37,763 bases of DNA from Erysipelothrix sp. (GTDB lineage: Bacteria > Bacillota_I > Bacilli_A > Erysipelotrichales > Erysipelotrichaceae), in NCBI GenBank assembly GCA_012841625.1, contig DUUI01000022.1, positions 1 through 37,763 on the forward strand, written 5' to 3'. The position numbers and the translations under genes were made by a program. Positions 1 to 37,763 of this stretch are shown here, one piece after another. Below the pieces are notes generated by a model. That model was given only the letters and a program-made list of their open reading frames with translations, did not search any database and had not been told where the DNA came from. Positions within the stretch are counted from its first letter, which is position 1, and each line of letters begins with the position of its first letter.

Positions 1-27
1 ACAAACAATGAAAGAGGATATTAAACA

Positions 28-705
28 ATGGATCAATTCGAGCGCAGTAATCTAATTATCAAGGATACATCATTTCATGATAAATGGGTGTGCGTTGTAG
101 GAGTAGGCGGTGTTGGAGCTGCCTGCGTTGAATCCCTTATTAGAACAGGCGTTCATCGCTTGGTTCTTGTTGATTATGATAAAGTGACAGTATCGAATTT
201 GAATCGTCAAATTCAGGCGAATCATGAAACAGTTGGGATGGATAAAACAACGGCTTTAAAAGATAAAATGTTAAAGATTAATCCAAAGGCAGAGATTGTT
301 GAAATTAAACAATTTGTGGATGTGGATAATTTTAAGTTATTACTAGAGTATCCACTTGATTATGTTATCGATGCAATTGATTCAATCCAAGCCAAAGCTA
401 ATTTAATTAAGTTTTGTGTTGATCAAGGCTTACCAATAATCTCGAGTTGTGGCATGGGTAATCGGATTGATCCAACTCAGATTAAAATCTCTCGTTTAGA
501 TAAAACATTTAATGACCCATTAGCAAAATCATTAAGAATCCAATGTCGGAGTAAACAATGTGATAAAATTAAAGTAGTCTTTTCAAAAGAGCTACCACAG
601 AAAAGACCAAAGCCAATTGCTAGTTTAAGTTTTGTGGTCAATGTCGCAGGACATATTTTAGCTAGTGAAGTAATCAAAGACTTAGGAGCTTATAATGAAA
701 CATAA
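28..705 (+). CDS. tcdA: tRNA threonylcarbamoyladenosine dehydratase (TcdA/YrvM-like)
   Basis: E1-like (ThiF/MoeB superfamily) enzyme of 225 residues. The family ATP-dependently cyclises t6A37 of tRNAs to ct6A in the cytoplasm. Visible are the nucleotide-binding glycine motif GVGGVG at residues 25-30, the DYD...NLNRQ segment at 49-61 that contacts ATP, and an INP segment near 85. The C-terminal PKPIASLSFV stretch is typical of TcdA. The start ATG has a GAGG ribosome site 10 nt upstream. In Bacillus the gene sits next to rarA and the hisS-aspS-dtd region, and rarA and dtd are also nearby here, which supports TcdA over other E1-like proteins. It overlaps the next gene by 11 nt, so the two are probably co-transcribed. 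Confidence 0.9.
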   Translation: MDQFERSNLIIKDTSFHDKWVCVVGVGGVGAACVESLIRTGVHRLVLVDYDKVTVSNLNRQIQANHETVGMDKTTALKDKMLKINPKAEIVEIKQFVDVDNFKLLLEYPLDYVIDAIDSIQAKANLIKFCVDQGLPIISSCGMGNRIDPTQIKISRLDKTFNDPLAKSLRIQCRSKQCDKIKVVFSKELPQKRPKPIASLSFVVNVAGHILASEVIKDLGAYNET

Positions 706-1132
706 AGTACATGATTTAACAGGAATTGTGCCTGATAATGGACCAATCCAAATAGATGGACTTGATTTACTTCAGAATGGAGAAAAAATCGGTTCTATGG
801 ATGATGAGACTTTAGATTATCTAGTTGAGAATCGTAAAAACCTCCAAATTTTGAAATTTATTGAACCTCAAGTGACAAGAGAAGGGCAATTAGTTGATGT
901 AAAACTATTTTCTACTTTAAAAACAGATTTAATTGAAGGAAAACAGTTTTCGGTGCTAAAAGTTATTTATTACGGATTAGTTATCATTGCGTCATCAATC
1001 TTCTTGCTTTATACCATCGTTTATGGAACTGTTTGGTGGATCTATTTATTTTTAGGCTTAACACTATTATCTGGGATTGTTTTGTTATATTCGTACCTAA
1101 AAGAACATGGGAGACTAGATAAAAATGAATAA
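695..1132 (+). CDS. hypothetical small membrane protein
   Basis: I do not recognise this 145-residue protein. The N-terminal 85 residues are soluble and mixed-charge. Two hydrophobic segments follow at about 87-108 and 111-132 with a very short turn, then a charged tail (KEHGRLDKNE). This suggests a hairpin membrane anchor with both ends on the same side, probably cytoplasmic. The ATG has an AGGAG site 8-10 nt upstream inside the end of tcdA. The gene overlaps tcdA by 11 nt and msrA by 8 nt, so it is translationally coupled within one operon. Nothing in the sequence gives a function. Confidence 0.75.
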   Translation: MKHKVHDLTGIVPDNGPIQIDGLDLLQNGEKIGSMDDETLDYLVENRKNLQILKFIEPQVTREGQLVDVKLFSTLKTDLIEGKQFSVLKVIYYGLVIIASSIFLLYTIVYGTVWWIYLFLGLTLLSGIVLLYSYLKEHGRLDKNE

Positions 1133-1625
1133 AACAATATATGTTGCCGGAGGATGCTTTTGGGGTGTCGCTGAATATTATCGCCGATTAAGTGGTGTTA
1201 TTTCATCAGTTGTTGGTTATGCTCAAGGACATACCGAAAATCCGACATATCGTGAAGTGTGCACTCAAGAGACATACCACACAGAAACGGTTGAAGTAAT
1301 TTATGATGCAGATGTGATTAGTTTAGAGAAAATTATTGAACATTTGTTTAGAATGATAGATCCAACATCCGTTAATCGCCAAGGAAATGATATTGGAACA
1401 CAGTATCGTAGCGGCATTTACTTAACCGATGAAAAGGAACTCGAAGAAATTAAGACATTAGTTAAGACTTATCAGCAGTATTATACTCAGCCGATAGCAG
1501 TTGAGGTTGAAATGCTTAAAAACTTCTATAGAGCTGAATCTGAGCATCAAGATTACTTGGTGAAAAACCCGAGTGGCTATTGTCATATCGATTTTTCATT
1601 AATTAAAAAGGAAGAACTAAAATAA
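1125..1625 (+). CDS. msrA: peptide methionine sulfoxide reductase MsrA
   Basis: Reduces methionine-S-sulfoxide in proteins, using thioredoxin. The catalytic motif GGCFWG lies at residues 9-14 (nucleophile Cys11), followed by the family segments VVGYAQGHTENPTY and ...HTETVEVIYD. The usual TGHAE triplet reads TYHTE here, a modest divergence. The 166-residue length is that of a single-domain MsrA; no MsrB domain is attached and none lies in the window. It overlaps the upstream membrane protein by 8 nt. Confidence 0.95.
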   Translation: MNKTIYVAGGCFWGVAEYYRRLSGVISSVVGYAQGHTENPTYREVCTQETYHTETVEVIYDADVISLEKIIEHLFRMIDPTSVNRQGNDIGTQYRSGIYLTDEKELEEIKTLVKTYQQYYTQPIAVEVEMLKNFYRAESEHQDYLVKNPSGYCHIDFSLIKKEELK

Positions 1626-1646
1626 ACCTCTATAAAGAATAGAGGT
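1626..1646 (+). promoter_or_regulatory. hairpin covering the ribosome site of the ABC ATPase gene
   Basis: Perfect 7-bp inverted repeat ACCTCTA (1626-1632) and TAGAGGT (1640-1646) with a 7-nt loop. It starts just after the msrA stop, and its 3' arm contains the only Shine-Dalgarno sequence (AGAGGTG) of the following gene. There is no T-tract, so it is not a terminator. It could lower translation of the ABC gene when not opened by ribosomes finishing msrA. That role is inference; the repeat itself is directly visible. Confidence 0.4.
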
Positions 1647-1650
1647 GACT

Positions 1651-2508
1651 ATGTTAAAAGTAAGAGATTTAACGAAATACTATGGACAACACAGAGCGCT
1701 CTCTGAGTTGTCTTTTTCTTTATCAGCCACAGATATACTAGGCATTCTAGGTCCTAATGGAAGTGGTAAAACTACATTGTTTAGGTTGTTATTAGGTTTA
1801 ATTCAGCCTAATGATGGCTATATTGAAATTCCTAGTCATAAAAACCAGAGTCTATATTTTGGCTATTTACCAGAAGAAAGGTCGGTGTATAAAGACATTA
1901 GTGTCAAGGAACAGATTGTTTATTTAGCACAATTAAAAAAGATGAAACTAAAAGACATTGAAAAAGAACTTAATTATTGGTTATATCGCTTTGATATGCT
2001 GAAAGTCAAGAACCATTACATACGAGAACTTTCCAAGGGTAATCAACAAAAGGTTCAGTTTATATGTGCCTTGATTCATAAACCTAAGATCCTGATACTG
2101 GACGAACCTTTAACGGGGCTTGATGCAGCTAATGTTACCTTGTTTAAACAAATTATGCTGGAACAATCAAAAATGGGCAAAGCTATTCTACTGGCTAGCC
2201 ATCAATATGAGGAAATCGAAACCTTTTGTAATCAAGTGCTCCTGTTAAATAAAGGTGAAACATCATTAAAAGGAGATTTACGAGATCTAAAACATGAAGA
2301 TGGCCGAGTCGTTGTTACGTTGGATGATGATCAACAACTTCAGTATAAATATTTGGATGGCTTATTAGATATTAAAAAAGAAGGGAACTACACAGCCTAC
2401 ACCTTTGAAGATCGTTATAGTGCAGAAATCTTGGTGAATCAAGCAAGCAATCCGACATGTAAGATAGAACCAATTGGTCTAAGACGGTTAGTGGAGGAAA
2501 ATGTATGA
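1651..2508 (+). CDS. ABC transporter ATP-binding protein (NatA/YhaQ type)
   Basis: Nucleotide-binding subunit of 285 residues for an ABC-2 type exporter. It shows Walker A GPNGSGKTT near residue 35, an LSKGNQQKV signature, Walker B ILILDEPLTGLDA and a switch His in LLASHQYEE. The C-terminal 70 residues form the accessory domain common in drug, sodium or lantibiotic exporter ATPases. ATG 1651 is preferred over GTG 1645 because the AGAGGTG ribosome site would overlap the GTG. The stop overlaps the start of the permease gene (ATGTATGA context), so the two are translationally coupled. Substrate cannot be told from sequence; Na+ export (NatAB) is only one option. Confidence 0.88.
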   Translation: MLKVRDLTKYYGQHRALSELSFSLSATDILGILGPNGSGKTTLFRLLLGLIQPNDGYIEIPSHKNQSLYFGYLPEERSVYKDISVKEQIVYLAQLKKMKLKDIEKELNYWLYRFDMLKVKNHYIRELSKGNQQKVQFICALIHKPKILILDEPLTGLDAANVTLFKQIMLEQSKMGKAILLASHQYEEIETFCNQVLLLNKGETSLKGDLRDLKHEDGRVVVTLDDDQQLQYKYLDGLLDIKKEGNYTAYTFEDRYSAEILVNQASNPTCKIEPIGLRRLVEENV

Positions 2509-3677
2509 TTAATCTTGTTTTATTTTCCCTGAAAAGACGATTTGTTAATAAAACCAACAAAGTCTTATTAATATTACTTGTTTGTTTAAGTGTTTTTGGT
2601 TTATTCTTTGACCAGATTGTTGAATTCTTTTCATCTGATGATCAGACAACCCTAATTCGCTTAGAGAATATTGATGAAAATCAATTTCTTCTCAATGCAC
2701 TACATATTGAGGTGGATGAGTCGTCTAGCTTATCAATCTCTAGAGTGGATAATAACTTCTTAATTGAGAGTGAATCAATCTTATCGGATATTGAAAAGAT
2801 TGAGCTTGAATCACTAATTTATCCTTATTATCAAGCACAATTAGATCCAAGCATTCAAGAAGTCTTAATTAACTATCGTCACCCTGAGATTGAATACAAA
2901 ACAACCACACAGGAAAATTATCAACAGAAGCATGATAACTTATTCATGGTTATCACAATGATTTACTTTATGATGATTGGCTTTGCGGGGATGTTAGCCC
3001 AGGAAGTAGTAGCTGAGAAAACATCCAATATCTTAGAAATGATTGGGACGAGTGTGTCATTAAAAACTCATTACTATTCTAAGATTATCATTGGTTGGTT
3101 ATCAATTTTGGGTCAGTTCGTTTTTGTGGGATCTGTCTTTGTTGGTGTTCTCTTGTTAAGAGTTTTATTTGATAATGGTCGTGGTTTATTACAGTTACTA
3201 GCAAAGTATAATTTTATAGATGCGCGCTATACCACAATCACATCAATGATCAAACAATTTCTTAGTAATACCAGTTCAATTACAGATTTACTGATATCAC
3301 TTGTTTTCCTATTTATTGGAATATTGATTATTCAATTGATTCTTGTAGTAGTGTCTACCGGTGTGTCAAGTGTTGAAGAAGCTGGAGCTTTACAAAATCC
3401 ATTTTATATTGGCTTACTATTTATGTACTATGGGGCCATGATTTTAAACAATTCAAGTTCAATGACATCTGGATGGGGTTTCTTTTTATCATTTCTTCCG
3501 GTTTTTTCGATGATCTTTATGCCTTCAAGAATTATGATTTATCCTGTGAGTAATTTCCAAATATTATTTGCTTTAATAATAAATGCTTTTGTTTTAATGT
3601 TTGTGATTAAACATGGCGAAAAAATCTATATTAACAATGTTTTGAACTTTAGCAGACGACACATTGTGAAAAAATGA
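2505..3677 (+). CDS. ABC-2 type transporter permease (NatB/YhaP-like)
   Basis: Membrane subunit (390 residues) partnering the preceding ATPase. Membrane segments are visible at about 20-40, 146-166, 190-214, 260-283, 300-318, 325-345 and 350-368. A large polar domain (about 41-145) between the first and second segments is expected outside the cell, as in NatB-like permeases. The motif AEKTSNILEMIGTSVS after the second segment is the typical coupling region (EEKxxRxxEhLlts in the family). A GGAGG site sits 7 nt before the ATG within the end of the ATPase gene. The gene ends in TGA, confirming standard stop usage. Confidence 0.85.
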   Translation: MINLVLFSLKRRFVNKTNKVLLILLVCLSVFGLFFDQIVEFFSSDDQTTLIRLENIDENQFLLNALHIEVDESSSLSISRVDNNFLIESESILSDIEKIELESLIYPYYQAQLDPSIQEVLINYRHPEIEYKTTTQENYQQKHDNLFMVITMIYFMMIGFAGMLAQEVVAEKTSNILEMIGTSVSLKTHYYSKIIIGWLSILGQFVFVGSVFVGVLLLRVLFDNGRGLLQLLAKYNFIDARYTTITSMIKQFLSNTSSITDLLISLVFLFIGILIIQLILVVVSTGVSSVEEAGALQNPFYIGLLFMYYGAMILNNSSSMTSGWGFFLSFLPVFSMIFMPSRIMIYPVSNFQILFALIINAFVLMFVIKHGEKIYINNVLNFSRRHIVKK

Positions 3678-3811
3678 TCGTGTTGTGATTTAATGAAAAT
3701 ATTGTACAATCGAGATTCGTCCAATACGTCCTTAACTATTTGTCATTACCAAATTGAAAAATCACTTGTGAAAAAATCAAAAAATAAGTTAAAGTATATT
3801 AACTTTAGGTG

Positions 3812-3839
3812 TTGACAAACTTTGTGAGGGCAATATAAT
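3812..3839 (+). promoter_or_regulatory. sigma-A type promoter of the repeat lipoprotein gene
   Basis: TTGACA (3812-3817), 16-nt spacer, TATAAT (3834-3839). Both hexamers match consensus perfectly. Transcription would start about 3846, giving a leader of roughly 27 nt with a GGGAGG ribosome site at 3855-3860. The rest of the 195-nt gap after the permease gene (3678-3811) is AT-rich and shows nothing I can identify. Confidence 0.85.
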
Positions 3840-3872
3840 TAAGAACGTGAACAAGGGAGGAAATATCCAATT

Positions 3873-4862
3873 ATGAAAAAACTCGTTCTATTATTAATTG
3901 TTGCTCTTATCGCATTGACATCGTGTTCAAGCGGTGGTGCAGCAGGTTCAAAGAAATATTCAGTCGGTTCTTACAGTATAACAAGCCCTATTGCAGATCG
4001 TAATAAAGTGAATGGTGAAAAAGTTCAAATGAACACAACCTTTGCGACGGTCTTAATGGCAGATGGTAAAGTAGTTAATGTAAGTATTGATACAGCACAA
4101 ACAGATGTTGTGATTGATGAAACAGGAAAAGTTACACTTCCAGCAGAAACACCTACCAAGAACGAAAAGAAAGATGCATACAATATGAAGAGTGCATCTG
4201 AAATCGGAAAAGAATGGTACGAACAAATTGATGCATTAGAAGCAGCACTTATTGGAAAAACTGTTGAAGAAGTTCAAAACTTTGACTTAACAGAAAACAA
4301 CACTGTTGCTGATGCAGACCTAGCGTCTTCAGTTTCTATTACAGTTAATGGCTACTTAGAAGTTGTCGCGCTAGCAATGGAGAATGCTAAAGAAGTTGAA
4401 GGCACTGTTGCACAAATCGGTTCTGCGGTAGAAACAGCGGTTTCTGATCGAGCAGTAGCTGATGGCAATCCTGGCAGAGTTCAATTCAATTCGACATATG
4501 GACATGTTGTCTTAGATGCCGATGGAAAAGTAATTCAAGCATTTGTTGACGTCGCTCAAAATAATGTTGAATACAATGAAAAAGGCGAATGGTCAGATTT
4601 CACAGCATTAGATTCTAAGAAAGTTCGTAAAGAAGACTATGGAATGGCCAATGCGTCTCAAATTGGTAAAGAATGGTATGAACAAGCAGAAGCTCTAGAA
4701 GAGTGGATGGTTGGACAAACTGTTGAAGAAATCAATGGTGTTGCTAAAGATGATTCTGGAAAAGCAACTGATGAAGCTTTAACATCAAGTGTCACTGTTG
4801 GTATCAATGATTATCAATCAATTGTTACTAAAGCATCAGAGAATGCTGTTGAAGTTAAGTAA
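3873..4862 (+). CDS. lipoprotein with two tandem FMN_bind-like repeats
   Basis: Secreted lipoprotein of 329 residues. A signal peptide is followed by lipobox LTSC with Cys18. Two homologous halves follow (about 28-176 and 190-329). Each carries ADGKV-I-V-D-AQ, then Y-M--AS-IGKEWYEQ (111-118 and 264-271), then an ALE...GKTVEE helix, then a D-LASSV / E-LTSSV segment and VNGY / INDY. The arrangement resembles extracellular FMN-binding domains, in which an SGAT-type motif receives covalent FMN. Here the corresponding stretches read ASSVSITV (151-158) and TSSVTVGI (304-311), so classical flavinylation is doubtful. It has its own consensus promoter and terminator, so it is probably monocistronic and abundant. 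Function is unknown; a surface redox or binding role is inference. Confidence 0.7.
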   Translation: MKKLVLLLIVALIALTSCSSGGAAGSKKYSVGSYSITSPIADRNKVNGEKVQMNTTFATVLMADGKVVNVSIDTAQTDVVIDETGKVTLPAETPTKNEKKDAYNMKSASEIGKEWYEQIDALEAALIGKTVEEVQNFDLTENNTVADADLASSVSITVNGYLEVVALAMENAKEVEGTVAQIGSAVETAVSDRAVADGNPGRVQFNSTYGHVVLDADGKVIQAFVDVAQNNVEYNEKGEWSDFTALDSKKVRKEDYGMANASQIGKEWYEQAEALEEWMVGQTVEEINGVAKDDSGKATDEALTSSVTVGINDYQSIVTKASENAVEVK

Positions 4863-4883
4863 TAAACATCAATAGTAAAAAAC

Positions 4884-4920
4884 AAGCCGAGTTTCACATA
4901 CTGTGATCTCGGCTTTTTTT
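4884..4920 (+). terminator. terminator of the repeat lipoprotein gene
   Basis: Stem AAGCCGAG (4884-4891) with CTCGGCTT (4908-4915), an inner TCACA/TGTGA stem, then a run of T to 4920. The minus-strand rarA gene ends just beyond at 4951. Confidence 0.92.
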
Positions 4921-4950
4921 GTAAGAAACTAAACAAAGAAATAATTATTC

Positions 4951-6222
4951 TTATTTTTGATAGTTGCTCTTTTTAAGCGCTCTAAGATTTGAAGACCGCT
5001 TTATTTTGCTAAGCTCATCCAGGTTATTCTTAAGGACCTTTTCATTAGAGTTTAAATTTTGTGGTTCATAAAATATTTCATCCTTCACTTCATCTGGAAG
5101 GTACTGTATTTTATGCCAAATGTCACTGCGTGAATAATCATATTTATCTGCCTCATCAAGTGAAACCGGAGTTAATCTAAGATAATCAGGAGTCTGAGTA
5201 GGATTTGTCCTAATGCTATGAAGCGCCCTATCAATACCAATATTAGCTGATTTAGATTTAGGAGACAGGGCTAATTCAACCACCGCATTGGCTAACATAA
5301 TTCGTCCCTCAGGAAAACCAACTCTTTTAGCAGACTCAATCGCAATCAGTACCCGTGAAACAAGTTGCGGATTAGCTAAGCCAATATCCTCATACGCAAT
5401 CGTTAAAAGTCTTCTTTCAATAGAAATTAAATCATTCGCCTCAATTAGTTTTGCTAAATAATATAAACTAGCCTGAACATCACTGCCTCGAATACTTTTT
5501 TGAAAGGCTGATAATGTATCATAATAATTATCACCATCTTTACTAAAAGAAATATTAATTTTAGGCGCAATACTTACAAGCCCATCATAAGTAATAATAT
5601 TATCTGATGCATTTAAAGCAGCCAGTTCTAATAAATTGAGTGCATAACGTGAATCACCATTACTATTATTAACAATTAATTCTAAAGCAGATTGCTCAAT
5701 TGAAAGTTCATCGTTAAATCCCTTTGGATGTTGAAGCGCTTGATTAATAATTTGAGAAATGTTTTCTTTGGTGAGCGTTTTAAACTCAATTAAATGAGTC
5801 CTTGATCTAATGGCCGGGTTAATCGCAAATAAAGGATTGGCTGTAGTAGCACCAATTAATGTAATTAAACCGTCCTCTAGATGAGGTAATAGATTATCCT
5901 GTCGATCTTTATTAAGGCGATGAACCTCATCCATAATTAAAACTAAGCCATTACTCATCTTAGCTTCCATAAAGATCCCATCCAGTTCCTTTTTATTCCC
6001 AGTCACCGCATTAAACAAGCGATAAGGTCTTTGAAGTAAGTCAGCCAAAACCATGGCAGTTGTTGTTTTTCCAGATCCCGGCGGACCATAGAAAATCATT
6101 GAAAACAATGAATCATTTTCAACCATTTTTCTTAGGATACCATCTTGATTAAATAAATGTTCCTGACCCTTTATTTCATCTAAAGAAGTAGGTCGTATTT
6201 TAAAAGCTAAAGGTTCTTTCAT
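4951..6222 (-). CDS. rarA: replication-associated recombination protein A (RarA/MgsA), AAA+ ATPase
   Basis: Clamp-loader-like AAA+ ATPase of 423 residues, acting at stalled replication forks. Walker A is GPPGSGKTT (46-54), Walker B is LVLIMDEVHRL (DEVH 98-101), and sensor/arginine-finger region GATTANPLFAINPAIRSR follows. The C-terminal region has the MgsA_C segments GSDVQASLYYLAKLIEAND and RLLTIAYEDIGLANP. In Bacillus the equivalent (yrvN) is beside tcdA. The ribosome site is poor: the start lies only 6 nt from a TAAAAT -10 element, so the mRNA is probably leaderless (see the promoter entry). It is convergent with the lipoprotein gene and divergent from dtd. Confidence 0.95.
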   Translation of the reverse strand: MKEPLAFKIRPTSLDEIKGQEHLFNQDGILRKMVENDSLFSMIFYGPPGSGKTTTAMVLADLLQRPYRLFNAVTGNKKELDGIFMEAKMSNGLVLIMDEVHRLNKDRQDNLLPHLEDGLITLIGATTANPLFAINPAIRSRTHLIEFKTLTKENISQIINQALQHPKGFNDELSIEQSALELIVNNSNGDSRYALNLLELAALNASDNIITYDGLVSIAPKINISFSKDGDNYYDTLSAFQKSIRGSDVQASLYYLAKLIEANDLISIERRLLTIAYEDIGLANPQLVSRVLIAIESAKRVGFPEGRIMLANAVVELALSPKSKSANIGIDRALHSIRTNPTQTPDYLRLTPVSLDEADKYDYSRSDIWHKIQYLPDEVKDEIFYEPQNLNSNEKVLKNNLDELSKIKRSSNLRALKKSNYQK

Positions 6223-6227
6223 ACATC

Positions 6228-6259
6228 TATTTTAACCTATTTAATAAAATGTTAAAATA
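6228..6259. promoter_or_regulatory. overlapping divergent promoters of rarA and dtd, both apparently leaderless
   Basis: A 9-bp inverted repeat, TATTTTAAC (6228-6236) and GTTAAAATA (6251-6259), places a TAAAAT -10 on each strand: 6253-6258 for dtd, 6234-6229 for rarA. Seven nt separate the dtd -10 from ATG 6266, and six nt separate the rarA -10 from ATG 6222. These are the usual distances to +1, so both transcripts would begin at or next to the start codon. With 17-nt spacing each -10 overlaps the other gene's -35 position (TTTTAA). Seen directly: the repeat and spacing. Inferred: leaderless initiation. Confidence 0.5.
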
Positions 6260-6265
6260 AGGATG

Positions 6266-6715
6266 ATGAAAATAGTCGTTCAACGAACCTTAGAAGCCAG
6301 TGTTTTGGTCGAGAATAAACAAATTAGCTCAATACAAAAGGGTTTTTTGTTGTTGGTCGCCATTGAAAAAGATGATACAATAAGTGACCGTGAGTGGTGC
6401 GCTAAAAAAGTGAGCGGTTTACGTGTGTTTGAAGATGAAAACAACAAGCTAAATTTAAACATTCACCAAGTAAAGGGGAAGATATTATCAGTCTCTCAAT
6501 TTACACTTGCCGGCAATGTCGAAAAAGGCAACCGCCCTTCTTTTACACAAGCCCAAACGCAAGAACTCGCAAAACAACAATTTGATGAATTCAACAACAT
6601 GTTAAGGGCACATGGTTGTCATGTCGAAGAAGGACAATTTCAAGCAGATATGAAAGTACAATTGACCAATGAAGGTCCAGTTACTCTTATAATAGAGTCT
6701 AATGGGAGGAAATAA
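6266..6715 (+). CDS. dtd: D-aminoacyl-tRNA deacylase
   Basis: Hydrolyses D-aminoacyl-tRNAs (and Gly-tRNA-Ala), a chirality proofreading enzyme of 149 residues. It carries the family motifs SQFTLAG...KGNRPSF (the SQFTL active-site loop) and NEGPVTLIIES (the Gly-cisPro-type NxGPVT motif). I place the start at ATG 6266 (MKIVVQR, matching the family's MR-VVQR beginning) rather than ATG 6263: the AAGGA is too close to either ATG to act as a normal ribosome site, and a -10 element lies 7 nt upstream. It is the first gene of a dtd-folD-DUF951-ychF operon; the TAATG junction overlaps folD by one base. Confidence 0.93.
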   Translation: MKIVVQRTLEASVLVENKQISSIQKGFLLLVAIEKDDTISDREWCAKKVSGLRVFEDENNKLNLNIHQVKGKILSVSQFTLAGNVEKGNRPSFTQAQTQELAKQQFDEFNNMLRAHGCHVEEGQFQADMKVQLTNEGPVTLIIESNGRK

Positions 6716-7575
6716 TGGCAAAAAAATTAGATGGAAAGCAAATGGCAGCAGTCATTGTCGAAGAAGTAAAACAAGAAGTAACCAAAATTTTAAACGATAA
6801 AGAAGGAAGAGCACCGCATTGTGCCGTTTTATTAGTTGGAGATAATCAGGCCTCTAAAGCTTATGTCGCCAGCAAAGAAAAAATGTTTAAAAAAGTAGGC
6901 ATGACTTCATCAGTGTATCGAATTGAAGCAGATGTTACTCAAGAACAACTTCAAGAAGTTGTGGACAATCTAAACCAAGACGAAGAGGTCGATGGAATTT
7001 TAGTTCAACTTCCGCTTCCAAAGCATCTAAACGCCAAACCAATTATTGAATCAGTAGACCCAACCAAAGATGTCGATGGGCTCACCATTGAAAATCAAGG
7101 GTATTTATTAAGAGATGAAGGCTTAAAACCATGCACACCATTAGGTGTCGTTGAATTACTTAAGCGATACGATATTCCAATCGCAGGCAAAAACTGTGTC
7201 GTCATCGGTCGATCTGATTTAGTCGGACGTCCAGCAGCCATGTTAATGTTAAAAGAAAATGCGACAATAACAATTACCCATTCAGGTACAGAGAATCTTA
7301 AAGAACACACCCAAACAGCAGAGATCTTAATCGTCGCTATGGGCAATGCTGGCTATATCGATGAGTCATATATTAAAGAGGACGCAGTTGTAGTCGATGT
7401 CGGAATACATCGAGTAGACGGAAAAATAGTCGGTGATGTCACTCAAGATGCATTTGATAAATCATCTTATTACACACCAGTACCAGGAGGTGTTGGTCCT
7501 ATGACCATCGCAATGTTAATGTCCAATACCTTACTAGCCTACCAAAGGAGAGTCAATGCAACCCAAAGTTTATGA
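6715..7575 (+). CDS. folD: bifunctional methylenetetrahydrofolate dehydrogenase / cyclohydrolase
   Basis: Interconverts 5,10-methylene-THF and 10-formyl-THF in one-carbon metabolism. It has 286 residues, the normal length. Catalytic Tyr50 and Lys54 sit in AYVASKEKM, Gln98 in ILVQLPLP, and Asp121 in KDVDGL. The NADP-binding segment GRSDLVGRP is at 165-173, and the C-terminal PGGVGPMTIAML signature is intact. An AGGAGG-type site (GGGAGG) ends just before the ATG, and the start overlaps the dtd stop. It overlaps the DUF951 gene by 20 nt. Confidence 0.96.
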   Translation: MAKKLDGKQMAAVIVEEVKQEVTKILNDKEGRAPHCAVLLVGDNQASKAYVASKEKMFKKVGMTSSVYRIEADVTQEQLQEVVDNLNQDEEVDGILVQLPLPKHLNAKPIIESVDPTKDVDGLTIENQGYLLRDEGLKPCTPLGVVELLKRYDIPIAGKNCVVIGRSDLVGRPAAMLMLKENATITITHSGTENLKEHTQTAEILIVAMGNAGYIDESYIKEDAVVVDVGIHRVDGKIVGDVTQDAFDKSSYYTPVPGGVGPMTIAMLMSNTLLAYQRRVNATQSL

Positions 7576-7768
7576 TTTAGGTGATATTGTTCAAATGAAG
7601 AAACCTCATCCGTGTAAGCAATCCCCTTATTTTGAAATTGTTCGCATGGGTGCAGATATAAAGATTAAATGTCAGGGCTGTGGAGCTGTGATAATGTTTG
7701 ATCGTTATGAGTTTAATAAAAAACTAAAAAAAGTAATTGAAAGAAAATCAGAGGAAATAAAAGAATGA
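7556..7768 (+). CDS. DUF951 family protein (YyzM-like)
   Basis: Small 70-residue protein with the family pattern Y-LGDIV-MKKPHPC-----E-VRMGADIKIKCQGCG. The conserved Cys residues (one in HPC, two in KCQGC) suggest a small metal-binding or nucleic-acid-binding beta fold; the family's function is not established. An AAAGGAG site precedes the ATG inside the end of folD. Its stop overlaps the ychF ATG (ATGA). In B. subtilis the homologue also sits beside ychF, so the neighbourhood is conserved. Confidence 0.88.
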   Translation: MQPKVYDLGDIVQMKKPHPCKQSPYFEIVRMGADIKIKCQGCGAVIMFDRYEFNKKLKKVIERKSEEIKE

Positions 7769-8868
7769 GTTTAACAGCAGGAATTGTTGGTCTGCCAAAT
7801 GTAGGCAAATCAACATTATTTAATGCGATCACTGAGTCGAGTGTGGAAGCTGCCAACTATCCATTTGCGACAATCGATAAAAATGTTGGCGTAGTTGAAG
7901 TAAAAGATAAAAGGGTCGATGATATCGCAACCCTTTTTCACCCTAAAAAGAGTATTTACACATATTTTGAATTCACCGATATTGCTGGTTTAGTTAAAGG
8001 TGCCAGCAAAGGAGAGGGATTAGGAAATCAATTTTTGGCCAATATCAGAGAAGTGGATGCTATTTGTCATGTCGTTCGCTGTTTTGATAGTAGCGATATA
8101 ACACATGTCGAAGGACGTATTGATCCTATTGAAGATATTGAAATCATTGAATTGGAACTTCAACTAGCAGATCTTCAAACTGTGGAAAATAGATTATCAA
8201 AAGTAGAGAGAAAAGTTAAAAACACGAATGATTCTGAAGCTAAAATGGAATATAACTTACTTAAGAAGGCTCAAGACCTCTTATTATCAAATAAACCAGT
8301 TTCAATCTTAGAGAGAAACAAAGAAGAGGATGCATTGTTAAAAGGTTTCCATTTACTAACAGACAAACCTGTTATTTATGTCGCCAATATAGATGAGCAG
8401 TATGTATCAGATCCACATGAAAGTGACTATTTTAATCAAGTAGAAGCTTACGCCATTGAAAGAAACTGTCCAATAGTTGCCATCAGCGCTCAAATGGAAC
8501 AAGAACTTTCAACCTTAGAGGAAGAAGAAAGTCAAATGTACCTAGAAGAGATGGGTGTGACTGAATCAGGATTAGATAAAATTGTAAGAACTTCATATAA
8601 TATTTTAAACTTAAAAACTTTCTTTACAGCCGGAGAACAAGAAGTAAGAGCCTGGACCTTCCATGATGGAATGACTGCTTCAGAATGTGCAGGAGTCATC
8701 CATACTGATTTTCAGAGAGGTTTTATCCGTGCAGAAACATATGCCTATGAAGACTTAATGAATTATGGAAGTGAACTCTCAATCAAAGAAGCAGGCAAAC
8801 TTCGCCTGGAAGGAAAAGAGTATAAAGCACAGGATGGCGACATCTTTCATTTCCGTTTTAATGTATAA
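7765..8868 (+). CDS. ychF: redox-regulated ATPase YchF (Obg family)
   Basis: P-loop NTPase of the Obg-related YchF/OLA1 family (367 residues). The family prefers ATP and binds ribosomes, with a role in stress responses. The G1 loop GLPNVGKS is at 9-16, the G3 region FTDIAGLVKGASKGEGLGNQF follows, and the G4 motif reads VANIDE (NxxE type, consistent with ATP preference). The coiled-coil insert is about 130-165. A C-terminal TGS domain ends in GDIFHFRFNV. It overlaps DUF951 by 4 nt. No clear terminator follows before the liv promoter. Confidence 0.96.
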   Translation: MSLTAGIVGLPNVGKSTLFNAITESSVEAANYPFATIDKNVGVVEVKDKRVDDIATLFHPKKSIYTYFEFTDIAGLVKGASKGEGLGNQFLANIREVDAICHVVRCFDSSDITHVEGRIDPIEDIEIIELELQLADLQTVENRLSKVERKVKNTNDSEAKMEYNLLKKAQDLLLSNKPVSILERNKEEDALLKGFHLLTDKPVIYVANIDEQYVSDPHESDYFNQVEAYAIERNCPIVAISAQMEQELSTLEEEESQMYLEEMGVTESGLDKIVRTSYNILNLKTFFTAGEQEVRAWTFHDGMTASECAGVIHTDFQRGFIRAETYAYEDLMNYGSELSIKEAGKLRLEGKEYKAQDGDIFHFRFNV

Positions 8869-8922
8869 TTAACGATTTTTTAAGCAATAGTGAAAAAAAG
8901 AACAAAAAACCTTCCAAAACCA

Positions 8923-8951
8923 TTGACAAATGTAAGGGCTTTTAGTATATT
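8923..8951 (+). promoter_or_regulatory. promoter of the liv operon
   Basis: TTGACA (8923-8928), 17-nt spacer, TATATT (8946-8951). Transcription should start about 8958, giving a leader of some 65 nt before livH that contains the palindrome at 8976-8991. Confidence 0.85.
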
Positions 8952-8975
8952 GTCTGTATATGAACTACCATTCAG

Positions 8976-8991
8976 ATGAACGAACGTTCAT
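8976..8991. promoter_or_regulatory. TetR-type palindromic operator candidate in the liv leader
   Basis: Perfect 7-bp arms ATGAACG (8976-8982) and CGTTCAT (8985-8991) separated by AA. The shape resembles operators of TetR-family repressors such as Bacillus FadR (ATGAATGA...TCATTCAT type). It lies about 18-34 nt downstream of the predicted start of transcription, where a bound repressor could block elongation. A looser TGAA...TTCA pair at 8961-8974 adjoins it. No TetR gene is in the window, so the regulator is unknown. Confidence 0.55.
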
Positions 8992-9024
8992 GTTATTCTG
9001 TTTATATGGGGAAAGGGTGAAATT

Positions 9025-9954
9025 GTGAATTTAGAATTATTTTTAATCGTTTTAATAAATAGTCTCTTTGATGCGGCAGTGCTGGCACTGGCAACCTTCG
9101 GGATTACTTTAATCTTTAGAACTTCAAGCACGACCAACTTTGCGCAAGGGTCAATCGCTTCGTTTTCGGTTTATATCGCATTTATCATTTCAAACTCAAT
9201 ATACAGTACCTTAGATCCAAGTGTTGTCGATGCCTCAGCATGGTGGGTCTTTTTGGTATCCGTAGCAGTCAGTTTGTTATTTGGATTCCTATTAGGACTT
9301 ATTGTTGATGTTGTCTTAATAAGAAACGCCAAAGACATTACACCAAGAGGGAAACAAATGATTACAATGGGACTAATTCTAGTCTTTGCGTCATTAATCG
9401 ATATTATCTTTGGTGTATCTCCAATGAAGATGAAAGAACTATCATCTCAAAACTTAAACGTTAGTTTTAGTCAATTTGTATTAAATATTCCAATCCATAA
9501 AACGGTAGCTATAGTTGTCGCATTGATAGCATTAGCTGTATTATTTATAGCCTTAAGAAATACAAAATGGGGTCTTGGTGTACGCGCCACAGCCGCCAAT
9601 GAAACAGTCGCCTCAATGATGGGAATAAATACCCATCTCATAACAGCACTTAGCTGGGGACTTGCTGGAGCCTTAGGCGCCTTAGCAGCAGCTTTCTATG
9701 CACCATTTGCAGGAAACTTAAATCCAAACCTGATGGGCAGTATCCAGGTCAATGGCTTCTTAGCACTCATATTAGGCGGTGCTTCAACCTTCTATGGTCC
9801 TGTTGTCGCGGCCATCATAATTCCTTTCTTAAACAACTATCTAGCCGTACCATTTACAAAGTGGTCTAGTGTACTGGTTTATGCAATTGTCTTATTGGTA
9901 GTATTATGGAAACCAAATGGACTCTTTGGTAAGAAAGTGATTAAGAAGGTGTAA
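9025..9954 (+). CDS. livH: branched-chain amino-acid type ABC transporter permease LivH
   Basis: First inner-membrane subunit (309 residues) of a HAAT-family importer. About eight hydrophobic segments are visible. Family motifs include LIFRTSSTTNFAQGSIASFS near residue 30 (LivH members have LNFAQG) and the cytoplasmic coupling loop GLGVRATAANETVASMMGIN near 190, followed by GGASTFYGPVVAA. The start is GTG 9025 with an AAAGGGTG site upstream. It begins a five-gene operon with livM 2 nt downstream. Substrate is not fixed by sequence; amides, urea or other amino acids are possible. Confidence 0.9.
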   Translation: MNLELFLIVLINSLFDAAVLALATFGITLIFRTSSTTNFAQGSIASFSVYIAFIISNSIYSTLDPSVVDASAWWVFLVSVAVSLLFGFLLGLIVDVVLIRNAKDITPRGKQMITMGLILVFASLIDIIFGVSPMKMKELSSQNLNVSFSQFVLNIPIHKTVAIVVALIALAVLFIALRNTKWGLGVRATAANETVASMMGINTHLITALSWGLAGALGALAAAFYAPFAGNLNPNLMGSIQVNGFLALILGGASTFYGPVVAAIIIPFLNNYLAVPFTKWSSVLVYAIVLLVVLWKPNGLFGKKVIKKV

Positions 9955-9956
9955 AT

Positions 9957-11138
9957 ATGAGACAATTTAAAAATCAATTACCAGCTCAGTCTCCTGATGC
10001 CAAAAAACGCGAACAAATATTCAGACATCCTTATTTAAGTTTTATTTTATTAGGAGTCATTTTAATCTTAATTCTTTTAATGCAAACAAACGGATTCTTA
10101 GACATCGCCAGTTTTAGGGCAATCGGAGTTACATTAATTTATTTTGTAGCGGCTCTAGGATTTACATTGTTACTCGGATATTCAGGCCTAAACTCATTAG
10201 GAACAGCAGGCTTTATTGGACTTGGATCCTATTTAGCAGGATTACTTATTGCGAAACCAGGATATGACAACTTTGGTGAACTAATTGCTTACGGACTAGA
10301 CATCGAACCGATTATTGGTTTAATGATTGGTATTTTAGTTGCGATTGTTATCGGTGGTGTAGTCGGCTTTATTTCATTAAGAATTGAAGGTCTATACTTA
10401 GCCATTGTAACCTTAGGACTTTCCGAAATATTTGTAGAAATATTTAGAAACTTAGGAAAATTCACAGGCGGAGTTGATGGCCGAATCGTTAATAGAGGAT
10501 CATATCCTTCATTATTTGGTGTTTTTCCAGTTACTCGTGAAGTTGCCTTTATTATCTTAGCTGTTGTGATTGTGGTGGCGATGATCTTTGTTGTCAACTT
10601 AATTAAATCTCCAACAGGTCGCGCCATGTTAGCGCTTAAAAACTCAAGTTCAGCAGCTCAAGCGATGGGTGTTTCTATGTTGAAATATCGTCTAACAGCC
10701 TTCGTCCTAGCAACAGTCTTTGCTGTTGTTGCTGGTTATATGTATATGTTATTTTATCAATCGTCCTATGCCGATATTTGGACCTTGTCACTGTCTCTGA
10801 ATATCTTAGCTGCGGTTGTTGTTGGTGGAGCCTTTAATGTATGGGGAGTTTTTGCGGGTACATTCTTAATCTTTGGATTTGACCTAGCAATCCTTCAAAA
10901 CATTCAATTCTTTCAACAAAACTCAAATGCCTCCATTATCTTCAGCGGTGCATTGATTATATTAGTAGTCATGTTTTATCCCGGAGGAATTTCCCAAATG
11001 TTAGTTAATATTAAGAACTGGTATAACGAACGCCGATCTAAGAAATCGACTAGAAAGGATGCATATGCAAGAAATTCTGAGCTTAAACAAAAACAAGAAA
11101 AATTCATTAGTGAACAAGCTGCGAAAATTGGAAGATAA
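9957..11138 (+). CDS. livM: branched-chain amino-acid type ABC transporter permease LivM
   Basis: Second permease subunit, 393 residues. A 28-residue charged N-terminal segment precedes the first membrane helix. The LivM motif LLGYSGLNSLGTAGFIGLGSYLAG lies near 80-100 and the coupling loop SPTGRAMLALKNSSSAAQAMGVS near 220. A charged, probably helical cytoplasmic tail of about 45 residues follows the last membrane segment (NWYNERRSKKS onward, many Lys, Gln, Glu). The last 74 nt of this tail overlap the start of livG in another frame. The tail may pack near the coiled coil of LivG; that is inference. Confidence 0.9.
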   Translation: MRQFKNQLPAQSPDAKKREQIFRHPYLSFILLGVILILILLMQTNGFLDIASFRAIGVTLIYFVAALGFTLLLGYSGLNSLGTAGFIGLGSYLAGLLIAKPGYDNFGELIAYGLDIEPIIGLMIGILVAIVIGGVVGFISLRIEGLYLAIVTLGLSEIFVEIFRNLGKFTGGVDGRIVNRGSYPSLFGVFPVTREVAFIILAVVIVVAMIFVVNLIKSPTGRAMLALKNSSSAAQAMGVSMLKYRLTAFVLATVFAVVAGYMYMLFYQSSYADIWTLSLSLNILAAVVVGGAFNVWGVFAGTFLIFGFDLAILQNIQFFQQNSNASIIFSGALIILVVMFYPGGISQMLVNIKNWYNERRSKKSTRKDAYARNSELKQKQEKFISEQAAKIGR

Positions 11139-13098
11139 ACAAGTTAAATTAGAAAACAGAATTCCTTATCTAGAAGAAAAGATGAATAAACGTCATCAAC
11201 ATCAGATTGATAAACTAGACTATAAGCAGAAACAAAAATTGCTCATCTTAGAACAAAATGCTTTAGGTAAAGAATACTATGAGTATTTAAAAGACGAAAA
11301 AATCCAAGAACAACGTCATGATTTATATGGAAAACTTCAAGAAGCACAACAAGAAGTAGACAAACTTGAGCAACAACAAAATGAACAAACAACTGCCCTA
11401 ACACGCTTAGATGCTTTCAAAGTTAACATTGAAAACACTCGTAATGGATTAGGCGCAAACAAAATAACAAACCAAAGCAACATTATTTTAGTTGATGATG
11501 ATTCAGTAGAATCCTATGAAAAAGACATCATTAAGAAACTAGAAGGACATCGTGACAGCTTACAAGTTGAGATCACTAAAACTCAAACAGCTCTTGACCA
11601 ACTTGTCAGAGAAGAGCGCGATGAATCAAGTTTATATCGAAAATATGAAGATGAAGTAGCTGACTTTATTCACGGCTACTCATTAGTCAATGATTTATTA
11701 GGAGTCATTGTGGCTGATGGCGAATTACCAACTTTTAGTCAAACTGGTGAAGTAAGTTCTAATTTAAAGAAAACAAGCCAAATTCTTGATGAAGCTCTTT
11801 CTGAAGTGAATAGACAAAAAGCATTAATTGAAGAAAAACAAATTAGTGATGAAGAAGTATCAACACTTAGAAACACACATGAACAAAAGGTAAAAGAAAT
11901 CTTTGATGCATATGATGAAGTTGCCAAGTCAATCGAAGTTGAATTTTCTGAAGATAAATATGAAGCATGGCAGAAACAACACAATACATTAAATGTAACA
12001 GGCTCAGCACAACAAATTGTTGAATCAAATAAAAAAGAATATGATCGTCAACAAGCATTAGCTGATGAGGAAATGAATAAACTAGTCACTTCTTTAAATG
12101 AACAGAAGCAACAAAAGATTGACAGTGTTGAACCTAAGATTAAATCACAACTACAAGACCTTGATAAAGAAATTGAGGAAGTGAAGAAAGAAATCGACCA
12201 AGAAACAGGCCAAACTGTTAATAATTTGAGAAACAAAGCAGACCAGCTTACCAATCCTCAAGAACAAACTCAGTTTAAACAAGTCCTTGACATGGTTGAT
12301 AACCCAGAAGACAACACACAGTTATTTGTATCCAATTTAACGATGCAATTTGGTGGTCTGAAAGCTGTTAATGATCTTTCATTCCATGTTAATCGTAATG
12401 AAATTTATGGTCTCATCGGACCGAATGGTGCCGGAAAAACAACCGTCTTTAACTGTATTACACAATTCTATAAAGTTACAGATGGAACAATGTTATTTAA
12501 AAACGATCAAGGTCAATTAATTAACTTAACAGACTATAAAGTTCATGAAGTCATTGAACATGGAATAGTTCGTACTTTCCAAAATATTGAATTAATTGGT
12601 GAAATTTCTATTCTTGACAACATGTTGGTCGGAGCTCATTCAAGTTACCGCACTGGATTCTTTGAACACCTACTCCATTTACCAGCACTTCAAGCGGAGG
12701 AGTTTCAAAAAAGAACAAGAGCTCTACAAATATTAGAAAAATTAGGCTTAAGTGATGTTCAAGACCAACAACCCGTCGGCCTGCCGTATGGTGTTTTGAA
12801 GCGCATTGAACTTGCTCGTACCTTAATGTTAGAACCAAAACTAATCATTTTGGATGAACCAGCAGCTGGTCTAAATGAAGCTGAGACTCTTGAATTAGCA
12901 GAACTTATTCGCGATATACGGGATACATTTGATGTCACTATCTTCTTAGTTGAGCATGATATGGGCTTAGTTATGAGTGTCTGTGATCGCATCACAGCCA
13001 TAAGTTTTGGTAAACACTTAGCAACTGGTTCGCCTAGCGAAATCCAAAATCATCCACTTGTTCAAGAAGCATATTTAGGAGGACAAGGAAATGAGTAA
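11065..13098 (+). CDS. livG: LivG ATPase fused to a very long N-terminal coiled coil
   Basis: A 677-residue ABC ATPase where the family normally has about 255. Residues 1 to about 410 are highly charged, rich in Glu, Lys and Gln, without hydrophobic membrane segments, and have heptad-like character throughout (for example 20-110 and 320-395). A less helical break occurs around 200-235 (FIHGYSLVNDLLGVIVADGE). Residues about 418-677 are a complete LivG module: FVSNLTMQFGGLKAVNDLSF, Walker A GPNGAGKTT (452-460), Q-loop TFQN, signature LPYGVLKRIELARTL (usual LSYG is LPYG), Walker B LIILDEPAAGLN and H-loop VEHDM. No frame break separates the two parts. ATG 11065 is chosen over ATG 11059 because GAAAGGA gives correct spacing only to the former. 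It overlaps livM by 74 nt and livF by 8 nt. Confidence 0.88.
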   Translation: MQEILSLNKNKKNSLVNKLRKLEDKQVKLENRIPYLEEKMNKRHQHQIDKLDYKQKQKLLILEQNALGKEYYEYLKDEKIQEQRHDLYGKLQEAQQEVDKLEQQQNEQTTALTRLDAFKVNIENTRNGLGANKITNQSNIILVDDDSVESYEKDIIKKLEGHRDSLQVEITKTQTALDQLVREERDESSLYRKYEDEVADFIHGYSLVNDLLGVIVADGELPTFSQTGEVSSNLKKTSQILDEALSEVNRQKALIEEKQISDEEVSTLRNTHEQKVKEIFDAYDEVAKSIEVEFSEDKYEAWQKQHNTLNVTGSAQQIVESNKKEYDRQQALADEEMNKLVTSLNEQKQQKIDSVEPKIKSQLQDLDKEIEEVKKEIDQETGQTVNNLRNKADQLTNPQEQTQFKQVLDMVDNPEDNTQLFVSNLTMQFGGLKAVNDLSFHVNRNEIYGLIGPNGAGKTTVFNCITQFYKVTDGTMLFKNDQGQLINLTDYKVHEVIEHGIVRTFQNIELIGEISILDNMLVGAHSSYRTGFFEHLLHLPALQAEEFQKRTRALQILEKLGLSDVQDQQPVGLPYGVLKRIELARTLMLEPKLIILDEPAAGLNEAETLELAELIRDIRDTFDVTIFLVEHDMGLVMSVCDRITAISFGKHLATGSPSEIQNHPLVQEAYLGGQGNE

Positions 13099-13834
13099 TA
13101 TTATTGAAGTTAGAAACCTTGTTGTTGATTATGGCTATATTAGAGCCATCAAGGGAATAAATATGAATGTTCAAGAAGGCTCAATTGTAGCTATTCTTGG
13201 AGCAAATGGTGCAGGAAAAACAACAACCATTCGTACTATTTCAGGCGTTGTTAAGGCAAGTGCTGGTGAAGTTTTGTATAAAGGCGAGAATATCGTCAAT
13301 CGCCATCCTTACAAAATCGCAGGCCTTGGTTTATATCAATCACCTGAAGGACGTATGATTTTAAACGGCTTAACTGTTGAGGAGAATTTACTCGTCGGAG
13401 CTTATTCATTAAAGCCTGAAGTTCGTGATGGCAAAACAATTTCTGTAAAAGATTTAAGGAAAGAGCTCCTTGATAAAGTGTATAACTACTTCCCAATATT
13501 AAAAGAACGACACCGCCAAGAAGCCATGACGCTTTCAGGCGGCGAGCAACAAATGTTGGCCATAGGTCGGGCTTTAATGGGAAATCCTACGGTGCTACTG
13601 CTTGATGAACCATCACTTGGTTTAGCACCCTTAATAGTGCAGGAAATTTTCAAAATTATTGCGGAAATTAAAAGAGATGGCAAAACAATCTTAATTGTTG
13701 AGCAGAATGCACTACAAACACTCAAGATTGCGGACTATGCCTATGTATTAGAGGTCGGAAAGATTTCTAAACAAGGGACAGGCGAGCAATTATTGAATGA
13801 CAAAGAGTTAGTAAATGCCTATTTAGGTATTTAA
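13091..13834 (+). CDS. livF: branched-chain amino-acid type ABC transporter ATPase LivF
   Basis: Second ATPase (247 residues, normal family length) of the liv importer. Walker A GANGAGKTT is at 37-45, signature LSGGEQQMLAIGRAL begins at 148, Walker B is VLLLDEPSLGLAP (a LivF hallmark), and H-loop VEQNA follows. It starts within the end of livG (8-nt overlap) with an AGGAGG site, so it is coupled to livG. It should form the ATPase heterodimer with the coiled-coil LivG and lacks any extension itself. Confidence 0.94.
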   Translation: MSNIIEVRNLVVDYGYIRAIKGINMNVQEGSIVAILGANGAGKTTTIRTISGVVKASAGEVLYKGENIVNRHPYKIAGLGLYQSPEGRMILNGLTVEENLLVGAYSLKPEVRDGKTISVKDLRKELLDKVYNYFPILKERHRQEAMTLSGGEQQMLAIGRALMGNPTVLLLDEPSLGLAPLIVQEIFKIIAEIKRDGKTILIVEQNALQTLKIADYAYVLEVGKISKQGTGEQLLNDKELVNAYLGI

Positions 13835-13865
13835 TAAAAAAAGAAAGAAGGAAAGGAAAAGTAAA

Positions 13866-15146
13866 ATGAAAAAACTTTTTAGAATTCTTGCAGTTTTAAT
13901 CATTACATTAGCGCTAGTTGCCTGTGGTGGCACTACAAATGGCGATTCTAATGGTGGTGAAACAGCACAAGGTGTTACTGATACTGAAATCTTAGTCGGT
14001 AATACAGCCAGTACTTCAGGAGACTACAACGCAATTGGGATCCCATTCTCACAAATGATTGCAGCAGTTTTCGAAGAATACAACGATGGCGGCATTGGTG
14101 ATGGACTTATCAATGGACGCACAATCAACTACATCCACTACGACGACCAGTCAGATGCAGCAACAGGAAAGGCTCAAGTAGAGCGTCTTGTTGAAACTGA
14201 CAAAGTCTTCGCATTAGTTGGTCACTTTGGTACATGGACCGTTTCTCCAACTGTTCAATATCTACGTGATTATGGAATTCCTATGGTTCATGCAGCCACC
14301 GGAACAAATGATCTGTACTTTACAGATACTCCTGGAAACCCAATCATGGCTATCCAACCAATCTACCGTACGGATGGACGTGTAATGACAGCTCGTGCCT
14401 TTACTTGGGAACCTGCTTATGACGGCTCAGTTCTTAAGGATGATGCAGTTATCGCTGTTGCTTATACAGACGATAATGTTGGTCAATCAATTTTAGCTGG
14501 AGTTGATGAAGAACTTGCAAACTTTGAAGCTGATGGAAAATCATTTGAAGTTAAGAAATATCCAGGCAGTGTTGAAAATGCTGGTACTATTGCAGCACAA
14601 ATCAAATCAGACAATGTCGATAGTATTATCATCGCTTCTAACCAACCGTTTTTTGAAGCACTTCTACCTGATTTAAACTCAAACGAAGTAAAAGCGCCTA
14701 TCTTTACATCTTATGTAAATGCTGACGTTAAACACGTTAACCAAGCTCAAGCAAATGTGGGTTCAATCTACATGAATGGTTGGTATGACGATGTTCAATC
14801 AGAATACGATGAGTTTGAAAGAATTATTGATAATTACAGCGAACTTTCAGATACAGAAAAAGCTGATCTAAAAGAATCTACACATGCTAAATCAGGTTAT
14901 GTAGCAGCAACTACATTTATCGAAGGTTTACGCCGTGTTGGTGAAGATACTCTTAGTTGGGATAACTTCATCGCAGCTATGGAATCAGATGCAATTGATC
15001 TACTTCTAGCTGGTGGTGTTGATTACCGTAATGGTCAACGTATCGGTACTGATACAATGTCACTTTGGGAATACCAACGTGATACTCACGAAATTCAAGC
15101 AGTCGATGCTTTGAAATCTATTCCAGAAATCGCTGGACGTGACTAA
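13866..15146 (+). CDS. livK: branched-chain amino-acid type substrate-binding lipoprotein
   Basis: Extracellular binding lipoprotein of 426 residues. The signal peptide ends in lipobox LVAC (Cys20), followed by a Gly/Asn/Thr-rich linker. A type I periplasmic-binding fold (Peripla_BP_6) begins with GVTDTEILVGNTASTSGDY and contains a ligand-pocket segment VFALVGHFGTWTVSPTVQYL. It is the last gene of the liv operon, 31 nt after livF, with a strong AAAGGAAAG-type site, and is followed by a terminator. The segment NPIMAIQPIYRTD differs from classical LivK, so the ligand may not be Leu, Ile or Val. Confidence 0.92.
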   Translation: MKKLFRILAVLIITLALVACGGTTNGDSNGGETAQGVTDTEILVGNTASTSGDYNAIGIPFSQMIAAVFEEYNDGGIGDGLINGRTINYIHYDDQSDAATGKAQVERLVETDKVFALVGHFGTWTVSPTVQYLRDYGIPMVHAATGTNDLYFTDTPGNPIMAIQPIYRTDGRVMTARAFTWEPAYDGSVLKDDAVIAVAYTDDNVGQSILAGVDEELANFEADGKSFEVKKYPGSVENAGTIAAQIKSDNVDSIIIASNQPFFEALLPDLNSNEVKAPIFTSYVNADVKHVNQAQANVGSIYMNGWYDDVQSEYDEFERIIDNYSELSDTEKADLKESTHAKSGYVAATTFIEGLRRVGEDTLSWDNFIAAMESDAIDLLLAGGVDYRNGQRIGTDTMSLWEYQRDTHEIQAVDALKSIPEIAGRD

Positions 15147-15156
15147 GAATTAACCA

Positions 15157-15192
15157 AAGAGCTGTAACTCTACGAGCTACAGCTCTTTTTTT
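15157..15192 (+). terminator. terminator of the liv operon
   Basis: Stem AAGAGCTGTA (15157-15166) pairing with TACAGCTCTT (15178-15187), followed by T residues to 15192. Confidence 0.92.
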
Positions 15193-15223
15193 GTTGTGTA
15201 ATATAAAAACTTAATCAGTAGAA

Positions 15224-15252
15224 TTAGAAAGCGCTTTTTAATATGATATAAT
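15224..15252 (+). promoter_or_regulatory. promoter of darA-pta with embedded cre-like site
   Basis: TATAAT at 15247-15252 with TTAGAA at 15224-15229 (17-nt spacer); transcription would start about 15259, just ahead of the AGGAGG site. A palindrome at 15226-15239 (core AAAGCGCTTT, 15228-15237) matches 11 of 14 positions of the CcpA operator TGAAAGCGCTTTCA and overlaps the -35. That position predicts repression by CcpA. The match is seen; CcpA binding is inference. Confidence 0.5.
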
Positions 15253-15274
15253 TAAGCCAACAGGAGGATTTGAC

Positions 15275-15598
15275 ATGAAATTAATCTTAGCAATCGTTAG
15301 TAACGATGATAGTTCATCTGTCTCTTCGGCTCTTACTAAAGAAAACTTCCAAGTCACTCGACTGGCAACAACAGGCGGTTTTCTTAGAGCGGGAAACACC
15401 ACATTAATTGTGGGAACACAAGATGACAAAGTTGAAAAATGTATTGAAGTCATTGGTTCTGAGAGTAAACAGAGAACCGAAATTGTTCCTTCAACTGCTT
15501 CTTATGACATTGGGCGCTATGCCTCATTCCCGGTTGAAGTTCAAGTGGGCGGCGCAACCATATTTGTGCTCGATGTTGAACAGTTTATTAAGTTATAA
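15275..15598 (+). CDS. darA: cyclic-di-AMP receptor DarA/PstA (DUF970, PII-like)
   Basis: 107-residue PII-like trimeric protein that binds the second messenger c-di-AMP. The family signature ATTGGFLRAGNTTLIVG is at 31-47 and the C-terminal strand GGATIFVLDVEQF closes the fold. Length matches B. subtilis YaaQ. ATG is preceded by AGGAGG with good spacing. It is the first gene of a short transcript with pta and the DUF937 gene, which places a c-di-AMP receptor with acetate metabolism. Direct targets of DarA are not known from sequence. Confidence 0.92.
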   Translation: MKLILAIVSNDDSSSVSSALTKENFQVTRLATTGGFLRAGNTTLIVGTQDDKVEKCIEVIGSESKQRTEIVPSTASYDIGRYASFPVEVQVGGATIFVLDVEQFIKL

Positions 15599-15616
15599 AA
15601 AATAGTAGGAGGAACT

Positions 15617-16594
15617 ATGTATTTATTTGATGAATTAAAACAAAAGCTAGAGAACAAACGTATTAAAATTGTATTTCCAGAAGGACATGATATCCGTGTC
15701 CTAAGTGCCTGTGTCGATTTACATAAGGATGGGTATGTTGACCCAATCGTCGTTGGTAATCGTGAAGCAGTCACTAAACTAATTTCTGAAAACCAGTTTG
15801 ACGTTAAGGGTATGACTTTTATTGATAATGAACATTATGATGATATTGAAAGCTTAGTGAAATTATTTGTTGAAAGACGAGCTGGAAAGATTTCTGAATA
15901 CGATGCTCGTCGGTTATTACTAACCAACAAGAATTATTTCGGAACAATGTTAGTCTATGCTGGAAAAGCAGATGGTTTAGTTTCCGGTGCTGATAACTCA
16001 ACAGGAGATACCATTCGCCCAGGTCTTCAAATCATAAAAATGAAACCAAGTTATAAAAGAACCAGCGGAATCTTCTTCTTAGTTAAAGGCGAAGAAAGAT
16101 TGTTAATGGCAGACTGTGGAATCAACATAAACCCAACAGCTGAAGATTTGGCTGAAACAGCGTGCATAACTGATACAACAGCAAGACAATTTGGAATTGA
16201 TCCAAAGATTGCGTTATTATCATTTTCAACCAAAGGTTCAGCTAAATCAGAAGAAACCGAAAAAGTTATTAAAGCATTAGAAATTGCTAAAGAAAAATAT
16301 CCAGATCTATGCATTGATGGTGAATTACAATTTGATGCTGCTTATGTGCCAGATGTCGCAAAAAAGAAAGCACCAAACTCAGCCGTTGCTGGAAAAGCAA
16401 ACGCCTTTATCTTCCCAACACTTGATTCAGGCAACATCGGCTATAAAATCGCTCAAAGATTGGGCGGCTATGAAGCAGTCGGCCCGGTACTACAAGGTTT
16501 AAACAAGCCAGTAAATGATTTATCTCGTGGCTGTAATCAACAAGATGTTTATAACCTAGCCTTAATTACCGCTGTACAAGCGATGGAGGACTAA
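15617..16594 (+). CDS. pta: phosphate acetyltransferase
   Basis: Converts acetyl-CoA plus phosphate to acetyl phosphate, feeding ATP formation through acetate kinase (ackA is not in the window). It is a short type I Pta of 325 residues without the N-terminal DRTGG extension. Family segments include KIVFPEGHD near residue 20, the active-site region GKADGLVSGADNSTGDTIRPGLQIIK near 120-145, and C-terminal GPVLQGLNKPVNDLSRG. A GGAGGA site precedes the ATG. It is 18 nt after darA and 1 nt before the DUF937 gene. Confidence 0.95.
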   Translation: MYLFDELKQKLENKRIKIVFPEGHDIRVLSACVDLHKDGYVDPIVVGNREAVTKLISENQFDVKGMTFIDNEHYDDIESLVKLFVERRAGKISEYDARRLLLTNKNYFGTMLVYAGKADGLVSGADNSTGDTIRPGLQIIKMKPSYKRTSGIFFLVKGEERLLMADCGININPTAEDLAETACITDTTARQFGIDPKIALLSFSTKGSAKSEETEKVIKALEIAKEKYPDLCIDGELQFDAAYVPDVAKKKAPNSAVAGKANAFIFPTLDSGNIGYKIAQRLGGYEAVGPVLQGLNKPVNDLSRGCNQQDVYNLALITAVQAMED

Positions 16595-16595
16595 T

Positions 16596-17162
16596 ATGGA
16601 TCTATTTGATCTTATTCAAAGCCAATTATTTAACCAAAACACAATGGAAGAGCTTGCTGTTGATACAAAAGCAGAACCAAAACAGGTTGAGCAGTTAACT
16701 AAACTTGCTATTCCAACAATGCTTGAAGCCCTTCGTAAAAATGCCAGTGACGAAGAAGGAAAACAATCGTTAGATCGTGCATTGGATGATCACCAAGAAG
16801 ACCCTTCTGACTTATTAGGTTTCTTAAAAGGAGCAGACCAAGAAGATGGGGATAAAATCCTTAATCATATGTTTGGCAACAATCGTGAACAAGTCACAAA
16901 CAACTTAGCTAAAAACTCAGGTTTAGATCTTGGTACAGTTATAAACTTACTAACTAAATACGCACCAATGATTCTAAGCTTACTTGCTTTATCAAAAACA
17001 AATACGCAAAAAGCACCAACAACCCAAAGGAAGAAAACAGGAATGGACTTAACGGATATTCTTGGCGACTTAACAGGTCGCACTAAAAAAGCTACCGAGG
17101 AAAGTAATGATGGTGGCTTGCTTGATGGCTTAAAAGATATTTTAGGTGGCTTTTTAGGATAA
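16596..17162 (+). CDS. DUF937 family protein
   Basis: 188-residue protein of the DUF937 (YidB-like) type. Helical N-terminal repeats (LTKLAIPTMLEALRKNASDEEGKQSLDRAL and LLGFLKGADQEDGDKILNHMFG) are typical. A hydrophobic segment lies around 123-134 (YAPMILSLLALS). A Gly/Leu-rich C-terminal end (GGLLDGLKDILGGFLG) resembles an amphipathic membrane-binding helix. The function of the family is unknown. It starts one base after the pta stop with a GGAGGA site in the end of pta. Confidence 0.8.
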   Translation: MDLFDLIQSQLFNQNTMEELAVDTKAEPKQVEQLTKLAIPTMLEALRKNASDEEGKQSLDRALDDHQEDPSDLLGFLKGADQEDGDKILNHMFGNNREQVTNNLAKNSGLDLGTVINLLTKYAPMILSLLALSKTNTQKAPTTQRKKTGMDLTDILGDLTGRTKKATEESNDGGLLDGLKDILGGFLG

Positions 17163-17209
17163 TATAACGAACTAGTTGATAAATGATACAATAAAGCCAA
17201 GGAGGAAAC

Positions 17210-18052
17210 ATGGAATATCTAAAATTAAATAATGATTTATCAATTCCAATAGTTGGCTATGGAGTCTACAAAATAGATGATCATGATGAATGTGTACAAT
17301 CAGTCTTAGATGCAATTGAGGTTGGATATAGATTAATCGACACAGCTCAACTCTATGTTAATGAAGAAGCAGTCGGTGAAGCGATTAGAAAGAGCGACGT
17401 CCCGCGTAAAGAATTATTTGTCATCACAAAAGTCTGGCCTGATAATGCTGGATACGACCAAGCAAAAAAATCGATTCAAGATTCGATTCAAAAACTTGGA
17501 CTAGACTATGTCGATTGTATTATGATTCACCAACCTTTTGGTGATTATTATGGGACCTACCGAGTCTTAGAAGAATTGTATGAACAAGGTGTTATTAAAT
17601 CTGTTGGGGTAAGTAATTTTTATCCATATCGACTCATTGACCTGATTCACTTCAACAATGTTGTACCTGTCATTAACCAAGTAGAGGCTCATGTCTTTGC
17701 TCAAAGACTTGATGAAAAAGAATTTATGGATGAACATAATATTGTCATGCAGGCATGGTCACCACTTGCTAGAGGTCAAAACAATCTATTCAAACACGAA
17801 TTATTAACCAAGATAGGAAATAACTACAACAAGACCCCTGCTCAGATTGCTTTAAAATATCTAGTTCAAAACAAAATTGCTATTATCCCTAAAACTATTC
17901 GTAAAGAACGAATGAAAGAAAACATCGATCTCTTTGATTTCAATCTAACTGATGATGAACTAGCTCAAATCAAAGAATTAGGGACAACCCACAGAATAAC
18001 AGATCACACAGATCTAGAAGTAGCTAAAGGCATTATCTACCGAGAGTATTAA
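17210..18052 (+). CDS. aldo/keto reductase
   Basis: NADPH-dependent oxidoreductase of the AKR superfamily (280 residues, TIM barrel), closest in layout to Bacillus 2,5-diketo-gluconate/glyoxal reductases. The catalytic tetrad is complete: Asp44 and Tyr49 in IDTAQLYVNE, Lys74 in VITKVW, and His107 in IMIHQPF. NADP-binding elements GVSNFYPYRL and IPKTIRKERMKEN are present. A GGAGGA site lies 6 nt upstream of the ATG. A possible TACAAT -10 lies at 17187-17192 without a good -35. The stop codon is inside the terminator hairpin. Substrate cannot be assigned. Confidence 0.92.
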   Translation: MEYLKLNNDLSIPIVGYGVYKIDDHDECVQSVLDAIEVGYRLIDTAQLYVNEEAVGEAIRKSDVPRKELFVITKVWPDNAGYDQAKKSIQDSIQKLGLDYVDCIMIHQPFGDYYGTYRVLEELYEQGVIKSVGVSNFYPYRLIDLIHFNNVVPVINQVEAHVFAQRLDEKEFMDEHNIVMQAWSPLARGQNNLFKHELLTKIGNNYNKTPAQIALKYLVQNKIAIIPKTIRKERMKENIDLFDFNLTDDELAQIKELGTTHRITDHTDLEVAKGIIYREY

Positions 18053-18066
18053 CTCTTGGTTTTTTT
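18040..18066 (+). terminator. terminator overlapping the aldo/keto reductase stop codon
   Basis: Stem CCGAGAGT (18040-18047) pairing with ACTCTTGG (18052-18059, one G-T pair), 4-nt loop, then seven T residues. Confidence 0.85.
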
Positions 18067-18290
18067 ATAAAAATCGTAAGGATCAAACAACATAAAAATG
18101 ACAAAGGCTCTAATTGTTGTGAATTCATCCCCATTGTTTACACAGTACCAAAAAACTTAGAATCCTTTTTTTAAAAAACTATAATTATTTATTAATATTT
18201 TTAGGAACATCCTATTTACTTGACTATAAAGACTCATGAAGAAGGAGTCTTAACAAGAATTATGTAAACGATATCCAAGTTTATAAAAAA
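18067..18290. other. AT-rich gene-free stretch with one hairpin
   Basis: No coding sequence is seen on either strand. It contains an isolated perfect 7-bp hairpin AAGACTC (18229-18235) / GAGTCTT (18245-18251) with no T-tract, and a TATAAA at 18282-18287 that could serve as -10 for the structured element that follows. The composition shifts sharply from very AT-rich to more GC-rich at about 18290. Confidence 0.5.
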
Positions 18291-18420
18291 AGAACCGTCG
18301 GGGTGACGGGGATAGCTCGGTAAATATGAGAAACCGCTGTTAGTAAAAACATACGCTAACAAGTATGCTTAGTTCCCAAGAAACTTTTTACACTGTTGAA
18401 GAAACAGTCTATCGAGGTGC
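18291..18420 (+). ncRNA. candidate structured non-coding RNA with H-type pseudoknot
   Basis: Dense complementary segments are visible here. Hairpin P1: CCGTC (18295-18299) / GACGG (18305-18309). Hairpin P2: CGGT (18318-18321) / ACCG (18333-18336), extended by two pairs past a bulge. Pseudoknot: GTTAG (18339-18343) with CTAAC (18356-18360), interleaved with CATAC (18350-18354) and GTATG (18363-18367). Possible closing pairs: GGGA (18309-18312) with TCCC (18374-18377), which competes with P1. Last hairpin: ACTGTT / AACAGT around 18392-18408. It matches no riboswitch, tRNA, tmRNA, SRP or RNase P motif I know. The GC-rich block faintly recalls 3' ends of IS200/IS605 tnpB elements (omega RNA), but no tnpB is present. 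Strand and boundaries are uncertain. Confidence 0.35.
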
Positions 18421-18576
18421 CTAAATGTCGCGATTGTAGTCTTTAATCCACTTAGGTTGAGAATGCTGACTGCAGCCTGAACATCCATCAGACTTTCTGT
18501 TTTTAAAAGATCTATACACAGAGAAACCAATGGCGATGGAAATAATACTAATTATTATGAAATCAGCTATAGTCAT
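18421..18576 (-). CDS. FeoB-associated Cys-rich membrane protein
   Basis: A 51-residue protein. One N-terminal membrane segment (about residues 5-20, DFIIISIISIAIGFSV) is followed by a basic patch and a DGCSGCSQH motif (Cys32 and Cys35), then a short polar tail. This is the arrangement of the FeoB-associated Cys-rich family found downstream of feoB in Firmicutes. The start overlaps the feoB end by 14 nt, and an AAGGAGAG site lies upstream within feoB, so it is the third gene of feoA-feoB-this. It probably assists ferrous iron uptake at the membrane; its precise role is not known. Confidence 0.85.
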   Translation of the reverse strand: MTIADFIIISIISIAIGFSVYRSFKNRKSDGCSGCSQHSQPKWIKDYNRDI

Positions 18577-20704
18577 GTGCCACACTCTCCTTTCTTCCTA
18601 GTTTACTTATAATATAAACTACGGATAAAATCAAGGCGAATATTGAAAGCACCATGAATAATGACTGGTAATCAATACTCAGTGTTTCTGGAATTTCGCG
18701 ATTCAATAGATCTAATGTCTGAGGTACCACGAAATTTGTGCCCACTAGCACTAATCTTCCAACTTGATAGGTAATTAAAGAAACCCCATATGCTAATGAG
18801 GTTTGGAACCCAATAACAATCAGGGTGGCTTTTGATGAACCTAACTCCTTCTTCATTGCTCCTATTGCTGCTACACATGGACTAGAGAATAAAATAAAGA
18901 AAATAAATGACAACGCACTAAGCTGAGAAAACACAATCGGAATGCTGCCTGATAAACTAGCAAATGTACTTACAACCACTTCCTTGGCGACCATGCCTGA
19001 GATAGCCGCAGTGACTGGAGCCCACGAATCACCAAATCCTAATGGAATAAAAATGAAACGAAGCATATTTCCGATATTAGCCAAGATTGAATGACTAATT
19101 TGCTCATCACTCAAGAATTGGAAATCTAAACTAAAATGAGATAAAACCCATAAAATGGTCACAGCAACAAAGATAACTGAACCAGCCTTCTTAACAAATC
19201 CCTTTGCTTTATCCCACATATGAATCAGAAGTGATTTAATTGTAGGAATCTTATATTCAGGTAATTCCATAATAAACGGACTAGGGTGTCCACTAAATAG
19301 TTTAGTCTTCTTAAGAATTAATCCAGTAATAACGATAACTAAAAACGAGAATAAGTAAATAAAGGGGCCAATCCAAGCCATGGTTGGAAATAAAATCGAA
19401 ATAAACATCGCGAAAATTGGAACCTTAGCAGAACACGGAACAAAAGGTGTTAAAAGAATCGTCATTTTGCGGTCATTCTCACTCTCGATTGTGCGAGTAG
19501 CCATAATACCTGGGATACTACAACCAGTCCCAATAAGCATCGGAATAAATGAACGACCCGACAAACCCAAACGTCTAAATGCTCTATCTAAGATAAACGC
19601 AACACGTGCCATGTAACCAGTATCTTCTAATATTGATAGAAGCAAAAACAAAACAAATAATTGAGGCACAAATGTAAAGATTGCCCCAATAGAATTAAAA
19701 ATTCCATCAACAACAAGAGATCTGACCCAATCAGAGGTATTCACAGCCATTAAAAAGTTATTCAAATGCTCACTAATAGTAGCAATCAATGACTCCATAA
19801 ACTGGATTCCATAATCACCAACAGTAGTAATAGAAATATAATAAACAAACCCCATAATCACAAAGAAGATAGGTAAACCTAACAAGCGATGAGTAAGCAC
19901 TTTATCTATCTTCTCGCTCGCTGTTTGTAACAAATCTTGTTTCTTGCTACTCTCCTGAATGATTTCAGTAACTTTGTCATATCGTTGAGAAATAATAATT
20001 GCTTCTGAGTCATCATCATATTTCTTTTCAATCGGCTTAATAATATTATCAATCAACCCAAGCTTATGATCATCAAGATGTAATAATTCAATCGCATGCT
20101 CATCACGCTCAAACACCTTTATTGCATCAAAACGTAAAGTGGGTTGAAACTTATTAATATGTGATTCAATTAAAGCAATTGCCTCTGACACATCCTTGGT
20201 AAAACAATTTAATCTAGATGGCTTAGGATAAATATTAAGTAGCATACTAACCAAGTTGTCAATTCCTTTACCATGTTTCGCAATAACTTCAACCATTTTA
20301 GTATCCAATAATTTGCCCAATGTATTTAAATGGATCTCATCTCCACGAGATTTAACAACATCCATCATATTCAAAACAACAATCACCGGAATCTTGAGTT
20401 CCAACAACTGTGTCGTTAAAAACAAATTACGCTCAAGATTACTAGCATCAACAACATTGATGATGGCATCAACTTCCTCATTTACCAAGAAGTCACGAGC
20501 AATAACTTCTTCTAAAGAATAAGGAGAAAGAGAATAAATCCCAGGCAGATCAACAATTGTAATTTTTTTATGTTTCTTAAGAAGTCCTTCCTTCTTTTCA
20601 ACAGTCACACCCGGCCAGTTACCAACATGTTGGGCACTGCCAGTTAACTCATTGAAAAGGGTTGTTTTACCGCTGTTAGGATTTCCAGCTAATGCGATTT
20701 TCAT
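18563..20704 (-). CDS. feoB: ferrous iron transport protein B
   Basis: Fe(II) transporter of 713 residues with a cytoplasmic G domain and a membrane domain. G1 is GNPNSGKT (7-14), the G2 region GNWPGVTVEKKEG follows, G3 is DLPG (52-55) and G4 is NMMD (112-115). A helical spacer domain runs to about 270. Gate regions follow, with the Cys-containing segments GTGCSIPG and PFVPCSAKVP and a C-terminal FSSPCVAAIGAMKKELG. The length is normal and no disruption is seen. It overlaps feoA by 4 nt (ATGA) and the small downstream gene by 14 nt. It ends in TGA. Confidence 0.96.
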   Translation of the reverse strand: MKIALAGNPNSGKTTLFNELTGSAQHVGNWPGVTVEKKEGLLKKHKKITIVDLPGIYSLSPYSLEEVIARDFLVNEEVDAIINVVDASNLERNLFLTTQLLELKIPVIVVLNMMDVVKSRGDEIHLNTLGKLLDTKMVEVIAKHGKGIDNLVSMLLNIYPKPSRLNCFTKDVSEAIALIESHINKFQPTLRFDAIKVFERDEHAIELLHLDDHKLGLIDNIIKPIEKKYDDDSEAIIISQRYDKVTEIIQESSKKQDLLQTASEKIDKVLTHRLLGLPIFFVIMGFVYYISITTVGDYGIQFMESLIATISEHLNNFLMAVNTSDWVRSLVVDGIFNSIGAIFTFVPQLFVLFLLLSILEDTGYMARVAFILDRAFRRLGLSGRSFIPMLIGTGCSIPGIMATRTIESENDRKMTILLTPFVPCSAKVPIFAMFISILFPTMAWIGPFIYLFSFLVIVITGLILKKTKLFSGHPSPFIMELPEYKIPTIKSLLIHMWDKAKGFVKKAGSVIFVAVTILWVLSHFSLDFQFLSDEQISHSILANIGNMLRFIFIPLGFGDSWAPVTAAISGMVAKEVVVSTFASLSGSIPIVFSQLSALSFIFFILFSSPCVAAIGAMKKELGSSKATLIVIGFQTSLAYGVSLITYQVGRLVLVGTNFVVPQTLDLLNREIPETLSIDYQSLFMVLSIFALILSVVYIISKLGRKESVAHDYS

Positions 20705-20931
20705 AATTCAACAACCTCTACATCTATATTTTTTGCGTCTTCCTTACGGAGAGAGAGCTCATATCCCCTAACACGGATTTCGATAGGGTCACCCAACGGT
20801 GCCACTTTTTTAATAACTATAATTTGTTTCTTAGTTAAACCCATATCCATCAACCGACGACGAATATGTTTTTCGCCATTAATCTTAAGAATAAAGACAG
20901 GTTGACCTATTTCAGCTTGTGATAAATTCAT
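20701..20931 (-). CDS. feoA: ferrous iron transport protein A
   Basis: 76-residue SH3-like FeoA that binds or regulates FeoB in the cytoplasm. Family pattern: LSQAEIGQPVFI, then RRRLMDMGLTKKQIIVIKKVAPLGDPIEIRVRGYELSLRKEDA. It is first in the operon and overlaps feoB by 4 nt. A promoter and Fur-type operator lie upstream on the same strand. Confidence 0.95.
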   Translation of the reverse strand: MNLSQAEIGQPVFILKINGEKHIRRRLMDMGLTKKQIIVIKKVAPLGDPIEIRVRGYELSLRKEDAKNIDVEVVEL

Positions 20932-20973
20932 AACAGACCTCGAATGTTAGCTTCCTCTAACCTTTTCCACAGT

Positions 20974-21002
20974 ATTTTATGCTATTGTGAGTATATTGTC
21001 AA
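20974..21002 (-). promoter_or_regulatory. promoter of feoA-feoB
   Basis: On the minus strand, TTGACA (21002-20997), 17-nt spacer, TAAAAT (20979-20974). Transcription should start about 20967, giving a leader of about 36 nt. Confidence 0.85.
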
Positions 21003-21019
21003 GACTTATTATCACGATA

Positions 21020-21038
21020 AATAATGATAATCATTATC
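21020..21038. promoter_or_regulatory. Fur box upstream of feoAB
   Basis: 18 of 19 positions match the classical Fur consensus GATAATGATAATCATTATC (only the first base differs). Additional GATAA/TTATC hexamers at 21008-21019 extend the array towards the promoter. The site lies 17 bp upstream of the -35 rather than over the core promoter, so repression would need Fur to extend along the flanking hexamers, or another mechanism. Confidence 0.85.
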
Positions 21039-21131
21039 AATATCACCAAATAAAAGACGTTCCCTTTATTCTGTCTAACGACAATGTCTACTTAACACAC
21101 ACATTAAATTTAAAATAAAGCTTCTAAGTGC

Positions 21132-21137
21132 TATAAT
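21132..21137 (+). promoter_or_regulatory. extended -10 element of the ispF-gltX operon
   Basis: TATAAT at 21132-21137 preceded by TGC (TGnTATAAT extended -10). No good -35 is seen (TTTAAA at 21109-21114). Transcription start about 21144, close to the GAGAGGA ribosome site of ispF. Confidence 0.55.
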
Positions 21138-21160
21138 AAGAAGGTAAATGAGAGGATTAT

Positions 21161-21634
21161 ATGAGAATAGGACAATCAAGTGATATTCATCAATTATCCA
21201 GTGATCGCCCCTTAATTTTAGGTGGAGTTGAAATAGAATCAGACAAAGGATGTGACGGGCATTCTGACGCTGATGTTTTAGTTCATGTAATCGCTGAAAG
21301 TATTTTAGGAGCCTTAGCCTTAGGTGATCTAGGAAAACATTTCCCAGATACTGACCCAAAATACAAAGGAATAAGCTCACTAATTTTATTAAAACAGGTC
21401 ATTCATTTGATGAAAGAAAAAAATTACAAAATTGGCAACATAGACGCCTTAGTTATTATTGAAGAGCCTAAGTTAGCTCCATATTTAGAACAAATGAAAG
21501 AAAAGTTATGCCCTATTTTAGAAATAGAATTTAACCAAATTAATTTAAAAGCAACCAGAGGCGAAAAGCTAGGTTATATTGGTCGTGGCGAAGGTGTCAT
21601 GGCTCAATGCGTAGTATTATTGAAGGAGAGATAA
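21161..21634 (+). CDS. ispF: 2-C-methyl-D-erythritol 2,4-cyclodiphosphate synthase
   Basis: Zinc-dependent MEP-pathway enzyme making the cyclodiphosphate intermediate of isoprenoid synthesis (157 residues, usual length). Metal ligands Asp8 and His10 are in SSDIHQL, and His/Asp are in DGHSDADVLVH. The segment GDLGKHFPDTDPKYKGISS is conserved. Two conserved stretches deviate: the N-terminal GHGYD-H reads GQSSDIH, and KATTxEKLG reads KATRGEKLG. IspD is not adjacent. The ATG follows GAGAGGA; gltX begins 3 nt after the stop. Confidence 0.92.
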   Translation: MRIGQSSDIHQLSSDRPLILGGVEIESDKGCDGHSDADVLVHVIAESILGALALGDLGKHFPDTDPKYKGISSLILLKQVIHLMKEKNYKIGNIDALVIIEEPKLAPYLEQMKEKLCPILEIEFNQINLKATRGEKLGYIGRGEGVMAQCVVLLKER

Positions 21635-21637
21635 AAT

Positions 21638-23071
21638 ATGTCAAAAGTAAGAGTTCGATATGCACCAAGCCCAACAGGAAATTTACACATAGGAAACGCA
21701 AGAACAGCTCTATTTAATTATTTATACGCCAAACACCACGATGGTGACTTTATTTTAAGAATCGAAGACACAGACATCGCCCGTAATGTTGAACACGGTG
21801 AACAAAACCAAATCGAAGGTTTAGAATGGATGGGCATTTACGCCGACGAATCCCCATTAAAACCAAATGAGAAATACGCACCATACCGACAAATGGAACG
21901 TTTGGACATGTACAGAGGAATTGCTGAATATTTAGTAGACCAAGGATTTGCCTACAAATGTTTTTGTACGCCAGAAGAACTGGAAGAAGACTACCAAAAA
22001 CAGAAAGACGCTGGACACGCATCAACTCGTTATAATCTAAAATGTTATAACCTAGACCCACACGAAGTAAAAGAGAGAGAAGAACAAAAGCTTCCATACA
22101 CAATCCGACTTCATGTTCCAGAAGGCAGAGTCTACGAATTTGAAGACATGATCCGCGGACATGTTTCATTTGAATCAAAAGACATGGGCGACTGGGTTAT
22201 CGTTAAACAAAACGGCATCCCAACCTACAACTTCGCAGTCGTCGTCGATGACCACTCAATGGAAATCACGCACGTCCTACGAGGTGAAGAACATTTATCA
22301 AACACACCAAAACAATTAATGATTTACGACATGATGGGATGGGAATCCCCACAATACGGCCACATGACCTTAATCGTCAACGAAAATCACAAAAAACTAA
22401 GTAAACGTGATGAATCAATCATGCAATTTATTGAACAATATAAAGATGCTGGCTACTTACCAGACGCCATGTTTAACTTTTTATCATTATTAGGTTGGTC
22501 ACCAGAAGGTGAAGAAGAAATCTTCTCACACCAAGAACTAGTGAAAATCTTCGACGAAAAACGACTATCCAAGTCCCCTTCAATGTTCGATAAAGATAAG
22601 CTTACATGGATCAATAAAGAATACATGAAGACACTAAGCGACGAAGAAATAATCACCCTAGTCAAACCGTATTTAAAAGATATCAACAAACCATCAGAAT
22701 GGTTAGATACCTTTATTCTTCTTTACCGCGATCAAATCGGATATGCATCCGACATTGTTAATTACGTCGATATGTTTTTAGAAGACGTCGAAATAACACC
22801 AGAAGCTAATGAAGTTTTAGAATGGGAAACAACACCAGTTATTGCCAAAGTACTTTTAGATAATCTACCAACAGAATGGACTGTAGAAAATCTAAAAGAA
22901 GCCTTTAACGTCGTTAAAAAAGAATCCGGTGTAAAAGGCAAACCATTATTTATGGGCTTAAGAGTTGTCACCAGTCATCAAAACCATGGCCCAGACTTAA
23001 TGAACACGATGTATTTACTAGGAAGAGACACCCTAAAACAAAGACTTGAAAGCTATGTCAGTAAGCATTAA
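21638..23071 (+). CDS. gltX: glutamyl-tRNA synthetase
   Basis: Class I aminoacyl-tRNA synthetase of 477 residues. The HIGH motif is HIGN (17-20) within APSPTGNLHIGNARTALFN, and the KMSKS motif is KLSKR (253-257). Arg7 in RYAPSPTG is positioned to recognise glutamate. The C-terminal anticodon-binding domain follows from about 330. In Firmicutes this enzyme is often non-discriminating, charging tRNA-Gln for amidation; that cannot be decided here. It lies in an ispF-gltX-HD-pepP operon. Confidence 0.96.
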   Translation: MSKVRVRYAPSPTGNLHIGNARTALFNYLYAKHHDGDFILRIEDTDIARNVEHGEQNQIEGLEWMGIYADESPLKPNEKYAPYRQMERLDMYRGIAEYLVDQGFAYKCFCTPEELEEDYQKQKDAGHASTRYNLKCYNLDPHEVKEREEQKLPYTIRLHVPEGRVYEFEDMIRGHVSFESKDMGDWVIVKQNGIPTYNFAVVVDDHSMEITHVLRGEEHLSNTPKQLMIYDMMGWESPQYGHMTLIVNENHKKLSKRDESIMQFIEQYKDAGYLPDAMFNFLSLLGWSPEGEEEIFSHQELVKIFDEKRLSKSPSMFDKDKLTWINKEYMKTLSDEEIITLVKPYLKDINKPSEWLDTFILLYRDQIGYASDIVNYVDMFLEDVEITPEANEVLEWETTPVIAKVLLDNLPTEWTVENLKEAFNVVKKESGVKGKPLFMGLRVVTSHQNHGPDLMNTMYLLGRDTLKQRLESYVSKH

Positions 23072-24302
23072 TAAAAAACTAACTGAGATAAAAGTTCTCA
23101 GAGACCCAGTCCATGAATATATCCGAATCTCTGACGAAGTTATTTGGAATTTAATAGACACTAAAGAATTTCAACGACTCCGACGTATTCATCAGCTAGG
23201 CGGAACTTATCAGGTATATCACGGAGCTGAACATTCCAGATTTTCCCACTCCTTAGGCGTCTATGAGATATCCAGAAGAATGGTTGAAGAAGTCAAAGGA
23301 CTTAAAGAAAATCTGACTGTATTTGAACAGATTTCACTCAAATGTGCCGCCCTTCTACACGATGTAGGACACGGTCCCTTTAGTCATGCCTTTGAATCCG
23401 TCACAAACACCAACCACGAAATCATGAGCATTGAAATTATTTTAGGAGAGACTCAAATCAATCAGGTCCTTAAATCATACGATCCTAAATTACCATCCGC
23501 CGTCGCAAGCATCATCAACCATCAACATCCAAAAAAACTACTCACACAATTAGTGTCAGCCCAAATGGATGCCGACAGGATGGATTATTTACTCAGAGAT
23601 TCATTCTTTACAGGCGTTTCCTATGGCCATTTCGACCTAGAACGAGTTCTAAGAACACTACTCATCCACAACGACAGAGTTGTCGTCAAAGAATCAGGCA
23701 TCAATGCCGTCGAAGATTACATCATGGCCCGCTACCAAATGTACTGGCAAGTGTATTATCACCCGGTCTCCAGATCATTTGAAATCATGTTAACAAACAT
23801 GTTTAGAGCCATTAAAGATGTATACCAAGTTGACCCTGAGCACATCAAACTACTCACACCATTCTTTATTCCATTTATAAACGGTAAAGTCGTCAGTGTT
23901 GAAGACCACTTAAATTTAGATGAACCAACCTGTTACTATGGATTCAAAACGCTAAGTAAAAACCCTAAATATAAAACACTTCAAGACTTAGCAAGACGTT
24001 TACTTGACAGAGATTTATTTAAATATGTCGATTACGATGAAACCATCAAAGAAAAACTAGAAAAACTATTACTTCAACAAGGCTATGATTCAAAGTATTA
24101 TCTAGGATCAGACAGTATGAGACAAAGACCGTATATCCCATATAGATTAAACAATGAAGATAATCTCATTAGTATTCTACTCAGAGATGGAACAGTCGCA
24201 GAAATAACTAAAGTCAGCCCAATTGTTGAAGCAATGGCTGACGCAAAATTAAAAGAAGACAATAAGATATTTAGCATCAAGGAGATATTCGATGAACTTT
24301 AA
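23055..24302 (+). CDS. HD-domain phosphohydrolase (YwfO/SAMHD1-like dNTPase family)
   Basis: 415 residues. The HD metal site is visible: H in GAEHSRFSHSLGVYE (about residues 60-65), HD in ALLHDVGHGPFSHAFE (102-103), and D in QMDADRMDYLLRDSFFTGVSYG. The RLRRIHQLGGTYQVY segment before the HD domain is typical of dGTPase-like proteins. The family includes dNTP triphosphohydrolases, so nucleotide pool control is a reasonable inference. I start at ATG 23055; an in-frame TTG at 23046 has no better ribosome site. The start lies inside gltX (17-nt overlap) and the end overlaps pepP by 11 nt. Confidence 0.9.
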   Translation: MSVSINKKLTEIKVLRDPVHEYIRISDEVIWNLIDTKEFQRLRRIHQLGGTYQVYHGAEHSRFSHSLGVYEISRRMVEEVKGLKENLTVFEQISLKCAALLHDVGHGPFSHAFESVTNTNHEIMSIEIILGETQINQVLKSYDPKLPSAVASIINHQHPKKLLTQLVSAQMDADRMDYLLRDSFFTGVSYGHFDLERVLRTLLIHNDRVVVKESGINAVEDYIMARYQMYWQVYYHPVSRSFEIMLTNMFRAIKDVYQVDPEHIKLLTPFFIPFINGKVVSVEDHLNLDEPTCYYGFKTLSKNPKYKTLQDLARRLLDRDLFKYVDYDETIKEKLEKLLLQQGYDSKYYLGSDSMRQRPYIPYRLNNEDNLISILLRDGTVAEITKVSPIVEAMADAKLKEDNKIFSIKEIFDEL

Positions 24303-25515
24303 AAAAAGAAGACAAAAAGTATTTGAAACATTAAACAACAATGAAATGGCTCTATTTTTTGCCGGAAAACCAGTCAGAAAATCAGCCGACGCAGACTACC
24401 CATTTGAAGCCAATCGTAATTATTATTACCTAACAGGGATAAATGAACCTGAAGGTGTTTTAATGTTAATCAAACGAGAAAACAAAAACCAAGAAACTCT
24501 TTATATTAGAGACATAAACCCTGATATGGAAAAATGGATTGGTCGCTTTGTTCAACTTAAAGATGCCAGAGAAATATCTCAAGTTGATATGGTTAATTTC
24601 GTCAGTAATTTTAAAACACAATTTCAAACTTATTTATCCAGATCAAAAATAGAAGCACTCTATTTAGACTTAGATCGCCAACAAATGGACACAAGACCCT
24701 TTGAATCTGAGCTTTTCTTTGAAGAGATTAATAAGAATTATCCAGCACTACCTATTAAAAACAGTTACTTTGAAGTTGCCCGCTTAAGAACAATCAAAGA
24801 TGAAGACGAAATTAAATTAATTAAGGAAGCCGCAGAGATTACAAACCAAGCCATTGAATACGCCATCAGCAATATGGAACCAGGCGATTATGAATACGAA
24901 ATTCAGGCCGACTTCCTCTATGTCTTAAACAAAAACAATGCATCCGAAATGTTTGACACAATCATGGCCAGCGGAAAGAATGGGCCAATCCTTCACTATG
25001 TTGAAAACAATGCCCAAACTCATGATAACGATTTAATTTTATTTGACTTAGGAGCCAAAAAGAATCATTACGGCGCCGATATTTCAAGAACATATCCAGT
25101 CAATGGTAAATTCACAGAAAGACAGAAAGAACTGTACAATATCGTTCTAAAAGTTCAAGAAAAAGTTACCCAAGCCGCAAAACCCGGAGTAACACTCCAA
25201 GACTTAAACCAAATTGTCATAGATTACTACAAAGAAGAGTTACCAAAAGTAGGGCTAACACAACCAGTCGCAACCTATTATTATCATTCAGTATCTCACT
25301 TCTTAGGTCTAGATACTCATGATATTGGCCAAATCATAGGCGAACCACTTCAAGAAAACCAAGTCATTTCCAATGAACCGGGTCTATATGTTCAAGATGA
25401 AAACATAGGCATCCGAATTGAAACAGACTTACTCATTACAAAGGATGGATGTATTGATTTAGCTCCGCAGATCAAAAAGAGTGTCGATGACATTGAAGCA
25501 TTTATGAATCGATAA
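24292..25515 (+). CDS. pepP: Xaa-Pro aminopeptidase (M24B, PepP-like)
   Basis: 407-residue pita-bread metallopeptidase releasing N-terminal residues before proline. The N-terminal AMP_N domain includes FAGKPVRKSADADYPFEANRNYYYLTG. The C-terminal catalytic domain has metal ligands Asp in FDLGAKKNHYGADISRTYPV (two Asp), His in HSVSHFLGLDTHD, Glu in ISNEPGLY and Glu in IRIETD. An AAGGAG site precedes the ATG within the HD gene. Last gene of the ispF operon, followed by a terminator. Confidence 0.93.
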   Translation: MNFKKRRQKVFETLNNNEMALFFAGKPVRKSADADYPFEANRNYYYLTGINEPEGVLMLIKRENKNQETLYIRDINPDMEKWIGRFVQLKDAREISQVDMVNFVSNFKTQFQTYLSRSKIEALYLDLDRQQMDTRPFESELFFEEINKNYPALPIKNSYFEVARLRTIKDEDEIKLIKEAAEITNQAIEYAISNMEPGDYEYEIQADFLYVLNKNNASEMFDTIMASGKNGPILHYVENNAQTHDNDLILFDLGAKKNHYGADISRTYPVNGKFTERQKELYNIVLKVQEKVTQAAKPGVTLQDLNQIVIDYYKEELPKVGLTQPVATYYYHSVSHFLGLDTHDIGQIIGEPLQENQVISNEPGLYVQDENIGIRIETDLLITKDGCIDLAPQIKKSVDDIEAFMNR

Positions 25516-25555
25516 GAAACCAAAATAAAAGTATAAGAAAAAGAATACACAACCT

Positions 25556-25598
25556 AAGTAAATTCATTGTTTAACTTAAGCATGGATTTACTTTTTTC
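25556..25598 (+). terminator. terminator of the ispF-gltX-HD-pepP operon
   Basis: Stem AAGTAAATTCAT (25556-25567) pairing with ATGGATTTACTT (25582-25593, one G-T pair), 14-nt loop, followed by T residues. Confidence 0.85.
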
Positions 25599-25980
25599 TT
25601 TAGTGTTTATGAATATTTTAAAGACATAATCTCAACAACTATAGAAGGATTTAAAAATTCATCCTCATTGGTCACAATAAAGAGCATTCTATTAAATAGA
25701 AATCATTTTGCACATTATTTCATTAATAATTTAACGAATACTAGGCTATTATATACTAAAAAATAATAGTTTAACTACAAAATCAATATATAGTTGATTT
25801 AAATAAAAAATGTTAATATTAAAATAACAATTATGCGCACATGATGATAAGTGCAAATACATAGATTTTAACCAAGGATTTATCTAATAGTAATAGAGTC
25901 AATCGTAGTATCAATCCTTTTGTGTAAACTCAACTTTGTAAGTAAGTTGTGGATGGATATTTAAACAGATTTGTTAAGTG
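25599..25980. other. AT-rich non-coding stretch
   Basis: No open frame or RNA gene is recognisable. Weak AT-only inverted repeats occur (for example CTATTAT/ATAATAG near 25752-25771, and CAACTT/AAGTTG at 25931-25949). Together with the broken genes that follow, it looks like decayed DNA. Confidence 0.5.
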
Positions 25981-26144
25981 ATGATCAAAAATCAAAAACA
26001 ACTTGCTGTTGTACTAGTTCCAATCGTTATCCGTTATTAAAGTGGGAGGTGTTGAGAGAAAATCATATTGATGTTTTGTTGGTGCAATGTCGCAAAATAT
26101 CAAAAATGTGTTTCAGCAACCTGTTTAATGTAAGTGAAAGGTAG
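25981..26144 (+). pseudogene. remnant of an XRE-type HTH regulator gene (frameshifted)
   Basis: In one frame (from ATG 25981) the DNA reads MIKNQKQLAVVL. In another it continues SNRYPLLKWEVLRENHIDVLLV up to TAG 26142-26144. Joined, these resemble the core of a Cro/CI-family helix-turn-helix (tQkqLAe-Lgvsnrtv-KWE). The LAVVL-to-KWE distance is one base short of the expected codon number, pointing to a single-base deletion near 26015-26040. No intact helix 1 is seen upstream. A GGGAGGTG at 26043-26050 is part of the coding remnant, not a ribosome site. The call rests on pattern recognition only. Confidence 0.35.
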
Positions 26145-26152
26145 TTGAAAGA

Positions 26153-26578
26153 ATGAGACAACATAACCTTATTAAAACATCAATTTTTTCATTAGTCATT
26201 GGTTTGATTTTAGGATCGATTTATTAATATTTCTATACATCAGGCTATTTTGGCACACCACAATATGGATGGGACTTACTTGGTTTATTTATACTTGATT
26301 TTGTTCATCCATTAACCATTATTACAATAATCGTTGCAGGATTGATAGTTTATGCAATTTGGAAGAAGCCAGTACATATCGAAAACTTAAACTTAAACCA
26401 GTACCAAAAGATTATGCTCTTCACAACAACCGCATTAACAATTTTAATAGTTTATGTCTATCTTTATAATAGAAGTTTGTTTGATATTCTGATTTTCTTT
26501 TATTTCGTGATTATTGGGTTTGTAGTTTCTTACTACTTTATTTCAAAGATATTTGAGTATAAACCAGAAACTACATAG
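26153..26578 (+). pseudogene. four-helix membrane protein gene interrupted by an in-frame TAA
   Basis: From ATG 26153 the frame reads MRQHNLIKTSIFSLVIGLIL (continuing GSIY), then TAA at 26225-26227, then continues in the same frame with YFYTSGYFGTPQYGWDLLGL for another 115 codons to TAG 26576. Both sides look like one protein of about 140 residues: a first membrane helix (8-24), a loop with GYFGTPQYGWD, then helices around 45-64, 79-94 and 98-115. The downstream part alone (from TTG 26342) would lose the first helix and has no ribosome site. A single substitution would restore the frame. I do not recognise the family. Small HTH-regulator/membrane-protein pairs are common in Firmicutes, which fits the remnant just upstream. 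Confidence 0.7.
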
Positions 26579-26587
26579 ATATTGTCT

Positions 26588-26622
26588 AAACAGACCGGCT
26601 ATTCATCAAAGTCGGTCTGTTT
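26588..26622 (+). terminator. stem-loop after the broken membrane protein gene
   Basis: 12-bp stem (26588-26599 with 26611-26622, one G-T pair) beginning AAACAGACC, with an 11-nt loop. Only a weak T-rich tail follows, so termination strength is uncertain. Confidence 0.5.
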
Positions 26623-26651
26623 GATTAATATATTTATGAGTCGATAAAGAC

Positions 26652-26678
26652 AAAGCCAACACAGTTTGGCTTTTATTT
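26652..26678 (+). terminator. second terminator upstream of the ywiB-like gene
   Basis: AAAGCCAA (26652-26659) pairing with TTGGCTTT (26666-26673), 6-nt loop, followed by TATTT. With the preceding stem-loop it insulates the rpoE region. Confidence 0.65.
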
Positions 26679-26768
26679 AGCCACAAAACAACAACAATAA
26701 AAGACGCTACAAAAGACAGTTATATTTAAACGGTTTAATAGTTAATTATATCTTCACAGTTATCATAC

Positions 26769-26796
26769 TTGACAAGCTATTTTAATCACTTATAAT
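26769..26796 (+). promoter_or_regulatory. promoter of the ywiB-like/rpoE operon
   Basis: TTGACA (26769-26774), 16-nt spacer, TATAAT (26791-26796). Transcription start about 26803, with the GGAGG of the first gene at 26818-26822. Confidence 0.85.
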
Positions 26797-26827
26797 ATCG
26801 AGGAAAGCCGTTGTTGTGGAGGTATCC

Positions 26828-27208
26828 ATGAAGTTAAAGATTACAAAAATCGACAATTTAAAAACAGATATCATCCATGACGATTCAGCAATCATTACAC
26901 GTGATAAAAACAAGCTTATTGTTGAAAGCAAAAACATTAAGTGTGAGTTTGAGAAAAATGGAATGTATTTATTGAGAAAAACTCACGAGAGTACAACCGA
27001 GGGACTATTTAATTTATTAAGTAGAACACGAATGTCAGTAGAAACAGAGTATGGTCAAACACTATTTGATGTTAAGACACTAAAGTATGAATATAACGAC
27101 TCTGACATTGATTTGAAATATGAACTCTATAGTAACTCACAACTCGTTGACACTTTTCACTTTCATTTTTTATTAAAAAGAGAGGACGGGATTGAAGGAT
27201 ATGCCTAA
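26828..27208 (+). CDS. DUF1934 family beta-barrel protein (YwiB-like)
   Basis: 126-residue protein with mostly beta-strand character. The DUF1934/YwiB pattern shows in LLSRTRMSVETEYGQTLFDVKTLKYEY and in the alternating strand SDIDLKYELYSN. In B. subtilis ywiB lies near argS and rpoE, and here the gene is directly upstream of rpoE, supporting the call. ATG 26828 is chosen because GGAGG at 26818-26822 is correctly spaced; an in-frame GTG at 26816 would precede the ribosome site. Function of the family is not established. Confidence 0.75.
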   Translation: MKLKITKIDNLKTDIIHDDSAIITRDKNKLIVESKNIKCEFEKNGMYLLRKTHESTTEGLFNLLSRTRMSVETEYGQTLFDVKTLKYEYNDSDIDLKYELYSNSQLVDTFHFHFLLKREDGIEGYA

Positions 27209-27542
27209 TAGATCATTACAAGATGTCGCTGAAAAAGTGATGAAAAGAAAAAAGAAACCTGTAGACTTTAGAAAGTTATGGGATGACGTATGTAAAGAAG
27301 TAAACTTTACTGAGTCAGAAAAGAAAAGTAAGATGGCGAAGTTCTATAATTCTATGACCTTAGATTCAAGATTTATTCAATTAGAAAAGAATACTTGGGG
27401 TCTGAAAAGTCGCCAATCATACAGTAAAATCAAAGTTAACATCGAAACACTAGAACTTGATGATGAAGATGATTTAGATTTTGAAGACTTAGTAGACGAG
27501 AACTCTGATTCTTATGATTCAATCTCACTTGACACATATTAA
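27192..27542 (+). CDS. rpoE: DNA-directed RNA polymerase delta subunit
   Basis: Accessory subunit of Gram-positive RNA polymerase. The N-terminal HARE-HTH domain (about 1-75) contains KPVDFRKLWDDVCKEVNF and NSMTLDSRFIQLEKNTWGLKSR, matching the delta pattern FYTDLNIDGRF-----WGLR. An acidic tail (LELDDEDDLDFEDLVDENSD) follows. The protein is 116 residues, against about 170 in B. subtilis, so the tail is short. Two starts are possible: TTG 27192 with AGAGG 7 nt upstream, or ATG 27201 where AAGGA is too close. I report the TTG with reservation. It overlaps the upstream gene. Confidence 0.88.
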   Translation: MKDMPNRSLQDVAEKVMKRKKKPVDFRKLWDDVCKEVNFTESEKKSKMAKFYNSMTLDSRFIQLEKNTWGLKSRQSYSKIKVNIETLELDDEDDLDFEDLVDENSDSYDSISLDTY

Positions 27543-27562
27543 ACACCTTTCAGGTGTTTTTT
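27541..27562 (+). terminator. terminator after rpoE
   Basis: AAACACCT (27541-27548) pairing with AGGTGTTT (27552-27559), 3-nt loop, then T residues. It overlaps the rpoE stop and ends just before the ribosome site of the next gene, so some read-through to pepQ is likely. Confidence 0.85.
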
Positions 27563-27576
27563 CTTAGGAGGATACA

Positions 27577-28623
27577 ATGCTAAATAAAGTAAGAAACGAA
27601 ATGAAAAACCAACAACTAGACGGTTTATGGATAACTGATCCAAACAGTCTAAACTATCTATTTGAGATAGACATCGAAACCGGCGAGAGATTCATAGGTG
27701 TCTATATAACCCAAACATCAGTCAAACTTGTCTTAAACAAGCTATTTACAACTAACAAACTCGACATCATTTACTATTATGACCATCAAGACATCCATTC
27801 AATCATCGCAAGGCTCACATCAGGAACAAAAATCGGATTAGACAAAACAATGCAAGCACAGTACGCACTAAACCTCATTAATAACCACCCTGAAAAAGAA
27901 TTCGTAAACGGAAGTGACTGTGTCGATAAACTAAGAGCCATCAAAACAAAAGAACAAATAAATAAAATGATCAAAGCATCAAAACTAAACGACACCATCA
28001 TGGAAATTATTCGCGATGAACTAGAAGTAGGCATGACTGAAATACAAATCAGAGACCGCATCGAAGAACTATTCTACGAATACGGAAGTGAACCATGCTT
28101 TACAACAATTATTGCCTTTGGGGACCACGGCACCGACCCTCACGCCATTCCAACAAATAGAATTTTAAAAGAAAATGAATCCATCATTATTGACATGGGT
28201 TGTAAAGTCGACGATTACTGCAGTGATATGACAAGAACATACTTCATGAACAGTAACCCAATTCAAGAAATCTATGACCTAGTCCTTGAAGCTAACACCA
28301 AAGCCATTGAAGCCATAAAACCAGGTGTAACCTTCAGTGATATCGATAAAGTCGCCCGTGATATTATCACAAAAGGTGGATATGGTGACTATTTTACACA
28401 CCGCTTAGGACATGGCATAGGACAAGAAGTCCACGAACCCTATGATGTCTCAGCCTCAAACCATCAAAAAGTTTTACCAGGCATGTGTTTCTCAATTGAA
28501 CCAGGCATTTATAAACCAAAAGTTGACGGAGTCCGCATTGAAGACCTTGTTTATATTAATGAACAAGGAACAGCCGAAGTCCTAAATCATGTACCAAAAA
28601 ATAAACCAGTACTAAAAAAGTAA
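27577..28623 (+). CDS. pepQ: Xaa-Pro dipeptidase / aminopeptidase (M24B, PepQ-like)
   Basis: 348-residue M24 metallopeptidase with an N-terminal creatinase-like domain (about 1-120). Metal ligands: two Asp in IDMGCKVDDYCSDMTRTY, His in HRLGHGIGQEVHE, Glu in SIEPGIY, and Glu in VRIEDLV. It is shorter than the pepP-like enzyme at 24.3 kb and lacks the longer AMP_N domain, so it is not a recent duplicate. An AGGAGGA site lies 7 nt before the ATG. Whether it prefers dipeptides or longer peptides cannot be decided. Confidence 0.9.
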   Translation: MLNKVRNEMKNQQLDGLWITDPNSLNYLFEIDIETGERFIGVYITQTSVKLVLNKLFTTNKLDIIYYYDHQDIHSIIARLTSGTKIGLDKTMQAQYALNLINNHPEKEFVNGSDCVDKLRAIKTKEQINKMIKASKLNDTIMEIIRDELEVGMTEIQIRDRIEELFYEYGSEPCFTTIIAFGDHGTDPHAIPTNRILKENESIIIDMGCKVDDYCSDMTRTYFMNSNPIQEIYDLVLEANTKAIEAIKPGVTFSDIDKVARDIITKGGYGDYFTHRLGHGIGQEVHEPYDVSASNHQKVLPGMCFSIEPGIYKPKVDGVRIEDLVYINEQGTAEVLNHVPKNKPVLKK

Positions 28624-28632
28624 ATTTATATC

Positions 28633-28709
28633 TTGTACAAAACACAAAGCTTTTGTATAATGGAAAAGGGCCAAGCTCCTATAAGGAGTGGCTTTTTTAT
28701 TTTTAAACG
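28633..28709 (+). promoter_or_regulatory. pyrG promoter and CTP-responsive attenuator leader
   Basis: TTGTAC (28633-28638), 17-nt spacer, TATAAT (28656-28661). Six nt later the transcript would begin GGGCC (28668-28672). A terminator follows at once: CTCCT (28676-28680) / AGGAG (28684-28688), outer GCC (28670-28672) / GGC (28690-28692) and a T-rich tail. In B. subtilis, pyrG transcripts starting GGGC add extra G residues when CTP is low; the G-run pairs with the CU-rich arm and prevents termination. The initial GGGC and the CUCCU arm are both present here, so the same mechanism is inferred. Confidence 0.8.
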
Positions 28710-28720
28710 GAGGTGTAAAT

Positions 28721-30331
28721 ATGAGTAAATATGTCTTTATAACAGGTGGAGTCGTCTCAGGAATCGGAAAAGGGATAGTCGCCACATCATTAGGTCGACT
28801 ACTAAAAAACAGAGGATTAAAAGTTTTCCTACAAAAGTTTGACCCATATATAAACTTTGACCCAGGAACAATGTCACCATATCAACATGGTGAAGTTTTC
28901 GTCACCAAAGACGGCGCAGAAACAGACCTAGACATTGGACACTATGAACGATTCATCGATGAAGAATTAACTCAAAACGCAAACATCACAACCGGCCGTG
29001 TATACATGAATGTCATAGACAAAGAGCGACGCGGTGAATATAATGGCGCAACAGTTCAAGTTGTTCCTCACATTACCGACGAAATCAAACAAAAGATATA
29101 CGACGCCTCAAAAGAATACGAAGCCGATGTCGTAATAACAGAAATCGGTGGCACAGTCGGCGATATTGAATCACTCCCATTTATAGAAGCAGTCAGACAA
29201 TTTCACGGTGAACACGAAAAAGATGATGTCGTCATAATCCACACAGCCCTAGTCCCTGAAATACCAGGCTCTGATGAACTTAAAACAAAACCAATTCAAC
29301 ACTCCTATAAACAACTTATGTCACTAGGCGTAAAACCTAATATGATTGTCACTCGAAGCAACTCAAAAATTGACCAAGAAATCCGAAAAAAAATAGCCAT
29401 GTTCTGTGATGTAAGAGAACATGCCATTATCGAAAGCCCGAATGTTGAAAATATTTACGAACTCCCAATCATTTTAAACCGTCAAGGATTAGACGATTAT
29501 GTCGTCCATAAACTGAACTTAGACGTTAGACCAGCAGAAATGCACGAATGGAATGAAATGGTCTTTAAACAACAACATTTAAGTCATAAAGTTAAAATTG
29601 CGTTAGTTGGAAAATATGTTCAATTACACGATGCCTATTTATCAGTCGTCGAATCACTAAAACATGCCGGCCTAGCACATGACAGTGAAGTGGAAATTGA
29701 TTGGGTCAATTCAGAAATACTAAACCCAGAAAATATCGATGAATACTTAAAAAATGTCGATGGCATTATTGTGCCAGGAGGCTTTGGCGCACGAGGCACT
29801 AACGGAAAAATACTAGCCTCAAAATATGCACGCGAAAACAAGATTCCTTTTTTTGGAATTAGTATGGGTATGCAAACAGCAATTATTGATATTGCCAGAG
29901 AATTAGCCGGACTTGAAGGAGCTAATTCACCAGAATTTGATGAAAATACACCACACCCAATCTTTTCCTTAATGGAAAACCATGACGGTGAAGAAGTTTT
30001 AGGAGGCACATTAAGACTAGGTGATTATCCATGTCAACTTGTCGAAGGCTCAAAGGTTCACGCTCTATATCAAGAAACAGACATCGTTGAAAGACATCGT
30101 CATCGCTATGAGTTAAATAACGATTATCGTGAAGTCTTAGAAAAAGCAGGAATTGATTTTGTAGGTCTATCACCAGATGAATCTCTAATAGAAATTTTTG
30201 AACTAAGAGATTATCCATTCTTTGTAGCCTGTCAATTCCATCCTGAATTCAAGTCGCGCCCAAATAGAGCACATCCTCTATTTAAAGGATTAATAGAAGC
30301 ATCCATTCAAAACAAATTATCAAAACAATAG
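28721..30331 (+). CDS. pyrG: CTP synthase with Ser replacing the glutaminase Cys
   Basis: 536 residues. The N-terminal amidoligase domain is intact: FITGGVVSGIGKGI, QKFDPYINFDPGTMSP and DLDIGHYERF. The C-terminal glutamine amidotransferase domain has GGFGARGTNGKI, ERHRHRYELNN and CQFHPEF (His507 and Glu509 of the triad). The nucleophile motif, normally GICLGMQ, reads GISMGMQ: Ser381 (AGT, 29861-29863) in place of Cys. Glutamine hydrolysis should be lost or strongly reduced, leaving ammonia-dependent CTP formation from UTP and ATP. The start at ATG 28721 follows GGAGGTG; an upstream in-frame extension runs through the terminator and is excluded. Confidence 0.95.
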   Translation: MSKYVFITGGVVSGIGKGIVATSLGRLLKNRGLKVFLQKFDPYINFDPGTMSPYQHGEVFVTKDGAETDLDIGHYERFIDEELTQNANITTGRVYMNVIDKERRGEYNGATVQVVPHITDEIKQKIYDASKEYEADVVITEIGGTVGDIESLPFIEAVRQFHGEHEKDDVVIIHTALVPEIPGSDELKTKPIQHSYKQLMSLGVKPNMIVTRSNSKIDQEIRKKIAMFCDVREHAIIESPNVENIYELPIILNRQGLDDYVVHKLNLDVRPAEMHEWNEMVFKQQHLSHKVKIALVGKYVQLHDAYLSVVESLKHAGLAHDSEVEIDWVNSEILNPENIDEYLKNVDGIIVPGGFGARGTNGKILASKYARENKIPFFGISMGMQTAIIDIARELAGLEGANSPEFDENTPHPIFSLMENHDGEEVLGGTLRLGDYPCQLVEGSKVHALYQETDIVERHRHRYELNNDYREVLEKAGIDFVGLSPDESLIEIFELRDYPFFVACQFHPEFKSRPNRAHPLFKGLIEASIQNKLSKQ

Positions 30332-30333
30332 TT

Positions 30334-30362
30334 AAAACGCATCCAACCGGATGCGTTTTTTC
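30334..30362 (+). terminator. terminator of pyrG
   Basis: AAAACGCATCC (30334-30344), loop AACC, GGATGCGTTTT (30349-30359), then T residues. It lies between the convergent pyrG and class I aldolase genes; the A-run on the other side could also help terminate the minus-strand transcript. Confidence 0.93.
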
Positions 30363-30363
30363 A

Positions 30364-31251
30364 TTAAGCAATAGATGCTTTGTAGATACTAGTAACGGAC
30401 TCTTTCATGGTCGAGTTAAATTCATCATCGGATTGCGCAACATGTAAACCCTCAGACAAAGCTCTTGAGAAACTAGCAACAACATTTGTGTTACGTGAAA
30501 GCTTTTCATTAGCAACATCCCTTGAATACCCACCAGACAAAGCGACAACTCTCATCACGGACGGATGATCAGTTAGGTCTTCATACAAATTATCCTGCTC
30601 AGGAAGAGTAAGCTTAAAGATGACTCGATCAATTAATTTAAGATCATTTAATGCGATGTCAAGTTCTTCCTTTAAGAGTCTTTCAGCTTCTTTTTTATCC
30701 TTTGCGTGAATATTAACCTCCGGTTCAATAATAGGTATTAAACCAGCATCAATAACTTTTCTAGCAATGTCAAATTGTTGTTTCACAACAGCCTTAATTC
30801 CCTCATGATTAGCTTCATGAATGACTGAGCGCATCTTAGTCCCAAAGATATGTTTGCCATTAGCTCTATGAAGAAGATTATCTAGAGTATCAATGTCTTT
30901 CATCATTTGGACACCATTTTGTTTATCAGCCAGTCCCTTGTCGATCTTCAAGAAAGGAATGATTCCTTTTTGTTGCCACAGATAATCAGCCGTATCGATT
31001 CCATCAATTTGTCGATCCATCGTATTTTCAAAGAGGATAGCTCCAAGAATATAGTCTGAATTAAATGAAGGGCTTTTTATGATGCGAGTTCTCATCTCAT
31101 GAACTAGATTAAACATCTCATCTTCATTTTGATAAGCATCTTCACTGACCCCATAAGCCAAAAGAGCTTTAGGAGTACTTCCTCCACTTTGGTCGAGTGC
31201 TGCGATAAATCCAAGATCATTACTCATTCTATCGAATTGTTGTTTGTTCAT
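30364..31251 (-). CDS. fda: class I fructose-bisphosphate aldolase (Fda type)
   Basis: Schiff-base aldolase of 295 residues resembling the staphylococcal enzyme. The N-terminal [13 protein letters not shown] holds the substrate-phosphate region, EPE is at 176-178, the likely Schiff-base Lys213 is in IFKLTLPE, and ALSGGYSR (near 237-244) is typical. It catalyses reversible cleavage of fructose 1,6-bisphosphate without metal. The ATG is preceded on the minus strand by GAGGTG, and an extended -10 (TGGTATAAT, hexamer 31285-31280) lies upstream. It is divergent from the class II aldolase gene across 126 nt. Confidence 0.93.
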
Positions 31252-31377
31252 TATTACACCTCTTTTCTTTCTTACTATTATTATACCACTCTCAGAAGAT
31301 CATATAATGATACCGCTTTTAGCTTTTAAAATTCGACAAAATGATGTAAAGTATAGAGGAAAAGAGGAGGACTTGAA
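31252..31377. promoter_or_regulatory. divergent control region between the two aldolase genes
   Basis: For the minus-strand fda gene a TGGTATAAT extended -10 is at 31288-31280. For the plus-strand fba gene a TATAAT is at 31303-31308, whose 17-nt spaced -35 position coincides with the fda -10. A second weak possibility for fba is TATAGA at 31352-31357. AGGAGG at 31365-31370 is the fba ribosome site. No clear operator palindrome is seen. Confidence 0.45.
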
Positions 31378-32244
31378 ATGGCATTAATTTCAGCAAAATC
31401 AATATTAGATAATGCTCGCGATGGGCATTATGCGGTAGGCGCATTCAACATTAATAATCTTGAATGGACTAAACTTATTTTAGAAGTATCAGAAGAAAAG
31501 AAATCACCAGTATTATTAGGTGTTTCAGAAGGTGCAGTGAAGTATATGGGTGGCTTTAAAGTAGTCGCCGATATGGTAGCAGCATTAGTTGAATCACTAA
31601 ATATTACAGTACCAGTTGCTTTACACTTAGACCATGGGTCATATGAAGGATCATTTAAGGCAATTGATGCTGGTTTTACATCCGTTATGTATGATGGGTC
31701 ACATTTACCACTAGAAGAAAACTTACAACAAACGCGTGAAGTTGTTAAATATGCTCATGATCGCGGCTTAAGCGTTGAAGCAGAAGTTGGATCAATTGGT
31801 GGCGAAGAAGATGGAATTGTTGGACTAGGCGAACTCGCTGATCCAGTTGAATGTCAAAAACTAGCAGACACAGGCATTGATTTCTTAGCTGCAGGGATTG
31901 GTAATATTCATGGTAAATACCCTGAAAACTGGGCAGGTCTTCACTTTGAGCGCTTAGCAGAAGTTAAAGATGCATCAAATGGCCTTCCATTAGTACTACA
32001 TGGTGGAACAGGTATTCCTGAAGACCAAATCACAAAAGCTATAGATTTGGGCGTATCTAAGATTAATGTGAATACAGAACTTCAATTAGCATTTGCTGAA
32101 GGAATCCGTGAATACATCGAAGCTGGTAAAGATTTAGAAGGTAAAGGATTCGATCCTCGTAAATTATTAGCGCCTGGTGTTGAAGCAGCTAAACAAGTTG
32201 TTCGCGATAAAATCGACATGTTTGGTTCTGAAAACAAAGCATAA
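31378..32244 (+). CDS. fba: class II fructose-bisphosphate aldolase
   Basis: Zinc-dependent aldolase of 288 residues for glycolysis and gluconeogenesis. Asp85 and zinc-binding His86 are in ALHLDHGS, followed by VMYDGSHLPLEENLQQT, the VEAEVGSIGGEEDG segment with a metal-binding Glu, and GGTGIPEDQI and INVNTELQ near the C-terminus. In B. subtilis fbaA lies between pyrG and murAA, as it does here, so this is the ancestral aldolase of the locus. Its codon use is regular and it has a strong GAGGAGGA site, consistent with high expression. Confidence 0.95.
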   Translation: MALISAKSILDNARDGHYAVGAFNINNLEWTKLILEVSEEKKSPVLLGVSEGAVKYMGGFKVVADMVAALVESLNITVPVALHLDHGSYEGSFKAIDAGFTSVMYDGSHLPLEENLQQTREVVKYAHDRGLSVEAEVGSIGGEEDGIVGLGELADPVECQKLADTGIDFLAAGIGNIHGKYPENWAGLHFERLAEVKDASNGLPLVLHGGTGIPEDQITKAIDLGVSKINVNTELQLAFAEGIREYIEAGKDLEGKGFDPRKLLAPGVEAAKQVVRDKIDMFGSENKA

Positions 32245-32255
32245 ATGTTTTAACT

Positions 32256-32284
32256 AAAGCCATTTATTTACTATAGCTTTTTTT
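32256..32284 (+). terminator. weak terminator after fba
   Basis: AAAGC (32256-32260) pairing with GCTTT (32276-32280) around a 15-nt AT-rich loop, followed by TTTT. The short stem makes it doubtful; read-through into the small lipoprotein gene is possible. Confidence 0.45.
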
Positions 32285-32298
32285 GACCAGGGAAAATT

Positions 32299-32577
32299 AT
32301 GAAAAATATAATGCTATCAATAATGTTGGTTTTAGCACTCACTTCTTGTACAGCGAAGATAACAGAACCAACGAAAGACAATATTGAAAAATGGTTACAA
32401 CAAGAGAACATTGAAATACCCAGCGATGACATTGAAGAAGCTAAAAACATGGCCATATGGGCCATTGAATTAGCTAAGGAAAAAGGTTTACATGCTAAAC
32501 ATGCTCTGAGCAATCTAGAGTATGCTGATTTCATTGATGAAGTTGTAGAGAAATCTAAAATTAAAGTCGAACAGTGA
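32299..32577 (+). CDS. small hypothetical lipoprotein
   Basis: 92 residues with a clear lipoprotein signal: basic N-terminus MKN, hydrophobic IMLSIMLVLAL, lipobox LTSC (Cys17). The mature part is charged and helical (EKWLQQENIEIPSDDIEEAKNM and so on) with no motif I recognise. It is anchored outside the membrane. An AGGGAAAA site lies upstream and a terminator follows. It sits between fba and murA, where B. subtilis has other genes. Function unknown. Confidence 0.75.
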   Translation: MKNIMLSIMLVLALTSCTAKITEPTKDNIEKWLQQENIEIPSDDIEEAKNMAIWAIELAKEKGLHAKHALSNLEYADFIDEVVEKSKIKVEQ

Positions 32578-32582
32578 CTAAG

Positions 32583-32610
32583 AAAAAATCATCATTAACG
32601 ATGATTTTTT
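32583..32610 (+). terminator. terminator after the small lipoprotein gene
   Basis: AAAAAATCATC (32583-32593) pairing with GATGATTTTTT (32600-32610), 6-nt loop. The A-run and T-run make it usable from both strands; the minus-strand nucleotidase gene ends at 32683. Confidence 0.88.
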
Positions 32611-32682
32611 GTTAGATTGTTGATAGGCATAATAGAAAATTTTTCAGCATAAATTTGTATTAATTTTGAGACACCTTAAAAT

Positions 32683-34158
32683 TTACTTAACCACCTTAAT
32701 ATTATCCACATGGTTAACAACCAGTGGTTGGTTATTAAGAATATAGTCATATAGAAGATCCAAGACTTCATTAGGGTCTTCTTTTAGTTTCTTACAATTT
32801 TTAATCATTTGGAAGTTACCACCACCCGTAGCTCGATAGTTATTAAGAACCATAGTATAGCTGTCTTTCTCTGCAGGTAAAACCAAGTTTTTGATACGAT
32901 GACCAATCGGTTCACTAACATCTATTGTATAAGATAATCCATCCCCCATATCATAATCATACATTTGGAGTTTAGGAGTAGTGAACTTGGGATTAATAAC
33001 AATAGTGTCGTCCTTGAGTGAGAAGTAGCTGGCCGTTTGTTCAAGGTATTGAAGAAGAACGTCCTTGGTGATTTCAATGAGAGTTAATGTATTAGGATAT
33101 GGATAACTAGCAACTAAGTCCCTCATAGATATATTCTCTTTTAAGCCTGGTGATGTGTTGAATAGTGAGCTAAAGACAAAATCAGCTTTAAAGTAATCTA
33201 AACAGACTTGGTTTATAAAAGATGTGTATTTTGATTTAGTAACTTGTGCTTCAAAAACATCATCAATACTCATATCAGGTCCAGTTCCAATTTGTGTGTC
33301 TAACCATGTTTGAGTGAGCGTTTCATCTTCCTTAAACTGTTCTTCAAAGTTTTTATCGATGTCAAAGTTTGATGAAGAAATAAGTTTTCCAGAAAACTGG
33401 TGATTATCATAAAACACTTCCATGTACTCCAATGCGTTATTAGCACATTGTAAACAAAGAGTGTCATTGACAATCTCAACAAAGCTACGATGTTGGTGAC
33501 CTGAAATAATAACGTCTATCTCTGGTATTTTTGAGATTTCATAGCCAACATTTTCACCAGTTAACATTTCAGTTGCTTCACCCGTGTGTAAGTCTCTTTC
33601 AAATCCACCATGATAGATAACAATAATGTGATCAACAATATGTTTAAGTTCATCAACCTCTTTTTGAACGGTTTCGAGTGTGTTTAAGATTTGAATGTTT
33701 TCAATGTTTTCTGGTTTCTCCCAATTAGGAATATAATCAGTAACAACTCCAATCAAACCAAATTTAATGTTGTCTTTATTGATATAGATTTTTGGCTCAC
33801 CAATTGGTTTGTTGTTGATTAGAATGTTTGACGTTAAACAATTTGAATTGTTTGTATCCAAATAGCGTTTTAAAACATCCTGTCCATAATTAAAGTCATG
33901 GTTTCCAAGATTAAAGTAATTATAGTTAAGTGAGTTAAAAGCCTTAGCCATAATAGAAGTTTCTTGGTATCGATTGTTATAGGTAGTTAAAGGTGTTCCT
34001 TGTAAGACATCCCCATTGTCTATTAGAATCATCTCGTGATCATTATACTGTTTAAATGCTGTTGATAAGCGTGAGAGTGAATGGGTTGTTTGTGAGTTGT
34101 CTTTATAATCATGACTCATAATTGAGCCATGAACATCTGTTGTAAATAGTAAGTACAT
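32683..34158 (-). CDS. 5'-nucleotidase / 2',3'-cyclic phosphodiesterase family enzyme, apparently cytoplasmic
   Basis: 491-residue metallophosphoesterase of the UshA/CpdB/YfkN family. The metal-site motifs are in order: TTDVHG (Asp8, His10), DNGDVLQG (Asp50), GNHDFNYG (Asn86, His87), YHGG and SGHQHRS. The C-terminal nucleotidase domain has the substrate signature NNYRATGGGNF. Family members are normally secreted, but this protein starts directly with the catalytic domain (MYLLFTTDVHG), with no signal peptide, so it should act inside the cell on nucleotides. A GGAGGG site precedes the ATG. It is divergent from murA and shares a palindromic -35 region with it. Confidence 0.88.
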   Translation of the reverse strand: MYLLFTTDVHGSIMSHDYKDNSQTTHSLSRLSTAFKQYNDHEMILIDNGDVLQGTPLTTYNNRYQETSIMAKAFNSLNYNYFNLGNHDFNYGQDVLKRYLDTNNSNCLTSNILINNKPIGEPKIYINKDNIKFGLIGVVTDYIPNWEKPENIENIQILNTLETVQKEVDELKHIVDHIIVIYHGGFERDLHTGEATEMLTGENVGYEISKIPEIDVIISGHQHRSFVEIVNDTLCLQCANNALEYMEVFYDNHQFSGKLISSSNFDIDKNFEEQFKEDETLTQTWLDTQIGTGPDMSIDDVFEAQVTKSKYTSFINQVCLDYFKADFVFSSLFNTSPGLKENISMRDLVASYPYPNTLTLIEITKDVLLQYLEQTASYFSLKDDTIVINPKFTTPKLQMYDYDMGDGLSYTIDVSEPIGHRIKNLVLPAEKDSYTMVLNNYRATGGGNFQMIKNCKKLKEDPNEVLDLLYDYILNNQPLVVNHVDNIKVVK

Positions 34159-34176
34159 AAATGCCCTCCACTGTAC

Positions 34177-34228
34177 ATTATAGACTAAATGCGAGCACGT
34201 TTAAAAGTGTTCACAAATAAGTTATAAT
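34177..34228. promoter_or_regulatory. divergent promoters with a shared palindromic -35 (nucleotidase gene / murA)
   Basis: The minus-strand -10 is TATAAT (34182-34177); the plus-strand -10 is TATAAT (34223-34228). Each is 17 nt from the same self-complementary TTTAAA at 34200-34205. The surrounding 20 bp (34193-34212, GAGCACG through AGTGTTC) are palindromic at 16 positions, so the site could also be an operator. Hexamers and spacing are seen; shared use and regulation are inference. Confidence 0.5.
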
Positions 34229-34252
34229 TAACGGGTGAAAGGGAACGAAAAT

Positions 34253-35512
34253 ATGGCGGATGTTATAAAAATTGAAGGACAACATGAATTAAACGGAACA
34301 ATTCGTGTGAGTGGGTCCAAGAATGCGACGGTCGCATTAATCCCAGCTGCTGTTTTATCAAGTAATGGTAAAGTAACAATCTATGGGGTACCCGAAATTG
34401 ACGATGTAGAAAATTTAAGAGTTTTATTAAAAGAGTTAAATGTTTCTGTTGAACAAACAGATGACATGTTAGAAATTGATTCTAGTAATTTAATTAATAT
34501 TGATTTAGAGAGTAATGCGGTAACCAAACTAAGAGCTTCATATTATTTGATGGGAGCCTTATTAGGTCGCTTTAAACGAGTGCGCATGAAAATGCCAGGA
34601 GGCTGTTATTTAGGGCCTCGACCAATTGATTTACACCTTAAAGGATTTGAGTCATTAGGCGCTAAAGTTACCTATGACCATTTGGGTTATTTAATTGAAG
34701 CAGAAGAGTTAACAGGCGCAAAGATTTACCTAGACTTTGCGAGTGTAGGCGCAACGATAAATATTATGTTTGCGGCAGTGCTAGCCAACGGACGCACAAC
34801 AATTGAGAATGCAGCCAAAGAACCTGAAATTATTGATGTTGCTACCATGTTAAATAAAATGGGGGCAAAGATTCGTGGAGCTGGTACCTCAGTTATTACA
34901 ATTGACGGGGTTGAGAAATTAGTTGGTTGTGTTCACGAAATTATTCCAGATCGTATTGTTGCTGGAACTTATTTAATTATAGCGGCTGCTATGGGACGTG
35001 AAGTAAGAATTGATAATATTATTCCACATCACTTAGAAGCTTTAATTTCTAAACTCTCTGAGATGGGAGTTAAGACTGAAGTAGGAGTTGACCATGTCGT
35101 CGTAACAAAAGCTGAGAATTTAAAAGGGGTCGATATTAGCACACAACCTTATCCAGGCTTTGCGACAGACTTACAACAACCTTTAACATCCTTACTAACC
35201 CAGGCAATTGGCAGCTCTGTTGTTAAAGAATCTATTTATACGGAGCGATTTAAACATTGTATTGAGTTACAAAGAATGGGTGCAGACATCAGATTGTCTA
35301 CTGCCCAGTGTACAGTAGAAGGACCAACACCTTTATATGGTGATACCGTTACAGCAACTGATTTACGCTGCGGTGCCAGTTTAATTGTGGCAGGTTTATT
35401 GGCTAAAGGCGTGACAACAATTAGAGAAACATACCATATCGATCGAGGATATGAACATATCGATGAAAAACTCCAAGCAATTGGAGCCAAGATTTGGCGA
35501 GAAGCTGAATAG
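34253..35512 (+). CDS. murA: UDP-N-acetylglucosamine 1-carboxyvinyltransferase
   Basis: First committed step of peptidoglycan synthesis: transfer of enolpyruvate from PEP to UDP-GlcNAc. 419 residues. It shows GSKNATVALIPAAVL (the conserved Lys-Asn pair), catalytic Cys118 in MPGGCYLGPRPIDLHLKGF (Cys, so fosfomycin-sensitive type), and the C-terminal RCGASLIVAGLLAKG and HIDRGYEHIDEKLQ. ATG 34253 is chosen with AAAGGGAA upstream; GTG 34235 has no ribosome site and lies too close to the -10. Its presence implies a walled cell. Confidence 0.95.
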   Translation: MADVIKIEGQHELNGTIRVSGSKNATVALIPAAVLSSNGKVTIYGVPEIDDVENLRVLLKELNVSVEQTDDMLEIDSSNLINIDLESNAVTKLRASYYLMGALLGRFKRVRMKMPGGCYLGPRPIDLHLKGFESLGAKVTYDHLGYLIEAEELTGAKIYLDFASVGATINIMFAAVLANGRTTIENAAKEPEIIDVATMLNKMGAKIRGAGTSVITIDGVEKLVGCVHEIIPDRIVAGTYLIIAAAMGREVRIDNIIPHHLEALISKLSEMGVKTEVGVDHVVVTKAENLKGVDISTQPYPGFATDLQQPLTSLLTQAIGSSVVKESIYTERFKHCIELQRMGADIRLSTAQCTVEGPTPLYGDTVTATDLRCGASLIVAGLLAKGVTTIRETYHIDRGYEHIDEKLQAIGAKIWREAE

Positions 35513-35523
35513 GAGGACACTTT

Positions 35524-35835
35524 ATGCAATTATCTACTACAAACCAAATCAGTGAAAAGAAAATTGTCCAAACGATTGGACCAGTTTTTGGTGAAGTTGT
35601 TGAGGGAATGAATTTTCTAAAAGACTTTGGTGCAGGCATTAGAGATATCTTTGGTGGACGTTCTCAAGGATATGAGGATGAAGTAACAAAAGCGCGTGAA
35701 GCAGCTCTCAATGAAATGGTAGAACGGGCTAGAGAGTTAGGCGCCAATGCGGTTGTTGGTGTTAGGATTGATTTAGAAACAATTGGGCAAATGATGCTTA
35801 TTCATGCTCAGGGCACAGCGGTTGTTATTGAGTGA
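35524..35835 (+). CDS. YbjQ family protein (UPF0145/DUF74)
   Basis: 103 residues with the family pattern VQTIGPVFGEVVEGMNFLKDFGAGIRDIFGGRSQGYEDEVTKAREAALNEM and the closing ELGANAVVGVRIDLETIG. The fold is a pentameric beta/alpha barrel of unknown role, sometimes called heavy-metal-binding on weak grounds. The gene follows murA by 11 nt with GGAGGA. Its TGA stop overlaps the GTG start of the hydrolase (GTGA), so the three genes are probably one transcript. Confidence 0.9.
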   Translation: MQLSTTNQISEKKIVQTIGPVFGEVVEGMNFLKDFGAGIRDIFGGRSQGYEDEVTKAREAALNEMVERARELGANAVVGVRIDLETIGQMMLIHAQGTAVVIE

Positions 35836-36707
35836 GTAAAAAGTTATTACTTGCCGCCTCAGCAGTGGCCTATTGGTTTTCTAGAAGAGAAGTTTTAAAG
35901 GTGTTTAAGCGTTTTGATAAGAGATTAACCCCAGTTGTCTTAGATGTTCCTCATGTGAATGTCACATTTAAGTCTGATGGTCAACAATTAGTTGGAAATC
36001 TATTTGGAACAAATGAAAAAGGTCTCATTGTCTTTGCGCATGGTTTAGGCTTGGGAAGCGATGATTATTATATGATTACAAAGGCATTAGCCCTAAATGG
36101 ATACCAGGTACTAGCATATGATGCGACAGGAACTTTTAGATCCCAAGGACAATCAACGGTTGGTATTAATCAGTCTGTTGTAGATTTACGAAGTGCCTTG
36201 GACTTTGTCTTATCACATAAAGACATAAATCATGACAAATTATACTTAGTGGGTCATTCATGGGGTGGTTATGCTGTTGCAGCTATTCTTAATGAAAAGA
36301 AATACCCAGTTGATGGAATCATCTCATTAGGTGCAAGTAATTCAGCGTTTGAGTTGATGTATTATAATGTCGAGCATCCAGCTGAAAAACTAATGCTGCC
36401 TTTTACATCTCTATACCACATATTCGCTTTTGGGAAAGATTTCTTTTATACAGCAGTTGGTGGCTTGAATAAATCGAATATTCCAGCATTAATTGTTCAT
36501 GGAACCAAGGATGAACAGATTGACATAAAGACAACTTCCATTTATGCACATAAAGATAAAATTAAAAACCCTAATGTCCGATACTTCATTCGCGATGAAG
36601 ACGGCAATAATGGCCATAATTCTATCTTTGAAGATGTCAGTGATCCTAAAAAGATTGATCCTGTATTATTGGATGAAATGTTGAATTTCCTTGAGAGCTC
36701 CTTATAG
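35832..36707 (+). CDS. alpha/beta hydrolase, probably membrane-anchored
   Basis: 291-residue serine hydrolase. The nucleophile elbow GHSWGG places Ser143, the oxyanion region is FAHGLGLGSDDY (HG motif near 70), and candidate acid and base are Asp in VHGTKDEQID and His in NGHNSIFED. The first 18 residues (SKKLLLAASAVAYWFSRR) form a short hydrophobic stretch flanked by basic residues and may anchor or associate with the membrane. The start is GTG with no clear ribosome site, so translation depends on coupling to the YbjQ-like gene. Substrate unknown. Confidence 0.85.
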   Translation: MSKKLLLAASAVAYWFSRREVLKVFKRFDKRLTPVVLDVPHVNVTFKSDGQQLVGNLFGTNEKGLIVFAHGLGLGSDDYYMITKALALNGYQVLAYDATGTFRSQGQSTVGINQSVVDLRSALDFVLSHKDINHDKLYLVGHSWGGYAVAAILNEKKYPVDGIISLGASNSAFELMYYNVEHPAEKLMLPFTSLYHIFAFGKDFFYTAVGGLNKSNIPALIVHGTKDEQIDIKTTSIYAHKDKIKNPNVRYFIRDEDGNNGHNSIFEDVSDPKKIDPVLLDEMLNFLESSL

Positions 36708-36718
36708 GGGGCTTTTTT
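36694..36718 (+). terminator. terminator overlapping the hydrolase stop codon
   Basis: AGAGCTCC (36694-36701) pairs with GGGGCTTT (36708-36715, including G-T pairs), 6-nt loop containing most of the TAG, then T residues. It ends the murA transcript. Confidence 0.75.
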
Positions 36719-36855
36719 AATAAACTGAAAGTACTCTGGATTTTAATAAATTGTCCAGCTTGGATAAAGAACTGAATATTTTTGAAAAGAGTACCAATTT
36801 CTTTGACACTCTCTAGGATTTGTTGCAAACAAGATTAACTAATATATTATTATGG

Positions 36856-36861
36856 TATAAT
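36856..36861 (+). promoter_or_regulatory. extended -10 element of the marR-like gene
   Basis: TATAAT at 36856-36861 preceded by TGG (TGnTATAAT). The -35 is poor. The preceding gap (36719-36850) shows no gene and no other recognisable element. Confidence 0.55.
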
Positions 36862-36891
36862 TCTTCTAGAAACAACAGGGGGTAGAAGTTG

Positions 36892-37320
36892 ATGTTTAGA
36901 ATTGAAGAATGTCTATCTTTGATTACCAGAAACAGTTCCAAGATTTTTTACAATGTATTGTCAAGCAGATTAAAAGAGAAAGATGTTGGACTATCCGAAT
37001 GGATGGTTTTATATTATTTAAGTCTTAATGGTGGGATAACTCAAACAGAACTCGCAAACAATCTGTCAGTAACAGCACCGTCATTAGGACGCCAATTATC
37101 CACCATGGAAGATGATGGGTTAATCACAAGAAGCATACACGATGATGACTTGAGAATACGAAAACTCTATTTAACCAAAAAAGGAAGTAAACTAGGAAAA
37201 GAATGTAATGACATTGTTATCCAGTTTAAGAACGATATATCCAAAGGAATCACCCAAAAAGAGTTAGAACAAATGAGAATCACTCTAGATAAGATGGTTG
37301 ATAATGTGATAACTGAGTAA
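36892..37320 (+). CDS. MarR family transcriptional regulator
   Basis: 142-residue winged-helix regulator. The DNA-binding region shows WMVLYYLSLNGGITQTELAN, then SVTAPSLGRQLSTMEDDGLI and the wing TRSIHDDDLRIRKLYLTKKG, a standard MarR layout with flanking dimerisation helices. ATG 36892 is chosen with AGGGGGT 8 nt upstream; TTG 36889 is also in frame. It is a single gene between the murA transcript and rpmE, so its targets are not evident. No palindromic operator is obvious at its own promoter. Confidence 0.9.
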   Translation: MFRIEECLSLITRNSSKIFYNVLSSRLKEKDVGLSEWMVLYYLSLNGGITQTELANNLSVTAPSLGRQLSTMEDDGLITRSIHDDDLRIRKLYLTKKGSKLGKECNDIVIQFKNDISKGITQKELEQMRITLDKMVDNVITE

Positions 37321-37327
37321 TAATATC

Positions 37328-37356
37328 TTGATTAAAGGTTCCTTTTATGGTATTAT
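37328..37356 (+). promoter_or_regulatory. promoter of rpmE
   Basis: TTGATT (37328-37333), 17-nt spacer, TATTAT (37351-37356) with an upstream TGG. Transcription start about 37363, leaving a leader of about 52 nt that contains a hairpin. Confidence 0.7.
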
Positions 37357-37379
37357 TCTCTAGCAACTAAAACTTACTT

Positions 37380-37396
37380 TGGTTGGACACCAACCA
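37380..37396 (+). promoter_or_regulatory. hairpin in the rpmE leader
   Basis: TGGTTG (37380-37385) and CAACCA (37391-37396), 5-nt loop, located 8 nt before the GGAAGGAG ribosome site. Ribosomal protein genes often carry autoregulatory leaders, so L31 binding is possible but unproven. Confidence 0.4.
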
Positions 37397-37414
37397 GAGC
37401 GGAAGGAGATAAAT

Positions 37415-37618
37415 ATGAAAAAAGGAATACACCCAGAATATGCAGTTACAAAAGTAACCTGTGCATCTTGTGGGAATGAGTTTGAACTAGGATCAACAAG
37501 TAAAGACCTTCGCGTAGATACTTGTAGTAACTGTCACCCATTCTATACTGGCAAACAACGCTTTGCTCAGGCACAAGGACGTATCGAAAAATTTAATAAG
37601 AAATTCGGTCTTAAGTAA
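37415..37618 (+). CDS. rpmE: 50S ribosomal protein L31 (zinc-binding form)
   Basis: 67 residues. [22 protein letters not shown] starts the L31 fold. Zinc ligands are Cys16, Cys19, Cys37 and Cys40 (CASC and CSNC), so this is the C+ zinc-containing type. [10 protein letters not shown] is the conserved L31 signature. ATG 37415 follows GGAAGGAG; an upstream in-frame extension passes through the leader hairpin and is excluded. In B. subtilis rpmE follows murAA and rho; rho is absent here. Confidence 0.96.
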
Positions 37619-37642
37619 AAAGCTCCATATGGAGCTTTTTTT
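37617..37642 (+). terminator. terminator of rpmE
   Basis: AAAAAGCTCC / GGAGCTTTTT with a 4-nt loop (37617-37640) overlaps the stop codon and ends in T residues. Confidence 0.92.
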
Positions 37643-37681
37643 CAGACTGTTGACAAAGTCATAAAGACAACTTAAAAGTAT

Positions 37682-37755
37682 TTGTTATTAACTATCAATA
37701 GTATGATAAAATAAAAGTGGCGAGAACCTCATCAACAAGAATTCTCGCCTTTTTT
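37682..37755 (+). promoter_or_regulatory. promoter followed immediately by a terminator hairpin (attenuator or short RNA)
   Basis: An extended -10 TGATAAAAT (TAAAAT 37707-37712) would start transcription about 37719, the first base of the hairpin GGCGAGAA (37719-37726) / TTCTCGCC (37742-37749), which ends in six T residues. The weak -35 TTGTTA (37682-37687) has a 19-nt spacer. A second TTGACA at 37650-37655 has only a poor -10 (TAAAAG, 37673-37678). The transcript would be about 37 nt unless termination is relieved into a gene beyond the window. Confidence 0.55.
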
Positions 37756-37763
37756 GAACTTAA

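What the first reader, a model, noticed from the sequence alone, without database searches (positions are those of the whole stretch)
18291..18420. Candidate structured RNA with H-type pseudoknot between convergent genes
Within about 90 nt there are two hairpins, an interleaved 5-bp plus 5-bp pseudoknot (18339-18343/18356-18360 with 18350-18354/18363-18367), a possible long-range closing helix and a further hairpin. The block is clearly more GC-rich than the 220 nt before it and has no coding potential. It matches no riboswitch or housekeeping RNA I can name. One option is a stranded omega-like RNA left from an IS200/IS605 element whose tnpB is gone; another is an undescribed RNA. A TATAAA at 18282-18287 could start it.
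Basis: partly seen in the sequence, partly recalled or inferred. Interest (0 to 1): 0.6.

Follow-up and report, generated by a model that had tools for sequence, protein, structure and literature searches.

The report
TnpB guide-RNA scaffold lacking its nuclease gene

Summary
The RNA block is real and identifiable. Window 18289-18382 (+) is an omegaRNA (reRNA) scaffold of the ISEfa4 group of IS200/IS605 elements. It occurs 7 times in the window's own genome. Two copies lie directly 3' of a tnpB gene; five, including this one, have no tnpB. Over 100 relatives, nearly all in Firmicutes, mostly follow tnpB. Forty-nine sequences show compensatory changes (51 cells against 11 in shuffles).

The feature starts further left than reported. 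A left end, TTTAGGAA-N16-CTA (18200-18226), is shared exactly with both tnpB copies. Across the genome it occurs only at element copies. So 18200-18382 is a 183-nt non-autonomous derivative of a tnpB element.

Between orphans the left-end boxes and the scaffold are conserved. The spacer, the N16 and the 3' tail are not. The conserved stem 4 and pseudoknot 3' strand of canonical omegaRNAs are missing here. A standard guide function therefore cannot be assumed.

Best reading: an orphan omegaRNA, transcribed from the left-end promoter and bound by TnpB made elsewhere. Transcription and binding are inferred.

The parts
18200..18226 (+). Left end of the element: TTTAGGAA (18200-18207), 16 variable bases (18208-18223), CTA (18224-18226)
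   Evidence: The pattern TTTAGGAA-N16-CTA occurs 6 times in the 1.37 Mb genome: 4 orphan copies and both tnpB copies. The fifth orphan (L004) has TTTTAAGGAA-N16-CTATAAAG. G008 has it once, just upstream of its tnpB.
18224..18231 (+). CTATAAAG box, candidate -10 (TATAAA) 17 nt after TAGGAA; proposed promoter of the orphan RNA
   Evidence: Identical in all five orphans at fixed spacing with unrelated spacer bases; promoter function is inference
18232..18288 (+). Leader between the left end and the scaffold; 54-265 nt in the orphans and not alignable between them
18289..18382 (+). omegaRNA scaffold (ISEfa4 type) ending TTCCCAAGAA
   Evidence: 7 copies in own genome; model R1, 104.3 bits, E 6e-23
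18295..18309 (+). 5' hairpin CCGTC/GACGG (the last G may also join the downstream GGGAU strand)
   Evidence: 96% of cells paired; two-sided changes at 2 of 5 pairs
18310..18376 (+). Closing helices GGA(18310-18312)/TCC(18374-18376) and AGC(18314-18316)/GCT(18367-18369)
   Evidence: GGA/TCC invariant, AGC/GCT 98% paired on 49 sequences; also found by RNAalifold. Invariance does not prove pairing.
18316..18335 (+). Short pseudoknot CUC(18316-18318)/GAG(18328-18330) with GGU(18319-18321)/ACC(18333-18335); competes with AGC/GCU for base 18316
   Evidence: 99% of cells paired; variation on one side only
18338..18361 (+). Stem 3a-like hairpin TGTTAGT/GCTAACA
   Evidence: Two-sided changes at 4 of the 5 inner pairs
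18383..18420 (+). 3' tail where canonical copies have stem 4, GTTCA(A/C) and the guide; here it is unique sequence with a hairpin ACTGTT/AACAGT (18392-18397/18403-18408)
   Evidence: No convincing similarity between tails of the copies; no second copy in own genome or in viral contigs
18295..18309 (-). On the minus strand the same hairpin is followed by TTCTTTTTTT, a terminator-like site for the feoB transcript

Best explanation
Window 18200-18382 is a non-autonomous, MITE-like derivative of a tnpB-only IS200/IS605 element of the ISEfa4 group. It keeps the left end, which probably acts as a promoter, and the omegaRNA scaffold, and has lost tnpB. Proposed working: (1) The left-end boxes start a plus-strand RNA near 18238 (inferred). 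(2) The RNA folds into the TnpB-binding scaffold 18289-18382; the fold is supported by covariation, binding is inferred from homology. (3) TnpB from one of the two intact-looking tnpB copies binds it in trans (inferred). (4) This copy lacks the conserved stem 4 and the GUUCA strand that forms the pseudoknot next to the guide, so it most likely no longer directs efficient cutting with its 3' flank; it would act as an inert, decoy or tracr-like RNA, or only through a replaced 3' hairpin. How likely I hold each step: identity as an omegaRNA scaffold 0.95; non-autonomous derivative 0.85; left end acts as promoter 0.6; currently bound by TnpB 0.45; canonical guide function 0.15.
For: Seven copies in the genome, two directly 3' of tnpB. 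Own TnpB, 376 aa joined from two contigs, is most like ISDra2 TnpB among natural solved structures, with the RuvC D, E and D residues present. In 106 stretches from named genomes the RNA mostly follows a TnpB 55-85% identical to this one. The model scores 114.6 bits on the RNA behind tnpB of ISEfa4. Compensatory changes exceed shuffled and slid controls and occur among the orphans themselves (5' hairpin and stem 3a). The left end is shared exactly by orphans and tnpB copies and found nowhere else in the genome. In the orphans, left-end boxes and scaffold are conserved while spacer, N16 and tail look random relative to each other. Canonical copies end with a UUUA-looped or longer hairpin and GTTCAA or GTTCAC, matching the ISDra2 omegaRNA (PMC10097598); the window does not.
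Against: No RNA data exist, so transcription and TnpB binding are not shown. The interior of the orphans cannot be aligned with tnpB, except about 11 nt in L004, so internal deletion is not directly visible. All orphans and one tnpB copy lose similarity at the same base after CCCAAGAA; simple decay does not predict that, and it could mean a different right end or a processed RNA. No Y1 transposase was found in the genome, so how the copies spread is unexplained.
Confidence: 0.78

Rival explanations
1. Dead relic: an old element copy whose scaffold is still recognisable, with no present function.
For: Stem 4, the pseudoknot 3' strand and tnpB are lost; the tail matches nothing; folding energy is ordinary.
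Against: Scaffold and left-end boxes stay conserved, with compensatory changes, while adjoining spacer and tail look random between copies. Uniform decay would blur all of them alike.
Confidence: 0.35
2. A small family of host-retained trans-acting guide or tracr-like RNAs: five orphan loci with their own promoters and one TnpB-binding scaffold, each tail giving a new target or regulatory function.
For: Orphans outnumber tnpB copies 5 to 2; promoter-like left end at fixed spacing; conserved scaffold; different tails.
Against: Tails lack GUUCA and stem 4. The only tail searched alone against viral contigs (the window's) has no hit, and none has a second match in the genome. TnpB looks catalytically intact, so it is not a TldR-like repressor. 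No conservation in the one same-genus genome held.
Confidence: 0.15
3. On the minus strand the hairpin plus T-run (18309-18284) is the intrinsic terminator of the feoB operon, and this is why the block is kept here.
For: Terminator-like site on the minus strand: CCGTCACCCCGACGG TTCTTTTTTT; the feoB genes end at 18421.
Against: Other orphans have the same hairpin without such a T-run and other neighbours. It explains neither the multi-copy scaffold nor the left end.
Confidence: 0.2
4. Undescribed riboswitch or housekeeping RNA unrelated to transposons.
For: No Rfam family reaches its gathering score.
Against: Direct linkage of the same RNA to tnpB in this genome and in most relatives.
Confidence: 0.01

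Closest known systems
ISEfa4 (IS200/IS605 family, Enterococcus) omegaRNA behind tnpB
   Same: 93-nt scaffold aligns end to end (model R1: 114.6 bits for ISEfa4, 104.3 for the window); TnpB about 69% identical to this genome's TnpB
   Different: ISEfa4 carries tnpA and tnpB and ends with a long hairpin and GTTCAC; the window copy has neither gene, a different left end and no such 3' end
ISDra2 TnpB omegaRNA (reRNA) of Deinococcus radiodurans
   Same: Works like it: similar order of stems; the GGxAU pseudoknot strand fits GGGAU at 18309-18313; canonical relatives carry the UUUA-loop stem 4 and GTTCAA (PMC10097598)
   Different: No sequence match of model R1 to the ISDra2-like Deinococcus element; stem 4 and the 3' pseudoknot strand absent in the window copy
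tnpB-less copies of the same RNA in other Firmicutes
   Same: Scaffold without upstream tnpB in Bacillus sp., Clostridium MAG, Staphylococcus microti, Enterococcus columbae and E. alishanensis, Gracilibacillus kekensis
   Different: Nearly all of those keep the canonical hairpin and GTTCAA or GTTCAC, so they may be ordinary MITEs with usable guides
RAGATH-18 reRNA of IS607 TnpB (PMC11061315)
   Same: TnpB-binding RNA 3' of tnpB, reported as a conserved RNA; 36% of RAGATH-18 RNAs were not next to a tnpB
   Different: Different RNA family (no Rfam hit in the window) and IS607 rather than IS200/IS605 context
Ref70, Enterococcus sRNA (Rfam RF02841)
   Same: First 45 nt resemble this scaffold: 24.6 bits on the window, 32.7 bits on the E. 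cecorum copy
   Different: Far below the family's cut-off of 115; the remainder does not match

Membership tests
TnpB omegaRNA (IS200/IS605, ISEfa4 group) | Homologous scaffold found directly 3' of tnpB | tested here: met
   Two copies in own genome and most relatives; ISEfa4
TnpB omegaRNA (IS200/IS605, ISEfa4 group) | This copy itself adjoins tnpB | tested here: not met
   No tnpB at the locus; the only TnpB matches in the genome lie on contigs C50, C3, C82 and C47
TnpB omegaRNA (IS200/IS605, ISEfa4 group) | Conserved secondary structure with compensatory changes | tested here: met
   51 two-sided cells against 11 in shuffles
TnpB omegaRNA (functional guide RNA) | Stem 4 and 3' pseudoknot strand GUUCA next to the guide | tested here: not met
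   Sequence after CCCAAGAA is unrelated to the canonical end
TnpB omegaRNA (functional guide RNA) | RNA is made and bound by TnpB | not testable with these tools
   No transcriptome or binding data
IS200/IS605 non-autonomous derivative (MITE-like) | Both ends shared with an autonomous element in the same genome | tested here: met
   Left end and scaffold shared with the tnpB copies; the right end is shared only to CCCAAGAA
IS200/IS605 non-autonomous derivative (MITE-like) | Y1 transposase TnpA available in the genome | tested here: not met
   No PF01797 match in a 97% complete assembly
IS200/IS605 non-autonomous derivative (MITE-like) | Empty site in a relative | tested here: inconclusive
   The one same-genus genome has no alignable locus
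TldR-type RNA-guided repressor | Catalytically dead TnpB partner | tested here: not met
   RuvC residues present in the only TnpB family of the genome

The most novel reading that the evidence does not exclude
The five orphans are a retained set of independently promoted, TnpB-binding RNAs that act in trans. They have lost the crRNA-like end (stem 4 and GUUCA) and so resemble tracrRNAs or decoys that control a live TnpB nuclease: a natural split of the one-piece omegaRNA.
Probability: 0.12. Interest if true: 0.8.

Novelty: new variant of a known kind. Interest (0 to 1): 0.4.

Why it matters
If the orphans are expressed and bound by TnpB, they would show that TnpB scaffolds can outlive their gene and be served in trans, which bears on how one-piece guide RNAs split into crRNA and tracrRNA in CRISPR-Cas12. 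If they are inert, the finding still gives a clean annotation: a family of TnpB RNAs widespread in Firmicutes with no Rfam model that reaches its threshold, and a recognisable left end for a tnpB-only subgroup.

Tried and rejected
Rfam at gathering scores: nothing. Folding energy: not exceptional on either strand. tRNA/tmRNA: none. Tails of all seven copies as guides against own genome: no second match; window tail against viral contigs: none; scaffold in viral contigs: none. The idea that TTTAGGAA-N16-CTATAAAG is peculiar to orphans was dropped: the same left end precedes tnpB. The idea that N16 is a spacer matching the tail was dropped on inspection of all copies. G009 hits of the left-end pattern proved to be chance, with no RNA or tnpB nearby. 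Degenerate protein gene: no TnpB similarity at the window locus. TldR-like repression: rejected because TnpB looks intact. Papers: no open-access report of tnpB-less omegaRNA loci with lost 3' ends was found, but the searches cover open-licence papers only, so this is weak evidence of absence.

Full report
What is there. The window comes from a 1.37 Mb draft genome of 85 contigs. The stretch lies between an aldo/keto reductase gene (17210-18052, +) and a small FeoB-associated Cys-rich protein gene (18421-18576, -) that lies next to the 3' end of feoB. Rfam gives nothing at its thresholds and a weak match to the Enterococcus sRNA Ref70 (24.6 bits).

Multi-copy. A search of the own genome finds the block seven times at 74-91% identity. 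Copies on contigs C50 and C3 begin just after the stop codon of a tnpB gene. Five copies, on C79 (the window), C55, C8, C58 and C26, have no tnpB. The only TnpB-encoding stretches in the genome are on C50, C3, C82 and C47. From the contig ends I infer two tnpB copies: C82 plus C50, by an origin-like region and rnpA, and C47 plus C3. The middle of the second is not seen. The joined protein of the first, 376 aa, aligns over its length with ISDra2 TnpB (8bf8, 217 bits), with the RuvC D, E and D residues in place.

The RNA family. A scaffold pattern in named genomes gives 106 stretches, almost all in Firmicutes. In most of them a TnpB 55-85% identical to the own one ends 19-76 nt upstream, often after a tnpA gene. 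One hit, L104, is chance. In an E. faecium plasmid the RNA follows tnpB of a named element, ISEfa4. A covariance model built from 49 sequences scores 114.6 bits there and 104.3 on the window. The same model in 315 genomes of the order finds 18 with matches, in part with shortened stem 3.

Structure. On 49 sequences my drawn structure pairs in 88% of cells, with 51 two-sided changes against 11 in shuffles, and every slide destroys it. The support comes from the 5' hairpin and the stem TGTTAGT/GCTAACA. GGA/TCC and AGC/GCT are invariant or nearly so, so they are plausible but untested by variation. A short interleaved pair CUY/RAG with GGU/ACC is kept in 99% of cells. The window copy keeps the scaffold intact.

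Comparison with ISDra2. Published ISDra2 omegaRNA has a 116-nt scaffold, stems 1-4 with a UUUA tetraloop at -20 to -17, a pseudoknot between -106/-102 and -6/-2, then a 16-nt guide (PMC10097598). Canonical members of the present family end ...CCCAAGAA-TCTCGTGAC-TTTA-GTCATGAG-AGGTTCAA and then flank. Counting back from the last A, TTTA falls exactly on -20 to -17 and GTTCA on -6 to -2. In the window GGGAU at 18309-18313 fits the other pseudoknot strand by position. Model R1 does not find the ISDra2-like RNA of Deinococcus aquaticus, so the relation to ISDra2 rests on the TnpB homology and on this architecture.

Left end. Both tnpB copies share their sequence from AATTTAGGAAC onwards, about 35 nt before the tnpB ATG. 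Every orphan has the same boxes upstream: TTTAGGAA, exactly 16 unrelated bases, then CTATAAAG; the C55 copy has TTTTAAGGAA. TTTAGGAA-N16-CTA occurs six times in the genome, all at element copies. In G008, another genus of the family, it occurs once, just before a tnpB gene 51% identical in protein. Two hits in the same-genus genome G009 are chance. Fixed spacing with free filling, a TATAAA or TATTAT box 17 nt after TAGGAA, and an ATG right behind it in the tnpB copies suggest a promoter. This is inference. Resemblance to an ECF-type promoter (GGAAC then CTATA) is a lead only.

Orphans compared with each other. Scaffolds align far above shuffles in all 21 pairs; spacers and N16 do so in no pair, and 3' tails in no convincing pair. 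The tnpB copy on C50 keeps a hairpin and TAGTTCAC after the scaffold; the copy on C3 and the five orphans do not. So the conserved unit is left-end boxes plus scaffold up to CCCAAGAA. The window copy lacks the strand that in ISDra2 pairs next to the guide. This argues against ordinary guide function and is the odd point of the case. The genome has no Y1 transposase, so the means by which the copies spread is open.

Interpretation. Shown: omegaRNA scaffold of the ISEfa4 group, without tnpB, with the left end of the tnpB element of the same genome, and with scaffold pairing kept among orphans. Inferred: transcription from the left end; binding by TnpB in trans; loss of guide function. Rivals are an inert relic and, not exclusive of either, use of the hairpin on the minus strand as the feoB terminator.

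Novelty. TnpB RNAs and elements without their genes are known kinds, and tnpB-less copies with canonical 3' ends occur in several Firmicutes. Orphans that outnumber the tnpB copies, keep a promoter-like left end and lack the crRNA-like end look like a variant I could not find described in the open-access papers searched. Interest is moderate because function is untested.

Limits. One genome per species; contig breaks at the repeats; one same-genus genome; no RNA data; covariance E-values are rough; the order-wide model search used stricter filters.

Noticed in passing
Rfam RF02841 (Ref70); window 18289-18371; L047 4758-4889: The Enterococcus sRNA family Ref70 resembles the 5' half of this TnpB omegaRNA (32.7 bits on an E. 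cecorum copy that lies behind tnpB). Ref70 may itself be an omegaRNA or a derivative of one.
   Followed up: partly
L061, L101, L111, L147 (Bacillus spp.); L089, L092 (Clostridium MAG); L128, L138 (Staphylococcus microti): tnpB-less copies of the same RNA with canonical right ends. The Bacillus ones share several hundred nt upstream, so they may be long repeats or remnants rather than short MITEs.
   Followed up: partly
L162 and L184 (G008), L156/L170/L177 (G069), L157/L171/L178 (G021): Shortened omegaRNAs of about 65 nt behind tnpB, in which the stem 3 region is cut down. Possibly useful as minimal TnpB guide scaffolds.
   Followed up: no
window 18284-18309, minus strand: The scaffold's 5' hairpin plus a T-run forms a terminator-like site for the feoB operon.
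   Followed up: no
window 11059-13098 (+): A 679-aa ORF joins a long coiled-coil-like N-terminal part of about 400 residues to a branched-chain amino acid transporter ATPase (LivG-like) and overlaps the end of the preceding permease gene. Unusual fusion, or a frameshift or start-site artefact.
   Followed up: no
G000:C82 end and C50 start: One tnpB element copy appears to sit beside the replication origin, between a region of DnaA-box-like repeats and rnpA.
   Followed up: no
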